A stretch of 64,000 bases of DNA from Psychrobacillus lasiicapitis (GTDB lineage Bacteria; Bacillota; Bacilli; Bacillales_A; Planococcaceae). Location of the stretch: the NCBI RefSeq assembly GCF_006861795.1, contig NZ_VDGH01000002.1:186001-250000 (forward strand). Direction: 5' to 3'. The notes under the pieces are model-generated. The model was given only the letters and a program-made list of their open reading frames with translations. It did not search any database and was not told where the DNA came from. Position numbers and translations under genes: made by a program. Below, piece by piece: positions 1-64,000 of this stretch. The first letter of the stretch is position 1. Each line of letters begins with the position of its first letter.

Positions 1-1125
1 ACGTCAGAAGTAGCGAATCTTTCGATTAAACGATTTGGTGCAACTAAAACCAATTCGGGCGTTTCTGCATTAATCCAATTAGAAAATCAAACAAGAAATG
101 AGCAAACAACAGCGCTTGTAGTATCAAATGAACAAAAGGACCTTTTGAAAGAAAAGGTAACCGTTCCACCAAATGAAACAATTACTTTATCATTTGATGA
201 ATTAGCAGAATCCGCTTTTTTAAAGGCAACGATTGATGCAAATGATGGATATACATTAGACAATACGATGACAGTATTTATGCAGGACCAATTATCGACA
301 GTGTTTATCGATAGTGGGTTACATGCGCTAATAAGAACCGCATTTCAGTCAATGGATATTGAAGTGAGCAGCGTACCGACTGAACAAATAGGTTTACTTA
401 CGGAAGAAGGAATTGTTGTAACAAACCAGTTTGGTCTATTAGATCAACTAGAACGGCCTGCATTATTTATCGGAAGAAACGATGTAAGTGCGATAGAAGT
501 AAATGGTAAAGTACAAACAAGTGAACATGCGCTTTTTTCTTTCGCTAATTTATCCGATATTTATGTGAGTAGTGTTTATCCAGAAATTCAAGGCTATACA
601 ACGATTGCAACGGTGGGGGACGAGCCGTTTATACAAGTTTCTCCTAGAGGAGATATAGTCGTGTTAGCAGATATCCAAATGACCGATTGGCCGCTTCATC
701 CTTCTTTCCCACTCTTTATGTGGAGCGTAAAGGAACAGCTTTCTGCGGGGAATACGTATTTAGGTACGTTTACACCTAATGAAAGAAGACCGCAATCACT
801 AGGAAGTACAGCGAATGAATGGGAAATTTACACGATGGAGGACTCCTATCAATATTCCATTGAAAATGGTGGGGCCTTTATGGCACCGAAGAAACCAGGA
901 TTATACGTACTTCGTTCCAATGATATCGAAAAAAACTTTTCTGTTGCTTTATCTCAAAAAGAAAAAGAAATAGAAAAAGGAGAAACTTACAAAGTAAGCG
1001 GTGAGCAAATAAAAATGAGTGAAAATTATTCACAACATTCATTTGTTCCATATATCTTACTATTATTGTTGTTATTATTTGTCATAGAGTGGGAGGTGCA
1101 AAGACGACGTGGATTTACGAGTTGA
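1..1125 (+). CDS. BatA/vWA-type membrane protein, C-terminal part (5' truncated by window)
   Basis: The reading frame is open from base 1, so the gene starts upstream of the window; the first internal ATG at 145 is not a credible start because coding sequence without stops precedes it and no ribosome binding site is present. About 374 residues are visible. The visible part looks like an extracellular beta-rich region ending in a single membrane helix (a run of leucines near 1055-1085) followed by a short basic tail (EWEVQRRR), the usual end of BatA/vWA-domain membrane proteins that sit beside MoxR and DUF58 genes. The stop overlaps the start of the next gene by 17 bases, so the two are translated together. 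Function is unknown; partners are probably a MoxR ATPase and DUF58 protein upstream (inference, outside the window). Confidence 0.75.
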   Translation, partial: TSEVANLSIKRFGATKTNSGVSALIQLENQTRNEQTTALVVSNEQKDLLKEKVTVPPNETITLSFDELAESAFLKATIDANDGYTLDNTMTVFMQDQLSTVFIDSGLHALIRTAFQSMDIEVSSVPTEQIGLLTEEGIVVTNQFGLLDQLERPALFIGRNDVSAIEVNGKVQTSEHALFSFANLSDIYVSSVYPEIQGYTTIATVGDEPFIQVSPRGDIVVLADIQMTDWPLHPSFPLFMWSVKEQLSAGNTYLGTFTPNERRPQSLGSTANEWEIYTMEDSYQYSIENGGAFMAPKKPGLYVLRSNDIEKNFSVALSQKEKEIEKGETYKVSGEQIKMSENYSQHSFVPYILLLLLLLFVIEWEVQRRRGFTS

Positions 1126-3709
1126 CCAACCACTTTGGCTATTGTTATTAATTCCTATTGTTATTTATTTCGTTTGGACATGGAAAAAAGAGAAGAAGGG
1201 CTTTCGAAAAGAAGGAAGAGTGGTCTTTTTTCTTCGCCTTCTTGCTATTTTTTGTTTAATTTTAGGGTTAACTAATCCTTATCTTTTATTGCCTATTAAA
1301 GAGGAGCAGGTGCTTTTCTTAGTCGATCGCTCTGCTTCTGTGCAAGGAACGGACAACCAGGTGACTTCGTTTATCGAACAAAGCTTAACATCGCGAAAAA
1401 ATACACAACTCGTAGGTGTGTATACATTTGCAGAAGACTTCCAGTCGGAGGTGGCTTTAACTGCAGGGGAAGTAAATTTACCTGTTTTTACACCGATGAA
1501 AGCACCAGGTAACACAGACATAGCAAGGGCATTGCAATTAGCAACTGGAATCGTAGAAACATCGAAAGCGACAAGAATAGTCCTTTTCACAGATGGTTTG
1601 GAAACAAGTGGCTCCGTACAAGATGAGCTATTGAAAATTGCTGGGGGAAACGTGACGATTGATGTCGTGCAACTTGAACGAGTCTCTTCGGAGGATGTTG
1701 CGATTACCTCATTTGAAACACCTCCAATTGCATTTGAAGGGGAGCAGCAACAGCTAAATGTTCAGTTAGAAGCGACAACTAATACAAATGGAGAATTACT
1801 GCTTTACGAAAACGATCAATTATTATCCCGTGAACAAATAACACTAGAACAAGGAGCGAATAGTTTTACGTTTCGAAATGCCTCTAGTGGAGAAGGTTTA
1901 TTAAAATATGAAGTTCAAGTTGTCGTGAGTGGTGATGGATTAATCGAGAACAATAAATTGACAAGTGTAACAAATGTAGAAAGTTCTCCTCACCTATTGG
2001 TTGTCACACATGTGGGAAATCACTCTAATATTCCAACCGTCATTGACCAAGCAGCAATTCAAACCGACGTAATAGATGCAAGTGCACTGCCGTTTGATCT
2101 ATCGAATTATTTACGGTACGATGCAATTATTTTCGATAATGTACCCGGGCATGCTGTAGGTGAACAAAAAATGACCGTCATTGAACAAGCGGTAAAAAAC
2201 TTCGGAGTCGGCTTTATGATGGTTGGAGGAACAAATAGTTTTGGGTTAGGTGGATACTTTAAAACGCCTATTGAAAAATTATTACCCGTTGAGATGGAGA
2301 TTAAAGGAAAACACCAAATGCCATCGCTCGGTTTGGTTATCGTGATGGACCGATCGGGCAGTATGAGTGGTTCTAAATTCGAATATGCAAAAGAAGCAGC
2401 AGCTCGTTCAGTCGAAATGCTTAGAGAAGGGGATAATCTAGGATTTATCGCATTTGACGATCGTCCTTGGGAAATAATCGAAACGGCACCTCTTTCGGAT
2501 AAACAAGAAGCATTAGACACTATCTTATCCGTTGGAGTAGGCGGTGGAACGGAAATTTACTCGAGTTTAGCACTGGCTTATGAAAAATTGGCTCCTTTGA
2601 AGTTACAACGTAAGCACGTCATTTTATTGACAGATGGACAATCTGCTGCAAGTGGCGATTACCAAACATTAATCGAAGAAGGCTCCAAAGATTTGATCAC
2701 CGTTTCAACTGTAGCGGTTGGGCAAGATGCCGATCGAGCGCTACTTGAAAGTTTAGCCGAAATGGGCGGAGGAACATTTTACGATGTTGCTGATGAATCA
2801 ACTATCCCGGCCATTATGTCTACAGAAACGGCGATGATTTCCCGAACCTATATTGAGGATAATCCATTCTATCCAATTATTTATGGCGATGCTGCTTGGA
2901 CGAGCTTGTTTACAGATGGAGTGCCGCAAATGAACGCCTATATTGCGACAACACCAAAGCAAACGGCATCCATTATTGCCGAAAGTGAAAAAGAAGATCC
3001 AGTGCTTGTAGAGTGGATGTATGGATTAGGAAGAACAATAGCGTTCACTTCCGATTCTACAGGGGAATGGAGCGGTGATTTTGCTAGATGGAATAATTGG
3101 GGAGACTTTTGGAACACTGCAGTATCCCGTCTGTTGCCAGCCTATAGCGAAGTGCCATTTACTATTCAAAAAGCAAGCGACGGTAGTTATACAGTAACGG
3201 ATCCCTCTGGGAAATCCTCTTTTTTAGAAGTAGCAGCGGTAAATGAAAAAGGGGAAGAACTCCCGGTTACATCAGAACCACTTGCACCAGGTAAATCACG
3301 TGTAACGGTAGAGAGCGATCCAGGTCTTGTATTTTTCCGAGTGTCCAATGAGCAAGATGCTGTTTACCAAGCGGGCATTTCTATTCCATATAGTGAAGAA
3401 TACAAAGTACAAAAGCCAAATACCAATAAGCTAGAAATGATTGCGAATCGAGCGGGAGGCAAAATGCTTACTGATGCTTCAGAAGTATTCCGAACAATCG
3501 ATTTAAAAAGCTCAGAGCGACAATCGATACAGCAGATGCTTATCTTGGCTGCAATTCTATTGTTTTTCGTTGATATTACAATTCGAAGATTTGGTTTTAG
3601 ACAATTACTCGCACCATTTAATATGAAAGGCAAGAAAAAGAAAACAGTAGAGACCACTGCTAGTACAAGTAATGTAGAAAAGCTGGTGAATGGGAAAAAG
3701 AAAAGGTAG
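1109..3709 (+). CDS. Large membrane protein with two vWA domains and a glutamine-amidotransferase-like domain
   Basis: An 866-residue protein starting at GTG 1109, with GGGAGGTG ten bases upstream inside the previous gene. Two membrane helices lie at about residues 7-25 and 40-58. A first vWA-like domain follows (DRSAS near residue 73, then FTDGLE), then a class I glutamine-amidotransferase-like segment (about 290-400), then a second vWA domain with an intact MIDAS motif DRSGSMSG near residue 415 and LLTDGQ. A last helix lies near residue 815, followed by a lysine-rich cytoplasmic tail. The architecture implies a large extracytoplasmic body anchored at both ends. Related proteins are found with MoxR/DUF58 genes and are thought to act in assembly or stress response at the envelope; the exact role is not known. 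Confidence 0.85.
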   Translation: MDLRVDQPLWLLLLIPIVIYFVWTWKKEKKGFRKEGRVVFFLRLLAIFCLILGLTNPYLLLPIKEEQVLFLVDRSASVQGTDNQVTSFIEQSLTSRKNTQLVGVYTFAEDFQSEVALTAGEVNLPVFTPMKAPGNTDIARALQLATGIVETSKATRIVLFTDGLETSGSVQDELLKIAGGNVTIDVVQLERVSSEDVAITSFETPPIAFEGEQQQLNVQLEATTNTNGELLLYENDQLLSREQITLEQGANSFTFRNASSGEGLLKYEVQVVVSGDGLIENNKLTSVTNVESSPHLLVVTHVGNHSNIPTVIDQAAIQTDVIDASALPFDLSNYLRYDAIIFDNVPGHAVGEQKMTVIEQAVKNFGVGFMMVGGTNSFGLGGYFKTPIEKLLPVEMEIKGKHQMPSLGLVIVMDRSGSMSGSKFEYAKEAAARSVEMLREGDNLGFIAFDDRPWEIIETAPLSDKQEALDTILSVGVGGGTEIYSSLALAYEKLAPLKLQRKHVILLTDGQSAASGDYQTLIEEGSKDLITVSTVAVGQDADRALLESLAEMGGGTFYDVADESTIPAIMSTETAMISRTYIEDNPFYPIIYGDAAWTSLFTDGVPQMNAYIATTPKQTASIIAESEKEDPVLVEWMYGLGRTIAFTSDSTGEWSGDFARWNNWGDFWNTAVSRLLPAYSEVPFTIQKASDGSYTVTDPSGKSSFLEVAAVNEKGEELPVTSEPLAPGKSRVTVESDPGLVFFRVSNEQDAVYQAGISIPYSEEYKVQKPNTNKLEMIANRAGGKMLTDASEVFRTIDLKSSERQSIQQMLILAAILLFFVDITIRRFGFRQLLAPFNMKGKKKKTVETTASTSNVEKLVNGKKKR

Positions 3710-3722
3710 GAAATGGTTGAGG

Positions 3723-3812
3723 GCAACTAATTCCGTTTGAAACCAACCAATTTTTATTCCAAAGCAACCAAAGCTGGAAGGTAAGCAACCAGATATACAA
3801 TGAGAGCAACCA
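3723..3812. repeat. Five units of a 21-nt-periodic GCAACCA repeat
   Basis: The heptamer GCAACCA or a close variant begins at 3723, 3743, 3764, 3785 and 3806, giving spacings of 20, 21, 21 and 21 bases; the bases between are not conserved. The array lies between the vWA gene and the terminator hairpin at 3819-3856. The phase matches two turns of B-DNA and also seven codons, and one reverse frame reads a WLL-type heptad, but no ribosome binding site supports translation. Confidence 0.6.
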
Positions 3813-3818
3813 AATGAA

Positions 3819-3858
3819 AACACCCGAGGCAAATGAGTATATTTGCCTCGGGTGTTTG
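3819..3858. terminator. Bidirectional terminator hairpin
   Basis: A 16-bp perfect stem (3819-3834 with 3841-3856) closes a 6-base loop between the convergent vWA and efflux genes. The reverse-strand side is followed by a T-rich run, so it best serves the minus-strand efflux gene. Confidence 0.85.
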
Positions 3859-3930
3859 CTATTAGCATTGATTACTACTTGGATAGAGAGGTTCATTGCT
3901 CGTGAGGCGCTTAATTTATTTGATAGAACC

Positions 3931-5118
3931 TTAAGCAATAATTGGCTTTTTCTTTTTAATCCAAATAATCGTAATACCCCATGAACATAAAAGGATAAAT
4001 GCCCCAATAACGAATGGGAGATTTAAATTCATATCAAAAAACATTCCTGCAAGTGCTGGACCAACCATATTCCCTAAACTCATATAGGCATTATTCATCC
4101 CGGCTGCAAAACCTTGTTCGTTTCCAGCAAGCTTCGAAACGACTGTATTAACAGCAGGGCGGATTAAAGTAGTTGCTGTTGAGAAAAGAGTAGCTATTAA
4201 CAATACTAGCGCAAACCCGTCTACTAAGAAAAAGGCTAATAAAGATAATGCTGCACCGACAAGACTGACTAAAATTACATTCAACTCACCGAACCGTTTA
4301 AATAATTTATTAATAATTAAAGTTTGCACAATGACACCAGCAAATCCTCCAACTGTTAATACGATAGCGATATCTTGTGGAGTGTAATTATATTTATGAT
4401 CCACGTATAGGGAAAAAGTTGTTTGGAAATTTGCAATCCCGAACGAGAATACAAAAATAATAATGAGCATCATAAAATAGGGAGTTTTGATCGAGTTTTT
4501 CATTTGAACAAGTATATTTTCGCTTTTTTTCTTCGCCTCAGGATTTTCAGAAATCGCATTTTTGATATCCGGTAAAATGACAAAAGAGATTACAGCTGAA
4601 AGAATTGCTGCAATGGCAGCCATGTAAAAAGGAAAAGTTAAACTAACCTTTGCTAAAAATCCTCCAATTGCTGGTCCTATCATAAATCCTAAAGACATCG
4701 ATGCTCCGAGTAAGCCCATTCCTCTTCCCCGGTCCTCAAGAGAGGTAATATCGGCAACAAATGCCATCGTAGCGGGGATTAAAAAAGCCCCCCCAATACC
4801 GCTTATAAAGCGTGCAGCATATAACATCCATTCGTGAGTTGCCATGCCGAACCAAAATTGAGAAGCTGAAAATATTACTAATCCAACAATAATAAGTTTT
4901 TTACGTCCAAAAGTATCGGATAGATCACCCGCTAATGGTGAAAATAAAAACTGTCCTAAAGCAAATGATGCAATGATAAATCCTAGTGCCTGACCTGCTA
5001 CGCCAAACGTTTCTAAATACTGCGGCATGACGGGAATAACAAGTCCAATTCCTGACATTGCGATAAACATATTAAACATCAAAATATATAGTGCAAATTG
5101 TGATGGTTTCTTCGCCAT
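3931..5118 (-). CDS. MFS multidrug efflux transporter, NorA/Bmr type
   Basis: A 395-residue, 12-helix major facilitator. The antiporter signature of drug/H+ antiporters is visible at the end of helix 5 (GFMIGPAIGGFLA), and the loop between helices 2 and 3 carries DLSDTFGRKK, the MFS motif A. The N-terminal run SGIGLVIPVMPQYL matches the opening helix of NorA/Bmr/Blt proteins, and the pattern continues to the C-terminal QGFAAGMNNAYMSLGNMVGP. The family exports cationic dyes and fluoroquinolones using the proton gradient; the real substrate here is not known. Monocistronic on the minus strand, with no regulator gene next to it. Confidence 0.88.
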   Translation of the reverse strand: MAKKPSQFALYILMFNMFIAMSGIGLVIPVMPQYLETFGVAGQALGFIIASFALGQFLFSPLAGDLSDTFGRKKLIIVGLVIFSASQFWFGMATHEWMLYAARFISGIGGAFLIPATMAFVADITSLEDRGRGMGLLGASMSLGFMIGPAIGGFLAKVSLTFPFYMAAIAAILSAVISFVILPDIKNAISENPEAKKKSENILVQMKNSIKTPYFMMLIIIFVFSFGIANFQTTFSLYVDHKYNYTPQDIAIVLTVGGFAGVIVQTLIINKLFKRFGELNVILVSLVGAALSLLAFFLVDGFALVLLIATLFSTATTLIRPAVNTVVSKLAGNEQGFAAGMNNAYMSLGNMVGPALAGMFFDMNLNLPFVIGAFILLCSWGITIIWIKKKKPIIA

Positions 5119-5233
5119 ATGATTCCTGCTTTCTTAAATTACTTAGTATGCGTCTATCGATTCTACCATATTATAAAGATAATAAAAACTTTCGCGACAC
5201 GAAAAATTAATAATAGTTAATTTGGAAAATAAG

Positions 5234-5268
5234 AAATAGAGCCGCCGATTAAAGGCAACTCTATTTGT
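5234..5268 (-). terminator. Terminator after potD
   Basis: AAATAGAG pairs with CTCTATTT (5259-5266) and the stem is extended by GCC/GGC. It lies directly after the potD stop on the minus strand and is followed there by a T-rich stretch. Confidence 0.7.
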
Positions 5269-6341
5269 TAGTTTGTTCCCATTTTAAATTTTAAAAATAA
5301 CTCGTTATAAACTCCAAGCATCTCAAGACCTAGATTATTATAAACTTCTAAATTATCTCTTGTTTCTTCGGTAGGATAAAAGCGTTCATCTGCTGTTACT
5401 TCTTCATCCATCAATTCCACAGCGGCTGCATTTGGAATGGAATAACCAACATAATCCGCATTTTGTGCAGCTACTTCAGCATCCAACATAAAGTTTATAA
5501 ATGCATGAGCACCTTCTATATTCGCTGCAGTTTTTGGAATAACCATATTATCGAACCATAAATTAGATCCTTCTTCAGGAACAGAATAGTCAAGTTCTTC
5601 GTTTTCCCACATCATATCCGCTGCTTGGCCAGACCATGTCAAAGCAACAGCAGCTTCCTCGTTTACCATAAGCTGTGTTACTTCATCTCCAATGATTGCT
5701 TTGACGTTTGGTGTAAGTTTATTTAGTTTCTCCGAAGCTTCTTGCAATTCTTTTTCATTGGTAGAGTTTAAAGAATATCCTAAGCTATTTAATCCCATTC
5801 CAATAACTTCACGAGCACTATCCACTAACAACACTTGACCTTTTAAGGATGGGTCCCATAGTGCATCCCAGCTATCAAAAGTTTGTCCATCCAGTAAGGA
5901 AGGATTGAATACAATACCTACTGTTCCCCAAAAATAGGGGATAGAAAACTCATTTTTGGGATCAAACGATAAATCCAAAAAATATGGATCAATATTTTTC
6001 AGATTAGGAATCTTCGAGTGATCAATTGGAAGTAGTAAATCATGCTCTTTCATTTTCTCGATTGCATACTCAGATGGAACTGCAATATCGTATGAAGTTC
6101 CACCTTGTTCAATTTTTGTCATCATTGCTTCGTTTGAATCAAACGTTTCATACACTACACGATAACCTGATTCGTCTTCAAATTGGGCTATTAAATCTGG
6201 ATCAATATATTCTCCCCAGTTATAGATCGTTACAGTATCGCTGCCAGCTTTTCCTGAATTCTTATTCAACAGATCATTCACAAAAAACAATACGAGACAA
6301 ACGAGAATGATAGTAAGTGCTGCTCTTACGATGTCTTTCAT
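5268..6341 (-). CDS. potD: Spermidine/putrescine-binding protein PotD
   Basis: A 357-residue type 1 periplasmic-binding-fold protein, the substrate receptor of the polyamine importer. It carries the family signatures YNWGEYIDPDLIAQFE just after the N-terminal helix and TWSGQAADM in the middle. The N-terminus has a hydrophobic helix (about residues 7-24) but no clear lipobox: the only cysteine nearby is preceded by ILV, not by a small residue at -1. It may therefore be held by an uncleaved anchor rather than by a lipid. Start and stop are coupled: its ATG overlaps the potC stop by four bases. Last gene of the xre-potABCD unit. Confidence 0.92.
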   Translation of the reverse strand: MKDIVRAALTIILVCLVLFFVNDLLNKNSGKAGSDTVTIYNWGEYIDPDLIAQFEDESGYRVVYETFDSNEAMMTKIEQGGTSYDIAVPSEYAIEKMKEHDLLLPIDHSKIPNLKNIDPYFLDLSFDPKNEFSIPYFWGTVGIVFNPSLLDGQTFDSWDALWDPSLKGQVLLVDSAREVIGMGLNSLGYSLNSTNEKELQEASEKLNKLTPNVKAIIGDEVTQLMVNEEAAVALTWSGQAADMMWENEELDYSVPEEGSNLWFDNMVIPKTAANIEGAHAFINFMLDAEVAAQNADYVGYSIPNAAAVELMDEEVTADERFYPTEETRDNLEVYNNLGLEMLGVYNELFLKFKMGTN

Positions 6342-7141
6342 TTTCTTACCCCCATTCCTACAGGGCTTTTCCCTCTTTGGCTAATAAAGTAATAGCCTAC
6401 TACAAGCAACAATGTCACGATAAAGATAATTCCTGATAACGCATTGATCGTTAAGGTAATTCCAGCACGTGCCATCGAGTAAATTTCGACAGATAGCGTA
6501 CTAAAACCATTTCCTGTTACAAAGAAAGTAACAGCAAAATCATCAAGTGAATACGTAAGTGCCATGAAGAATCCTGCAAAAATCCCTGGTTTAATAAATG
6601 GAATAATGACTCTTCGCAAAATTTCTCCCTTAGTCGCACCAAGATCTGCCGCTGCATCTATTAAAGAGCTATTCATCTCCTGTAGTTTTGGCAATACCAT
6701 TAATACTACGATTGGAATACTAAAGGCAATATGCGAGATTAATACAGACGCGAAGCCTAATTTAACGCCAATCATTGTAAACAAGATTAAGAATGATGCC
6801 CCAATGACAACGTCTGGACTAACGATTAGCACATTGTTTAAGGATAACAAAGAATTACGTATAGATTTGTTGCGCATATATACAATGCCTAGCGAACCAA
6901 ATACTCCAATGATTGTTGCGAGTAAAGCAGAAAGCAGAGCAACAATGACTGTATTGATCAAAATCATGATCAGTCGAGTATCGGAAAATACAGCACCATA
7001 ATGCTCCCAAGTAAACGACTCGAAATTACTCATAGAACCGCCACTATTAAACGAATAAAAGATCAAATACAAAATCGGTGCATATAAAATTATGAAAATA
7101 AGGGCTAAGTAAAGTTTCGCTGTTTTACTAGTTCTTTCCAT
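6338..7141 (-). CDS. potC: Spermidine/putrescine ABC permease PotC
   Basis: A 267-residue inner-membrane permease with six predicted helices. The cytoplasmic EAA loop that contacts the ATPase reads DAAADLGATKGEILRRVIIP. It forms the membrane channel with PotB. It overlaps potB by 14 bases upstream and potD by four bases downstream, which indicates translational coupling in one operon. Confidence 0.92.
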   Translation of the reverse strand: MERTSKTAKLYLALIFIILYAPILYLIFYSFNSGGSMSNFESFTWEHYGAVFSDTRLIMILINTVIVALLSALLATIIGVFGSLGIVYMRNKSIRNSLLSLNNVLIVSPDVVIGASFLILFTMIGVKLGFASVLISHIAFSIPIVVLMVLPKLQEMNSSLIDAAADLGATKGEILRRVIIPFIKPGIFAGFFMALTYSLDDFAVTFFVTGNGFSTLSVEIYSMARAGITLTINALSGIIFIVTLLLVVGYYFISQRGKSPVGMGVRK

Positions 7142-7949
7142 TAGAATTAGCCCCCTTATCCCTTTGTCCAGTAATGATCATGACAATGACCATAAAAATA
7201 ATTAAGAATACGGCAATGGTCGAACCCATTCCCCAGTTTTGCGTAACTAAAAATTGTTGCTCAATAGCAGTACCAAGTGTAATAACTTTATTTCCAGCGA
7301 TTAGTCGAGTAATCATGAATAAGGAAAGGGAAGGGATAAACACCGCTTGAATCCCAGCTTTAACCCCATTCGTAGTTAATGGAAAGATGACTTTTGAAAA
7401 GGTTGTCCAACTAGATGCACCTAAATCCCTACTTGCATCGATCAATGATGGATTTAATTTATCCAAAGCGTTAAAGATAGGTAGAATCATAAATGGAATA
7501 AAAATATAAACTGATACAAATATAAAACTAAAGTCTGTAAATAAAATTTGTGTTTCTCCAAAACCAAATACATTTAAAAAGGCATTAATAGGGCCATATA
7601 AGCCAAAAATTCCAATGAATGCATACGTTTTTAATAATAAGTTAATCCAAGATGGAATAATGATTAATAATAACCATAATTGTTTATGTTTCGTTTTTGT
7701 CAGCAAATAAGCTGTAGGGTATGCAACCAGTAAGGAAAATAGCGTTATAAGAAATGCATACCAAAAAGAGCTAAGTGTTAACTTTAAATAAATAGAAGTG
7801 AAGAAGTTTTTATAATTATCTAATGTGAAATTTCCACTTAAATCGAAAAGGGAATAATAAGCGATTAAAGCAATTGGTGCGATGACAAATAATATAATCC
7901 ATGCAAAATAAGGTATTAAATAAAATGTTTTTGTGTTTTTAGTTTGCAT
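7128..7949 (-). CDS. potB: Spermidine/putrescine ABC permease PotB
   Basis: A 273-residue permease, partner of PotC, with the EAA loop [21 protein letters not shown] place the start at ATG 7949 (MQTKNTKTF), not at the upstream ATG 7985: GGAG lies about seven bases before 7949, and the start then overlaps the potA stop by 11 bases, as elsewhere in this operon. The first helix begins about eight residues after this start. Confidence 0.9.
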
Positions 7950-9045
7950 ATGCGTCTTCTCCGTAAGACTCAAGTCGCTTATCAAATTCTTCTTCCGTTT
8001 CGTTCAGGCGCATAACATGAATTGCTTCAGGATCAAAGTCTAACCCTATAAATGCGCCAACTTCCGCTTTTTTCGTGGAGTGGACTAGCCATTCGTTTCC
8101 TTCATCATCGTACGTGGAAAGTTCATAGTGAACTCCTCTAAATAATTGTGTATCTACTTTTACTTTCATTTTCCCCTTTTCGACAGAGGTAATTTCTAAA
8201 TCTTCTGGTCGAATGACAATATCGACATTTTCATTCGGATTTAGTCCTTGGTCCACACATTCAAATTCTTTTTCACCAATTCGTACGCGGAAATCGGCAA
8301 CCATCGTGCCAGAAACAATATTCGATTCTCCGATAAAATCTGCTACAAATCGATTGATCGGTTCATCGTAAATATCCATTGGTGTTCCACTTTGTTCAAT
8401 ATTTCCTGCATTGAGCACGAAAATTTCATCGGACATAGCTAACGCTTCCTCTTGGTCATGCGTAACAAAGATAAATGTTTTGCCTAATCGCTGTTGAAGC
8501 TCACGAAGCTCGTATTGCATTTCTGACCGTAGTTTCAAGTCTAAAGCAGAAAGCGGCTCATCAAGTAAAATGATTTCTGGATCATTTACGATTGCTCGAG
8601 CAATTGCTACACGCTGTCGTTGACCACCAGACATTTCTGCAATTTCTCTATTTTCATACCCTGATAAGTTAACAAACTTTAGTGCCTCTAACACTTTTTC
8701 TTCAATTTCTTTTTTTCCTAGTTTTTTAATACGAAGACCGAATGCTACATTTTCAAACACATTTAAGTGAGGGAATAGTGCATAGTCTTGGAAAACTGTA
8801 TTCACTTGACGTTCGTTTGCAGGAACATTATTGATTAGTTTTCCATTAAAATAAATATTTCCACTAGAAGGTTGCATAAATCCTGCAATTAATCGCAAAA
8901 TAGTTGTTTTCCCACAACCGGATGGACCAAGTAGCGTATAGAATTTGCCACGCTCTAATTCAAAGTTAATATCCGTTAACACAGTTGTTTCTGCATCGTA
9001 GTGTTTGGTGACGTTTTCAAAGCGAATGATAGGTGTCTCAGACAT
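7939..9045 (-). CDS. potA: Spermidine/putrescine ABC ATPase PotA
   Basis: A 368-residue ATP-binding subunit that drives polyamine import. Visible motifs: Walker [10 protein letters not shown] (about residues 38-46), ABC signature [10 protein letters not shown], Walker [13 protein letters not shown] and the H-loop [10 protein letters not shown]. The last third is a TOBE-type regulatory domain (VIRPEDLEI). A good ribosome binding site (GGAGGT) lies before ATG 9045. First gene of the transporter block, separated from the regulator gene by a palindromic repeat but probably still in the same transcript. Confidence 0.94.
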
Positions 9046-9098
9046 AATGTACCTCCAATTTGTATATTGTAAGAAAGGAAGGCCTTCTTACTTAGTAT

Positions 9099-9217
9099 TT
9101 GTCCAGCTGCAACGCCTTACCCCTTGGGGTCAAATGTGAAATAGCTGTGGTGGCTGAGGAGCTGCCTCCTCGCTATTTCACATTTGCCTGTCGGGGTAGA
9201 CATAGGCGCTTCCGCAT
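9099..9217. repeat. Palindromic intergenic repeat between the regulator and potA
   Basis: A GC-richer block of about 120 bases with nested inverted repeats: CAAATGTGAAATAGC near the left pairs with GCTATTTCACATTTG near the right, and CCTTACCCC pairs with GGGGTAGACATAGG. The ends read GTCCAGCTGCAACGCC and TAGGCGCTTCCGC, which resemble dispersed repeat ends I remember from other Bacillales genomes. No ORF. It could fold in RNA between the regulator and potA and set their relative expression. Confidence 0.6.
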
Positions 9218-9220
9218 TTC

Positions 9221-9763
9221 TTATAAATAAGAATTTGTTACGACATAAATTACTTTTGTTTCTTCATCCGCCGCATTTTTTAATAGATGATCATCAGCTG
9301 CTTCAAAGTAAAGAGATTCTCCTTTAGAAGCAAAGTATTGCTGCTTGCCGAGTATTAATTCGACGCGACCTTGTAAAACATATATAAACGTTTCGGAAAG
9401 GGAAGGTTCAAATTGTTTAAATTGACCGTTTGGACCTAGCGTGATGAGGACTGGTTCCATTTCATTTTCGTTAGACTCAGAGATGAGCCAGTGAAGCTGA
9501 TAGTTTTTTTCTTCATCTACGTAAATCGTTTGTTCTTCGGCTTCGAAAACGACTTTTGTCCGCAATTGCTCGTCATCAAAAAAGTCTTTAGGCTTGGAAC
9601 CAAGTACATTTAAAATAGAAAAAAGTGTTTCAATCGAAGGGGAGTTTATATCTCTTTCTAGCTGTGATATAAAGCCTTTGCTTAAATCAGTTCTTTCCCC
9701 TAATTCTTCTTGGGTTAAACCTTTCTTCAGTCGTAATCGTTTAATCTTCTTTCCAATTTGCAA
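9221..9763 (-). CDS. Xre-family regulator with C-terminal cupin domain
   Basis: A 180-residue two-domain regulator. Residues 1-60 are an HTH_3 domain (GLTQEELGERTDLSKGFISQ, then SPSIETL); residues 105-180 form a cupin beta-barrel (ETFIYVLQGRVELI), the ligand-sensing part in PuuR-like regulators of polyamine genes. The start is TTG 9763, chosen because GGAGGAGGGG lies seven bases upstream and the protein then begins MQIGKKIKRLR. Position directly before potABCD on the same strand indicates that it senses polyamines and controls their uptake (inference from family and context). Confidence 0.9.
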   Translation of the reverse strand: MQIGKKIKRLRLKKGLTQEELGERTDLSKGFISQLERDINSPSIETLFSILNVLGSKPKDFFDDEQLRTKVVFEAEEQTIYVDEEKNYQLHWLISESNENEMEPVLITLGPNGQFKQFEPSLSETFIYVLQGRVELILGKQQYFASKGESLYFEAADDHLLKNAADEETKVIYVVTNSYL

Positions 9764-9793
9764 TATTGTTCCCCTCCTCCTTTGAAAAACAAA

Positions 9794-9848
9794 GTTTATT
9801 TTAACACAACTTTAAGTTTACTTTAACAACTTATTCATATTAATTCAA
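9794..9848 (-). promoter_or_regulatory. Promoter and paired operators of the xre-pot operon
   Basis: On the minus strand a sigma-A promoter is visible: -35 TTGAAT (9848-9843), 17-base spacer, -10 TAAAGT (9825-9820). Two near-identical GTT-N6-AAC half-palindromes lie at 9794-9805 and 9816-9827, starts 22 bases apart, so on the same face of the helix. The second covers the -10 box and the first lies just downstream, an arrangement suited to autorepression by the adjacent Xre-cupin protein. Confidence 0.6.
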
Positions 9849-9929
9849 AAAAAAATGGTTTTTGTCCTGTTCTGTTTTTATCATGACGCATACACTAGCT
9901 ATGGACGAAAAGGAAAAGGGGAGACACAA

Positions 9930-10373
9930 ATGCGTTTAAGAGAGGAGTTACCCGAGTTTTCAAGTGACATGGAATGGTTGAACGGAAGTGTAACGAAAGA
10001 AAAATTAATTGGGGAAGTACCTTTATTAATACACTTTTGGTCTATTAGTTGCCATCTATGCGACAAGACTTACGGGATTATAAATAGATGGAAAAAGACA
10101 TATGGCGACAAATTTCAGTTGGTTGGGATTCATATGCCAATAACAAAAGAAGATGTAAATAATACTTTAATAAAGCAAAAAGCTGAGCGAATGAGTATGA
10201 CGAACTCCATATACCTAGATCACGATTTAGTTGTTTCTGATAAATTTCAAAATCGAATTGTACCATCTTTTTATCTATTTGATAAGAAGGGATTGCTCCG
10301 TCACGTACAAACGGGGGAGAGCGGTTTTAGAATGTTAGAAAAAAGGTTAATACTTTTAATGAAAGATTCGTAA
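9930..10373 (+). CDS. ykuV: Thiol-disulfide oxidoreductase, YkuV-like
   Basis: A 147-residue thioredoxin-fold protein of the TlpA/ResA group with no signal peptide, so cytoplasmic. The redox motif is C41-H-L-C44 in FWSISCHLCDK, as in B. subtilis YkuV; the cis-proline region IVPSFYLFD and the tail RHVQTGESG also agree. I chose ATG 9930 over the longer frame from 9855 because AAAGGGGAG lies just upstream and the protein then begins MRLREELPEF like YkuV. It precedes ktrC, but with a gap that allows a separate promoter. Confidence 0.85.
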   Translation: MRLREELPEFSSDMEWLNGSVTKEKLIGEVPLLIHFWSISCHLCDKTYGIINRWKKTYGDKFQLVGIHMPITKEDVNNTLIKQKAERMSMTNSIYLDHDLVVSDKFQNRIVPSFYLFDKKGLLRHVQTGESGFRMLEKRLILLMKDS

Positions 10374-10457
10374 TACTGAATCCGCGAATGAAGTATCTAT
10401 TTTTAGAAATGGTATGGTAAACTAAGTGCATCCGATTAGTAAGCAGGAGGCACTATT

Positions 10458-11117
10458 ATGCAAAAAGAGTTTGTAGTAATTGGTTTAGGACGATTCGGAG
10501 GAAGTATCGTCAGGGAGTTAATCGATCAAGGGGCAGATGTAATGGCTGTCGATATTGCTACAGAAAGAGTAGATGAGTATGCTGCAATTGCTACGCAAGC
10601 AGTGGTGGCGGATACGACAGATGAAACGGTATTGAAATCCCTTGGTATCCGAAATTTTGAGCATGTCATTGTTGCTATTGGTGACGATATCCAATCGAGT
10701 ATATTAACGACGCTTATGTTAAAAGAAATTGGCGTAAAGAAAATTACGGTAAAAGCGCAAAATGATTACCATGAAAAAGTATTACGTAAAATCGGTGCAG
10801 ACCAAGTGGTACATCCAGAACGTGATATGGGAATTCGTATCGCGAATAATATCCTATCGCAAAATGTACTGGATTACTTAGAGCTTTCTGATGAGCACTC
10901 AATTATGGAGATTAAAGTGAATGAAAAAATTGCAGGGAAATCATTAGTGGATTTAGATATTCGTGCAAGATACGGCATCAATATCGTCGCTATAAAGCGT
11001 GGAAATAATATCAATGTTTCACCTCCGGCAGATGAGAAGCTTCAGTTAAATGATGTATTAATTATGATTGGTGCAGATGTCGATATTAACCGATTTGAAA
11101 AGAAAGTATTGTCATAA
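10458..11117 (+). CDS. ktrC: Potassium-channel gating subunit KtrC/KtrA (RCK protein)
   Basis: A 219-residue cytosolic RCK protein that forms the nucleotide-gated ring of a Ktr potassium transporter. The N-terminal Rossmann domain has GLGRFGGS (residues 9-16) and the acidic end of strand 2 (VMAVDI); the C-terminal RCK_C domain starts near residue 135. The gene's position upstream of rnjA/rpoY matches B. subtilis ykqB (ktrC) rather than ktrA. The membrane partner is not in this window. GGAGG lies before ATG 10458. Confidence 0.88.
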   Translation: MQKEFVVIGLGRFGGSIVRELIDQGADVMAVDIATERVDEYAAIATQAVVADTTDETVLKSLGIRNFEHVIVAIGDDIQSSILTTLMLKEIGVKKITVKAQNDYHEKVLRKIGADQVVHPERDMGIRIANNILSQNVLDYLELSDEHSIMEIKVNEKIAGKSLVDLDIRARYGINIVAIKRGNNINVSPPADEKLQLNDVLIMIGADVDINRFEKKVLS

Positions 11118-11156
11118 AAAATGCCAGAGGAAGCAAATCCCTCTGGCATTTTTTAT
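11118..11156. terminator. Bidirectional terminator between ktrC and rnjA
   Basis: AAATGCCAGAGG pairs perfectly with CCTCTGGCATTT across a nine-base loop. A-rich and T-rich flanks on the two sides allow it to serve both convergent genes. Confidence 0.9.
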
Positions 11157-11170
11157 ATGGATAAAACGTT

Positions 11171-12838
11171 TTATACTTCCATAATAATCGGTAAGATCAT
11201 TGGACGACGTTTTGTTTTTTCGTATAAATAAGGGCTAAGAACATCGGTAATTTCATTTTTCAATTCAGCCCATTCAGCTGGTTTATCTTGTAACGTGAAC
11301 CGTAAATGTTTGTTTAACATCTGTTGGGCTTCATTGATCATTGTTCCAGATTCACGCATGTACACAAATCCACGTGAAATAATATCAGGTCCAGAAACAA
11401 TTTTCTTTCTTTCCATATCTGCACTTACAACAACGATTACTAATCCTTCTTCGGAAAGGATTCGACGATCTCTAAGAACGATATTGCCAATGTCTCCGAT
11501 ACCACTACCATCAATGTACACATCTCCAGATGGAATTCGTCCAGCAACATGCGCTTCATTTGCACTTAACGCCAGCACATCTCCGTTTTCCATAATGAAA
11601 GTATTTTCAGGTAATACATCACAATCTACCGCAAGTTCCGTATGAATTTTCAACATACGATATTCACCATGGATTGGCATAAAGAATTTTGGTTTCATAA
11701 GTCGTAACATCAGCTTTTGTTCCTCTTGAGAACCATGACCTGATGTATGAATATTATTAAGTGAACCATGAATTACTTCTGCACCTGCACGGAATAGTAA
11801 GTTAATGGTACGATTAACACTTGCTCTATTTCCTGGAATAGGTGAAGAAGAAAATACAACCGTATCGCCTGGTTGAATTTGGATTTGACGATGTGTCCCA
11901 TTAGCAATTCGAGATAAAGCGGCCATTGGCTCACCTTGACTGCCTGTACATAATATAAGCACTTCGTTAGCAGGTAATCGATTTAACGCACTAGCGTCGA
12001 CAAATGTTTCTTTAGGCGCTGTAATATAGCCAAGCTCACGACCGATTGTAATCGCATTGTCCATACTTCGGCCAAAAACAGCGATTTTGCGGCCATGCTG
12101 CACAGCTGCATCCGTTACCTGTTGAAGTCTATGAATATTAGAAGCAAACGTAGCGAAAATGATGCGACCATTCACTTTACGGAAAATAGTGTCCATACTT
12201 TCGCCGACTTTACGTTCGGACATCGTGAAATTCGGAATTTCTGCATTCGTACTATCTGAAAGTAGGCAAAGAACCCCGTCACGACCGATTTCGGCCATTC
12301 TAGTCAAGTTAGCAGGCTCACCAACTGGCGTAAAATCAAATTTAAAATCGCCTGTATGAACGATATTGCCTGGTGGAGTTTTGACAACGATACCAAAAGC
12401 ATCCGGGATACTATGTGTTGTTCTGAAGAAACTAACCGCTGTTTTTCTAAATTTCACCACGTCGTCTTCTTCGATCACATGCATCTTTGTTTGACGAAGT
12501 AAGCCGTGCTCCTCTAACTTGTTACGCAGTAAACCTAGCGCGAGTTTTCCCCCATATACCGGAACATTTAGTTGTTTCAATAAATAAGGAATACCACCGA
12601 TATGATCTTCGTGACCATGCGTGATAAATAATCCTTTGATCTTATCTACATTTTTCACTAGATACGTGTAATCTGGAATAACATAATCAATACCTAATAG
12701 ATCATCTTCTGGAAACTTAATCCCCGCGTCTATTAAAATAATCTCATCTTGAAATTGTACACCGTACGTATTTTTGCCGATTTCACCTAGTCCGCCGAGG
12801 GCGAAAACAGCAGTTTGATCATTTTTTACAAATTTCAT
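11171..12838 (-). CDS. rnjA: Ribonuclease J1
   Basis: A 555-residue metallo-beta-lactamase/beta-CASP nuclease with endonuclease and 5'-3' exonuclease activity in mRNA decay and RNA maturation. The metal-binding motif HGHEDHIGG is near residue 75, the beta-CASP domain follows (about 210-350), and the C-terminal domain ends LPIIMEV. The length is that of RNase J1. The start lies four bases after the rpoY stop, so the two genes form one operon, as in B. subtilis ykzG-ykqC. Confidence 0.95.
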
Positions 12839-12842
12839 ATGT

Positions 12843-13052
12843 TTATCTCTTCTCTACTTTATAATTCGGGCTTGCTTGCTCATATGCTAAATGATTACCT
12901 TCAAGCAATTGAATTAGTTCGATATTATAATTACGATCCTTTAGAATTGAACGCACTTCACGCTCAGATTCTGCCTCTACATATAAGCTTTTCGTGTTTT
13001 CGCGAACTGATACTTCCAATGCATTCTCTTGATAATAAACTTTATAAATCAT
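12843..13052 (-). CDS. rpoY: RNA polymerase epsilon subunit RpoY
   Basis: A 69-residue protein that binds core RNA polymerase in Firmicutes. The start is ATG 13052 ([10 protein letters not shown]), because AAGGAGAG lies six to eight bases upstream and the family is about 70 residues long; the longer frame from 13088 adds 12 unsupported residues. It ends [18 protein letters not shown], as typical for YkzG. The partner gene rnjA follows after four bases. Confidence 0.9.
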
Positions 13053-13119
13053 ATTATACTCTCCTTTTTCACGTTCAAAATAAATCAATTCTCTTTATAT
13101 TATCACGCTACTTCTTTAA

Positions 13120-13152
13120 AATAAAGAAAAGCCCTCCATTTTTCGAAGGGCA
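13120..13152 (-). terminator. Terminator after the 23-residue peptide gene
   Basis: On the minus strand GCCCT pairs with AGGGC (13131-13135 with 13147-13151), followed by TTTTCTTTAT. It separates the small peptide gene from rpoY-rnjA, so the peptide gene is its own transcription unit. Confidence 0.7.
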
Positions 13153-13158
13153 AATAAT

Positions 13159-13230
13159 TTACGCAATCGTTTTGTTTCTGAGCATTCCACCGAGTCGTCT
13201 TAACCATTTTCTTCTTAGACGTTTCAACAT
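13159..13230 (-). CDS. Small very basic peptide (23 residues)
   Basis: A short frame with an excellent ribosome binding site (AAGGAG, nine bases before ATG 13230) and a dedicated terminator. The peptide begins MLKRLRRKWLRRLGG and ends MLRNKTIA. About ten of 23 residues are Lys or Arg, spaced so that a helix would be amphipathic with one basic and one hydrophobic face. It lies alone between rpoY and the divergent HAD gene. I do not know its function; an RNA-, ribosome- or membrane-interacting peptide are all possible. Support is the translation signal and gene context, not homology. Confidence 0.6.
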   Translation of the reverse strand: MLKRLRRKWLRRLGGMLRNKTIA

Positions 13231-13333
13231 GGTAACTCACTCCTTACAATATATTATATACGAAAAATAGAAATGTGTAAAGGATTCTTACTGAAAAGTC
13301 AAATAATTAGCGTAGCGAATAGGAGTTTTTTTG

Positions 13334-14107
13334 ATGGTAAATAAAGTTTTATTCTTTGATATTGATGGGACTATTTTAGATAATGATAAAAATATCCCAC
13401 CAGGTGTTGTAGAATCTATTCAACAAGCAAGAGCAAATGGGCATGAAATAGTTATTTCAACTGGGAGAGCTCCATTTACAGCAAACTCAATTTTAGAACA
13501 ACTTAAAATAGATTCATTCATATGCTACAATGGTCAAATCGTCCAATTACAAGGGAAGATTATTCATAAAGGAATTATCGATACAACAGAACTACAGAAT
13601 CTAACAGATTTTGCGATGGAACGAGAGCAACCAATTGTTTATATGGATGATGTAGAATTTGTATCAAATGTCCCTGATCACGAGGATATATACGAAAGCA
13701 TCTCTTCCTTGAAAATGGCCTTACCAAGAACGGAAGAAAACTTCTTCTTAACGAATGATATACATCAAGCGCTAATTTTTTGCGACATGGATGTTCAAAA
13801 AAAATATGAGAAAGCTTTTCCTAACTTAAAGTTTGTTAGATGGCATCGGGTATCTTGTGATGTTCTTCCACAAGGCGTTTCTAAAGCAAAAGGAATTGAA
13901 TTATTACTACGCTATATGAATAAAACTCCTGATGACGCGATTGCTTTTGGTGATGGTTTTAATGATATAGAGATGCTTCAATATGTAGGGACGGGTGTTG
14001 CGATGGGGAATGCCGTAGAAGAATTAAAAAACTGCGCAACCTTTGTCACGGACCATGTTTCAGAAAATGGCTTAGTGAATGCCATGAAAAAATTACAATT
14101 AATCTAG
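13334..14107 (+). CDS. ykrA: HAD-family phosphatase, Cof/YkrA type
   Basis: A 257-residue haloacid-dehalogenase hydrolase of the Cof subfamily (class IIB cap). The nucleophile motif is DIDGTILD near residue 8, motif II is STGR near residue 42, and motif III/IV is GDGFNDIEML near residue 204. The family dephosphorylates sugar phosphates, pyridoxal phosphate or flavin nucleotides; the substrate here cannot be told. The start is ATG 13334, eight bases after AGGAG; the TTG one codon earlier is less likely. Position between rpoY and def matches B. subtilis ykrA. The following sugar kinase gene starts 10 bases after the stop. Confidence 0.88.
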   Translation: MVNKVLFFDIDGTILDNDKNIPPGVVESIQQARANGHEIVISTGRAPFTANSILEQLKIDSFICYNGQIVQLQGKIIHKGIIDTTELQNLTDFAMEREQPIVYMDDVEFVSNVPDHEDIYESISSLKMALPRTEENFFLTNDIHQALIFCDMDVQKKYEKAFPNLKFVRWHRVSCDVLPQGVSKAKGIELLLRYMNKTPDDAIAFGDGFNDIEMLQYVGTGVAMGNAVEELKNCATFVTDHVSENGLVNAMKKLQLI

Positions 14108-14117
14108 AGGAGTTTTT

Positions 14118-15050
14118 ATGAACGATTTAAGGAATAAGTTTGTGCTCATATATGGTGATGTATTTGTAGACTATATTGCAGATGATCAATCAAATAAAGA
14201 ATTTACAAAGTTTTTAGGTGGGGCGACAGTAAATGTAGCAGCAGGAGTTGCAAGACTCGGGGCTTCTTCCTCTTTTATAACAATTTCAGGAGACGACGAA
14301 ACCTCAGAATTTGTGAGAAGAGAGTTAACATTAGAAGGAGTAGATTTAACTTTCGCCCAGATTGTTCCTGAAAAACGAGTAAGTGGCGTATATGTGCATT
14401 TAACAGAAAACAATGACCGGCACTTCCATACTTACGTGGATGAAACACCCGATTTACAAGTGGACTTTTCTACATTGAAAAAAGAAGCATTTCAGCAAGC
14501 CTCTATTTTTCATTTTTGTTCAGGAACATTATTTCATCCAATAGCACGTAAGACGACTCGTCAAATAGTCGATCAAATGGAGAAATCTAAAGTGTTATTA
14601 TCTTTCGATGCCAATATTCGTCCACTAAGATGGGAAAGCGAAGCACTTTGTAGAGAAACCATTTGTTCCTTTTTTAAGCAAGTGGATATTTTGAAGTTAA
14701 CAGAAGAGGAGCTTTTCTTTTTAACGGAAACAAAGACGAGAGAAGAAGGGATTCGCAAACTTAGAGATTACCAGATTCCGATCGTCCTTATTACGGTTGG
14801 AGCAGAAGGCACGCATATTGTAATCGATGAGGAGACAATTCACGTAAACGTGGAGAAGGTAGTCCCAGTCGATACAACAGGTGCTGGAGATGCTTTTATG
14901 GCAGGAATTCTGTCTAAAATTAATATGAGCGGAAAGCCAAGCACAAAAGAAGAGTGGATAGACTATGTCTCCTTCGGCAATAGACTAGGAGCAATTTGTG
15001 CAACCAAACCGGGAGCTCTATCGGCTATGCCAAGAGCAGCCGATTTATAA
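14118..15050 (+). CDS. PfkB-family sugar kinase (fructokinase-like)
   Basis: A 310-residue ribokinase-fold kinase. It has the N-terminal PfkB signature (GGATVNVAAGVARLGA, with GDVFVDY before it) and the C-terminal signature DTTGAGDAFMAGIL with the catalytic Asp near residue 257. The closest family match is fructokinase, but the exact sugar is not fixed by what I can see. AGAGGAG lies before ATG 14118, and the gene is in one unit with the upstream HAD phosphatase. It is not part of the B. subtilis order, so it is an insertion into the conserved block. Confidence 0.85.
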   Translation: MNDLRNKFVLIYGDVFVDYIADDQSNKEFTKFLGGATVNVAAGVARLGASSSFITISGDDETSEFVRRELTLEGVDLTFAQIVPEKRVSGVYVHLTENNDRHFHTYVDETPDLQVDFSTLKKEAFQQASIFHFCSGTLFHPIARKTTRQIVDQMEKSKVLLSFDANIRPLRWESEALCRETICSFFKQVDILKLTEEELFFLTETKTREEGIRKLRDYQIPIVLITVGAEGTHIVIDEETIHVNVEKVVPVDTTGAGDAFMAGILSKINMSGKPSTKEEWIDYVSFGNRLGAICATKPGALSAMPRAADL

Positions 15051-15054
15051 GAAA

Positions 15055-15096
15055 AAGCCTGTGTTACATTTTTGATGTAATCCAGGCTCTTTCTTA
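15055..15096. terminator. Bidirectional terminator between sugar kinase gene and def
   Basis: AGCCTG-TTACAT pairs with ATGTAA-CAGGCT around a short loop, flanked by an A-run on the left and T-rich sequence on the right. The genes on the two sides converge. Confidence 0.85.
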
Positions 15097-15132
15097 TATT
15101 TCTGTAGTAGACATGCACTTGAGCTTTAGTTA

Positions 15133-15690
15133 TTAAGCTCGTTCATATGGAACCGAATTTGGTATTTCTGCGTATGGGTTTACTTTATTAATATGATCAT
15201 AAAACATGATGCCATTTAAATGGTCTAGCTCATGTTGAAATGCAATTGCCGCTAAACCTTTTAATCGTTTTTTAAATGGTGTACCATCCGGAAAAAAGCC
15301 CGTAGCGGTAATACGTGCATGTCTTGGTACATACCCCTCAATCACTTCGTCTACAGAAAGACAGCCTTCCCCAGAGTGGATATAAGTGTTTTCAACAGAA
15401 TGACTAATTATTTTGGGGTTGACTGCAACAAAGCTAATGTCCCCATCCTCTGTATTTGGTATATGTAGCGCGAACATTCTTTTATCAGCGTTTACTTGAG
15501 GAGCTGCCAGCCCAATTCCAGGACGTAATTTATACTTCTCTACCATTTTTTCATCTTGACTATTGATCACATATTCCAATAAATCATTCGCGAGCTGTTT
15601 ATCAGCCTCTGATAAAGGGAAAGTCATTTCTGATGCTTTTTTTCGTAGTGCTGGATGACCGTCCCTCACAATATCTTTCATTAAAATCAT
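15133..15690 (-). CDS. def: Peptide deformylase
   Basis: A 185-residue metalloenzyme that removes the N-formyl group from new proteins. All three motifs are present: GIGLAAPQ, EGCLS and QHELDHLNG. The length and the insertion between motifs I and II match type 2 deformylases of Gram-positives (YkrB/DefB). I chose ATG 15690 (MILMKDIVRDGHP) because GGAAAGGA lies seven bases upstream; the longer frame to 15738 lacks such a signal. Here it is on the minus strand, whereas neighbours ykyA and pdhA are on the plus strand. Confidence 0.93.
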   Translation of the reverse strand: MILMKDIVRDGHPALRKKASEMTFPLSEADKQLANDLLEYVINSQDEKMVEKYKLRPGIGLAAPQVNADKRMFALHIPNTEDGDISFVAVNPKIISHSVENTYIHSGEGCLSVDEVIEGYVPRHARITATGFFPDGTPFKKRLKGLAAIAFQHELDHLNGIMFYDHINKVNPYAEIPNSVPYERA

Positions 15691-15823
15691 ATTTATCGTC
15701 CTTTCCGAGTTCCTAGTCCTATTATACCGAAAAATCATCTTTTGCTAAACAAAAAAAGCCTATTGTAAGGTTGAATTTAGCAACCAGAACAATTATAGTG
15801 AAATGATTAGAGGAGGTTACGTG

Positions 15824-16468
15824 ATGAAAAAATGGAAGTACGTAGTTCCTTTATGCTTTGTATTGCTTCTATCTGCATGTTCTTTTGGTGAAACGACCGA
15901 AGAAAAATTATCTAACATCTTAACGGAAATATATAAATTAGAGGCAGATTATAGAGATGTACAAACGCAGTTAGCAGAAACGGAACAAAAAGAACAAGCT
16001 AATTTTCAAAGCATGATGGAGTTAACAAAAGATCAAAAAGAAGAGCTCACGAAACAAGTCGAAGAAACTGCCGGGCTACTAGAAGAAAGACTCGTATTAG
16101 TGGAAAAAGAAGCAGCTTCTATTAAAAATGCATCAGAAAAAATGAAAGATATCGATGTACTTATTTCGGAAACGGACGTAACAGCTGAAAAAGAAAGTAT
16201 TCAACAAATCGAAGAAGCATTAAAAAATCGTTACACTGCATACACCGATTTAACAGAACAATATAATGAACTTGCTAGTTTACAAGAAAAGTTATATAGC
16301 ATGTTAATCGAAGACACAGCAGAAGTAACGACCATTCAAAAGCAAGTCGATGAAGTAAATAAACAGAACGAAGCAGTACAACAATCAGTTGAAAAATTTA
16401 ACGAACTGACAGCTAAGCTTAATAAAGTAAAAGAAGAAACATTTTCTTCACTTCAAAAGGAAAATTAA
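15824..16468 (+). CDS. ykyA: YkyA-family lipoprotein
   Basis: A 214-residue lipoprotein: signal helix, then lipobox LLSAC near residue 19. The mature part is almost entirely charged helix with long coiled-coil stretches (residues 30-210) rich in Glu, Lys and Gln. Position just before pdhA is as in B. subtilis. The start is ATG 15824, eight bases after AGGAGG. The biochemical role is unknown; the protein family is described only as a putative cell-wall-associated lipoprotein. Confidence 0.85.
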   Translation: MKKWKYVVPLCFVLLLSACSFGETTEEKLSNILTEIYKLEADYRDVQTQLAETEQKEQANFQSMMELTKDQKEELTKQVEETAGLLEERLVLVEKEAASIKNASEKMKDIDVLISETDVTAEKESIQQIEEALKNRYTAYTDLTEQYNELASLQEKLYSMLIEDTAEVTTIQKQVDEVNKQNEAVQQSVEKFNELTAKLNKVKEETFSSLQKEN

Positions 16469-16496
16469 TCAAGAGAATAGTAGATATGATAATGAT

Positions 16497-16546
16497 AAAA
16501 ATAGAGTATGGGAATTCCAAAGATTCCCATACTCTATTTTTATATT
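16497..16546. terminator. Strong terminator after ykyA
   Basis: An 18-bp perfect stem (AAAATAGAGTATGGGAAT and its complement) with a seven-base loop, followed by TTTTTATATTTT. Confidence 0.93.
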
Positions 16547-16604
16547 TTAGGAAATATACCTTGTGAATTAATTTCTCGCTATTGTATGGGGTGTGTCACT
16601 GTTT

Positions 16605-17158
16605 AAGCGAACTGCGCGGCAGTGAGTTGAATGAAGTAGCCACTGGGACTTCCGCTACGGGGCGGTCGCTTTCCACGGGGTGAGCGTTGAGCCATCACCG
16701 ACGCGAGCGCGTTCGCCTGCGATGGCTCATCTACTCACTCATCCCGTAGGAGTCGCCGCCCCTCCGCTACAATCCAATAAAGCAAGCTACTTCCGTAATG
16801 TCACTAGCTGTAAGTGAAATGTCAAGCATTATGGAAAGAGATTTCCCATCTTTACAATAAGTCAGATACTTCGTCCAAACAACAAGTGTACTTAGATGGA
16901 GACGATGATATAAAGAAGATTAATACCAATAAATAGTTGAAAGACGAGCTATATCCTGATAAACGAACTACGTATTTGGAGATAACATTGTCTAATTTGT
17001 TCTAATTATTGTTTGTAAACTTGATAAATTTAAAACTTTGATCACTGCAGACACCAAATTAGCAGATCATACATAATGGTTGAAGCGGAAAGCGTCCGCC
17101 TGAAGCGAAAATCATAGTGAACCCTTAATAGGCAAATTACCGCGCAGTTTCCCTATAC
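16605..17158. repeat. Composite inverted-repeat element A (decayed)
   Basis: Left half at about 16608-16776: starts GAACTGCGCGGCAG and runs through GGTCGCTTTCCACGGGG and AGGAGTCGCCGCC to CTACAATCC. The right half is reduced to GCGGAAAGCGTCCGCC (about 17086-17101), AGCGAAAATCA, and the end ACCGCGCAGTTTCCCTATA (17139-17157). The AT-rich core holds no gene. The GC-rich halves stand out from the surroundings. The element fills most of the 1-kb gap between ykyA and pdhA. Confidence 0.7.
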
Positions 17159-17384
17159 CGCACAAGTTATCTTTTATAAAAAGCTTTAAAAAAGATAATG
17201 TAGAAGCCTATCTAAGCTTTTTCTATTTATCTTATAGAAGATAATACTAGAACATTTTTTCTGATTGGACGATGAATTGCTTTTATGAATTTATTAAACT
17301 GATATAATACAGACATAAATAGGGACTGGTACAGAGTGTAATAGTTTTAATATTCTATTAAGGATAATCAATGATTTTAGATGA

Positions 17385-18596
<1,212 letters not shown>

Positions 18597-18599
18597 CCG

Positions 18600-19577
18600 A
18601 TGGCACAATTAACGATGATTCAAGCAATTACGGAAGCACTCCGTACCGAGCTTAAAAATGATGAAAACGTTCTAGTCTTCGGTGAAGACGTTGGCGTTAA
18701 CGGAGGAGTATTCCGTGCGACTGAAGGATTACAAAAAGAATTCGGAGAAGACCGTGTATTTGACACACCTTTAGCTGAATCAGGTATTGGTGGACTTGCA
18801 GTCGGTTTAGCACTTCAAGGATTCCGTCCAGTTCCTGAAATTCAATTCTTTGGTTTTGTATTTGAAGTAATGGACTCTATTAGTGGTCAACTTGCTCGTA
18901 TGCGTTTCCGTACAGGAGGAGCATATAATGCGCCTGTTACAATCCGTTCTCCATTTGGTGGAGGGGTTCATACACCAGAAATGCATGCTGATAGTTTAGA
19001 GTTACTAATGACGTCTACACCAGGTGTAAAGGTAGTTATTCCTTCTACTCCGTACGATGCAAAAGGTTTATTGATCTCTGCGATTCGTGATAACGACCCT
19101 GTTATTTTCTTAGAGCATATGAAACTGTATCGTTCATTCCGTGGGGAAGTTCCGGAAGAAGAGTATACAATCCCACTAGGAAAAGCAGATGTAAAACGTG
19201 AAGGTTCAGATTTAACGATCATTTCATATGGTGCAATGGTTCATGAAAGCTTAAAAGCTGCTGAAGAGTTGGAAAAAGAAGGACATTCAGTAGAAGTGAT
19301 TGACTTACGTACGATTCAACCACTTGATATTGAAACAATTATTGCATCAGTTGAAAAAACAAACCGTGCAATCGTTGTACAAGAAGCGCAAAAACAAGCA
19401 GGTATCGCTGCCAATGTAGTTGCGGAAATTACGGAAAGAGCAATTTTAAGCTTAGAAGCTCCAGTTTTACGAGTTGCGGCTCCAGATACTGTTTACCCAT
19501 TCTCTCAAGCAGAAACGGTTTGGTTACCTGGTGTTAAGGATATAGTAGAAACAGCGAAAAAAGTTTTAACGTTCTAA
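18600..19577 (+). CDS. pdhB: Pyruvate dehydrogenase E1 beta subunit
   Basis: A 325-residue beta chain that completes the E1 heterotetramer. Recognisable blocks are [14 protein letters not shown] near residue 28, [11 protein letters not shown] near residue 55 and the C-terminal transketolase domain starting SDLTIISYG. It begins three bases after the pdhA stop with AAGGAG inside the pdhA end, so it is translationally linked to pdhA. Confidence 0.96.
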
Positions 19578-19607
19578 TAAAAATTAAAAATAGAAAGGGT
19601 GAATACT

Positions 19608-20942
19608 GTGGCATTTGAATTTCGATTACCAGATATCGGTGAAGGTATACACGAAGGCGAAATCGTAAAATGGTTTGTAAAAGCCGGCGATGAAGTACAA
19701 GAAGACGATATTTTATGTGAAGTACAAAATGATAAAGCAGTGGTAGAAATTCCTTCTCCAGTTAAAGGGAAAGTAACCGAAGTATTAGTTAGCGAAGGAA
19801 CAGTTGCAGTTGTTGGTGATGTACTGATTAAAATTGATGCTCCTGGTTATGAGGATCTTCAGTTTAAAGGGCAAGACAATGGGGAAGAAAAAACAGAAGC
19901 ACAAGTACAAGCAACTGCTGAAGGTGGTCAAGAGATTGACAAAGAAACAGTGGAAGCTCCTGCTAAAAAAGAAGCAGCAACAACTGAACAGCCAAAAGGT
20001 GAAACACGCGTAATCGCAATGCCTTCTGTTCGTAAATTTGCTCGTGATAAAGAAGTGAATATTGCTGATGTAACAGGTTCAGGGAAAAATGGTCGTATTT
20101 TAAAAGAAGATATCGAAGCATTTTTAACTGGAGACCAAAAACCTGCAGAGGTTACCGCTACAGAAGAAACAGCGGAACCAATCAACAAAGAGTCAAAAGC
20201 AGAAGAAAAATCTGCCGCTCCTGTAGTGCTTGAAGGTGAATTCCCTGTAACACGTGAAAAACTTTCACCAATGCGTAAAGCGATCGCAAAGGCAATGGTA
20301 CATTCAAAACATACTGCTCCGCACGTAACTTTAATGGATGAAGTAGATGTGACAGAACTTGTTGCACATCGCAAAAAGTTCAAAGAGATTGCAGCAGAGA
20401 AAAATATTAAGTTAACTTATTTACCTTATGTTGTAAAAGCTCTTGTAAGTACATTAAGAGAGTTCCCGCAACTAAATACATCTTATGATGATGAAACAAA
20501 TGAAGTTATTCAAAAACATTATTTCAACATCGGTATTGCAGCGGATACAGATAAAGGATTACTCGTGCCTGTTATTAAAAACGCAGACCGCAAATCTGTA
20601 TTTGCTATTTCAGACGAAATTAATGCACTTGCTACAAAAGCTCGTGACGGTAAATTAGCCCCTGCAGAAATGAAAGGTGCATCATGCTCGATCACAAATA
20701 TCGGTTCTGCTGGAGGCCAATGGTTTACGCCAGTAATTAATCATCCGGAAGTTGCAATTCTCGGAATTGGTCGAATTTCAGAGAAACCAATAATAAAAAA
20801 TAGTGAAATTGTAGCTGCTCCTGTGTTAGCATTATCATTGAGCTTTGATCATCGAATGATCGATGGTGCGACTGCACAACATGCGTTGAACCATATTAAA
20901 CGTTTGCTTAGCAGTCCAGAACTATTATTAATGGAGGCGTAA
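19608..20942 (+). CDS. pdhC: Dihydrolipoamide acetyltransferase E2 of pyruvate dehydrogenase
   Basis: A 444-residue core subunit that transfers the acetyl group to CoA. It has one N-terminal lipoyl domain with lipoylated Lys43 in QNDKAVVEI, an Ala/Glu/Lys-rich linker, a peripheral-subunit-binding domain ([15 protein letters not shown] near residue 135), a second linker, and the catalytic domain ending in [10 protein letters not shown] with the active-site His. The start is GTG 19608 ([13 protein letters not shown]), eight bases after AAAGGG; the GTG at 19599 would leave no spacing. Confidence 0.96.
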
Positions 20943-20946
20943 AAAA

Positions 20947-22359
20947 ATGGTAGTTGGAGATTTCCCGATCGAAACAGATACTTTAGTAATTGGTTCAGGC
21001 CCTGGAGGATATGTAGCTGCAATTCGTGCTGCACAAACAGGACAAAAAGTAGTAGTAGTAGAAAAAGAGCATATCGGTGGAGTTTGTCTAAACGTAGGAT
21101 GTATTCCTTCTAAGGCTTTGATTTCTGTTGGTCACCGTTTTGAGCATGCAAAACATTCAGATGACATGGGTATTACAGCAACTGATGTGAAAATTGACTT
21201 TTCAAAAGCTCAAGCTTTCAAAGATGGCGTTGTAAAGAAATTAACAAGTGGTGTTTCTGGTTTATTAAAAGGAAATAAAATCGATGTAGTGATGGGCGAA
21301 GCATATTTCGTAGATGCAAACACAGTTCGTGTAATGGATGAAAATTCTGCACAAACGTATAAATTTAAACATGCAATTATCGCAACTGGATCTCGTCCAG
21401 TAGAAATTCCAACATTTAAATTTACAAAACGTGTACTTAGCTCAACTGGTGCATTAAGTTTATCTGAAGTTCCAGAAAAATTAGTTGTAATCGGCGGTGG
21501 ATACATTGGTACAGAGCTTGGTTCGGCATTCGCTAACTTAGGCTCAAATGTAACAATTATCGAAGGCGGAGACGATATTTTAGCTGGATTCGAAAAGCAA
21601 ATGACAACTATCGTTAAAAAAGGCCTAAAGAAAAAAGGCGTAGAAATTGCAGTTAAAGCTTCTGCAAAAGGTGTGGAAGAATCTGATACTGGCGTAGTAG
21701 TTACATATGAAGTTGGCGGAGAAGAGAAAAAAGTGGAAGCTGACTATGTATTAGTAACGGTAGGCCGTCGTCCAAACACGGATGAAATCGGATTAGAAGA
21801 ACTAGGTATTAAATTCGCAGAACGCGGATTATTAGAAGTAGATAAGCAATGCCGCACAAGCATTGAGAATATCTTTGCTATCGGTGATATCGTTGCAGGA
21901 CCTCAACTTGCGCATAAAGCTTCTTACGAAGGTAAAGTGGCTGCTGAAGCAATTGCAGGACAAACTTCAGTTGTGGATTACTTAGCAATTCCTGCAGTAT
22001 GCTTTACAGATCCAGAAATGGCTACAGTTGGTTTAAATGAAGCACAAGCAAAAGAACAAGGCTATGAAGTTGCTGCTGGGAAATTCCCATTCGGAGCAAA
22101 CGGTCGTGCACTTGCACTTAACGCTACAGATGGTTTCGTAAAACTTGTTTCTCGTAAAGAGGACGGTTTACTACTTGGAGCACAAATCATTGGTCAAGGA
22201 GCTTCTGACATGATTGCTGAGTTAGGTTTAGCGATTGAAGCTGGTATGACAGTAGAAGATATCGCAATGACTATTCATGCTCACCCAACTTTAGGTGAAA
22301 TTGCAATGGAAGCTGCAGAAGTAGTTATGGGTCACCCGATTCATATTCTTTCTAAATAA
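20947..22359 (+). CDS. pdhD: Dihydrolipoamide dehydrogenase E3
   Basis: A 470-residue flavoprotein that reoxidises the lipoyl groups and makes NADH. FAD-binding [10 protein letters not shown] is near residue 17; redox cysteines are C47 and C52 in [16 protein letters not shown]-binding [10 protein letters not shown] is near residue 184; and the C-terminal His-Glu pair lies in [13 protein letters not shown] precedes the ATG. Last gene of the operon, followed by a terminator. Confidence 0.97.
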
Positions 22360-22368
22360 GATAGATAG

Positions 22369-22405
22369 AGTCTCTCAAAGTTTTTACTTTGGGAGACTTT
22401 TTTTG
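22369..22405 (+). terminator. Terminator of the pdh operon
   Basis: AGTCTCTCAAAG pairs with CTTTGGGAGACT (one G-U pair) and is followed by TTTTTTT. Confidence 0.93.
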
Positions 22406-22491
22406 TTGCCTAAGAAACTATAGAAGATTGAGTAAGGGTGATAATTATTTTCGAGCAGCATAAGGAATGGCATGCTTTAATTTAATCGTTG

Positions 22492-22912
22492 TATAGGGAA
22501 ACTGTGCGGTAAAGATCTTAAGATGTTCGCCATGATTTCCGCTCCAGGCGGACGCTTTCCGTGGGGCGAGCGGTGAGCCTCCTCCTCCGCTAACGCTACG
22601 TGCGGGGTCTCACCTGTCTCGCTAATCCCACAGGAGTCGCCGCCTTGCACTCCAATCAATAGAACTTACTAATAATCACTATAAAGTATGTCTTATTCAA
22701 TTAACCATAGGTTTTCCCTATAGAAAAAACAATATAGTACTAGATCTAGTGCATTATGTCTTAGTAATTAGCAAACTCTACTGGATTGTAGCGAAAGGGT
22801 GGCGACTCCAGCGGGAACAGCACGAGCTGAAAGCCCCGCAGGAGCGTGAACGACGAGGAGATTGAAGCTGTGCCCGCGGAAAGCGTCCACCCTGTAGCGA
22901 AAATCACGGCGG
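22492..22912. repeat. Composite inverted-repeat element B
   Basis: Left half 22492-22660 starts TATAGGGAAACTGTGCGGTA and contains GGCGGACGCTTTCC and AGGAGTCGCCGCC. Right half 22781-22912 is its inverted version (GATTGTAGCGAAAGGGTGGCG through GCGGAAAGCGTCCACCC to AGCGAAAATCA). The 120-base AT-rich core is shared with element D. The right terminal AGTTTCCC box is missing. ORF-like frames here, including one on the minus strand reading GKRPPGAEI, are products of the repeat. Confidence 0.75.
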
Positions 22913-23258
22913 ATTGTTCATAGGAGCTAATCGGCTAAAGAAAGTTGCATTTGCAATTTTGTTCTTTTTAACAAGAATAGAAGACAGAAAACGGTCAAGA
23001 GCCACAAGCAAGAGATCAAGCAAGACTCTCTTAAATAGATTTCCACATTTGAACTTGTTTGATTCAAACAGAATACTACAATATTCTGAACAATCCGAAT
23101 TATGCACATTATACATTGATATGATGTGTAATTTGCTTTGTCTTTTGGAAGTGAGGAACTCTATAATTAACAATAAGAAGTAAACCTTTGTAGGAACAAG
23201 TAATTGGAGGGGTTGTTAGTAGTGAGGGGAGGAATTTTATCGACCTGCAAAAAGATTT
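22913..23258. other. Intergenic stretch without a supportable gene
   Basis: About 345 bases between repeat B and the lysR terminator. Frames of 60-89 codons exist on both strands but overlap each other, lack ribosome binding sites and match nothing I recognise. A small palindrome TTGCATTTGCAA is present near 22947. Confidence 0.5.
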
Positions 23259-23288
23259 AAATCAATTACGCCGAAGCGTAATTGATCA
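23259..23288 (-). terminator. Terminator after the lysR gene
   Basis: An 11-bp perfect stem ATCAATTACGC with loop CGAA (TTCG on the minus strand, a very stable tetraloop). On the minus strand it is followed by TTAAATCTTTTT. Confidence 0.85.
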
Positions 23289-23300
23289 TTCCATTTTTAT

Positions 23301-24179
23301 TTATTTTTTATGATAGGAAAAAATAAAATCTTTGAAGAAAAGAACGGCTTTTGACATATATCCTTCTTTTTTATGTATTAAATATATCGTTCGATCGATA
23401 GTCACATCTAGAATGGGAATTATTTTTATGTCATTAAAATTTTGAACGACAGATTCTGGTACAAGTGCGATGCCCATATTAGATGAAACCAAGCCAATGA
23501 TACTATTAATTTCTAATCCATCATAGGCAATATGAATATCTACATTGTATTCTAAGAATATAGAATCGATTAATTTTCTCAATTCAGTATCTGCATTATA
23601 ATGGATGAAGTTTTCTTGCACAATCTCTTCCAGTTGAATATGTTTCATTTGGGAGAACCGATGTTGGCTAGAGGCGATTAACACGATTTTCTCTTTGAAA
23701 ATCGGATTATAGTCTAAATCGGAAAAAGATTGGTATTGAGTGGCAAACCCTAAATCAGATTCATTTGTAAGTAAATCCTTAACAATTAAAGGGGCTTTGT
23801 CTTCATTTAAGGTAATCGTATGACCAGGGTTGGCAAGTTGAAATTCCTTTAATAATGACGGAATATAGTTTAATCCCAAGCTATGAACAAATGAAATAGA
23901 AATATTACCAAAATCAGGATGGATAAGTTGAGATAGATTTGATTTTGAAATTTCTACTTGGCCCACAATCTTTTTAGCATCCTTTAAAAATACTTTTCCA
24001 TATCTATTTAACAAGACCTTTCTGTTTTTTCGATCAAATAAAGGAACGCCTAACTCTTTTTCTAAAGATGTGATGGAGCGGCTCAAAGCAGATTGCGACA
24101 AGTCTAAAATTTCTGAAGCTCTTGTCATATGTTCTTGCTCTGCCGCAACAATAAAGTAATGTAATTGCGTTATATCCAT
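23301..24179 (-). CDS. LysR-family transcriptional regulator
   Basis: A 292-residue regulator: winged helix-turn-helix at residues 1-60 (HMTRASEILDLSQSALSRSI, then EKELGVPLFDR) and a two-lobed effector domain (about 90-285). The start ATG 24179 is preceded by a GGGGGGA site. It is divergent from the enoyl-CoA hydratase gene across 160 bases, the classic arrangement in which the regulator controls both its own gene and the divergent operon. A CoA ester or acid from the neighbouring pathway is the likely inducer (inference). Confidence 0.88.
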   Translation of the reverse strand: MDITQLHYFIVAAEQEHMTRASEILDLSQSALSRSITSLEKELGVPLFDRKNRKVLLNRYGKVFLKDAKKIVGQVEISKSNLSQLIHPDFGNISISFVHSLGLNYIPSLLKEFQLANPGHTITLNEDKAPLIVKDLLTNESDLGFATQYQSFSDLDYNPIFKEKIVLIASSQHRFSQMKHIQLEEIVQENFIHYNADTELRKLIDSIFLEYNVDIHIAYDGLEINSIIGLVSSNMGIALVPESVVQNFNDIKIIPILDVTIDRTIYLIHKKEGYMSKAVLFFKDFIFSYHKK

Positions 24180-24339
24180 ATTAATCCCCCCATGTTGTTG
24201 GAATTGTATAAGCCTAGTATAGTTTTACACTCTATTGGTGCGAACGTCAATTTAATTATCAGAAGAATTTTCCTAATATTCGATAAAGTAAACAAGAAAT
24301 AAGCATTCATTCTTTAAATAACCTGAAGGAAGTGAAATA

Positions 24340-25122
24340 ATGACATTTTTACAAATTAGTAAAACAGGAACAAATCAGCAAATCGCAGTGATTGAATTAA
24401 ATCGCCCCGAAGCTCGTAATGCATTTAATACGCAATTGGCAACCGAAATATTAGAAACTCTTCAATCAATCTCTAAATCTGATGCGAGGGTAGTAGTAAT
24501 ATCATCAAGCAACCCAAAAGCATTTTGTTCAGGTGCCGATTTAAAAGAACGAAATGGAATGACAGAAGAAGAGTGGAAAGCTCAACATAAGCTGTTTGAG
24601 GAAATGTTCTATGCAATTGCTGATCTACCGCAACCAGTAATTGCCGCTGTCGATGGTTTTGCGCTTGCTGGAGGATTTGAAATTGTCTTGAATTGTGATT
24701 TTATCGTTGCTGCGCAAACTGCTACGTTTGGTCTTCCTGAAGCGACGCGCGGAATTATGCCCGGGGGTGGTGGAACACGATTGCTTCCTAAAAGGGTCGG
24801 AGTCCATATAGCGAAAGAGTGGGTATGCACCGGTCGAATGGTTACCGCAGAAGAAGCTGAGAAAGCCGGCTTACTTAATCGACTGACTTCCTCCGAGAAG
24901 CTATTGGATGAGGCGTATGAGCTTGCGGAAATGTTAGCAAAGAATGCACCAATAGCTGTTCAAAATTGTAAGAAAGCCGTAGATTCTTTATTTGGAATGG
25001 AAGACATACAAGCACGAAAAGAGGAGCTCGTATTTTACAATCATTGTGTCAATACAGAAGACCGCTTGGAAGGTGTTCTAGCGTTTGTTGAAAAGCGCGC
25101 TCCACAATTTGCTGGAAAATAA
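24340..25122 (+). CDS. Enoyl-CoA hydratase, methylglutaconyl-CoA hydratase-like
   Basis: A 260-residue crotonase-fold protein. The oxyanion-hole/CoA signature is CSGADLKER (near residue 66), close to the AGADLKER of AUH-type methylglutaconyl-CoA hydratases. Both catalytic glutamates are in place: GGFE near residue 110 and GLPE near residue 130. It ends in the AUH-like stretch EDRLEGVLAFVEKRAP. With HMG-CoA lyase two genes downstream, hydration of 3-methylglutaconyl-CoA to HMG-CoA is a reasonable role, but substrate choice in this family cannot be read safely from motifs. First gene of a three-gene unit. Confidence 0.8.
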   Translation: MTFLQISKTGTNQQIAVIELNRPEARNAFNTQLATEILETLQSISKSDARVVVISSSNPKAFCSGADLKERNGMTEEEWKAQHKLFEEMFYAIADLPQPVIAAVDGFALAGGFEIVLNCDFIVAAQTATFGLPEATRGIMPGGGGTRLLPKRVGVHIAKEWVCTGRMVTAEEAEKAGLLNRLTSSEKLLDEAYELAEMLAKNAPIAVQNCKKAVDSLFGMEDIQARKEELVFYNHCVNTEDRLEGVLAFVEKRAPQFAGK

Positions 25123-25160
25123 GCTTTTTATAAAACTTAAAAAAATGGAGGAATTTATAA

Positions 25161-26339
25161 ATGAAAACTACTGAATTACACGTTAGCACACCGGAATTTC
25201 AAGAAGAGCTTCGTCAAAGTGTAAGAACGATTTGTAAAGATTATCCGGATGAATATTGGAGAAAGTTAGATGAAACGAACGCATACCCTGAAGAATTTGT
25301 AACCGCTTTATCGGAAGCTGGTTTCTTGGCGGCTCTTATTCCAGAAGAATACGGCGGGTCAGGATTATCAGTTACAGATGCTTCAATTATTATGGAAGAG
25401 ATTAACCGCTCAGGAGCAAATGCAGGTGCATGTCATGCCCAAATGTATACGATGGGAACTTTATTGCGTCATGGATCTGAAGAGCAAAAGCAAAAATACT
25501 TACCTAAAATTGCGGACGGAACTTTAAGACTGCAAGCTTTCGGAGTTACAGAGCCTAATACAGGTTCAGACACTACCCAATTAAAAACGGTAGCTGTACG
25601 CAAAGGAGATAAATATATTGTAAACGGACAAAAAGTATTTATTTCACGTGCTGAATACTCGGATCTTATGCTTTTACTTGTTCGTACAACGCCAATTGAC
25701 CAAGTGAAAAAACGGACAGAAGGTTTATCTGTATTATTAGTTGACTTGAACGAAGCTGTTGGAAATGGTATCACTATTAAACCTATTCGGACGATGATGA
25801 ATCATGCTACTACAGAACTTTTCATAGAAGATTTAGAAGTTCCTGTCGAAAACTTAATCGGTGAAGAAGGAAAAGGTTTTTCTTATATTCTTGACGGGAT
25901 GAACGTTGAGCGTATTCTAATAGCTGCGGAATGTATAGGGGATGGCTATTGGTTTGTTGATCGTGCGGCCCAGTATGCAAAAGATCGAGTTGTCTTTAAT
26001 AGACCAATCGGACAGAACCAAGGTGTTCAGTTTCCAATTGCCAAGTCCTACGTCCATTTAGAAGCTGCAGATTTAATGAGATTCCAAGCAGCTAGATTAT
26101 ATGATGAAGGAAAAGCATGTGGGAAAGAAGCCAATATGGCTAAATTACTTTCTGCCGATGCTTCATGGGAAGCGGCGAATGCTTGTCTTCAAACCCATGG
26201 TGGTTTCGGGTTTGCGGAGGAGTATGATGTGGAAAGGAAATTTAGAGAAACGAGATTATATCAAGTTGCTCCAATTTCGACAAACTTAATATTGTCTTAT
26301 GTTGCACAGCATGTTCTGGGCATGCCAAGATCTTATTAA
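25161..26339 (+). CDS. Acyl-CoA dehydrogenase
   Basis: A 392-residue FAD-dependent dehydrogenase. N-terminal helical domain, beta-domain with FGVTEPNTGSDTT (near residue 127), and C-terminal helical domain with QTHGGFGFAEEY. The usual catalytic Glu in an EGT motif near the C-terminus is absent (that region reads APISTNLI); instead Glu250 stands in GMNVERILIA, the helix-G position used by isovaleryl-CoA and long-chain dehydrogenases. A branched or long acyl-CoA is thus more likely than a short straight one (inference). GGAGG precedes ATG 25161. Confidence 0.85.
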   Translation: MKTTELHVSTPEFQEELRQSVRTICKDYPDEYWRKLDETNAYPEEFVTALSEAGFLAALIPEEYGGSGLSVTDASIIMEEINRSGANAGACHAQMYTMGTLLRHGSEEQKQKYLPKIADGTLRLQAFGVTEPNTGSDTTQLKTVAVRKGDKYIVNGQKVFISRAEYSDLMLLLVRTTPIDQVKKRTEGLSVLLVDLNEAVGNGITIKPIRTMMNHATTELFIEDLEVPVENLIGEEGKGFSYILDGMNVERILIAAECIGDGYWFVDRAAQYAKDRVVFNRPIGQNQGVQFPIAKSYVHLEAADLMRFQAARLYDEGKACGKEANMAKLLSADASWEAANACLQTHGGFGFAEEYDVERKFRETRLYQVAPISTNLILSYVAQHVLGMPRSY

Positions 26340-26351
26340 TATCGGGGGTGT

Positions 26352-27224
26352 ATGATGAATATTCCTAAGAAAATAGAATTGATTGAGGTCGGTCCAAGAG
26401 ATGGGTTACAAAATGAACCGAAAGCAATTTCGACAGCATCTAAAAAGGAACTGATTCGTCAGCTTGCAGATGCAGGGTTTTCACGCATGGAAACTGCTGC
26501 ATTTGTAAGCCCTAAATGGGTGCCACAAATGGCAGATGCAGATGAAATCAGTCAGTTTTGCAACGACTTAGGCATTACCTATATAGCTTTAACTCCAAAT
26601 TTAAAAGCACTTGAACGAGCGATCCAAGCAAATGTACCACAAATTGCTGTATTTATTGGGGCTAGTTCAACGTTCAACCAAAAAAATATCAATAAGACAA
26701 CAGATGAGTCTCTTTTAGAAACAGAAAAAATGTTTAGGCTTGCCAAAGAACAGGGGATTTTCACTAGAGCTTACGTTTCCATGTCGTTTGCTTGTCCATA
26801 CCAAGGAAATGTTTCTTTTGAAGAGTTAAACTATGTTTGTCGACGTTTTGTGGAATTAGGAGCAGATGAAATCGACATTGGCGATACAAATGGTTATGCG
26901 AATCCTAAGATTGTTTATGACCGATTCGCAAGACTGAAAGATTTATATCCAGACACTGTTTTTGTCGGCCATTTCCACGATACACGGAAAATGGCATTGG
27001 CTAATACGCTAGCAGCAATGCAAGCAGGAATCGATAAGTTTGATAGCTCAATCGGAGGGCTAGGTGGTTGTCCATTTTCACCGGGGGCAACGGGAAATTT
27101 GGCTACTGAAGAAGTGGCGTTGATGCTCTCCGAAATGGGTGTAGAAACAGGTTTAAAGTTAGAGGAAATTAGTAAGATTGTTCCTTTTGCAAAGTCTCTT
27201 TCTAGTCGTCTTCAGCCTGTTTGA
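26352..27224 (+). CDS. mvaB: Hydroxymethylglutaryl-CoA lyase
   Basis: A 290-residue TIM-barrel lyase that splits HMG-CoA into acetyl-CoA and acetoacetate, the last step of leucine breakdown. Motifs: EVGPRDGLQNE (near residue 12), metal-binding HFHDTRKMALAN (near residue 205) and the catalytic-Cys signature GLGGCPFSPGATGN (near residue 236). It starts 12 bases after the acyl-CoA dehydrogenase stop; ATG 26352 and ATG 26355 are both possible. No carboxylase gene is nearby, so the leucine route would need genes elsewhere. Confidence 0.9.
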   Translation: MMNIPKKIELIEVGPRDGLQNEPKAISTASKKELIRQLADAGFSRMETAAFVSPKWVPQMADADEISQFCNDLGITYIALTPNLKALERAIQANVPQIAVFIGASSTFNQKNINKTTDESLLETEKMFRLAKEQGIFTRAYVSMSFACPYQGNVSFEELNYVCRRFVELGADEIDIGDTNGYANPKIVYDRFARLKDLYPDTVFVGHFHDTRKMALANTLAAMQAGIDKFDSSIGGLGGCPFSPGATGNLATEEVALMLSEMGVETGLKLEEISKIVPFAKSLSSRLQPV

Positions 27225-27322
27225 TAGCAATGGAGAGTTAAAAGACTCCCATTCATACAGTTTAAGACAGAGAAAAATATTCTATTATGCAGCCAATTGA
27301 AGGTATTGAATCATTATGGATA

Positions 27323-27370
27323 ATAGAGGGACGGAAAGTGACCAATCACTTCTCGTCCCTCTTAATATTT
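27323..27370 (+). terminator. Terminator after the HMG-CoA lyase gene
   Basis: AGAGGGACG pairs with CGTCCCTCT, with an inner AAGTG/CACTT extension, followed by a T-rich run. It marks the end of the CoA operon and separates it from the SDR gene. Confidence 0.85.
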
Positions 27371-27467
27371 TCAGTTATTATAAATAAAATGAAAATATTG
27401 CCCGAAATATGAAAATTGAATCTATAATAAAAAAGAGAGTAAAAATAATAATTTAGGAGGAACTAAA

Positions 27468-28253
27468 ATGGAGTTAGGACTAAAAGGAAAAGTAGCGGTA
27501 ATTACAGGATCGAGTCAAGGAATTGGCTTGTATACGGCTTTGCAGTTAGTAAAAGAAGGGGCATCTGTTACCATCTGCGCACGTGGAAAAGAACAATTGG
27601 AAGAGGCAGCGAAGTTTATAAAACATGAAACAGGGAAAGAAGTATTAATAGTGTCTGCTGATATTACAAACGAGCAGGAATGTAAAAAAATTATTCAAGA
27701 AACAATCGAGCATTATGGTAAGTTAGACATCCTCATAAATAATGCGGGGACTTCATCTGCGAATCATTTCGAGTCTGTTGATACTGAGCTATGGCATACA
27801 GATTTAGATTTAAAGGTATTTGGTGCGATACATACTTCGAAAGCTGCCATTCCTTATATGCGAAAAGAGGGGGGAGGAGCGATTGTAAACGTGACTGCGG
27901 TATTAGGGAAAACACCACCTGCATCTTCCTTGCCTACTACGGTAAGTCGAGCTGCTGGTATGGCTCTAACTAAAGCGATGAGTAAAGATTTAGGGAAAGA
28001 TAATATTCGAGTAAATACAGTGTGTATCGGATTAATACGCAGTGACCAGATAGAAAAGCGTTGGTTAAATGAGGAACCGGAGCTGTCTTGGGAAGAATAC
28101 TCTAAAAAGGTTGTCGGGCCATCAATACCACTTGGAAGAATTGGTGAAACAGCTGAGGCTGCAAATGTCATTACTTTTTTAGTTTCAGATGCGGCGTCAT
28201 ACGTTACAGGAACGGCAGTTAATATTGATGGTGGATCTGGCGGAACACTTTAA
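27468..28253 (+). CDS. SDR-fold protein lacking the catalytic tetrad
   Basis: A 261-residue short-chain dehydrogenase/reductase fold. The cofactor part is intact: TGSSQGIG (residues 13-20), ADIT and NNAG (91-94), and the C-terminal GTAVNIDGG. The catalytic residues are not: compared without gaps with FabG, the active-site Asn, Ser, Tyr and Lys are D114, A144, T157 and R161. The frame is otherwise clean and has a perfect TAGGAGG site, so this is a maintained gene, not a pseudogene. It may bind NAD(P) without classic reductase chemistry. Downstream of the CoA operon but with its own promoter region. Confidence 0.82.
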   Translation: MELGLKGKVAVITGSSQGIGLYTALQLVKEGASVTICARGKEQLEEAAKFIKHETGKEVLIVSADITNEQECKKIIQETIEHYGKLDILINNAGTSSANHFESVDTELWHTDLDLKVFGAIHTSKAAIPYMRKEGGGAIVNVTAVLGKTPPASSLPTTVSRAAGMALTKAMSKDLGKDNIRVNTVCIGLIRSDQIEKRWLNEEPELSWEEYSKKVVGPSIPLGRIGETAEAANVITFLVSDAASYVTGTAVNIDGGSGGTL

Positions 28254-28261
28254 TTTAAACA

Positions 28262-28299
28262 AAAGAAGCCGTGTAGAAATGCTTTACACGGTTTTCTTT
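28262..28299. terminator. Terminator after the SDR gene
   Basis: CCGTGTA pairs with TACACGG, flanked by AAAAGAA and TTTTCTTT. Confidence 0.85.
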
Positions 28300-28330
28300 A
28301 TTACATATTTAAAATGATGGAAAGGAACTG

Positions 28331-29155
28331 GTGATCAGATTGAAAAAAACAGCATGGATATTTCTAGTAGCATGGATACTTATACTCTCAGCATGTGGCA
28401 CTGTAGAAGAAAAACCTACTGCAGAAAAAGAAAGTGAACAAACAACTGAAGTGAGTGGGGAAGAGAAAGTAGAAGTAACGCAAGAAATAGAGGAAGAAGA
28501 ACCGAAAGAAGAAATACAAGAACCATTGTATGAAATAAATCCAGCCAACTGGACATTGCAACCAATTGGAGATGCCAATCCAAAGGTGGTATTACTTACA
28601 ATTGACGATGCTCCAGATAAATATGCTGTAGAAATGGCGAAAACTTTAAAAAACTTGAATGCACCAGCCATCTTTTTTGTAAATGGTCACTTCTTAGAAA
28701 CAGATGAACAAAAAGCGAATCTTAAAGAAATTTATGATATGGGCTTTGCTATTGGAAACCATACGCAGACGCATGCTAATTTAAAAGACATTTCAGAGGA
28801 ACAGCAACAAGAAGAAATTCTGAAAGTAAATGAAACGGTGGAAGCCGTTATTGGAGAAAAACCTAAATTTTTCCGCGCACCATTTGGTATAAACACCGAT
28901 TTTAGTAGATCACTAGTAGAAGATGAAGGAATGCAGCTAATGAATTGGACATATGGATATGACTGGGAAAAAGACTATATGAATGCAGAAAGTCTTAAAG
29001 ATATAATGCTTAACACGGAATATTTAACAGATGGTGCAAATTTATTAATGCATGATCGACAATGGACTGCAGAGGCCATACCTGGAATTGTAGAAGGCTT
29101 TCGTGCAAAAGGATATGACTTTATCGATCCTCATACCATAAAAGGAATGGAATAG
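28331..29155 (+). CDS. Polysaccharide deacetylase lipoprotein
   Basis: A 274-residue secreted lipoprotein: signal helix with lipobox LSAC near residue 21, an acidic Glu-rich linker (about 25-68), then a NodB/CE4 domain. The metal and catalytic motifs are TIDDAPD (for the usual TFDDGP), the HxxxH of GNHTQTH, and FRAPFG, with LLMHDRQWT at the end. CE4 enzymes deacetylate peptidoglycan or other cell-surface GlcNAc polymers. The start is GTG 28331, or possibly TTG 28340; GGAAAGGA lies upstream. Confidence 0.85.
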   Translation: MIRLKKTAWIFLVAWILILSACGTVEEKPTAEKESEQTTEVSGEEKVEVTQEIEEEEPKEEIQEPLYEINPANWTLQPIGDANPKVVLLTIDDAPDKYAVEMAKTLKNLNAPAIFFVNGHFLETDEQKANLKEIYDMGFAIGNHTQTHANLKDISEEQQQEEILKVNETVEAVIGEKPKFFRAPFGINTDFSRSLVEDEGMQLMNWTYGYDWEKDYMNAESLKDIMLNTEYLTDGANLLMHDRQWTAEAIPGIVEGFRAKGYDFIDPHTIKGME

Positions 29156-29163
29156 CGGAAGAA

Positions 29164-29198
29164 GTGGTTATCGTCTAATTGGACGGTAACCATTTTTA
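29164..29198 (+). terminator. Terminator after the deacetylase gene
   Basis: TGGTTATCGTC pairs with GACGGTAACCA (one G-U pair), followed by TTTTTAG. Confidence 0.85.
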
Positions 29199-29497
29199 GT
29201 ATTTAGTGTGCATGAGCAACATGGTTATATTACATATAGTTCGATTGTGAACAAAGTGGCGCTTTTACTTATATTTTTAGTCTGTTTACTATGCTAAAAT
29301 CATAATTTGTTTAAGACTTACTCACAATATTGCTAGTATTCCTTGTAAATGTAGTTCGAATTAAGTTGTAGATTGGTTAACTTTACTTCCTAAAAATGAA
29401 TTTGCTCTGGACGTAACGGGTAAACGAGCGTAAAATGTTTCCTATTGATAATTTTGGAGGTGAGTACTTTAAAGGTATAGCCTTTTAAAGCAACCAT
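29199..29497. other. Intergenic region upstream of the cidA-like gene
   Basis: AT-rich, with no gene visible. It must hold the promoter of the cidA/cidB-like pair; the ribosome binding site candidate is TTTGGAGGTGAG near 29453-29464, unusually far (over 30 bases) from ATG 29498, and TTTAAAGG/CCTTTTAAA around 29470-29487 could fold to bring it closer. Confidence 0.4.
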
Positions 29498-29875
29498 ATG
29501 AAAAAATATATTCGCATAGTTCTTCAAATTTGTATATTATATTTATTTTCTTTTTTAGGCACTTTTGTTGTAGAGATGTTACATATTAAATTTCCGGGAA
29601 GTATCGTAGGGTTATTATTACTTCTAGGGTGCTTGCATTTGAAAATAATTTCTGTTCAAGTAATAAAAGAGGGTGCAGGTTTTTTATTAGGAATACTTGC
29701 TTTATTTTTTATACCATCAACTGTCGGAGTCATGAATTATCCAGAACTAATGTCTATTAACGGTATATTACTTGTGTTGTCAGTAATTATTAGTACGGTG
29801 CTTACGATTTTAATAACCGGAAAATTATGTCAGTACTTAGAAGGTCGGAAAGCGGGAGAGGAAGAAGCACAATGA
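29498..29875 (+). CDS. CidA/LrgA-family holin-like membrane protein
   Basis: A 125-residue protein with four predicted helices and the family core FPGSIVGLLLLLG near residue 32. Members act as holin-like regulators of murein hydrolase activity or, with an LrgB partner, as pyruvate transporters. The stop overlaps the next start (ATGA), so CidA/CidB-type proteins are made together. No LytTR or LysR regulator is adjacent. Confidence 0.85.
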   Translation: MKKYIRIVLQICILYLFSFLGTFVVEMLHIKFPGSIVGLLLLLGCLHLKIISVQVIKEGAGFLLGILALFFIPSTVGVMNYPELMSINGILLVLSVIISTVLTILITGKLCQYLEGRKAGEEEAQ

Positions 29876-30549
29876 TAGCAATTAGTATGATGATCGGAAC
29901 GATTGTAATTTTTTTACTCATGAGAAAACTAAACGCAAGATTTTCCACTCCTCTTCTATTACCAGTGCTCACAGCAACTATTTTAATTATTATTCTATTA
30001 AAATCTTTCTCTCTCTCTTATGCTACATATATGACTGGAGCCAAATGGATAGATGCAATGCTAGGGCCAGCTGTAGTTAGTATGGCTTATCCATTATATG
30101 CGCAACGACATATTATTAAGCAAAATATGTTTTCTATTTTAACTAGCGTTGTCATTGCTATGCTCTCAGGATTAGTGAGTATTATCGTTTTTGCTAAACT
30201 ATTAAATTTAAGTAACGATTATATTTTATCTCTATTGCCAAAATCGATTACGACTCCTATAGCAATGCAGATTAGTGAAGCTATTGGAGGTTTTCCTTCA
30301 TTGACTGCTGTATTTGTTATTATAGCTGGTATAACTGGTGCGCTACTAGGTCCATCTATTTTTAAAATAGCTCGTATAGAGAAAGCGGTTAGCAGAGGAA
30401 TATCTTTGGGCAGTGCTTCGCATGGAATTGGGGTATCTAAACTTACTGAATACGGAGAAAAAGCGTTGTCTATGGGAACAGTATCCATGACACTCAGTGC
30501 GATCATTGGTGCTTTTATAGGTCCTGTTTTTGCGTTATTTTTTCATTAA
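29872..30549 (+). CDS. CidB/LrgB-family membrane protein
   Basis: A 225-residue multi-helix membrane protein, partner of the CidA/LrgA-like gene. The signature SLLPKSITTPIAMQISEAIGG (split here by wording; near residue 122) and SLGSASHGIGVSKL are typical of LrgB. The start is ATG 29872, overlapping the upstream stop by four bases with GGGAGAGGAAG before it; the longer frame from 29827 runs inside the previous gene. Confidence 0.88.
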   Translation: MIAISMMIGTIVIFLLMRKLNARFSTPLLLPVLTATILIIILLKSFSLSYATYMTGAKWIDAMLGPAVVSMAYPLYAQRHIIKQNMFSILTSVVIAMLSGLVSIIVFAKLLNLSNDYILSLLPKSITTPIAMQISEAIGGFPSLTAVFVIIAGITGALLGPSIFKIARIEKAVSRGISLGSASHGIGVSKLTEYGEKALSMGTVSMTLSAIIGAFIGPVFALFFH

Positions 30550-30584
30550 AAAAGGAGAGATGTAGGTTTTATCTCTCCTTTTTA
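30548..30584. terminator. Bidirectional terminator between cidB-like gene and speA
   Basis: AAAAAGGAGAGAT pairs with ATCTCTCCTTTTT around a nine-base loop. The genes on both sides converge. Confidence 0.92.
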
Positions 30585-30590
30585 TAATGG

Positions 30591-32060
30591 TTAAAAAATT
30601 GCTTGATGCTCTTTAATCACATGAATCATTTCTAAAGTATCGTCTTCAGGGCCTTGAACAGGTAGACCTGCTTCTAAATTCATTGTAATGTAGTTAATAT
30701 TTCCTGGTGTAATTATTTCCCCGGGAATAAAAATAGGGATACCAGGAGGATATACCATGACGAATTCAGCAGAAATACGACCACTTGCTTCTTTTAAAGG
30801 AACTTGCTCGGTAGCTGCATAAAATGCATCTCGTGGCGACATAGCAAGTCCAGGAATATCTGGTAATGTAACAGATGGCTCTATTACAACTGCCTCTGAT
30901 TCATGTGCTTCTACCATACGAGAAAGAGCGTTGATAAGTAAGTTTGTTTCTTTTTCTGTATCTCCAATGGTGATTAAACAAAGAATATTATATAAATCGG
31001 AAAGCTCCACTTCGATATTCGCTTTTTCTCTAAGCCAAATTTCCGCTTCATATCCAGTCATACCTAAGTTTTTCACGCTTATTAATAACTTTGTAGGATC
31101 CATATCGAAGGTTGCGGATGTTTGTAGAATCTCTTCCCCAACGCAGTGGATATGAGGAATCTCGTTAATACGTCTACGCGCATCATTGGCAACTCTAATC
31201 GCTTCTCCGATTAAATCCTCACCGTGGATAGCTAATTGTCTTCTAGCGGTATCTAATGATGCTAGAAGAGGATAGGAGGTAGATGTAGTTGTTAGCATAG
31301 ACAATATCGATTGCACTCGTTTAGTAGAAACAAGCCCCTCACGTACATTTAAAATAGAACTTTGTGTCATAGATCCGCCCAATTTATGAACAGAGGTAGC
31401 AGCCATATCTGCACCAGCCTCCATAGCGGAAACAGGGAGCGATTTATGGAAGTGAATATGTACGCCATGCGCTTCATCCACTACAACAGGAATACCTCTT
31501 TCGTGCGCGATATCTACGATTTTTTTTAGATCTGCAGCTAGTCCAAAATAGGTAGGATTAATAACAAGTAGTCCTTTTGCATCTGGGTGTGCGTCTAATG
31601 CTTTTTCAACAGATTCAACGGAAATTCCATGTGAAATACCAAGTTCTTTATCGACTTCTGGATGGATAAAAACAGGAATAGCACCTGCAAAAACGATTGC
31701 AGACATAATAGATTTATGAACATTCCGAGGTACTAGAATTTTGTCTCCAGGACCACAAATTGTAAGAATCATCGTCATAATGGCACCGCTTGTACCTTGT
31801 ACAGAGAAGAAAGTTTCATCTGCCCCAAAAGCTTCTGCGGCTAAACGTTGTGCTTTTTTTATCGCACCTTTAGGAGAATGTAAATCATCCAAAGGGGCAA
31901 TATTAATCAAATCTATAGAAAGTATATTATCTCCAACGAACTCTCGAAATGCTGGGTCCATCCCTTTCCCTTTTTTATGTCCAGGAATATGAAACTGGAT
32001 AGGATGACGATTTCGATGCTTTAGTAAGGCATCGAATAAAGGAGTTTCTAATTGTGACAA
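30591..32060 (-). CDS. speA: Arginine decarboxylase SpeA (Orn/Lys/Arg decarboxylase family)
   Basis: A 489-residue PLP enzyme that makes agmatine, the first step of Bacillus polyamine synthesis. The family's substrate-entry motif FHIPGHKKG is near residue 23, the PLP aspartate is in DEAHGVHIHFH, and the PLP-lysine motif is SVHKLGGSMTQSS. The C-terminal domain contains EFVMVYPPGIPIFIPGE. Length and sequence pattern match B. subtilis SpeA closely, and the position after the pdh block fits too. The start ATG is followed by SQLETPLFDALLKH. Confidence 0.93.
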   Translation of the reverse strand: MSQLETPLFDALLKHRNRHPIQFHIPGHKKGKGMDPAFREFVGDNILSIDLINIAPLDDLHSPKGAIKKAQRLAAEAFGADETFFSVQGTSGAIMTMILTICGPGDKILVPRNVHKSIMSAIVFAGAIPVFIHPEVDKELGISHGISVESVEKALDAHPDAKGLLVINPTYFGLAADLKKIVDIAHERGIPVVVDEAHGVHIHFHKSLPVSAMEAGADMAATSVHKLGGSMTQSSILNVREGLVSTKRVQSILSMLTTTSTSYPLLASLDTARRQLAIHGEDLIGEAIRVANDARRRINEIPHIHCVGEEILQTSATFDMDPTKLLISVKNLGMTGYEAEIWLREKANIEVELSDLYNILCLITIGDTEKETNLLINALSRMVEAHESEAVVIEPSVTLPDIPGLAMSPRDAFYAATEQVPLKEASGRISAEFVMVYPPGIPIFIPGEIITPGNINYITMNLEAGLPVQGPEDDTLEMIHVIKEHQAIF

Positions 32061-32148
32061 CGCTCATACCACCTCTAGTTAAAATAATTTTAAAACAAAT
32101 GAATTATAGCACTTTCCCAGTTTCATGACTATAAAAAATATTTGTCAA

Positions 32149-32177
32149 TTGAATCAGATGGATAATTCTTCTATACT
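32149..32177 (+). promoter_or_regulatory. Sigma-A promoter of the NPD-type oxidoreductase gene
   Basis: TTGAAT (32149-32154), 17 bases, TATACT (32172-32177); the ribosome binding site AGGAGG follows at 32185-32190. Confidence 0.65.
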
Positions 32178-32197
32178 GAAAAGTAGGAGGGATGAGA

Positions 32198-33148
32198 ATG
32201 AATTTTCAGACAAAGGTATCGGATTTATTGGGAGTAAAATATCCAATAATTCAAGGTGGACTTGCTTATTTGGCTTATTCTGATCTTTGTGCAGCTGTAT
32301 CAAACGCGGGAGGTCTAGGTCAAGTAACCGCTATGAGCTTAAAAACGCCAGAAGAATTGAGAGCGGAAATTAGGAGGGTAAGGGAATTAACAGATAAACC
32401 ATTCGGGGTTAACTTCGCTATCGGTCAAACTGGAAGACCTTATGAGCATATGCTGCAAGTGGCAATAGACGAGGAAGTTCCGGCTATTTCCATGACTGGA
32501 GGAAATCCAGCGCCTATTTTAGAAAAGCTTGCAAATACTTCTATAAAAAAATTAGTGCTCGTTGCTGCGAAACGCCAAGCTCAAAAAGCGGAACAGCTTG
32601 GAGCAGATGCTGTGATGGTTGTAGGTCAAGAAGGTGGTGGCCATTTAGGAAGGGACGATATTGGTACGATCGTTTTGATCCCCCAAGTAGTAGATGCAGT
32701 GTCGATTCCAGTGATTGCTTCTGGAGGAATTGCAGATGGTAGAGGTTGGATGGCTGCTCACGCTCTTGGTGCAGAAGGAATTGAGATGGGTACTCGATTC
32801 ATCGCAACACAGGAATGTGTCCATGCATCAGAAGCATATAAACAAGCATTAATCGCAAGCCAGGAGACGGATACTACCGTGATTAAACGATCTATTGGTG
32901 CACCAGCCAGAGCGATTAAAAATGAGTGGACACAAGAAATTTTACGTATTGAATCTGAAAATCCAACATATGATGCATTAAAAGAACACATTAGTGGCGA
33001 AGCAAATAAGCAATTTATCTATGAAGGTCACGAAGAAAAAGGGTTTGGCTGGGCTGGACAGTCTATTGGACTGATACATGATATACCATCAACGGAAGAA
33101 CTAATACAACGAATGGTAAAAGAAGCAATAGAAATAAGAGGAAAATAG
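32198..33148 (+). CDS. Nitronate monooxygenase-family flavoprotein (NPD)
   Basis: A 316-residue TIM-barrel FMN protein. Visible: [11 protein letters not shown] near the start, the FMN-phosphate region [12 protein letters not shown], and [11 protein letters not shown]. The family covers nitronate monooxygenases and FabK-type enoyl-ACP reductases; [11 protein letters not shown] is the common NMO/NPD form of the catalytic-His loop. The exact reaction is uncertain. The start is ATG 32198, seven bases after AGGAGG; ATG 32192 would sit too close. yktA follows after 19 bases, so both share a transcript. Confidence 0.82.
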
Positions 33149-33167
33149 CAACAGTAGGAGGAGAATA

Positions 33168-33437
33168 ATGGAATACACATATCCGTTTTCTGTAGATTGG
33201 TCTACAGAGGAAATAGTAGATGTCGTCCAATTTTTTGAAGCAATTGAAAAAGCGTATGAAAAGGGTGTAAAGCGAGAAGAATTATTAATGAAATACAGAC
33301 GCTTTAAAGAAATTGTGCCATCTATGGCAGAAGAAAAAACATATTTTCGGGAATTCGAAAAAGAAAGCGGTTACGCAAGTTATCCAATAGTGAAAATGAT
33401 GAAAGAAAAAAGCGATCTCAATATTATTAAAGGATAA
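33168..33437 (+). CDS. yktA: UPF0223 family protein YktA
   Basis: An 89-residue all-helical protein of unknown function. The opening [20 protein letters not shown] is the UPF0223 family hallmark, and its place between speA and yktB is as in B. subtilis. AGGAGGAG precedes ATG 33168. Confidence 0.88.
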
Positions 33438-33438
33438 A

Positions 33439-33477
33439 GCTTTTCTCCTATAGCTTGAAAGCTATAGGAGAAAAATT
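33439..33477. terminator. Bidirectional terminator between yktA and yktB
   Basis: TTTTCTCCTATAGC pairs perfectly with GCTATAGGAGAAAA around a six-base loop. Confidence 0.9.
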
Positions 33478-34107
33478 CTACTTCATATTAATCATCGTTT
33501 TATAAATAGGTAATAAGTATTCGAAAGTTTCATCAACCAACTGGTAGAATTCGTCCTCTGAGAATTTGATTGCCTCTTCTTTAGAGATATGACGACCTAC
33601 TAAAAATTCGGCTTTTTTCACATCATGTAGTCGCGTTAATAAATCCTTTAATTCCCCTTTTTTAGCTTTTTTCAAAGGAAGAGCATCTGGTTTCATATGA
33701 TCTCCAGAAACTATGAAATCATCCGGTAACTTATTGAATAAGCTTTTCTTCTTTAACAATTTTTCCGCTATAGCTACTTTATCTGGTGCTTCGTAAATGA
33801 CTGCTACAATGATAAATAAGTGGCTTCCCCACAGCCCAATTTGAAAGTGAGGTAACGCTTTATAACCTCTTTTATATGGTGCAAACGCAACCCAACTATC
33901 GCTTGGGGGATTGACGGAGCGTCTAGCATGTTTGGCTACATGTGGAAAGACCTCGTTCCCTAGAGTACTCGAAAAATAATGACTATAATGCATTCCTAGT
34001 TTTTCGAATTTTGGACGAACGTTTTCTATAAGAGCATTCATTCTATTTTCTAAACCATCCACTTCGAATACATCAAAGTCTTTGGCTTCCCAAAATGTTT
34101 TGTTCAT
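33478..34107 (-). CDS. yktB: UPF0637 family protein YktB
   Basis: A 209-residue protein of the UPF0637 family (DUF1054), structurally known but without assigned function. It starts MNKTFWEAKDFDVFEVDGLE and carries WVAFAPYKRGYKALPHFQIG in the middle, both typical. ATG 34107 is chosen because AAAGGAG lies eight bases upstream; the frame to 34164 has no such signal. Confidence 0.88.
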   Translation of the reverse strand: MNKTFWEAKDFDVFEVDGLENRMNALIENVRPKFEKLGMHYSHYFSSTLGNEVFPHVAKHARRSVNPPSDSWVAFAPYKRGYKALPHFQIGLWGSHLFIIVAVIYEAPDKVAIAEKLLKKKSLFNKLPDDFIVSGDHMKPDALPLKKAKKGELKDLLTRLHDVKKAEFLVGRHISKEEAIKFSEDEFYQLVDETFEYLLPIYKTMINMK

Positions 34108-34263
34108 TTGTAAACTCCTTTCGTTTTCCATGTTTATTTTATAGGAAATATGGGTAAAAATCATGTAAGTAGTATTCCTTCAGTTGACAATATTTCATTA
34201 TCAGCATAAAATATTAAAAATCTTCTGAAAATTACGGAATAATAAAAAGAAGGGGTGTTAGTT

Positions 34264-34461
34264 ATGAGACAGGTAGTGCACATTATTCGTAAAAATGATA
34301 TGGAAAAAGAAAAAATTCAAACGCTAAAATTGGAACTGGATTATCAGCTTGCTACTTTATATGATGCGTTAAGTAACCAAGATGAAAAAGAAATAACTGA
34401 AGCGAAAATGCAATTGACTGAAATTCACCGCCTTTTGGAAGAACTAGATGCACTTGATTAA
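34264..34461 (+). CDS. ykzI: Small conserved helical protein, YkzI-like
   Basis: A 65-residue acidic, fully helical protein with heptad-like leucines (about residues 15-60). Its position between yktB and the suhB-like gene is that of B. subtilis ykzI, which is of similar size; the symbol rests mainly on this synteny. The start is ATG 34264, eight bases after AGAAGGGG; the GTG at 34255 lies inside that site. Function unknown. Confidence 0.65.
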   Translation: MRQVVHIIRKNDMEKEKIQTLKLELDYQLATLYDALSNQDEKEITEAKMQLTEIHRLLEELDALD

Positions 34462-34484
34462 TGCTTTACTTTTAGGTAATCCAT

Positions 34485-34524
34485 AAAAACACCTGCTAAT
34501 CGCAAGACAGCCGGTGTTTTTTTC
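34485..34524 (+). terminator. Terminator after the ykzI-like gene
   Basis: AAAAACACC pairs with GGTGTTTTT; the inner GCT/AGC extends the stem; a T-run follows. Confidence 0.85.
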
Positions 34525-34579
34525 TTTATACTATAGAAAAGCGGATTAGGGGAAACTTGGCAAAGAAAGGGTTGTTGAA

Positions 34580-35371
34580 GTGAATATACATAATTTGGAC
34601 AAAGTTGCGAAATCATTAATAAAAGAAGCGGCAGGAAGAATTAGAGCTTCTTTTACTACAGAGCTAATCATTGAATCGAAATCAGAAGCAAATGACTTAG
34701 TGACTAATATTGATAAAGAAACAGAACAATTTTTTATAAAAAATATAAAACAGAACTTTCCAGATCACCGTATTATGGGTGAGGAAGGATTTGGTGACAA
34801 TATACAAGATTTAAATGGCTATGTTTGGATTCTCGACCCAATTGATGGAACGATGAATTTTATCCATCAAAAAAAGAATTTTGCCATTTCTTTAGGTATT
34901 TTCAAGGATGGGGAAGGTATACTTGGATATATCTATGATGTGATGGCAGATGATTTACTTTCGGGTGCCTTAGGTGAAGGTGCATTTTTCAATGATCAGC
35001 GCATTCCAAGAGTGGAACATGCCAATGTGGAACAATCTATTATTAGTATTAATGCGAGCTGGGTTGTACCAAATAAATACATTGAACATGAAGGAATGAT
35101 TCAACTCTTGAATAAAGTTCGAGGAACTAGGTCGTATGGATCTGCTGCAATTGAAATATTGTATGTCGTTATGGGAAGACTAGATGCTTATGTATCGATG
35201 CGTTTATCGCCATGGGATATCGCGGGAGGAATAGTAATTGCAAATGAGGTCGGGGCTATCGTAACTACGCTGGCAAATGAGCCTATTAATTTAATGGGAC
35301 AAAATACGTTTATCGTATCAAAACCTGGTTTACATGGGGACATAGTAGGGAACTATGTAAAACTGAAGTAG
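34580..35371 (+). CDS. suhB: Inositol monophosphatase family protein (SuhB/YktC)
   Basis: A 263-residue metal-dependent phosphatase. Motifs: GEEGF near residue 67, WILDPIDGTMNF near residue 83 and SPWDIAGGIVIA near residue 212, which together bind the Mg ions and phosphate. B. subtilis YktC sits at the same place and hydrolyses inositol-1-phosphate. GTG 34580 is the start; AAAGAAAGG lies about ten bases upstream. Other sugar-phosphate or PAP substrates cannot be excluded. Confidence 0.88.
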   Translation: MNIHNLDKVAKSLIKEAAGRIRASFTTELIIESKSEANDLVTNIDKETEQFFIKNIKQNFPDHRIMGEEGFGDNIQDLNGYVWILDPIDGTMNFIHQKKNFAISLGIFKDGEGILGYIYDVMADDLLSGALGEGAFFNDQRIPRVEHANVEQSIISINASWVVPNKYIEHEGMIQLLNKVRGTRSYGSAAIEILYVVMGRLDAYVSMRLSPWDIAGGIVIANEVGAIVTTLANEPINLMGQNTFIVSKPGLHGDIVGNYVKLK

Positions 35372-35404
35372 ATGATCAGCAAGAAAAATCTTGCCGATCA
35401 TGTT

Positions 35405-35590
35405 TTATAAAAGTCCTTGATCTCGCATTTTTTTCTTTGTTTTGAAGCCAAAACCCATTACGATAAAAAGCATAACTAGAAATAGGAAAACGAGTGGAAT
35501 ATTTCGTAGTGCTACAGCGATTCCGATTAATGCCATCGATAAAATAGCGCCAAGAGAATACAGAACAAAAATCCATTTGATATTACTCAA
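35405..35590 (-). CDS. ylaF: Small membrane protein YlaF (DUF5325)
   Basis: A 61-residue protein with two hydrophobic helices and a basic C-terminus (KTKKKMRDQGLL). The start is TTG 35590 (then SNIKW), because GGAGG lies eight bases upstream. It lies just upstream of typA on the opposite strand, as in B. subtilis. Function unknown. Confidence 0.75.
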   Translation of the reverse strand: MSNIKWIFVLYSLGAILSMALIGIAVALRNIPLVFLFLVMLFIVMGFGFKTKKKMRDQGLL

Positions 35591-35643
35591 TCCAATTACC
35601 TCCAAAAAATGATAAAAAAATATTATTACTTTAGTTTCACTTG

Positions 35644-35652
35644 TGATATAAT
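35644..35652 (+). promoter_or_regulatory. Extended -10 promoter of typA
   Basis: TG-A-TATAAT, a perfect extended -10; the -35 region (TATTAC, 17 bases upstream) is weak. It lies about 40 bases before the typA start. Confidence 0.55.
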
Positions 35653-35693
35653 AACACAGTTATGGACTCGAAAAAAGAATATGGAGTGGAAAT

Positions 35694-37541
35694 ATGACAA
35701 ATTTACGTCAAGATTTAAGAAACATTGCAATTATAGCACACGTTGACCATGGGAAAACGACATTAGTTGACCAATTACTAAAACAATCAGGTACTTTTCG
35801 TTCAAATGAGCATGTTGATGAAAGAGCAATGGACTCTGGTGACATCGAACGTGAGCGTGGTATTACGATTTTAGCTAAAAATACAGCAGTAGACTACAAT
35901 GGTACACGTATTAATATACTTGATACACCTGGACATGCCGATTTCGGTGGTGAGGTAGAACGTATTTTAAAGATGGTAGACGGAGTTGTTCTAGTTGTTG
36001 ATGCATATGAAGGTTGTATGCCACAAACACGATTCGTATTGAAAAAAGCATTAGAACAAAAATTAACACCAATCGTTGTAGTAAATAAAGTGGATAAAGA
36101 TTCTGCTCGCCCATTAGAAGTTGTAGATGAAGTATTAGAATTATTTATCGAATTAGATGCGGATGCAGATCAACTAGAGTTCCCTGTTGTTTATGCTTCG
36201 GGTGTAAACGGTACTGCTTCATTAGATCCAGATCCAGCTTCTCAAGAAGAAAATATGGCATGCCTATTTGAACAGATTATCGAAGCAATTCCAGCACCAA
36301 TCGATAATTCAGATGAACCGTTACAATTCCAAGTAGCGTTATTAGACTACAACGACTACGTAGGTCGTATTGGTATTGGTCGTGTATTCCGCGGTACGAT
36401 TGAGGTAGGTCAACAAATTTCTTTGATGAAACTAGATGGATCTATTAAAAATTACCGTGTAACCAAATTGTTTGGTTTCTTCGGCTTAAAACGTGTAGAA
36501 GTTCAATCAGCTAAAGCAGGAGATTTAATCGCTGTATCAGGTATGGAAGAAATTAATGTAGGGGAAACAGTTTGTCCGACAGACCATCCAGATGCATTGA
36601 TTCCATTACGTATAGATGAACCAACTTTACAAATGACATTCTTAGTAAATAACTCACCATTTGCTGGTCGTGAAGGAAAATGGGTTACTTCTCGTAAAGT
36701 AGAAGAGCGTTTACGTTCTCAACTTCAAACGGATGTATCATTACGTGTCGATGATACAGAATCTCCAGATGCATGGATCGTATCAGGTCGTGGGGAACTT
36801 CACTTGTCTATTTTGATCGAAAATATGCGTCGTGAAGGTTTTGAACTTCAAGTATCGAAACCAAAAGTAATTATTCGTGAAATTGATGGAAAAAAATGTG
36901 AGCCAATCGAAAGAGTACAAATTGATGTACCAGAAGATAGCGTAGGTTCTATTATCGAATCAATGGGAACACGTAAAGGTGAAATGACTGACATGATCAA
37001 TAATGGTAATGGTCAAGTTCGCTTAATCTTTATGGTTCCAGCACGTGGACTTATTGGATACACTACTGAGTTTATGTCTCTAACAAAAGGTTTTGGTATC
37101 ATTAACCATACATTTGATAGCTACCAACCAGTAGTTTCAGGGCGTGTTGGTGGACGTCACCAAGGCGTACTTGTTTCGATGGAAACTGGTAAGGCAACAA
37201 CTTATGGGATGATGCAAATTGAAGACCGTGGTACACTATTCGTAGAACCTGGTACTGAAATTTACGAGGGTATGGTAGTTGGAGAAAATACTCGTGATAA
37301 TGACATTACGGTAAATATTACGAAAATGAAACAAAAAACAAATATTCGTTCTGCTAACAAAGACCAAACAAACGTTATTAAAAGACCTCGTATTTTAACG
37401 CTTGAAGAAGCAATTGAGTTTCTAGGTGATGATGAGTATTTAGAAGTAACACCACAGTCAATCCGTCTACGTAAACAAATCTTAGAGAAAAGTGAACGTG
37501 AACGTGTGACGAAAAAGTTAAAAAATGCAGAACTTGAATAG
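35694..37541 (+). CDS. typA: Ribosome-associated GTPase TypA/BipA
   Basis: A 615-residue translational GTPase. G1 AHVDHGKTT (near residue 14), the switch I region ERERGITI, G3 DTPGHADFGGE, and G4 NKVDK; then EF-G-like domains II, III and V and a TypA-specific C-terminal domain ending in TKKLKNAELE. It binds the 30S/70S ribosome and helps 50S assembly at low temperature. ATG 35694 is preceded by GGAGTGG. ylaH follows after 22 bases in the same direction. Confidence 0.96.
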   Translation: MTNLRQDLRNIAIIAHVDHGKTTLVDQLLKQSGTFRSNEHVDERAMDSGDIERERGITILAKNTAVDYNGTRINILDTPGHADFGGEVERILKMVDGVVLVVDAYEGCMPQTRFVLKKALEQKLTPIVVVNKVDKDSARPLEVVDEVLELFIELDADADQLEFPVVYASGVNGTASLDPDPASQEENMACLFEQIIEAIPAPIDNSDEPLQFQVALLDYNDYVGRIGIGRVFRGTIEVGQQISLMKLDGSIKNYRVTKLFGFFGLKRVEVQSAKAGDLIAVSGMEEINVGETVCPTDHPDALIPLRIDEPTLQMTFLVNNSPFAGREGKWVTSRKVEERLRSQLQTDVSLRVDDTESPDAWIVSGRGELHLSILIENMRREGFELQVSKPKVIIREIDGKKCEPIERVQIDVPEDSVGSIIESMGTRKGEMTDMINNGNGQVRLIFMVPARGLIGYTTEFMSLTKGFGIINHTFDSYQPVVSGRVGGRHQGVLVSMETGKATTYGMMQIEDRGTLFVEPGTEIYEGMVVGENTRDNDITVNITKMKQKTNIRSANKDQTNVIKRPRILTLEEAIEFLGDDEYLEVTPQSIRLRKQILEKSERERVTKKLKNAELE

Positions 37542-37563
37542 AATCAGAAAAGGGTGAACAACC

Positions 37564-37890
37564 TTGGAAGAACAGCAATTCGTATTTGGTAGAATGTCTA
37601 GTATATCTAAGCTTATTTATGAAGTTATGCCAAATTTCGACATAGCGGGTTATGTATTATTTATAACAATTTTCTTGCTATCTGTGCTTGTGTACAAGCT
37701 AGGATTTGCCAAGAAATTGCGTGTGGGACAAAATATAGTCATTTACGTCTTCTTATTTTTAGGATGTTTAATGTTAACGTTTTTAGCGTTTTTCCTTCCA
37801 GTAGTCGAAGGGTTAATCGTAGCAGCATTAATCTTAATCATCTATAAGATTCGTTTACGACTTGAAAAGAAACAAAGTTCGACTACTTAA
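37564..37890 (+). CDS. ylaH: YlaH-like membrane protein
   Basis: A 108-residue protein with three hydrophobic helices and the C-terminal block [18 protein letters not shown], the hallmark of the YlaH family. The start is TTG 37564, nine bases after AAAAGGG. Place after typA is conserved. Function unknown. Confidence 0.82.
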
Positions 37891-37913
37891 TTGTAGACGA
37901 GCTTTGTTTTTTG
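37869..37913 (+). terminator. Terminator at the end of ylaH
   Basis: AAACAAAG-TCG-CTAC pairs with GTAG-CGA-CTTTGTTT, overlapping the stop codon, followed by TTTT. Confidence 0.8.
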
Positions 37914-37968
37914 CGTTAAAGGGATACCTCATCCAATACACAAAGTCGCAGCATCTCTATCACACTAA

Positions 37969-38016
37969 TAATAGGACCCCTCTTGTAAGATTAAAAACAA
38001 GAGGGGTCCTATTTTG
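37969..38016. terminator. Second, bidirectional terminator before ylaI
   Basis: A 15-bp perfect stem (ATAGGACCCCTCTTG and its complement) with T-rich flank; it serves ylaI on the minus strand and backs up the ylaH terminator. Confidence 0.9.
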
Positions 38017-38030
38017 TTCTTTTGTAATTT

Positions 38031-38234
38031 TTAAAACTCATTTTCAATAAGTTTGGATGTTTTGTAGAAGATGAATTTGCCTGTTGCTAATCTGGCATTC
38101 GTTTTTTCTTCGATACGGTCATGACAGACTGGGCACATATATGTGTGAATAAGTCGATTTCTTAACTTTTTGGCTAATGGCAGATCATCTGAGAGTATGT
38201 CTATTCGATCACATATAACACATTGTACTTTCAT
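38031..38234 (-). CDS. ylaI: Zinc-ribbon protein YlaI (DUF2197)
   Basis: A 67-residue protein with two CxxC knuckles (CVIC near residue 5, CPVC near residue 34), forming a zinc ribbon. Sequence and place match B. subtilis YlaI. Function unknown; the fold suggests nucleic-acid or protein binding. ylaL starts upstream in the same direction 11 bases away. Confidence 0.85.
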   Translation of the reverse strand: MKVQCVICDRIDILSDDLPLAKKLRNRLIHTYMCPVCHDRIEEKTNARLATGKFIFYKTSKLIENEF

Positions 38235-38245
38235 AAAATCAGCTC

Positions 38246-38743
38246 CTATTCAACGCGAAATGCAGTAACAAATTTGATTGGATTGTTTATATTAGAACCA
38301 TCCTTTTTTATAACATGTACAGGACCATCTTCACGAAGCGGTTTTCCTTTATGACTAAACTTTAGTAATAAAGTATCTAATCCGTTTAGTGGGAAAGAGT
38401 GTTCACCTTCTATTGTTTCAATGACTAATGACGAAGCTTCTTCTAGAGGCTCTGCATTCTGAATAAATGGTTGTAGTTCTACACCAAATGTACTAGTTAG
38501 TGCTTTTGTTCGTTCATATTTTTTCTCTGTTTGTAAAGTTGGAGGTACAGTAGCGCCTTCTATAATTTCACGTGACCAATGGGCAGACGTCACTTTTGTA
38601 TACTCCTCTAATTCATCTTTATATTCATATTCTCCTGAGAAAAATTCGTCCAAATCAATTTTTCGATCATCAAAAATCCAAACAGTTGGATCAAGCGTAA
38701 TAGTAAATTTAACTGCACCTTTAACAGGTATGATAAATTCCAC
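38246..38743 (-). CDS. ylaL: YlaL-like protein
   Basis: A 165-residue soluble protein of which I recognise only the general pattern and place (before ylaI, near ylaN), as for B. subtilis YlaL. The N-terminus FTITLDPTVWIFDDRKIDL and the C-terminal HVIKKDGSNINNPIKFVTAFRVE-type end are its most conserved-looking parts. Some databases label the family a peptidyl-prolyl isomerase, but I see no isomerase motif. GGAGG lies before ATG 38743. Confidence 0.65.
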   Translation of the reverse strand: MEFIIPVKGAVKFTITLDPTVWIFDDRKIDLDEFFSGEYEYKDELEEYTKVTSAHWSREIIEGATVPPTLQTEKKYERTKALTSTFGVELQPFIQNAEPLEEASSLVIETIEGEHSFPLNGLDTLLLKFSHKGKPLREDGPVHVIKKDGSNINNPIKFVTAFRVE

Positions 38744-38920
38744 AGAAATTGCCTCCTCTAATCTTTCTAATCTAACTTAGTATATCGCTAAAATGGAAAT
38801 TTCTAAAGAATAATTCACTTTTTTATAAACTATGATGAGAGAACACTTGCAATTTTGCTCATCAAAAGATACACTTTAGGGAGGTAAATAAGTAGAAATT
38901 ATAATAATGGGGGCGTCCTC

Positions 38921-39202
38921 ATGGATACTAAAATACAGCTTTCCTATCAAGAAAAAGCATTAGAGCTTTTAAGAAAAGACGCGGAAAAGATTGCGCAATT
39001 AATAAAAGTTCAAATGGACAACTTAACGATGCCTCAATGTCCACTTTACGAAGAGGTTTTGGATACTCAGATGTTTGGACTATCACGTGAAATTGATTTT
39101 GCAGTCAAACTCGGACTTTTAGAGAAAAGTGAAGGAAAAGAAATTATTGCTTCACTAGAAAAAGAGTTATCCGTTTTACATGATATCCATACAGAAAAAT
39201 AA
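38921..39202 (+). CDS. ylaN: Iron-sensing Fur-partner protein YlaN (UPF0358)
   Basis: A 93-residue helical protein of the UPF0358 family with the conserved stretch [18 protein letters not shown]. In B. subtilis and Staphylococcus aureus YlaN binds Fe(II) and interacts with Fur to relieve repression; this is knowledge of the family. It lies just upstream of ftsW as in B. subtilis. Confidence 0.9.
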
Positions 39203-39205
39203 TAA

Positions 39206-39243
39206 TAAAACTCAAACGAAGCTAACTGTTTGAGTTTTTTTTT
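39206..39243 (+). terminator. Terminator between ylaN and ftsW
   Basis: AAACTCAAAC pairs with GTTTGAGTTT, then TTTTTT. It ends only 27 bases before the ftsW start, so read-through must supply ftsW or a promoter overlaps it. Confidence 0.88.
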
Positions 39244-39269
39244 CTAACGGAAGAAATAGAGGTTTTGAC

Positions 39270-40436
39270 ATGATTCCATATTTGAAACGATTTTTTAGAA
39301 ATTTTGATTATGCTTTGTTTTTTGTTTACTTAGCATTATGTTTGTTTGGGTTAGTAATGATTTATAGTGCTAGTATGGGTTGGGCAGTTCTCAATTATGG
39401 TTGGGAGCCTGATTATTTTTTTGACAAACAAAAGATAAACTTAGCACTAGCGATCCCAGTATTTTTTTTAATGGCCTTTTTTCCTTATAAACATTATAAA
39501 AGACGCTTCATGATGCAATTGATGCTTTTTGTTATGTTTACTTTACTAATTCTCGTTCATTTTATCGGGACTGGTGGGGCGAGTGGATCTCAGAGTTGGA
39601 TTCATTTAGGTTTTGGTAATATTCAACCTTCGGAAATTGCGAAAATAGTAATTGTATTATATTTTGCAGGCATTTTTACGAAAAAATATGAAAATGGTAC
39701 GTTGAATAAGTTAAATGAATCAGTAGGACCACCATTGATAGTATTATTCTTTGTTTTTGTATTAATTATGATGGAAACAGACGTTGGAAATACAATGATT
39801 ATTAGCTTTGTAGCGATTTCAGTTATAGCAGCAAGTGGTATAAAATTTAAATCTTTCTCCAAACTTGTCGGATTAATTGGTATAGTTATAACAATGGGAC
39901 TACTTGCGATATATTTTATGAAGGATACCTTAATAACTCCGCGCAGACTTGGACGATTAGAAGCATTTATTAATCCGTTCGACTATGAGCTAGATTATGG
40001 GTTCCAAATAGTAAATGGATATATTGCGATAGGCTCGGGTGGTTTAAAGGGTCTAGGATTAGGAAATTCCAATCAGAAGTTTGGATACTTGCCTGAACCA
40101 CATACAGATTTTATAATGGCTATTATAGCGGAAGAGCTTGGACTTATTGGAGTTTTAATAGTCTTATGTGGATTGTTTTTTATTGTGTTGAAGGGAATCA
40201 TGATTGCCTTATCTACAAAAGATCCACAAGCTCGTATGATTGCTGCTGGTATTTCCAGTATTATTGGTTTTCAAACATTCGTAAACTTAGGAGGAATGCT
40301 AGGGATTATTCCACTTACAGGAGTTACCCTACCTTTTATAAGTTTCGGAGGTACTTCTATCATTATACTATCCGCTGCAATAGGGATATTAATGAATGTA
40401 TCTATGTTTGTTAAGCATGAAAAAACAAAAGAATAA
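39270..40436 (+). CDS. ftsW: Peptidoglycan glycosyltransferase FtsW (SEDS family)
   Basis: A 388-residue, ten-helix SEDS protein that polymerises septal glycan strands. The family features are HFIGTGGASGSQSWIHLG (near residue 92), QPSEIAK with the essential Glu-rich loop, the conserved PEPHTDFIMAIIAEELG and the C-terminal GVTLPFISFGGTSI. Position between ylaN and pycA is as for B. subtilis ftsW (ylaO). It overlaps no neighbour; pycA starts 13 bases after its stop. Confidence 0.93.
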   Translation: MIPYLKRFFRNFDYALFFVYLALCLFGLVMIYSASMGWAVLNYGWEPDYFFDKQKINLALAIPVFFLMAFFPYKHYKRRFMMQLMLFVMFTLLILVHFIGTGGASGSQSWIHLGFGNIQPSEIAKIVIVLYFAGIFTKKYENGTLNKLNESVGPPLIVLFFVFVLIMMETDVGNTMIISFVAISVIAASGIKFKSFSKLVGLIGIVITMGLLAIYFMKDTLITPRRLGRLEAFINPFDYELDYGFQIVNGYIAIGSGGLKGLGLGNSNQKFGYLPEPHTDFIMAIIAEELGLIGVLIVLCGLFFIVLKGIMIALSTKDPQARMIAAGISSIIGFQTFVNLGGMLGIIPLTGVTLPFISFGGTSIIILSAAIGILMNVSMFVKHEKTKE

Positions 40437-40449
40437 GGGGTGCCAATGG

Positions 40450-43400
40450 ATGGAGAACATTAAAAAAATTGTCGTTGCAAACAGAGGGGAAATTGCTATT
40501 CGAATCTTCCGCGCGTGTACGGAGTTAAATCTTCGTACCGTTGCGATTTATTCGCGAGAAGATAGCGGGTCTTTTCACCGTTTTAAATCGGATGAATCCT
40601 ATCTAGTCGGGGAAGGTAAAAAACCGATTGATGCTTATTTAGATATTGAGGATATCATTCGAATTGCTAAAGAGAGCAATGCAGATGCTATTCATCCAGG
40701 TTACGGTTTTTTGTCTGAAAATTTGGAATTCGCTAAACGTTGTGAAGAAGAAGGGATTATATTTATCGGTCCTACTTCAAAGCATTTAGACATGTTTGGA
40801 GATAAAGTAAAGGCTCGCGTACAAGCGGTAAAAGCAGGCATTCCAGTTATCCCTGGTAGTGATGGACCAGTTGAAAGCTTAGAAGAGGTACAGGCATTCG
40901 GTGAGACACATGGTTACCCACTGATGATTAAAGCTTCTCTAGGTGGTGGCGGCCGAGGTATGCGTGTCGTTCAAACGCAAGATGAGTTGGAAAGTGCATA
41001 TGAACGTGCCAAATCGGAGGCAAAAGCTGCTTTTGGATCGGACGAGGTATACGTGGAGCGATTTATTGATCAACCAAAGCATATCGAAGTTCAGATATTA
41101 GGAGATAAGCATGGTAATTTAATTCATCTATATGAACGAGATTGTTCAATCCAAAGAAGACACCAAAAAGTAGTGGAAATTGCACCATCTAATTCATTAA
41201 GTGCTGAATTACGAAACAAAATCTGTCAAGCTGCCGTTCAATTGATGCAAAATGTATCATACATAAATGCAGGAACTGTAGAGTTTTTAGTAACAGAAGA
41301 TGAATTTTTCTTTATTGAAGTAAATCCGCGTATTCAAGTTGAGCATACGATTACAGAAATGATTACGGGTGTAGATATTGTCCATGCACAGATAAAAATC
41401 GCAGATGGCTTAGCGCTAACAAGTGAAGAGATGGGGATTCCGAGTCAAGAAAATATTCCTCTCTTCGGTTTCGCTATACAATCGCGTGTAACAACAGAAG
41501 ATCCATTAAATAACTTTATGCCAGATACGGGGAAATTAATGGTATATCGTTCGGGTGGCGGATTTGGAGTTCGTTTAGATGCTGGTAATGGCTTCCAAGG
41601 AGCGGTTATCACCCCTTATTACGATTCATTGTTAGTAAAAGTTTCTACTTGGGGTATGTCTTTTAAAGAGGCAGCAGCGAAAATGAACAGAAACTTGCAG
41701 GAGTTTAGAATCCGAGGGATTAAAACGAATATTCCATTCTTAGAGAAAGTTGTAAAACACCCAAGTTTTCTTTCGGGACAGTTTAATACTAGTTTTATAG
41801 ATTCAACACCTGAATTGTTCATGTTTCCGAATAGAAAAGATCGTGGAACCAAATTATTAAACTATATTGGAAATGTTACGGTGAATGGATTCCCAGGTGT
41901 GCAACAACAAGCGAAACCAGTATTTGGTGTTCCAAGAAAACCGAAATTAGATATTTCTCAAGCACCGCCGAGTGGAACAAAACAAATCCTTGAGGCAGAA
42001 GGTGTTGAAGGGGTTATCAAGTGGGTTAAAGAGCAACAAGGTGTACTTTTAACAGACACAACATTCCGCGATGCGCATCAGTCTTTACTTGCAACTCGTG
42101 TGCGCTCCCATGATATGTTCGGAATAGCGAAAGAATCTTCGCAGGGATTGAACAATCTATTCTCATTTGAGATGTGGGGTGGTGCAACCTTTGACGTTGC
42201 ATATCGTTTCTTAAAAGAAAGTCCATGGGATCGACTGATTAAAATGCGTGAAATGATTCCAAATGTGTTGTTCCAAATGTTATTCCGTGGTGCAAATGCG
42301 GTTGGATATAAAAACTATCCGGATAATGTAATTCGCGAATTTATTCAAAAGTCTGCAGAGGCAGGAATTGATGTATTCCGAATTTTCGATAGCTTGAACT
42401 GGATTAAAGGAATGGAAGTTGCCATTGATGCGACAAGACAATCTGGAAAAATTGCAGAGGCAGCTATTTGCTACACTGGAGACATTCTAGATGATTCCAG
42501 AGCTAAATATACGGTTCAGTATTATAAAGACATGGCAAAGGAATTAGAAGCGGCAGGGGCTCATATTTTAGCGATTAAGGATATGGCAGGCTTACTTAAA
42601 CCAGAGGCTGCTTATCGCTTGATCAGTGAGCTAAAGAGCACAGTTGACTTGCCAATTCATTTACACTCCCATGATACAAGTGGAAACGGTATTTATATGT
42701 ATGCAAGAGCAGTAGATGCTGGAGTAGACATAGTCGATACAGCATTAGGTTCTATGGCAGGTCTTACTTCACAACCAAGTGCAAGTAGTTTAAGTTATGC
42801 GATGAAAGGATCTAATAGAGAAGTCATCGGGGATATTGATGCTTTTGAAAAGCTATCTTACTACTGGGAGGATGTACGCAAATATTACCAGGATTTTGAA
42901 AGTGGTATGATGAGTCCGCATACAGAAATCTATGTACACGAAATGCCTGGTGGGCAGTACAGCAATTTGCAACAACAAGCAAAAGGGGTAGGTCTCGGGG
43001 AAAGATGGGAAGAAGTAAAAGAGATGTATTCTCGTGTGAACTTATTATTCGGTGATGTTGTAAAAGTTACACCATCATCTAAAGTAGTAGGGGATATGGC
43101 TTTGTTCATGGTTCAAAATAATTTGGATGAAGTATCCGTTATCACAAGAGGCAAAACAATAGATTTCCCAGATTCCGTAATCGAGTTTTTCGAAGGTTAT
43201 ATTGGACAGCCATATGGTGGGTTCCCAGAAGAGCTTCAAAAAGTAATATTAAAAGATCGACAAGCAATCAATGTTCGTCCAGGAGAATTACTAGAACCTG
43301 TTGATTTTGAAGCAGTACGAGAGTTTTTATTTAATCAACTGGGGCGTCCAGTAACAAGCCAAGAGATTTTGGCATATACATTATATCCAAAAGTATTTGA

Positions 43401-43890
43401 AGAATATAGTGCAACAGAAAAGAATTTTGGTGATGTGTCTGTCTTAGATACGCCTGCATTCTTATATGGTTTACGACTTGGTGAAGAGATTGAAGTGGAA
43501 ATAGAAGTTGGGAAAACGTTAATCATAAAATTGGTTTCTATCGGTGAACCAACGCAAGATGGTAATCGCGTCATCTATTTCGAGTTGAACGGACAGCCAC
43601 GTGAAATAATTATTCAAGATATGAATATTGAAGTTAGTCATTTGGCAAAACAAAAAGCGGATGTAACCAACGAGAATCATATTGGTGCAACTATGCCTGG
43701 TACGGTATTAAAAGTTGCTATAGATATTGGTAGCAAAGTTAAACGTGGTCAGCATTTGCTAATTACGGAAGCGATGAAAATGGAAACGACAGTACAGGCA
43801 CCATATAATGGTGTCATTAAAGAAATTCACGTTGTGGCAGGAGAAGCAATATCAACTGGTGATCTATTAATCGTAATGGATAAAGAATAA
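40450..43890 (+). CDS. pycA: Pyruvate carboxylase
   Basis: A 1146-residue biotin enzyme that makes oxaloacetate from pyruvate and bicarbonate. Order: biotin carboxylase (NRGEIAIRIFRA at the start, GGGGRGMR ATP loop, EVNPRIQVEHTITE), carboxyltransferase (TDTTFRDAHQSLLATRVR near residue 533, with the carbamylated-Lys region AIKDMAGLL) and C-terminal biotin domain with biotinyl-Lys in EAMKMETT. ATG 40450 is chosen: AAGGGG lies about ten bases upstream and the length is that of the family; the frame to 40396 overlaps ftsW. Confidence 0.97.
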   Translation: MENIKKIVVANRGEIAIRIFRACTELNLRTVAIYSREDSGSFHRFKSDESYLVGEGKKPIDAYLDIEDIIRIAKESNADAIHPGYGFLSENLEFAKRCEEEGIIFIGPTSKHLDMFGDKVKARVQAVKAGIPVIPGSDGPVESLEEVQAFGETHGYPLMIKASLGGGGRGMRVVQTQDELESAYERAKSEAKAAFGSDEVYVERFIDQPKHIEVQILGDKHGNLIHLYERDCSIQRRHQKVVEIAPSNSLSAELRNKICQAAVQLMQNVSYINAGTVEFLVTEDEFFFIEVNPRIQVEHTITEMITGVDIVHAQIKIADGLALTSEEMGIPSQENIPLFGFAIQSRVTTEDPLNNFMPDTGKLMVYRSGGGFGVRLDAGNGFQGAVITPYYDSLLVKVSTWGMSFKEAAAKMNRNLQEFRIRGIKTNIPFLEKVVKHPSFLSGQFNTSFIDSTPELFMFPNRKDRGTKLLNYIGNVTVNGFPGVQQQAKPVFGVPRKPKLDISQAPPSGTKQILEAEGVEGVIKWVKEQQGVLLTDTTFRDAHQSLLATRVRSHDMFGIAKESSQGLNNLFSFEMWGGATFDVAYRFLKESPWDRLIKMREMIPNVLFQMLFRGANAVGYKNYPDNVIREFIQKSAEAGIDVFRIFDSLNWIKGMEVAIDATRQSGKIAEAAICYTGDILDDSRAKYTVQYYKDMAKELEAAGAHILAIKDMAGLLKPEAAYRLISELKSTVDLPIHLHSHDTSGNGIYMYARAVDAGVDIVDTALGSMAGLTSQPSASSLSYAMKGSNREVIGDIDAFEKLSYYWEDVRKYYQDFESGMMSPHTEIYVHEMPGGQYSNLQQQAKGVGLGERWEEVKEMYSRVNLLFGDVVKVTPSSKVVGDMALFMVQNNLDEVSVITRGKTIDFPDSVIEFFEGYIGQPYGGFPEELQKVILKDRQAINVRPGELLEPVDFEAVREFLFNQLGRPVTSQEILAYTLYPKVFEEYSATEKNFGDVSVLDTPAFLYGLRLGEEIEVEIEVGKTLIIKLVSIGEPTQDGNRVIYFELNGQPREIIIQDMNIEVSHLAKQKADVTNENHIGATMPGTVLKVAIDIGSKVKRGQHLLITEAMKMETTVQAPYNGVIKEIHVVAGEAISTGDLLIVMDKE

Positions 43891-43891
43891 C

Positions 43892-43932
43892 AAAAATGCC
43901 GTTTGACAAATACTTGTCAAACGGCATTTTCT
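43892..43932 (+). terminator. Terminator after pycA
   Basis: A 17-bp perfect stem (AAAATGCCGTTTGACAA and its complement) with a four-base loop and T-rich tail. Confidence 0.93.
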
Positions 43933-44327
43933 ATTCTGATAGGGGAGCGATGAGCCTTCACTTCTCTTACATGTCGTGGAGATGTATTAAAAGAACAAAG
44001 GCCAAGAGCATCATCCTATGATGTACATCCAGTAAATAAATTAGAGCAACTCATCGGTCATGGAAAGCAACCCATTTTGCTAAGAACAAGTCTTCTTGGA
44101 ATGAGACGACAAAGACCATTATAGTGAATTATTTATAAACATTTTGCAATCTAACTTAATGTTGCGCGTACCGACTATAATGTTGTACCAATCTATTGTG
44201 GATAATAAGAACAGATATATTTGCCATAGCACGCCGTTCCCTCTGAGACACACTTGTAACAAACTCAAATTGGCTAGTTACTGCGAGAAGCGCGAAGGCT
44301 AGCAATCAACTTTAGCCTCACAAGCAA
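43933..44327. other. Intergenic region between pycA and ctaA
   Basis: About 400 bases with no gene. It contains two units of the 21-nt GCAAC repeat (GCAACTC at 44046, GCAACCC at 44067) and a local inverted repeat (GGCTAGTTACTGCGAGAAGCGCGAAGGCTAG type, about 44271-44304). GGGGAGCGATGAGCC near 43942 faintly resembles the left half of the composite repeat elements. Otherwise I see nothing. Confidence 0.5.
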
Positions 44328-44372
44328 AATAAAAAAGACACATCTCGTTAGATCTAAAACAAGATGTGTCCA
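44328..44372 (-). terminator. Terminator after ctaA
   Basis: GACACATCT pairs with AGATGTGTC; on the minus strand the stem is followed by TTTTTTATTTTG. Confidence 0.85.
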
Positions 44373-44420
44373 ATAATTGTTTATTCTTTTGGTATTAGGG
44401 AATTAAAAACAATGATGTGC

Positions 44421-45332
44421 TTAATTTTCTCCTCTACTTCTAGATAACAATAGAATCATATAACATAGTAAACCGAAAAGTAAGGATATAAACAATGAAT
44501 GTAATAGTGCAACATACAAGTTTAACTTAGTTAGAATAACGAACATTCCGGATAGTAATTGAGATGTTACTAAGACAAGTGCAATAATCCAACTCCAGTA
44601 GATTGCACGTTGGGATTTGTAATTTTTAATAACATGGATGGCAGCGATTAGTATCCAAAGAAAAATTAATCCTGCTGCTGTCCGGTGTCCCATTTGAACC
44701 CACTCGTATAAGTTAGTAGGTAAAGAAAATTCGTCATTCCTACATAATGGCCAATCGCGGCAGACTAAGCTAGACTCCGTATGTCGTACAAGTGCACCCG
44801 TATAAATGACTACGTACGAATAAAGTGTAATACCGATTGTATGAAATCTTAGTGTTTTACCTATTCTAATTTTATCCGTGTCGAATTTTCGATCAACTTC
44901 AAAAATTAACAGAGTTAATAATAATACGGCCGCAAATGAAATTAGAGAAATACCAAAATGAAGTGCGAGAATAAAATCTCCTTGTCCCCATTTTACTTGT
45001 GCGGCGCCAATAAGTGCCTGCAATACTAAGAAAAAGATTGCCATGAATGATAAGAATTTTGTTTCACGAACATGCCCTAAAGAACGCCAAGCCCAAATTG
45101 CTAAAGCGACAATAAAAATGCCGACAGCTCCAGTTACAAGACGATGGGAAAATTCAATTAATACTTCTGTCGTAATAACATCTGGTATAAGTTGTCCATT
45201 ACAACCTGGCCAGTGTCGTCCACAGCCCATGCCACTATCAGTTTTTGTGACTAGTGCTCCTCCCAACAGGATAAGTAACATACCAACTGTCGAGGCAATT
45301 GCAAGGGCTTTTAAATATTTATGAATGTGCAA
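44421..45332 (-). CDS. ctaA: Haem A synthase CtaA
   Basis: A 303-residue, eight-helix membrane protein that oxidises the C8 methyl of haem O to make haem A. Haem-ligand histidines lie in the repeated helix pairs: EFSHRLVTG near residue 60, ALHFGISL, YTGALVRHTESS, QMGHRTAAG and LLHSLF. The cysteine pairs GCGRHWPGC and CRDWPLC are the Bacillus-type disulfides. TTG 45332 is the start, after TAGGTGG. Divergent from ctaB, as in B. subtilis. Confidence 0.93.
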   Translation of the reverse strand: MHIHKYLKALAIASTVGMLLILLGGALVTKTDSGMGCGRHWPGCNGQLIPDVITTEVLIEFSHRLVTGAVGIFIVALAIWAWRSLGHVRETKFLSFMAIFFLVLQALIGAAQVKWGQGDFILALHFGISLISFAAVLLLTLLIFEVDRKFDTDKIRIGKTLRFHTIGITLYSYVVIYTGALVRHTESSLVCRDWPLCRNDEFSLPTNLYEWVQMGHRTAAGLIFLWILIAAIHVIKNYKSQRAIYWSWIIALVLVTSQLLSGMFVILTKLNLYVALLHSLFISLLFGLLCYMILLLSRSRGEN

Positions 45333-45454
45333 TGCGCCACCTACTTTATGTATCTTGTTCGTCTATATGAGACGATATCTGCTACTAGATAATATCGAAA
45401 CATGAGAAAAATTACAATGTATATACTTTGAACACATGAACATGAAATTAGCAT

Positions 45455-45495
45455 TTCACAAATTGTTCATAAATTCGTGCCCGAACCTTCACAAA
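45455..45495. promoter_or_regulatory. Phased TTCACAAA-type repeats between ctaA and ctaB
   Basis: TTCACAAA at 45455-45462, TTCATAAA at 45466-45473 and TTCACAAA at 45488-45495: starts 11 and 22 bases apart, so on one face of the helix. The reverse complement TTTGTGAA resembles the box described for the response regulator ResD, which activates ctaA/ctaB in B. subtilis. The assignment to ResD is inference. Confidence 0.5.
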
Positions 45496-45655
45496 TAGTG
45501 ACAAAAAATGATTTACTATTGATATGTTCTATCTTAATTTACATCCTTTTAGAACTTATTGTGCGAAAATCTTTATTCACTATAGAAATTGGGAAAGATT
45601 TTCGCTATAGTAAAAGGTAGCGGAATATGCTTACAAAAATGAAAGGAGGGGCAGC

Positions 45656-46579
45656 ATGTCAAATGGTCATTCAATAACCGCTACTACCGAAGCTGAAACA
45701 AAGCCAGTATCTAGTTCATTCATGAAAGATTTTTTGTCGCTTATTAAAATAGGAATCGTGAATTCCAATTTAATAACGACATTTACTGGATTGTGGCTAG
45801 CATTTCAATTTACTAATAGAAACTTTCTACATGAGTTAGATTTGTTATTTTATACGCTTTTTGGTGCAGCACTTATAATTGCAGGATCTGCAGCGATGAA
45901 TAACTATATCGATCGTGATATTGACCCTGTCATGAAAAGTAAGAAAGGTAGACCTACTGTTACTGGAAGATTTACACCATCAGCCGTGCTGATAACTTCC
46001 TTTTCATTTTTAATTGTAGGTGAAATCTTGTTATTTATGGCTTCCACTTCTGCGGGAGTTTGGGGCTTGGCGGGGATTATTAGTTATGTTGTTTTATACT
46101 CAATGTGGTCTAAAAGAAAACATGTTAGTAATACGGTAGTAGGTAGTATTTCAGGTGCTATACCTCCAGTAATTGGCTGGGCAGCAGTAGAACCGGGATT
46201 AAGTTTTGGTGCAATAGCATTATTCTTAATAATGTTTGCTTGGCAACCTCCGCATTTCTATGCATTAGCAATGAAGCGGACGGAGGAATACAGAGCAGCC
46301 AACATTCCGATGTTACCTGTTGTAAAGGGTTTCAAACGTACAAAAGTATCTATGCTTTTATGGATTTTACTTTTGTTCCCACTACCCTTTTTATTGATGG
46401 ATCTTGGAATAATTTTTGTTATTTTAGCAACGGTGCTTAATATTGGCTGGTTATTGCTATCTATTAAAGGTTTTCGTGCAGAAGATGATATTAAATGGGC
46501 CACACGTATGTTTATTTATTCGTTAAACTATATGACAATCCTATTTGTATCAATGATTATCTTTTCTATCTTTATCTAA
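45656..46579 (+). CDS. ctaB: Protohaem IX farnesyltransferase (haem O synthase) CtaB
   Basis: A 307-residue UbiA-fold prenyltransferase that farnesylates haem B. The first Asp-rich motif is NNYIDRDIDPVMKSK (near residue 82), and the second region is AWQPPHFYALAMKRTEEYRAA. Nine helices. AAAGGAGG precedes ATG 45656. Makes haem O for CtaA. It starts the ctaBCDEF run. Confidence 0.93.
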   Translation: MSNGHSITATTEAETKPVSSSFMKDFLSLIKIGIVNSNLITTFTGLWLAFQFTNRNFLHELDLLFYTLFGAALIIAGSAAMNNYIDRDIDPVMKSKKGRPTVTGRFTPSAVLITSFSFLIVGEILLFMASTSAGVWGLAGIISYVVLYSMWSKRKHVSNTVVGSISGAIPPVIGWAAVEPGLSFGAIALFLIMFAWQPPHFYALAMKRTEEYRAANIPMLPVVKGFKRTKVSMLLWILLLFPLPFLLMDLGIIFVILATVLNIGWLLLSIKGFRAEDDIKWATRMFIYSLNYMTILFVSMIIFSIFI

Positions 46580-46585
46580 CTTAGG

Positions 46586-46614
46586 GAATTCTTTCTTAAA
46601 GTCCATAAGAATTC
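46586..46614 (+). other. Intercistronic hairpin before ctaC
   Basis: GAATTCTT pairs with AAGAATTC across a 13-base loop between ctaB and ctaC. There is no T-run, so it is more likely an RNA-processing or stability element than a terminator. Confidence 0.45.
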
Positions 46615-46680
46615 ATATAAAACAGAACGACCGTCTAAATGCACATGAATACAACTATGAAAGAGGGGTTTGATTTAGCT

Positions 46681-47763
46681 ATGATGAAAGGGCTTAAAAA
46701 ATGGCGTCTTTTTTCACTGTTAGCAGCTCTAACGATTTTCTTATCGGGTTGTGGCGAGGAATATCTATCGACACTTACACCTGCAGGACAAGTCGGAAGA
46801 GATCAATTTAATTTACTACTTTTAGCATCTGCTATCATGACATTTGTTGTTATCGTAGTAGTAATTATCTATGTACTTGCGCTAGTGAAATTCCGACGCA
46901 AAAAAGTTGGAGAAAATGTTATTCCTAAACAAGTAGAAGGAAGTCATACATTAGAGGTTATTTGGACAGTTATTCCAATTCTTCTATTGATCATACTTGC
47001 TGTTCCAACTGTAATTTATACTTATAAGCACGCGGATGTAGCGGCTATGGATCACGTAGATGCAGACGGGAACAAAACAGCTGTTACAGTCAATGTAACT
47101 GCAAAGCTATATTGGTGGGAGTTTGAATACCCAGATTTAGGCGTTGTAACTGCACAAGAACTTGTAGTTCCTACAGGGGAAAAAGTTTACTTTAACTTAA
47201 AAGCAGCTGATGTAAAACACTCATTCTGGATTCCAGCAGCTGGTGGTAAAATGGATACAAACGTAGAGAATGTAAACCAATTCTACTTAGAATTCGATAA
47301 AGAATCTGCTGATTTAAAAGACGGCGTATTTTATGGTAAATGTGCTGAGCTTTGTGGTCCATCACATGCTTTAATGGATTTCAAAGTAAAAACATTGAGT
47401 CGTGACGACTTTAATGCATGGGTAGAGTCAGCGAAAACAACAGAAGCTGTTGCAGACGGTGAGCTTGCTACTCAAGGAGAAGAAATCTTTAATACAAGCT
47501 GTATTGCATGTCATGCGACTTCTGCTGAAGGAACTGCTGGCGGTGTTGGCCCTAACTTAGCAACATTTGGAGATCGTAACCGTGTTGCTGGATTTATGGA
47601 CCATACAGAAGAAGATCTTAAAAACTGGATTTCTGATCCACAGAAATACAAACCAGGTAACTTAATGCCTCAGCCAAAACAACTTAACGATGGCAAAGAA
47701 TTTAGTGAAGAGCAATTAGATGCTCTTGCAGAATATTTAATGGGACTGTCTATTGAAAAATAA
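46681..47763 (+). CDS. ctaC: Cytochrome caa3 oxidase subunit II with fused cytochrome c
   Basis: A 360-residue lipoprotein: lipobox LSGC with Cys24, two membrane helices (about 45-70 and 90-110), a cupredoxin domain with the CuA site (HSFWIPAAGG, then GKCAELCGPSHALMDF), and a C-terminal cytochrome c domain with the haem motif CIACH and Met ligand in NLMPQPK. The fused cytochrome marks a caa3 rather than a quinol oxidase. The start is ATG 46681 (MMKGLKKW), with AGAGGGG about 12 bases upstream; upstream ATGs lack a site. Confidence 0.94.
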   Translation: MMKGLKKWRLFSLLAALTIFLSGCGEEYLSTLTPAGQVGRDQFNLLLLASAIMTFVVIVVVIIYVLALVKFRRKKVGENVIPKQVEGSHTLEVIWTVIPILLLIILAVPTVIYTYKHADVAAMDHVDADGNKTAVTVNVTAKLYWWEFEYPDLGVVTAQELVVPTGEKVYFNLKAADVKHSFWIPAAGGKMDTNVENVNQFYLEFDKESADLKDGVFYGKCAELCGPSHALMDFKVKTLSRDDFNAWVESAKTTEAVADGELATQGEEIFNTSCIACHATSAEGTAGGVGPNLATFGDRNRVAGFMDHTEEDLKNWISDPQKYKPGNLMPQPKQLNDGKEFSEEQLDALAEYLMGLSIEK

Positions 47764-47796
47764 TTTCAGTAGATAATTATGAGGGAGGTTAAAGTT

Positions 47797-49659
47797 GTGA
47801 GTTCAATCGCACAGAAAAAGGGCTTTGGCGCAACTTTATGGGACTACTTAACAACAGTTGACCATAAAAAGATAGCGGTCATGTACCTCATTGCTGGTGG
47901 ATTATTTTTCGTAATCGGCGGTATTGAGGCAATGCTAATTCGTATTCAATTAGCGAAGCCAGATAACGATTTTGTTAGTGCTGGTCTGTTTAATGAAATT
48001 ATTACAATGCACGGAACAACGATGATTTTCCTTGCGGCCATGCCAATACTATTTGGTTTTATGAACGCTGTTATGCCACTTCAAATTGGGGCACGTGACG
48101 TTGCGTTTCCATTCCTAAATTCACTTGGTTTTTGGTTATTCTTATTTGGTGGTCTATTCCTAAACCTTTCTTGGTTTATGGGCGGTGCGCCTGACGCAGG
48201 ATGGACTTCTTATGCTTCATTATCTTTAGCTTCACCAGGTCATGGTATTGACTTTTATGCAATAGGACTACAGATAGCTGGTGCTGGTACTTACATAGGT
48301 GGTATTAACTTCCTTGTAACGATTATTAATATGCGTGCACCAGGTATGACATATATGCGTATGCCATTATTCACATGGACTACATTTGTTGCAAGTGCGT
48401 TAATTCTTTTTGCTTTCCCACCACTTACAATTGGATTATTCTTCTTAATCCTTGACCGTATGTTTGGAGGTAACTTCTTTGATCATACAATGGGTGGTAA
48501 TACAATTATCTGGGAGCATTTATTCTGGATATTTGGACATCCTGAAGTATATATCTTAATATTACCGGCTTTCGGTATTTTCTCAGAAATTTTCACTATT
48601 TTCTCTCGTAAACGTCTATTTGGATACTCATCTATGGTATTTGCGACCGTATTAATCGGTTTCTTAGGATTCATGGTTTGGGCTCACCATATGTTTACAG
48701 TTGGTTTAGGACCTACAGCAAACGCTATTTTCGCTGTTGCTACAATGGCAATCGCTGTACCTACTGGTATGAAAATCTTTAACTGGTTGCTTACGATGTG
48801 GGGAGGAAGTATTAAAGTTACGACTCCAATGCTTTATGCTTTAGGATTTATTCCTTCATTCGTAGCAGGTGGGGTAACAGGTGTAATGCAAGGGGCTGCT
48901 CCTCTTGATTATCAATTACATGATTCTTACTTTATCGTTGCCCATTTCCACTATGTAATCGTAGGTGGGGTTGTGCTTGCAATTTTAGCAGCAGTACATC
49001 TATATTGGCCTTTAATGTTTAACCAAATGTTAAGCGAAAGATTAGGTAAATGGACTTTCTGGTTCTTCTTTATCGGTTTCCATTTAACATTCTTTATTCA
49101 GCATTTCTTAGGACTAATGGGGATGCCTCGTCGAGTATTTACGTTTAGAGCAGACCAAGGTTGGGATTTATTCAACTTAATCAGCTCGGTCGGTGCAGCA
49201 TTCATGGCAATTGGTGTTATAATTCTTGTATATAATATCATTGTTACGGCTGTTAGAAACGTACCAGTTGGCAATGACCCTTGGGAAGATGGACGTACGT
49301 TAGAGTGGGCTATTCCACAACCAGTTCCATTCTATAACTTTAGACAAACTCCACTTGTTCGTGGACTTGATCCATTCTGGATTGAAAAACAAGAAGGAAA
49401 TAAAGAAGGTATGACATATGCAGAGCCTCTCTCTGATATCCATATGCCAAACAACTCATTTATTCCTTTCGTAATGACAGTTGGTTTATTTATCGCTGGT
49501 TTTGGAGCTCTTTATCACGGTGAAAAAGATTGGGCTCTTCCTGTATTAATACTTGGATTCGCTATTACTTTTAGTTCAATGGCTGTTCGTTCATTAAAAG
49601 ATGATCATGGTTTTCATATTCACAAAGAAGATTTGATGAATGAAAAAGGGGGTAAATAA
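47797..49659 (+). CDS. ctaD: Cytochrome caa3 oxidase subunit I
   Basis: A 620-residue haem-copper oxidase core. TTVDHKKIAVMY near the start; haem ligand in MHGTTMIFL; the CuB/Tyr cross-link region is GHPEVYILILPAFG, followed by HHMF and, further on, HYVIVGG. The K- and D-channel type residues place it in the A family. GTG 47797 is the start, seven bases after GGGAGGTT; the frame from 47779 is not preceded by a site. Confidence 0.96.
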   Translation: MSSIAQKKGFGATLWDYLTTVDHKKIAVMYLIAGGLFFVIGGIEAMLIRIQLAKPDNDFVSAGLFNEIITMHGTTMIFLAAMPILFGFMNAVMPLQIGARDVAFPFLNSLGFWLFLFGGLFLNLSWFMGGAPDAGWTSYASLSLASPGHGIDFYAIGLQIAGAGTYIGGINFLVTIINMRAPGMTYMRMPLFTWTTFVASALILFAFPPLTIGLFFLILDRMFGGNFFDHTMGGNTIIWEHLFWIFGHPEVYILILPAFGIFSEIFTIFSRKRLFGYSSMVFATVLIGFLGFMVWAHHMFTVGLGPTANAIFAVATMAIAVPTGMKIFNWLLTMWGGSIKVTTPMLYALGFIPSFVAGGVTGVMQGAAPLDYQLHDSYFIVAHFHYVIVGGVVLAILAAVHLYWPLMFNQMLSERLGKWTFWFFFIGFHLTFFIQHFLGLMGMPRRVFTFRADQGWDLFNLISSVGAAFMAIGVIILVYNIIVTAVRNVPVGNDPWEDGRTLEWAIPQPVPFYNFRQTPLVRGLDPFWIEKQEGNKEGMTYAEPLSDIHMPNNSFIPFVMTVGLFIAGFGALYHGEKDWALPVLILGFAITFSSMAVRSLKDDHGFHIHKEDLMNEKGGK

Positions 49660-49661
49660 TA

Positions 49662-50288
49662 ATGGACTTAAATAAAAAGTACACCCCACAAACTTGGCCA
49701 GATCACCCAGAACAAGTTACAATGGAAGGTAAGAACAAGTTTTTAGGTTTCTGGCTGTTTCTAGGTGGAGAAACTGTACTGTTTGCGAGTTTATTTGCTA
49801 CTTATTTAGCGCTTAAAAATAAAGGACCAAGTGGTATGGAGTTTTCTACTCAGTCATTATTCGAATTACCACTAGTATTCGTTATGACGATGATACTTCT
49901 TACTTCTTCATTAACAAGTGTTTATGCAATGTATCATATGAAAAACCATAACTTTAAAGGTATGCAGCTTTGGTTGGGAATTACGGTTGTTCTTGGGCTA
50001 GCGTTTTTAGCTTTAGAGATTTATGAGTTTAATCACTATGTACATTTAGGTTTTAATTATAGTCAAAGTGCATTTTCATCTGCTTTCTTTACGTTAGTTG
50101 GAACGCACGGTTTGCACGTTGTGGTTGGTTTAGTATGGATTACGCTATTAATCGTACGTAATGCGAAGCGTGGATTTAGCTTGTATAATGCACCAAAATA
50201 CTATACTGCTTCTCTATACTGGCACTTCATCGACGTTGTGTGGGTATTCATCTTTACAGTAGTATACTTGATGGGAGTTGTTGGTTAA
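49662..50288 (+). CDS. ctaE: Cytochrome caa3 oxidase subunit III
   Basis: A 208-residue, five-helix subunit III. The pattern FWLFLGGETVLFASLFATYLAL opens the first helix (given here only as motif: GGETVLFASLF), and GTHGLHVVVGLVW and YWHFIDVVWVFIF are the family's other blocks. It begins three bases after the ctaD stop with GGGGG before the ATG. Confidence 0.95.
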   Translation: MDLNKKYTPQTWPDHPEQVTMEGKNKFLGFWLFLGGETVLFASLFATYLALKNKGPSGMEFSTQSLFELPLVFVMTMILLTSSLTSVYAMYHMKNHNFKGMQLWLGITVVLGLAFLALEIYEFNHYVHLGFNYSQSAFSSAFFTLVGTHGLHVVVGLVWITLLIVRNAKRGFSLYNAPKYYTASLYWHFIDVVWVFIFTVVYLMGVVG

Positions 50289-50289
50289 T

Positions 50290-50625
50290 ATGTCTCACGA
50301 CGCTCAAGTTTATGTTAAGTCGGATGCTGAGTTTAATTATATTAAGCAAAAGAGAAGACAAGATATGCGCAACCAAATCACAACTTTTGCAATTATGATT
50401 TTCTTTACGCTAATTGCATTCACTACTGTTGCAGCTGGTTTCTCTAAATACTTAATAGCACCTGTAATTTTGTTACTTGCAGCTGTTCAAGTAGCATTAC
50501 AACTTTTTTACTTCATGCATATGAGTGAAAAAAATCATAATGTACCAATGTATTTCTTATTTGTTGGAGCATTCTTCGGATTTATCTTCATCCTGACGTT
50601 CTTAACGATCATCTGGTGGGGTTAA
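50290..50625 (+). CDS. ctaF: Cytochrome caa3 oxidase subunit IV
   Basis: A 111-residue, three-helix subunit (COX4_pro family) with QVALQLFYFMHMSEK in the second helix region. ATG 50290 lies one base after the ctaE stop, with GGGAG inside the ctaE end; the frame to 50278 would overlap without its own site. Confidence 0.92.
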   Translation: MSHDAQVYVKSDAEFNYIKQKRRQDMRNQITTFAIMIFFTLIAFTTVAAGFSKYLIAPVILLLAAVQVALQLFYFMHMSEKNHNVPMYFLFVGAFFGFIFILTFLTIIWWG

Positions 50626-50632
50626 TTCAAAC

Positions 50633-50677
50633 AAAAAAGTCGAGACTAAGAATAATCTTAGTCTCGACTTTTTTTCT
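50633..50677 (+). terminator. Terminator after ctaF
   Basis: AAAAAGTCGAGACTAAGA pairs with its complement around a short loop; TTTTTTT follows. It separates ctaCDEF from ctaG. Confidence 0.94.
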
Positions 50678-50719
50678 GTTTAGGTGAATGGTTTCAATTA
50701 GATATAAGATATAACTGTT

Positions 50720-51232
50720 TAGGGAAACTGCGCGGTAGAATGTTTTATTAAGTGACCGCTAGAATTTTCGCTGCAGGTGGACGCTTTCCGCGGGGCGGGC
50801 GGTGAGCCTCCTCGTCGCTAACGCTCCTTCGGGGTCTCACCTGTCCCGCTTAATCCCGTCGGAGTCGCCACCTTCCGCTAAAAACAATGGGAATTTCTTT
50901 CTAATAAAGTATCTGCATTTAGCAGGAAAAAGTTCGAATTACTCAACCAGAACATCTCTTAAGCATTATCGCTTTTAAAAGTAATTTTGATTGAAAGTGG
51001 TAAAGCTGAGTAGTTAGCTAATATGGTGGATTGTAGCGAAAGGGCGGCGACTCCAGCCGGAATAGCTTGAGCTGAAGACCCTGGACTAAGGGTAGCGAAA
51101 TTTACTTTTGCGACGAGCTTGCGCAGGAGCAAGGGAAGCGTCGAAGCCAAGCCGGCGGAAAGCGTCCGCCCTGTAGCGGAAATCCAAGCGTCCACTTCAT
51201 TCAACTCACTACCGCACAGTTTCCCTATAATG
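50720..51232. repeat. Composite inverted-repeat element C (both ends present)
   Basis: Left half 50720-50885 begins TTAGGGAAACTGCGCGGTA and contains GGTGGACGCTTTCCGCGGGG and GGAGTCGCCACC. Right half 51027-51232 is inverted (GATTGTAGCGAAAGGGCGGCG, then GCGGAAAGCGTCCGCCC) and ends TACCGCACAGTTTCCCTA. It is the best-preserved full element, with terminal inverted repeats of about 16 bases. The right half carries an extra segment of about 50 bases (51082-51140). It sits between ctaF and ctaG. Confidence 0.78.
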
Positions 51233-51385
51233 TGAAGTATTTCACTTCACCGCTAAATCCCTATATTGTAGGAGGAACATCCTTTAAAACAAGAGTTTTT
51301 CATTTGTCATAGTTCGTTCATTGAAGTTATTGTAGTTGCGCTCTATAATGGAATTAGTAGTAAAAATAAAGGAGAGAGGTTACCT

Positions 51386-52309
51386 ATGCCTTTAAGTATA
51401 TTTGGTTTTCAGGCTAATTGGAGTCCAATATTAATCGGATTATTAGTGTTTATAACTATTTTATATTTTTTAATAACAGTCAAATGGCGAAAAGACTTTA
51501 AAGTTTCAGAACCTTTAACAAAAAAAGAAATTGCATATTTTTTAACAAGTATAGTCCTTGTTTATATAGTTAAAGGATCACCGGTAGATTTAATGGCTCA
51601 TATCATGTTCTCCTATCACATGGTACAAATGGCTTTGTTACTATTGTTAATCCCGCCGTTATTATTAAAAGGGATTCCGTGGTGGGTATGGAAAGCTGTC
51701 ATTGAATTACCTGCTGTACGAAAGGTATTTCCTGTTTTAACTAAACCATTATTTTCGTTAATTGTATTTTCAGGTTTGTTTTCGCTTTATCATATTCCAT
51801 TGATTCTTGATTATATTAAAATGGACGAGGTATTGCATGGTACATATACGTTTATTTTATTTATTTCTGCTATTTTCATGTGGTGGTCTATTGTGGATGT
51901 TATTAAAGGCGAGAAGGGACTGCATGGTCTAAAGAAGATTGGTTTTATAGTAGGAAGTGCTATATTAATAACACCAGCTTGTGCTTTAATCATTTTCTCA
52001 GGAGCAGCAAATTATACTACGTATACCGATGGAGAGGCATGGCTTAAAGCGATGGAATTATGTGTACCTTCTAGTACACTATCTGGTTTATCACTTTCTG
52101 GTCCTGAGCTATTTTCTAATATGTCACCTGAAGCGGATCAACAACTTGGTGGTATTTTGATGAAAATTATTCAAGAAATTATTTATGCTGTAGTGTTAGC
52201 TTCGATTTTCTTTAAATGGTTTAAAAATGAACAAGAAACAGCTGATGAAATTACACAGAAAGCTTTAGATGATTTAAAGCTTAAAGCAACTTACGATAAC
52301 AAATTTTAA
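51386..52309 (+). CDS. ctaG: Cytochrome c oxidase assembly factor CtaG
   Basis: A 307-residue, seven-helix membrane protein of the caa3-type CtaG family (not the Cox11-type CtaG). AHIMFSYHMVQMALLLLL and GLFSLYHIPLILDY carry the conserved histidines; METLCVPSSTL-type residues near position 228 (LCVPSS) are also typical. It is needed for copper delivery to, or assembly of, caa3 oxidase in B. subtilis. GGAGAGAGG precedes ATG 51386. The DUF420 gene follows after 21 bases. Confidence 0.92.
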   Translation: MPLSIFGFQANWSPILIGLLVFITILYFLITVKWRKDFKVSEPLTKKEIAYFLTSIVLVYIVKGSPVDLMAHIMFSYHMVQMALLLLLIPPLLLKGIPWWVWKAVIELPAVRKVFPVLTKPLFSLIVFSGLFSLYHIPLILDYIKMDEVLHGTYTFILFISAIFMWWSIVDVIKGEKGLHGLKKIGFIVGSAILITPACALIIFSGAANYTTYTDGEAWLKAMELCVPSSTLSGLSLSGPELFSNMSPEADQQLGGILMKIIQEIIYAVVLASIFFKWFKNEQETADEITQKALDDLKLKATYDNKF

Positions 52310-52330
52310 TGTATTCAAGGAGAAATGACG

Positions 52331-52792
52331 ATGAGTTTACCTGTATTACCTACTATTAGTACCTTTTTCATCGTGTTAAGCGCAGTATTAGTTGCAATTG
52401 GATGGGTATTAGTATCGCAAAGAAAAATAGAGGCACATAAGAAAACAATGTTTGCTGCAGCCATTTCTGCTTTGATTTTTTTCATCATTTATGCGTCACG
52501 AACAATTTTTATCGGAAATACCGCATTTGGGGGACCCGATGATATAAAAATTTATTATACAATATTTTTAGTCTTCCATATTGTACTAGCGACTACTGGT
52601 GCTGTTTTTGGAATTGTTACGATTGTTTTAGGATTAAAGAATAATATTGCAAAGCATCGTAAAATTGGTCCTATTACCAGCATAATTTGGTTCTTTGTTG
52701 CAATTACCGGAGTTGCGGTGTATTTATTACTGTATGTATTTTATCACGGTGGAGAAACAACTTCTGTCATAAAAGCGATTATAGGCGGTTGA
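52331..52792 (+). CDS. DUF420 membrane protein, YozB/CtaM-like
   Basis: A 153-residue protein with four to five helices. It has the DUF420 features: QRKIEAHKKTM after the first helix, IYYTIFLVFHIVLA and KHRKIGPITSIIWFFVAITGV. Relatives include B. subtilis YozB and S. aureus CtaM, the latter required for maturation of an aa3-type oxidase. Its position next to ctaG supports a role in oxidase assembly. ATG 52331 is eight bases after AAGGAG; ATG 52325 would be too close. Confidence 0.85.
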   Translation: MSLPVLPTISTFFIVLSAVLVAIGWVLVSQRKIEAHKKTMFAAAISALIFFIIYASRTIFIGNTAFGGPDDIKIYYTIFLVFHIVLATTGAVFGIVTIVLGLKNNIAKHRKIGPITSIIWFFVAITGVAVYLLLYVFYHGGETTSVIKAIIGG

Positions 52793-52796
52793 ACAT

Positions 52797-52842
52797 AAAA
52801 AGTAGCATGTGGGGAATAAGCTTCCGCATGCTACTTTTTTTG
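52797..52842 (+). terminator. Terminator after the DUF420 gene
   Basis: AAAAAGTAGCATG pairs with CATGCTACTTTTT, loop of about 17 bases with some inner pairing. Confidence 0.88.
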
Positions 52843-52860
52843 TATATCCTATAAGAGTTA

Positions 52861-53922
52861 TTATAGTTTAAAGTTAAGCTTTATCATTCCGGCTTCTCTA
52901 GCAGTTATAAAAAGAATGACGATGAGCGGTCCGATGATAAATCCGAGAAATCCAAATAGTTTTGCGCCGATGAACATAGCTATTAATATTGCAAGTGGAG
53001 ATATTCCCATTTGGGAACCCATTAATTTTGGTTCGACGGCTCTTCGGATTATTAAAAGTATTATCGCTAAAATCGTAAGTTTAGTACCTAACACAATATC
53101 TCCTGTAAGATATTCGTAAATAGCCCATGGTGCTAAAATAGCGATTGAACCTAAAATAGGAATAATATCGACGATCCATATAATTAGTGCCATAATAATC
53201 GCATACTTTGGAGAAATGACAAATAATAACCCAATTAGCGAAGCACCTAAAATAATAAAGCTCGCTAAAATTTGTGCTTTCATAAATCCAATTGTTACTT
53301 TTTTTACACTTGTGCTCATCACACGAACTTTTTCAGCAGTGTCATCCGATAAATAACGAAAGAATTTAGTTCGTAACCTTTCTAGATCCAGCATGAATAA
53401 GAAAAGAGCAATAATGAATACGATAAAGCTGATTAAAAAGTTTGGTACATTCGTTAGAAGAGCAGTTATATTCGAGTAGCTTAGCAAATCAAGTAAAGCG
53501 TCTTTCATGCTCATAAGAGTAGAATCGAATTTATCTTGGATGGATTCAACTACTTCTTTTGGTAAGCCTTCCGTGTATTGAAACAGATTATTCTGCACGT
53601 TGATCCATATGCCAGTTAAACTATTTAAATGAAAAGGGATTACCTTAGATGTATAAATGAGCTGACTTATTAGCTTTGTAATGACAAAATATATAAAAGC
53701 TGAAATGATAATGATAAAGAAAAAGAAGTTAGTCATAACTGCTAGTTTTCGATTCCATTTAAATGTTCGTTGTGTCAACTTTACAAGAGGTTCGATAATG
53801 ATTGCAGTAATCAAGGCTAAGATGATCGGAAGCGATACTGGTATGATGAAGATAGCAATTAATATAAGGAAGAGACATGTAATTATATATTTCACATACT
53901 CTTTTTTAAAGAGTTTCAACAA
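52861..53922 (-). CDS. AI-2E/PerM-family membrane permease
   Basis: A 353-residue protein with about eight helices in the PerM order: two N-terminal helices, a third, an extracytoplasmic helical loop (about 95-150), then five helices. The conserved stretch IWIVDIIPILGSIAILAPWAIYE (quoted in parts: DIIPILGS) and PKLMGSQMGISPL are typical. The family includes AI-2 exporters, Na+/H+ antiporters and sporulation proteins such as YtvI; substrate unknown. TTG 53922 is 11 bases after AAAGGAG. Confidence 0.8.
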   Translation of the reverse strand: MLKLFKKEYVKYIITCLFLILIAIFIIPVSLPIILALITAIIIEPLVKLTQRTFKWNRKLAVMTNFFFFIIIISAFIYFVITKLISQLIYTSKVIPFHLNSLTGIWINVQNNLFQYTEGLPKEVVESIQDKFDSTLMSMKDALLDLLSYSNITALLTNVPNFLISFIVFIIALFLFMLDLERLRTKFFRYLSDDTAEKVRVMSTSVKKVTIGFMKAQILASFIILGASLIGLLFVISPKYAIIMALIIWIVDIIPILGSIAILAPWAIYEYLTGDIVLGTKLTILAIILLIIRRAVEPKLMGSQMGISPLAILIAMFIGAKLFGFLGFIIGPLIVILFITAREAGMIKLNFKL

Positions 53923-53987
53923 GATTGGTTATACTCCTTTCTTCAGCTTTTTCCCTAGTATAGACAACATATCTATATTTGAACAGA

Positions 53988-54022
53988 TAAAAACGCCAGA
54001 GAAACTATTCTCTAGCGTTTTA
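53988..54022 (-). terminator. Terminator after ylbA
   Basis: AAAACGC-AGAGAA pairs with TTCTCT-GCGTTTT; the T-run is on the minus-strand side. Confidence 0.8.
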
Positions 54023-54033
54023 TGCAGCCCTGA

Positions 54034-54399
54034 TTATGCTTGTAGTTCAAATGAACTTAAGTCTTTTTTTAGAGCAGCTAATACTTGTTCACATGATTTT
54101 ACTAAATGATTTGGGAAAACTTCATTTTCGCCATATTCTACACCATGTGGATAGTAATGTTTGCCGACTACTGGTTTTAACAATGTGATGTTTGCATCAT
54201 GAGCGCCTACATCCCCGTCTTTTGTAAAACCAAATACTCGAAGGTAAAAAGTTCCTTCTTTTATTTCATACTTTTTGTCATAAGTTACACGTTCATAATC
54301 CCACTGACCAGCGCGGATTAATCCGTTCTTTTTCATAAGATCATCTAATAAATTAAGATCAATGACAGTGTTTTCTATACCAGTGTTTTCGAAATACAT
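54034..54399 (-). CDS. ylbA: YugN-like family protein YlbA
   Basis: A 121-residue protein of the YugN-like family with WDYERVTYDKKYEIKEGTFYLR and HYYPHGVEYGE. Its place at the start of the ylb region matches B. subtilis ylbA. ATG 54399 is seven bases after AAGGAGGA; the frame to 54417 overlaps that site. Function unknown. Confidence 0.85.
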   Translation of the reverse strand: MYFENTGIENTVIDLNLLDDLMKKNGLIRAGQWDYERVTYDKKYEIKEGTFYLRVFGFTKDGDVGAHDANITLLKPVVGKHYYPHGVEYGENEVFPNHLVKSCEQVLAALKKDLSSFELQA

Positions 54400-54550
54400 T
54401 GAATAGTCCTCCTTCACGTTCGATTACCAAAGAATACGTTCTCATTAATATTAATTCAAATTTGAAAATGTTGCAATGGCAACATTGTGTCTTTCCATGT
54501 ATGCTTGATATACTAGTGATAATGAAGTAATTGTTAAGGAGAAAAATGAG

Positions 54551-55642
54551 ATGAAAAATCTATTCCGCATATTAGTGGCTATTACTATTGTACTGGTAAT
54601 TTTTATATATTTTGATAATCCTGTGCAGGAAAATGAGCTTATAAGAGGTTCTAACAATTCTGGGCAGTTAATACCACAGCAATTACCAGAGGTTACTGAG
54701 CCTGCAAACATTTTTGATAGACCAAAGGAAGGAGTATCATCATTAATAGGTGAGTCTTCCCAAAAGCTAATTGAATTGTTTGGCAAGCCTACGAGAGTTG
54801 AACCGTCGGGTTTTGATTATGATTGGTGGGTGTATAATGATTCCTTTTCTACGTATAGATTGTTTGGCATAACAGATGATCAGATAACCCAGTCATTTGC
54901 AATCGGTAGCGATATAGATGTTACTCCATATAAAATAGGACAGTCGCTAACAGATATTTATCGATTTACGCTTGTACAATCAGAAGTCACTATGTCAATA
55001 GATTCGAATACGTATACTTTTTCCTTAACAGAAGAAGATATTAATACGCGTATTTTAGTACCATTTGATAATTTGTTTGCCATATTGTATATAGATATGG
55101 AAGATCAACAGCTAGAGGCAGTTCGGTTTACAGATGCAAACACGCTGTTAAAACTGAGACCGTACGATATTTTATATAACGGCACGATGATAGATGTGGA
55201 AACCCCAGCTTCTTCTTTGCAAGCCGCTATAGATAGGGCGAATGAGCGACAGGTTGTCGAAATGACGAATGTTATTCGTCACAGGCATGGTTTACAAGTG
55301 CTAGAGTCTGATTATGCTTTGCAACAAATTGCAAGGGAACATAGTGAAGAAATGGCAAAAAATAATATAGTTATTAATGATACATTTGAAATTCCTAAAT
55401 TTAGCGATAAGTTAAAGGAATCATCTATTGAGTTTGCACGGGCAGCGGGGAACACAGCCGCTTTTTACTTTGATGCAGGTGAAGCCGTTAATGGTTGGTT
55501 AAATTCGAGAGATCATCGAGCCTCTATACTAGGCGAATGGTATACACATACTGGAGTAGGAGTATATAGTAATTACTATACACAAAATTTAATCGAACAA
55601 CATAAAGTAAAAACACGAAAAAATAGTATAAATATTGATTAA
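54551..55642 (+). CDS. ylbC: CAP-domain protein YlbC
   Basis: A 363-residue protein with one N-terminal hydrophobic anchor (about residues 5-22), a CAP-associated beta-rich domain (about 60-215) and a C-terminal CAP/SCP domain: NVIRHRHGLQVLESDYALQQIAREHSEEM (motifs NVIRHRHGL and AREHSEEM), and GWLNSRDHRASILGEWYTHTGVGV. The CAP histidine/glutamate set is largely kept. It is probably exposed at the outer face; its role is unknown. AAGGAG precedes ATG 54551. Same place as in B. subtilis. Confidence 0.88.
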   Translation: MKNLFRILVAITIVLVIFIYFDNPVQENELIRGSNNSGQLIPQQLPEVTEPANIFDRPKEGVSSLIGESSQKLIELFGKPTRVEPSGFDYDWWVYNDSFSTYRLFGITDDQITQSFAIGSDIDVTPYKIGQSLTDIYRFTLVQSEVTMSIDSNTYTFSLTEEDINTRILVPFDNLFAILYIDMEDQQLEAVRFTDANTLLKLRPYDILYNGTMIDVETPASSLQAAIDRANERQVVEMTNVIRHRHGLQVLESDYALQQIAREHSEEMAKNNIVINDTFEIPKFSDKLKESSIEFARAAGNTAAFYFDAGEAVNGWLNSRDHRASILGEWYTHTGVGVYSNYYTQNLIEQHKVKTRKNSINID

Positions 55643-55714
55643 CCTACAGTATTCCTGAACTATTCGGATAAGCACTTGGGAATTAGATGGAATGAAGGAT
55701 GTTTTGAGCATGCA

Positions 55715-55750
55715 AAAAGGATACGACACAGTCGCATCCCTTCTCCTTTT
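55715..55750. terminator. Probable terminator between ylbC and the aspartokinase-like gene
   Basis: GGAT-CGAC pairs with GTCG-ATCC with one internal mismatch, followed by a pyrimidine-rich run. Confidence 0.55.
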
Positions 55751-55843
55751 CCATCTAAATTGCCTATATGCCAAAGTACTTGGTTGTGATTATGTCATCC
55801 AAAGCGAATTTTGGCTATTAATTGATACCAGATCTAAAAATAT

Positions 55844-56593
55844 CTAATTAAAAACGAAAGTACCTTCTTTATCTTCATATAGTGAGCGAATATGCAAAGG
55901 AACATTATGAAGGGCAGCGAATTTAGCTGCTCTTTTTTGTATGACTTCTACTGGACCATTGATTTTATGTTGTAATTCTTCATAAGTCATGGAAGAAATC
56001 AATTGAACGTTTTTCTCTCTAAAAGGATCAGAAGTCATAACACCAGGGACATTTTTATAGAACTCCACGACATCTGCATTCAAATAATGTCCATAAACGA
56101 CTGCCGTTAGATCACTGCCACCTCTTCCAAGCGTAGTGAATGTTTGCGTTTCTTCTGAGAGACCTTGAAAACCTGGTACCACTATACAATTGACTTGTTG
56201 GAAGGCCGCTGTAATGGATGTAGTTTCTACTTTTTCTATTTGAGCATCTCCATAAGCATTGTTTGTCATAATTCCCGCGCTTTTCCCGTATAAAAGAGTT
56301 GCTAAAATCCCTGCTTCTTTTAACTCCGAACAAAGTACTGAGGCAGATATTAGTTCACCACATGCCGAAAGTAAATCAGTTTCAACACTGTTCGCGGAAC
56401 TGGAGCTAGGTATTAAATCTAATAATGTATCTGTTGCATAGTGCTGTCCTCTTCTTCCCATTGCAGAAACAACTACCAAAACCTTTTGATGGATACTAAT
56501 TGCTTTTTTAATCCTTGCTAATACCAATTTCCTGTTCTGATGATCTTGCATTGCAATTCCACCGAATTTTTGCACAATCATATTTTCAACCAC
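55844..56593 (-). CDS. Aspartokinase-like single-domain amino-acid kinase
   Basis: A 249-residue protein with only the amino-acid-kinase domain of aspartokinases; the C-terminal ACT domains are missing. Kept motifs: QKFGG near the start, VVVSAMGR, the LSACGELISA helix, TLGRGGSDLTA, and the nucleotide-side loop NVPGVMTSDP. The KFGGTS loop is altered to KFGGIA. Without ACT domains no feedback control by lysine or threonine is expected, and the substrate may not be aspartate. Start GTG 56593 or ATG 56581. It is divergent from the MurE-like gene across about 100 bases. Not present at this place in B. subtilis. Confidence 0.75.
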   Translation of the reverse strand: MVENMIVQKFGGIAMQDHQNRKLVLARIKKAISIHQKVLVVVSAMGRRGQHYATDTLLDLIPSSSSANSVETDLLSACGELISASVLCSELKEAGILATLLYGKSAGIMTNNAYGDAQIEKVETTSITAAFQQVNCIVVPGFQGLSEETQTFTTLGRGGSDLTAVVYGHYLNADVVEFYKNVPGVMTSDPFREKNVQLISSMTYEELQHKINGPVEVIQKRAAKFAALHNVPLHIRSLYEDKEGTFVFN

Positions 56594-56689
56594 TCATCTC
56601 GTGACATTTCAAACACTCCGTTCATACGATACAAGGAATTCACTTTACTTTATGCGAACTCACAAGAATGGTGTAGGGAGTGTGTTACT

Positions 56690-58150
56690 ATTTTTCCTTT
56701 AAAAGAACTATTAAGTTGTTTGGAATACAAAGTTACAGGTGATTTGAAGGACTTTATGATAAACAGGTTTATCGATCACTCAAAGCAAATTGAAGAAGGG
56801 GATATATTCGTTTCGGAAACAGGAAATCGAGTATTTATAGAAGAGGCGATTCAAAATGGTGCGAAAGCGATACTCACCGAATATTTTATCCATGACTGTA
56901 GCGTGCCTCAAGTTATTTTACCGACCGATATGCATTTGTTTAAGGAAAGAATTTCCCTTATGACACATAAATTGTATGGAAGAAATATAAAAACTATTGG
57001 TATAACTGGTACCAATGGAAAAACAACCGTTGCGTCCTTTATAGGACAATTATTGATGCAACAACAAAAATCAGTATGTATTATTGGCACATTAGGCGTT
57101 TTTGTAAATGGTCAAAAATTAAATCGGCCATTTAGAAGTAATACAACATTGCCATTTTATGATTTTTTACAAGTAGTAAAATATTGTTTTGAACATAAAG
57201 TGGAATATATTGTATTAGAAGCTTCTTCTCAAGGATTGTTGGACAATCGATTAGGTATATATCCAATCGATGTAGGTGTTTTTTTGAATATAGGAAAGGA
57301 TCACCTAGAGTTTCACGGTGGAATGGTACCATATAAAAAATCAAAAGAGTTACTTGCCACACTTTCCAAACAAATTGTCATCAATGATGATGATGAGTGG
57401 TGTAGATCCATCGCAGAAAAGACAGAGCTTCCGGTTATACGTTTTGGTGAACGATATACGAATGACGTCATCTATCAAAAAGCAGATTATTCATCAGAAA
57501 TTGTCCATTACAAATATATTGTGAGAGATAAAGAAGTACAATTAAAGATGAAAAACAGTGGCTATTATAATGGGATGAACATAGCAGCAGCTTTAGCAAG
57601 TTTATCGGGATTAAATATTCCTCTGGAAGACATAAAAGTACTAACATTACCAAAAGGAAGGTTAGAGCAAATCCCTAATGAAAATGGTCTAGAGGTTCTT
57701 ATAGACTATGCTCATACTCCTGATGCATTGGAGGCTTGTTTATCTACGATTTCATCCTATGCTAAAAAGGATATCTATGTGGTGTTTGGCTGTGGAGGAA
57801 ATCGGGATAAGCAAAAGAGAAAAGGTATGGGAGAAGTTGCGACAAAATATGCGACAAAAATAATTATTACTTCCGACAATCCAAGAGATGAACGACCAGA
57901 AGACATTATTGCTGAAATTGTAAGTGGAGTGAGCCTTAGTAAAGTGATGATCGAACCTGATCGGGAAAAAGCGATTATTTTGGCGTTAAGCACTGCTCAA
58001 AAAGGTGACGTCATTTTAATAGCAGGAAAGGGACATGAGCAAGAACAAATTACGAATGGTCTTGTCGTCCCTTTTTCTGACCATCATGTTGTAAGAAATT
58101 ATTTAGACGAGTCGGGTGGACTAATAACAAAAAATGATCCAGTAGCGTGA
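56690..58150 (+). CDS. MurE-like Mur ligase (probable ATT start)
   Basis: A Mur ligase of about 487 residues: N-terminal UDP-MurNAc-binding-like domain, ATP domain with GITGTNGKTT, and C-terminal domain. Kept: SSQGL in the middle, YKKSKELL with the carbamylated-Lys position, DYAHTPDALE, and TSDNPRDE, whose DNPR is the meso-diaminopimelate specificity motif of MurE. No ATG, GTG or TTG lies between the divergent gene and the domain start with a proper site, but ATT 56690 (then FPLKELLSCL) lies nine bases after AGGGAG and gives a normal MurE N-terminus; an upstream ATG 56540 would overlap the kinase gene. It is not in a dcw cluster, so likely a second MurE-type enzyme (inference). Confidence 0.78.
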   Translation: MFPLKELLSCLEYKVTGDLKDFMINRFIDHSKQIEEGDIFVSETGNRVFIEEAIQNGAKAILTEYFIHDCSVPQVILPTDMHLFKERISLMTHKLYGRNIKTIGITGTNGKTTVASFIGQLLMQQQKSVCIIGTLGVFVNGQKLNRPFRSNTTLPFYDFLQVVKYCFEHKVEYIVLEASSQGLLDNRLGIYPIDVGVFLNIGKDHLEFHGGMVPYKKSKELLATLSKQIVINDDDEWCRSIAEKTELPVIRFGERYTNDVIYQKADYSSEIVHYKYIVRDKEVQLKMKNSGYYNGMNIAAALASLSGLNIPLEDIKVLTLPKGRLEQIPNENGLEVLIDYAHTPDALEACLSTISSYAKKDIYVVFGCGGNRDKQKRKGMGEVATKYATKIIITSDNPRDERPEDIIAEIVSGVSLSKVMIEPDREKAIILALSTAQKGDVILIAGKGHEQEQITNGLVVPFSDHHVVRNYLDESGGLITKNDPVA

Positions 58151-58596
58151 GCAATTCTGTTACCATCTGGTTGAGTGACTGTGCATTCTAACACTAATGT
58201 TTGTCGACCTTTATGTAGGTAGGATGCTGTAGCAATCAACGATTCTTGTGTAGCTGCTTTCACATAATGGATGTTCATATTTGTTGTTACAGCCCCTTTT
58301 CCTTCTGGTCGTAAATCTTTGTTTACAAGGTATCCCATCGCATTATCCATGACCGTTGCGATAATTCCACCGTGTGGTTTATCAAATGTATTAAAGGAAA
58401 GAGGCGTAATAGGAAAAGTGACGATGCATGTATCCTGTTCGAATTGAATATCCATTTGTAAAACCGCATTTAAATAGGTTGCAGAAGTATCTTGTTGTTT
58501 CGTTTGGATAGCTATAAGAAAGTCTTTTAGAAGGGCTACATCAGCTTCTGATGCGTTTTCTGTTACTTGGTGCAGTAATGATTGTAATTCGTTCAT
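58099..58596 (-). CDS. PaaI/YdiI-type hot-dog thioesterase
   Basis: A 165-residue protein: N-terminal helical part (about 1-35), then a 4HBT hot-dog domain with FNTFDKPHGGIIATVMDNAMGY, where the HGG and the downstream Asp are the active-site elements of PaaI-like acyl-CoA thioesterases. ATG 58596 is chosen for the AGGAG site eight bases upstream. Its 3' end overlaps the convergent MurE-like gene by 52 bases. Substrate unknown. Confidence 0.85.
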   Translation of the reverse strand: MNELQSLLHQVTENASEADVALLKDFLIAIQTKQQDTSATYLNAVLQMDIQFEQDTCIVTFPITPLSFNTFDKPHGGIIATVMDNAMGYLVNKDLRPEGKGAVTTNMNIHYVKAATQESLIATASYLHKGRQTLVLECTVTQPDGNRIAHATGSFFVISPPDSSK

Positions 58597-58681
58597 TGTT
58601 TTTTCTCCTAACAGTAAGTAAATAATTTGGCAATTGCTTCTCCATTTCTGGTATGATATACACAGATTGGAGGTTTTATAA

Positions 58682-59131
58682 TTGATAATGACCAATGAAT
58701 GGGCCACTATAATGGACCAATCAGATATGCTATGTACAATGGTTCTTTCCTCTGAACAATTTTATCATTATTTAAATGCACATCGTGCTGTATATACAAA
58801 TTCGAATCTAGTAAGTGAAATTAATCATTTTACGAAACTTAAAGACCAGTATGAAGAGGTTCAACGATTCGGAAAATATCATCCTGATTATTCGAAAGTT
58901 ATGAAGGATATCCGCGTAACTAAACGAAAATTAGATTTGATAGATGAAATTGCAACATTAAGAGTTGCAGAAAATGAATTGCAAGATTTGCTCGATGAAG
59001 TGAGCTTGCTAATAGGTAAATCAGTTTCAGAAGGTGTTAAAGTTCCAGTGAGCAATCCGTTTTTTGCATCCAGTGGCTCTAGTTGTGGGAGCGGCTGTGG
59101 TACTGGCGGAGCTTGCTCTTGTTCTGCATAA
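58682..59131 (+). CDS. ylbF: Y-complex protein YlbF (RicF)
   Basis: A 149-residue helical YlbF-family protein. In B. subtilis it forms the RicAFT (YaaT-YlbF-YmcA) complex that redirects RNase Y and affects sporulation and biofilm genes. The C-terminus is cysteine-rich (CGSGCGTGGACSC: four Cys in 13 residues), matching the reported [4Fe-4S] binding by the complex. Start TTG 58682, eight bases after GGAGG, or ATG 58688. Confidence 0.9.
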   Translation: MIMTNEWATIMDQSDMLCTMVLSSEQFYHYLNAHRAVYTNSNLVSEINHFTKLKDQYEEVQRFGKYHPDYSKVMKDIRVTKRKLDLIDEIATLRVAENELQDLLDEVSLLIGKSVSEGVKVPVSNPFFASSGSSCGSGCGTGGACSCSA

Positions 59132-59139
59132 GAAATACG

Positions 59140-59175
59140 AAGGATGTGTGCATTTATTTGCACACATCCTTTTTA
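59140..59175. terminator. Bidirectional terminator between ylbF and the GDPD gene
   Basis: AAGGATGTGTG pairs with CACACATCCTT around a ten-base loop; it overlaps the stop codon of the minus-strand gene. Confidence 0.9.
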
Positions 59176-60075
59176 GTCTAGCTTTAATGCTTCAATTGCT
59201 ATATCGGGGCGATCTGTGATGATTCCTTTTGCACCGTTTTGTATCAATTTTCTCATTACTACCGGATCATTGATATTCCAATAGTGAACGGGGATATTCA
59301 AGGAAGTGATATGTTTGATAAAGCCTGCACTGTCCAGCGGAAATACATTAGATTTCACCGGAATTTGAAATACATCTGCTTTTGGATGGTATAAATGCTT
59401 AAATTGGCTAGTGTAAGCAGTATATGCTTTTTTTACTTCTTTTTCACCAGCTCCTAAAGCAACTGTATTTTGTGCATATAAGTTAAAGCGATCTATTTGC
59501 TCGTCATAAAAACTAGTAACTACAACGCGCTTGTAAACTTGTTTTTCCTCTAATAGTCTCCAAAGCTTGGAAGGCATTAAACTTCCCTCATAAGTTTGGG
59601 GAGCATCTTTTATATCGATATTTATAAGCATTTGGGGATATGCATCTAGAAGTTCATTTAAAGTGATTATTTTTTCACCACAACCTCTATATGAATAAGC
59701 GCCTTCTAAATCGACAAAGTGGTGACCTAAATCCGCTTCTTTCAATTGTGCCAATGTGTAATTAGCTACTTTGCCATTTAAATTTGTAACTCTATCTAAG
59801 TCTTCATCGTGAAAAACGATAATCTCTTCATCTTTTGTTAATCGTATATCTATCTCAAATCCATGGACTCCTAATTTTGCTGCATTTTCAAAAGCGGCAA
59901 GCGAACATTCTGGAGCAAGCGCTGCTCCACCTCGATGCGCAAGAATGATTGGTTGCTCGTATTCAAGCGCTTCTTTTGGAGTACGACTTTGTGGTTTAGA
60001 AATAGCTTTTGTACTGGCCCAAGCTGCTCCTGCAGCTGCGGCAATAGCGAAAACAACATTAGTCTTTTTTCCCAT
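59173..60075 (-). CDS. Glycerophosphodiester phosphodiesterase
   Basis: A 300-residue TIM-barrel enzyme that releases glycerol-3-phosphate from glycerophosphodiesters. A short N-terminal hydrophobic helix (residues 6-22) suggests a membrane anchor. Catalytic motifs: AHRGGAALAPECS (near residue 47), EIDIRLTKDEEIIVFHD with the two acidic residues and the second His, then IDIK and WNINDP. The usual RG-x-PEN is changed to GALAPEC. Inserted between ylbF and ylbG relative to B. subtilis. Confidence 0.88.
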   Translation of the reverse strand: MGKKTNVVFAIAAAAGAAWASTKAISKPQSRTPKEALEYEQPIILAHRGGAALAPECSLAAFENAAKLGVHGFEIDIRLTKDEEIIVFHDEDLDRVTNLNGKVANYTLAQLKEADLGHHFVDLEGAYSYRGCGEKIITLNELLDAYPQMLINIDIKDAPQTYEGSLMPSKLWRLLEEKQVYKRVVVTSFYDEQIDRFNLYAQNTVALGAGEKEVKKAYTAYTSQFKHLYHPKADVFQIPVKSNVFPLDSAGFIKHITSLNIPVHYWNINDPVVMRKLIQNGAKGIITDRPDIAIEALKLD

Positions 60076-60209
60076 TAATCGATTTATCCTCCTTTTAACC
60101 GTTAGCTTCTCTCATTATATCTTTTGAACGTTCAACTGTCAGCTAGTTGTTGTTGCTATCATTTTCCCGGATATGTTATCCTAAAGAGGAAGAAATGAGG
60201 GGAAAAAGT

Positions 60210-60482
60210 ATGACAGAAAGACAAGGATTAATTGTCTATGTGCATCATCTAAAACAAGCGAAATCACTTAGAAAATATGGCCATGTCCATTATATTTCTA
60301 AAAAGATGAAATATGTCGTGTTATATTGTGATCAAGATCAAATAGATACTGCCAAACAAAAGATGAACAAACTTCCTTTTGTAAAAGAAATTCTAGAATC
60401 GTACCGACCATTTTTAAAAACTGAGTTTGAAAATAGTAAGCCAGATAAAGCAAAAGAATACGATTATAAAATTGGGTTGTAA
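60210..60482 (+). CDS. ylbG: UPF0298 family protein YlbG
   Basis: A 90-residue protein with the family opening [22 protein letters not shown] and [17 protein letters not shown] 60210 follows GAGGGGAAAAA at good spacing; the frame to 60147 adds unsupported residues. Function unknown; conserved next to ylbF and rsmD. Confidence 0.88.
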
Positions 60483-60495
60483 AATCTACTTTCGT

Positions 60496-60882
60496 TTATT
60501 GAAGCGGCGGTATTAAGTTATTTAACCGTAAAACACCAATTATATACTGATAAAATAAATTTGTGTCTACAAAAGTGGAAGAATGTTTCACGTCGATTTG
60601 GATTGGGTCGATTTCTAGCTCTTCTAACGTCTCTTTAAATGCGGAAAGTCTTTTTGGTACAGCTTCCGATTTTGGTATTCCTTCTCGACATATATAAATG
60701 GGGAAGAAGTTAGCATTATTAATAGGCTTTAGAGCAACTGCAATGGAAAAGTACTCTTTATCCTCTTTTTTAGATGTGAATAAGAAGGCGTGATGTATAC
60801 GATTTCTATTTAATCGAGCAAGTTCACAAAGCTCAAATACATCTCCATAACCTTCACCCAGCTCTATAAAACGTTGAATCAA
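60496..60882 (-). CDS. Conserved protein of unknown function (DUF7147-like)
   Basis: A 128-residue soluble protein, starting at TTG 60882 (MIQRFIELGEGYGD), eight bases after GGAAAGGAAG; the frame to 60915 runs over that site. The C-terminus YQYIIGVLRLNNLIPPLQ and the middle FPIYICREGIP are strongly patterned and remind me of a Bacillales-wide family of about 130 residues, which I believe is DUF7147; the name is from memory. Some databases mislabel it methylthioribose kinase, but no kinase motif is present. Confidence 0.7.
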   Translation of the reverse strand: MIQRFIELGEGYGDVFELCELARLNRNRIHHAFLFTSKKEDKEYFSIAVALKPINNANFFPIYICREGIPKSEAVPKRLSAFKETLEELEIDPIQIDVKHSSTFVDTNLFYQYIIGVLRLNNLIPPLQ

Positions 60883-60934
60883 TGGGGACACTTCCTTTCC
60901 AATCCATCTTACCACTTTGTTGGAGGAAAATTCT

Positions 60935-62356
60935 ATGAAATTTGTTATAAGTTTTTTGACTATGTTGCTTGTGGTTACAAATAGTGTTTTGCTTTTATTT
61001 CAATATCACGTTTATTCCTCTAGTTTGGAGGAAGAAGAACAAACTTTTTCTTATGAACAAGAAATTGAACTGAAGTTTAAAAGTGACAAAGTCATTGTTA
61101 AGCAACATTTTCTTCATTTGCCAAAAGAGAAAATGTCCATTGCCTGGCCTATTTCAAGTGAAAATAGAAGCTGTGATTTAGGCACTACAAGTGATAGCTG
61201 TAGTCGATTATCGGATGATTTAACTTCGTTTGAAGAAGGTGAGTCAACCAAACAGAGTATCTCGTATGAAATTCCATTACCTGAAGGACTACAAGACGGA
61301 AAATTACTTTCTGGATTTTTTGGGAAAATCGAAAAGGGTGGAGTCTCCTATACAACGCTTCATATAACGGATGAGGTAAAAAGAGGGGGGATGTGGATTA
61401 GCGGTTTACCGGTAATAGGATCCACATCGTTAAATTTAATCGATTATACTCTTTTTTCTGGAACTGGAAATATAACAGATTTATATTGGCAACAAGCAGT
61501 TATACCAGTGAAATATAAGAATGATTATTTAACTGTTCATTCAAATGAAGAGCTTTCCGAGGAATTGCGTACACGATTAGATAAGTTGAACATTCCAAAT
61601 AGTGCGAATATAACCTTGCTTTTCGCTGAAAATAAAAATAATATTAAGTCACCACGTATTGTATTTATGGAGAGTAAAGATATTGACTCAATTGAACTTG
61701 AGTTAATAGTGAAAACTGTTCAATACCAATATGGATTGACTGATGATAGTCCATTGCTTTCTGAAGTGGTTAGCAGTTTTTCGATGGATAGACCAATAGG
61801 GTCAGAAAAATCAGTTTGGATGTATGAAACACTTAACAATTATTTTACAACCAACCAGTTATCGGAATGGAAAACGGAATTGACTAAAAATAGTTCCTTA
61901 AATGCGGAAAAATTAGATAAGCTGCTGTCAGAAATAATCGGATCTAACACTTCTTTTTTTCAAATGAATGGTCAATCTGATATAGAAAAGTTTCCGTTAC
62001 TTCTTGAGGATTCACGTGCTGTATATGTGAATGGAGTACAACAAGAAGAGTTGAAATTAGTAATGAAAGACGGGAAAATTTTATATGCTGCTGAACCATT
62101 GTTAGCTGAACTGGGTTACACATTAAATGATACAGATAAAGGTTTATATGTGCAAAATGAATCAAGAGCATTTCGTTTTCCGATTCAGGAACCATTTTAC
62201 GTGATGAATGAAAAAAGATATGACGCGATGTCAGAACCGTTTGAGCAAATCGGATCCAAATTTTATATTGAAGAAGCATGGATGAGTCGATTGTTTTTAT
62301 TGGATATAGAAAAACAAGAAGACCGCATAAATATTACGGAGTCTTCCACATTTTAA
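60935..62356 (+). CDS. Extracytoplasmic protein with C-terminal copper-amine-oxidase-like domain, function unknown
   Basis: A 473-residue protein not recognised as a named family. Seen: one N-terminal membrane helix (about residues 4-22), a beta-rich middle with a Cys pair (CDLGTTSDSC near residue 90), a helical region rich in Ser/Glu (about 240-345), and a C-terminal block (about 365-470) with VYVNGVQQEE, AEPLLAELGY and FYIEEAWMSRLF, resembling stalk-type copper-amine-oxidase N-terminal repeats found in secreted Bacillales proteins. GGAGGAAAA precedes ATG 60935. It lies 16 bases before rsmD, so is likely cotranscribed with rsmD and coaD. Confidence 0.6.
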   Translation: MKFVISFLTMLLVVTNSVLLLFQYHVYSSSLEEEEQTFSYEQEIELKFKSDKVIVKQHFLHLPKEKMSIAWPISSENRSCDLGTTSDSCSRLSDDLTSFEEGESTKQSISYEIPLPEGLQDGKLLSGFFGKIEKGGVSYTTLHITDEVKRGGMWISGLPVIGSTSLNLIDYTLFSGTGNITDLYWQQAVIPVKYKNDYLTVHSNEELSEELRTRLDKLNIPNSANITLLFAENKNNIKSPRIVFMESKDIDSIELELIVKTVQYQYGLTDDSPLLSEVVSSFSMDRPIGSEKSVWMYETLNNYFTTNQLSEWKTELTKNSSLNAEKLDKLLSEIIGSNTSFFQMNGQSDIEKFPLLLEDSRAVYVNGVQQEELKLVMKDGKILYAAEPLLAELGYTLNDTDKGLYVQNESRAFRFPIQEPFYVMNEKRYDAMSEPFEQIGSKFYIEEAWMSRLFLLDIEKQEDRINITESSTF

Positions 62357-62372
62357 CATTAGGAGTTTAAAC

Positions 62373-63430
<1,058 letters not shown>

Positions 63431-63460
63431 CCTTGCCAATATGGCAAGGTTTTTTTCGTA
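63431..63460 (+). terminator. Terminator after coaD
   Basis: CCTTGCC pairs with GGCAAGG around AATAT, followed by TTTTTTT. Confidence 0.92.
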
Positions 63461-63543
63461 GTTTAAGAAACTAGAAAAGATGTAGATATGGGAATAACCT
63501 TATCAAGTACCACAGGGAATGACATGTTTTTTATTGTACATGG

Positions 63544-64000
63544 TATAGGGAAACTGCGCGGTAAAGAGATACGGCAAAGGTAATTGATTTCCGCTCCAGG
63601 CGGACGCTTACCGCGGGGCGGGCGTTGAGCCTCCTCGTCGCACGCTCCTGCGGGGTCTAACCTGTCCCGCTGATCCCGCAGGTGTCCCGCCTTGCGCTTC
63701 AATCAATAGAACTTGCTGACTAATCCATAATTCAATGCAAAAAAGCTATTTAATTTATTTACAACTGTCAAGCAGTCTCTTATTTAGAATCATTTTATAA
63801 TTATAGGAAAGGTTGCTATTAGCCATTCAAGCAATGGTAGCTCCCAATAATTAATCACAATCGCTAGATAGTATATCCTATTCAGCTAATCAAAGGTTTT
63901 CGCCCATAGAAAATGCAACATCGTACTAAATTTAGTGTCTCCTTATGGAGTAAATAGCAAACTCTATTGGATTGTAGCGAAGGGGTGGCGACTCCGACGG
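63544..64000. repeat. Composite inverted-repeat element D (right end beyond the window)
   Basis: Left half 63544-63710 begins TATAGGGAAACTGCGCGGTA and contains GGCGGACGCTTACCGCGGGG and CGCAGGTGTCCCGCC. The core (about 63860-63970) closely follows that of element B: AAAGGTTTTCGCCCATAGAAAA, AGTACTAAATTTAGTG-type palindrome, AGCAAACTCTATTGG. The right half starts GATTGTAGCGAAGGGGTGGCG at 63971 and is cut by the window end. No gene after coaD. Confidence 0.75.

Follow-up and report, generated by a model that had tools for sequence, protein, structure and literature searches.

A candidate spore-specific diaminopimelate ligase and a divergent ACT-less aspartokinase at the ylb locus of Planococcaceae

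Sequence comparison points to a MurE dedicated to sporulation in bacteria of the family Planococcaceae. The gene, called murE-A here, probably encodes a sporulation-specific meso-diaminopimelate (meso-DAP) ligase for the spore cortex of lysine-wall bacteria, fed by a feedback-free aspartokinase, and we put the probability of this reading at about 0.85. The reading is based on the protein family, the DAP versus lysine motif, the co-occurrence with spore genes, gene remnants, a promoter element and the absence of dapG from the spore operon; we infer the substrate, the mother-cell timing, the lack of feedback and the kinase activity. MurE-A is present with sporulation and lost with it, being found in 114 of 114 genomes with the sporulation protein SpoVFB and in 0 of 37 others, with remnants in three genomes of a sister genus.

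The window is a stretch of 64,000 nucleotides from the genome of Psychrobacillus lasiicapitis (G000). Its genus is labeled g1 (17 genomes) and the sister genus g2 (4 genomes). MurE types are labeled A (murE-A), B (the DDPR lysine type), C (the C22 type) and D (the DDLN type).

The locus and the start of murE-A

The features of the locus, by position in the window, are as follows.

54551..55642, forward strand: ylbC-like CAP protein, upstream border of the pair (domain search and locus reading)
55844..56581, reverse strand: ACT-less aspartokinase with a DapG-type catalytic domain; probable start ATG 56581 (the listed open reading frame starts at GTG 56593)
56604..56631, forward strand: sigma-K-like promoter AC-N17-CATACGATA for murE-A (sequence)
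56646..56654, reverse strand: CATAAAGTA, a -10-like element for the kinase, the weaker case (sequence comparison)
56675..56680, forward strand: AGGGAG, probable Shine-Dalgarno sequence of murE-A, 9 nt 5' of the ATT (alignment of the genus)
56690..58150, forward strand: murE-A, a DAP-type UDP-MurNAc-tripeptide synthetase of 486 amino acids with an ATT start (family models and conserved start)
57875..57886, forward strand: DNPR codons in murE-A, the diaminopimelate-type motif (sequence)
58099..58707, reverse strand: hotdog thioesterase, between ylbC and ylbF (domain search and locus reading)
58682..59131, forward strand: ylbF, downstream border of the pair (domain search and locus reading)

The preliminary description placed two divergent genes between ylbC and ylbF, and they are found there, together with the thioesterase gene. 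The same place is taken by the thioesterase gene in all four g2 genomes and in four of the six non-spore genera that were read. The kinase and murE-A share about 100 nt of conserved sequence as a divergent promoter region, and the DNA between them is strikingly conserved across the 17 genomes of the window's genus.

The ligase had been described as MurE-type with a DNPR motif, and it is a full MurE. It scores 390 bits against TIGR01085 (cut-off 257), is also over the cut-off of NF001126, the NCBIfam model of the DAP ligase, and carries a GTNGKT ATP site, DNPR and GKGHE. The predicted fold is that of MurE (AF2 pLDDT 84), and the best Foldseek matches are MurE structures, with a TM-score of 0.84 for the first. 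MurE-A shares the full three-domain architecture, DNPR and GKGHE with meso-DAP MurE proteins (E. coli 1e8c, M. tuberculosis 2wtz and the DNPR MurE of other Bacilli), but differs from them in tracking sporulation, in its place at the ylb locus, in forming its own clade and in an often non-ATG start. Its nearest PDB entries are 8f5d (210 bits), T. maritima 4bub (205 bits) and DAP ligases. The L-lysine MurE proteins of S. aureus (4c12) and T. maritima (4bub) belong to the same family, but murE-A has DNPR rather than DDPR and reaches only 176 bits with 4c12. Asparagine or aspartate at the second place of this motif goes with DAP or lysine, respectively. All 37 type A sequences aligned have DN(P/A/S)R, 34 of them as DNPR.

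ATT start codons are very rare in bacteria. The ATT at 56690 is the sole murE-A start that all 17 genomes of the genus share, and it is preceded throughout by AGGGAG (AGGAAG in one genome). An in-frame TGA lies three codons 5' of the ATT in three genomes, a one-base insertion disrupts the longer frame in another, and in some the first ATG, GTG or TTG of the frame is far inside the gene. With ATT 56690 as the true start, the kinase and murE-A do not overlap as proteins. An ATG at 56540 was also considered as the start and was ruled out by the 17-genome comparison within the genus. Nine of the 14 murE-A starts picked are non-ATG, namely ATT here and TTG or GTG in eight more; starts outside the window's genus were picked by eye, and the ATT of the genus is the one that is well supported. 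Speculatively, weak starts may limit leakage of murE-A expression.

Co-occurrence with sporulation and the promoter region

MurE-A, the kinase, SpoIVA and SpoVFB were searched for in the same 151 genomes of the family, representing 19 genera. MurE-A occurs in 114 genomes, 110 by search (E<=6e-75) and four (G020, G121, G153 and G061) by locus reading, as the search scored at most nine candidates per genome; the 110 calls rest on E-value, and the motif was counted in 37 sequences. SpoVFB is over its cut-off in the same 114 genomes, of which 14 unlisted ones were placed by subtraction, and intact murE-A was not found in the other 37 of the 151. The association is strong whether counted by genome (Fisher 4e-36, kinship ignored) or by genus (Fisher 5e-5, 12 versus 6, excluding the mixed genus g2). 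SpoIVA passes its cut-off in 113 of these genomes, and in the 114th (G133) it is cut by a contig end.

The search found no murE-A in the 34 genomes of the six genera without SpoIVA (g6, 3; g7, 16; g8, 2; g9, 8; g12, 2; g16, 3). The locus was read in six of the 34, one per genus; both murE-A and the kinase are missing there, ylbF is found at all six loci and ylbC at five. The genomes of g2 differ from one another. G061 has SpoIVA over the cut-off, SpoVFB, a ligase (436-amino-acid frame with DNPR) and a divergent kinase-like gene, and both the ligase and the kinase look degenerate despite the SpoIVA match. In the other three g2 genomes (G019, G078 and G093) spoIVA is reduced to pieces and SpoVFB is missing. 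Ligase remnants spanning 330–401 nt lie at the same place in all three, and a kinase remnant is also found in G093. The preliminary description had suggested a link to peptidoglycan variation; the link holds, and since the ligase goes with sporulation the variation would be developmental.

The element AC-N17-CATACGATA upstream of murE-A matches what we take to be the pattern of mother-cell sigma-K promoters, and the ligase locus of every one of the 17 g1 genomes contains AC-N17-CATANNNTA. The putative mother-cell element CATANNNTA occurs within 100 nt 5' of 12 of 14 type A genes (11 genera) versus 0 of 26 type B genes, where shuffled sequence gives 0.64 and 1.06, respectively (Fisher 2e-8, kinship ignored). 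An AC at -35, spaced by 16–18 nt, is present in only 5 of the 14 type A upstream regions. In a set of 19 type A genes, the element lies within 130 nt of the start in 17, with the starts of G133 and G134 wrongly set; the 14-gene set is this set minus G136, G108, G133, G062, G153 and G061, plus G104. As a yardstick, stretches of 700 nt spanning the spoVFA start were read in 12 genomes; 7 contain the AC-spaced element, G000 not among them. The background is 27 of 202 open reading frames with CATANNNTA within 100 nt (shuffled, 10.7), a set that includes type A, kinase and spoVFA genes. For the kinase, the element occurs within 200 nt in 5 of 11 cases, which lends a promoter there weak support.

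Other MurE genes and the wall of the growing cell

A second murE copy in the genome had been thought likely. That part stands, as another MurE-family gene is among the nine Mur-ligase-type genes found by search of G000; it is the type C gene P0003, at 342112-343662 of contig C22. The copy to be looked for in the dcw cluster is missing from G000 and from the one genome read for each of the 19 genera, where MurE queries match only within murD. In the dcw cluster of G000 a spoVD-like gene is followed directly by mraY. In the 19 genomes, one per genus, the gene 5' of mraY is spoVD- or pbpB-like, pbpB being the better match in the six non-spore genera and spoVD in the 13 others.

Most other genera read have a type B gene, identified by its DDPR motif (26 sequences). 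It adjoins prfC at 20 of the 26 loci and a dcw gene at none, and murE adjoins prfC in S. aureus too. The nearest PDB entry to a type B protein of genus g5 (L137) is the S. aureus L-lysine ligase 4c12 (470 bits), followed by the T. maritima lysine ligase (306 bits), which reads DDPR in the alignment with murE-A, and the E. coli DAP ligase (288 and 284 bits). The DDPR paralog of these genomes is of the type of the S. aureus L-lysine MurE. Types A and B alike pass NF001126, so annotation with this standard model would label a lysine-type copy "diaminopimelate ligase" just as it would a DAP-type one. In a quick maximum-likelihood tree of 97 sequences, types A, B and C each fall on one side of a branch (support 97, 95 and 100); the deep order is unresolved and the G061 branch is very long.

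The type B gene is missing from the nine Mur-ligase genes of G000. The C22 protein scores 297 bits against TIGR01085 (cut-off 257), lacks both DNPR and GKGHE, and has GCQGMD instead. Its predicted structure, of modest confidence (pLDDT 73), is MurE/MurF-like with a TM-score of about 0.5. Orthologs with at least 67% identity are found in 17 of 17 g1 and 4 of 4 g2 genomes, and the next matches are at about 33%. The C22 MurE seems to be a stand-in for the lysine type in these two genera, and is a candidate lysine-adding enzyme with a new type of pocket. We infer that it adds lysine during growth in the window's genus.

It would be a different matter if murE-A were the housekeeping MurE of the window's genus, with a DAP-type wall and some other task for the C22 protein. 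The missing type B gene would fit this, as would the facts that murE-A is the only MurE of G000 with canonical DNPR and GKGHE and that it outscores the C22 copy in TIGR01085. However, three of the four g2 species have no intact murE-A yet must make a wall, and the C22 type is present in every g1 and g2 genome. The other sporulating genera read have murE-A plus a DDPR gene elsewhere in the genome, non-spore genera keep the DDPR gene without murE-A, and a putative promoter of the mother-cell type and an ATT start also speak against a housekeeping gene. We therefore regard a housekeeping role as quite improbable.

Three further observations concern the wider Mur ligase family. Another MurE paralog (type D, DDLN or DDRN) is present in some genomes of g1, g2, g5, g7, g10, g12 and g17. 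G051, from another family, has two MurE genes (L196 and L200), one with DDPR and one without the motif. Contig C25 of G000 (300000-308700) encodes three MurF-like Mur ligases (P0004-P0006) in about 8 kb, one of which begins with an ATP-grasp-like part that by eye is of the YheC/D type; this is a possible peptide-making cluster.

The arrangement in which murE-A accompanies a lysine-type MurE is also found in a species of described wall chemistry. At the locus of Sporosarcina highlanderae (L216), ylbC is followed by a 243-amino-acid kinase gene (reverse strand), murE-A (forward strand, DNPR) and ylbF, and a DDPR MurE gene lies beside prfC elsewhere. Its description gives spherical terminal endospores and a peptidoglycan of type A4alpha L-Lys-L-Ala-D-Asp (PMC10628120). 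Lysinibacillus walls are described as containing lysine and aspartate and not DAP (PMC5011910, PMC5794956), and another paper cites a sporulation-related meso-DAP-hydrolyzing peptidase of B. sphaericus 9602 (PMC10653849). Both the Lysinibacillus wall and the peptidase agree with lysine in the wall and DAP in the peptidoglycan of sporulation. Tipper, Linnett and co-workers reportedly described, in the 1970s, a sporulation-specific meso-DAP-adding activity in Bacillus sphaericus 9602. MurE-A matches it in predicted enzyme, organism group and timing; what was described there is an activity, whereas here it is a gene. A search of the open-access literature, which is not proof, found no paper naming a gene for the spore meso-DAP-adding activity, and in that literature the gene, the family-wide tie to sporulation, the relocated truncated DapG partner and the ATT start appear to be new.

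The ACT-less kinase and a spore branch of DAP synthesis

The neighboring gene had been described as an ACT-less aspartokinase-like gene, and its domain content agrees. The 249-amino-acid protein has an AA_kinase domain only (PF00696, 121 bits) and aligns to positions 2-245 of the 405 of the aspartokinase model PRK08210, the ACT half being absent. Short kinases, with frames of 223–283 amino acids (19 read), were found in 58 of the 151 genomes, in seven genera (E<=1e-42). In 58 of 58 the kinase is adjacent to and divergent from murE-A, as judged from search coordinates compared by eye and four loci read, so the two genes do co-occur in relatives. The partnership proposed for them is not obligatory, as a kinase match at E<=1e-42 is lacking in 56 of the 114 genomes with the ligase. 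The kinase is absent at nine type A loci of genera without the short kinase, and ylbC directly precedes murE-A at the six kinase-less loci shown. These genera form one clade of the type A tree (support 100), and it is likely that the kinase was lost once.

The best full-length matches of the kinase outside the family are DapG-like (41–45% identity for six read), and these relatives lie between asd and dapA in 6 of 6 cases read. In Bacillus the operon order is spoVFA-spoVFB-asd-dapG-dapA. The spoVFB-asd loci of the family have the kinase signature in 0 of 12 cases, and asd is directly followed by dapA in 8 of 8 family loci listed. DapG (aspartokinase I) of Bacillus presumably catalyzes the same pathway step as the short kinase, which differs in lacking the ACT domains, in lying beside murE-A at the ylb locus and in a changed KFGG(T/S)S motif.

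One alternative accepts the ligase as a spore enzyme and makes the kinase a mere neighbor, with another acidic substrate or a regulatory role. Besides the ligase genomes without a kinase match, it can draw on substitutions common to the short kinases, which read KFGG-I/V/M-A instead of KFGG-T/S-S and SDL or SDF in place of SDT. Against it are the invariable divergent placement beside murE-A, the lack of dapG in the spore asd loci, the DapG-like nature of the best outside matches and the retention, except in G061, of the SAMG/SAIG, GE, GF and GRGGSD stretches, which we take to carry the aspartate site. An unrelated kinase is on balance unlikely. The preliminary description also considered a dedicated two-enzyme pathway to a modified peptide or small peptide metabolite, in which the kinase would activate the amino acid to be ligated. 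The isolated pairing of two biosynthetic genes might suggest as much, but positions 52-62 kb of the window show no further biosynthetic genes, nothing else was found to point that way, sequence and predicted fold make the ligase a full MurE, and its distribution tracks sporulation. Moreover, Mur ligases use their own ATP, so an activating kinase is unneeded, and the gene fits the first step of DAP synthesis instead. We consider such a pathway extremely improbable.

According to the preferred reading, a spore-specific DAP ligase fed by its own aspartokinase, a lysine-type MurE would build the wall during growth, encoded by the DDPR gene, mostly beside prfC, in most genera and by the C22 gene in the window's genus. 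Late in sporulation, sigma-K would presumably turn on murE-A in the mother cell. MurE-A, as a UDP-MurNAc-L-Ala-D-Glu:meso-diaminopimelate ligase, would add meso-DAP to the cytoplasmic precursor, giving a cortex of DAP peptidoglycan. The divergent kinase would be a relocated DapG without its ACT (feedback) domains, not shut off by lysine or DAP, and may supply aspartyl phosphate so that more flux reaches DAP and dipicolinate while the cortex and core are being formed.

A more ambitious proposal, which we offer tentatively and hold to be somewhat doubtful, is that the locus forms part of an inherited developmental switch in wall chemistry. The feedback-free aspartokinase and the DAP ligase, with their shared divergent promoter region, would constitute a private, spore-only DAP branch, guarded against leakage by a late sigma factor and weak starts (ATT in the window's genus), and growth in that genus would depend on an unusual lysine-adding C22 MurE without the canonical amino-acid pocket.

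Finally, bacteria differ in having lysine or DAP as residue 3 of the peptidoglycan peptide, and a review calls the reason unknown (PMC4015370). Here a single organism apparently employs the two at different life stages, each with a separate gene. MurE-A is offered as the candidate gene for a spore activity said to have been known for fifty years, and because the genes are separate, whether the spore cortex needs DAP becomes testable through a single gene.
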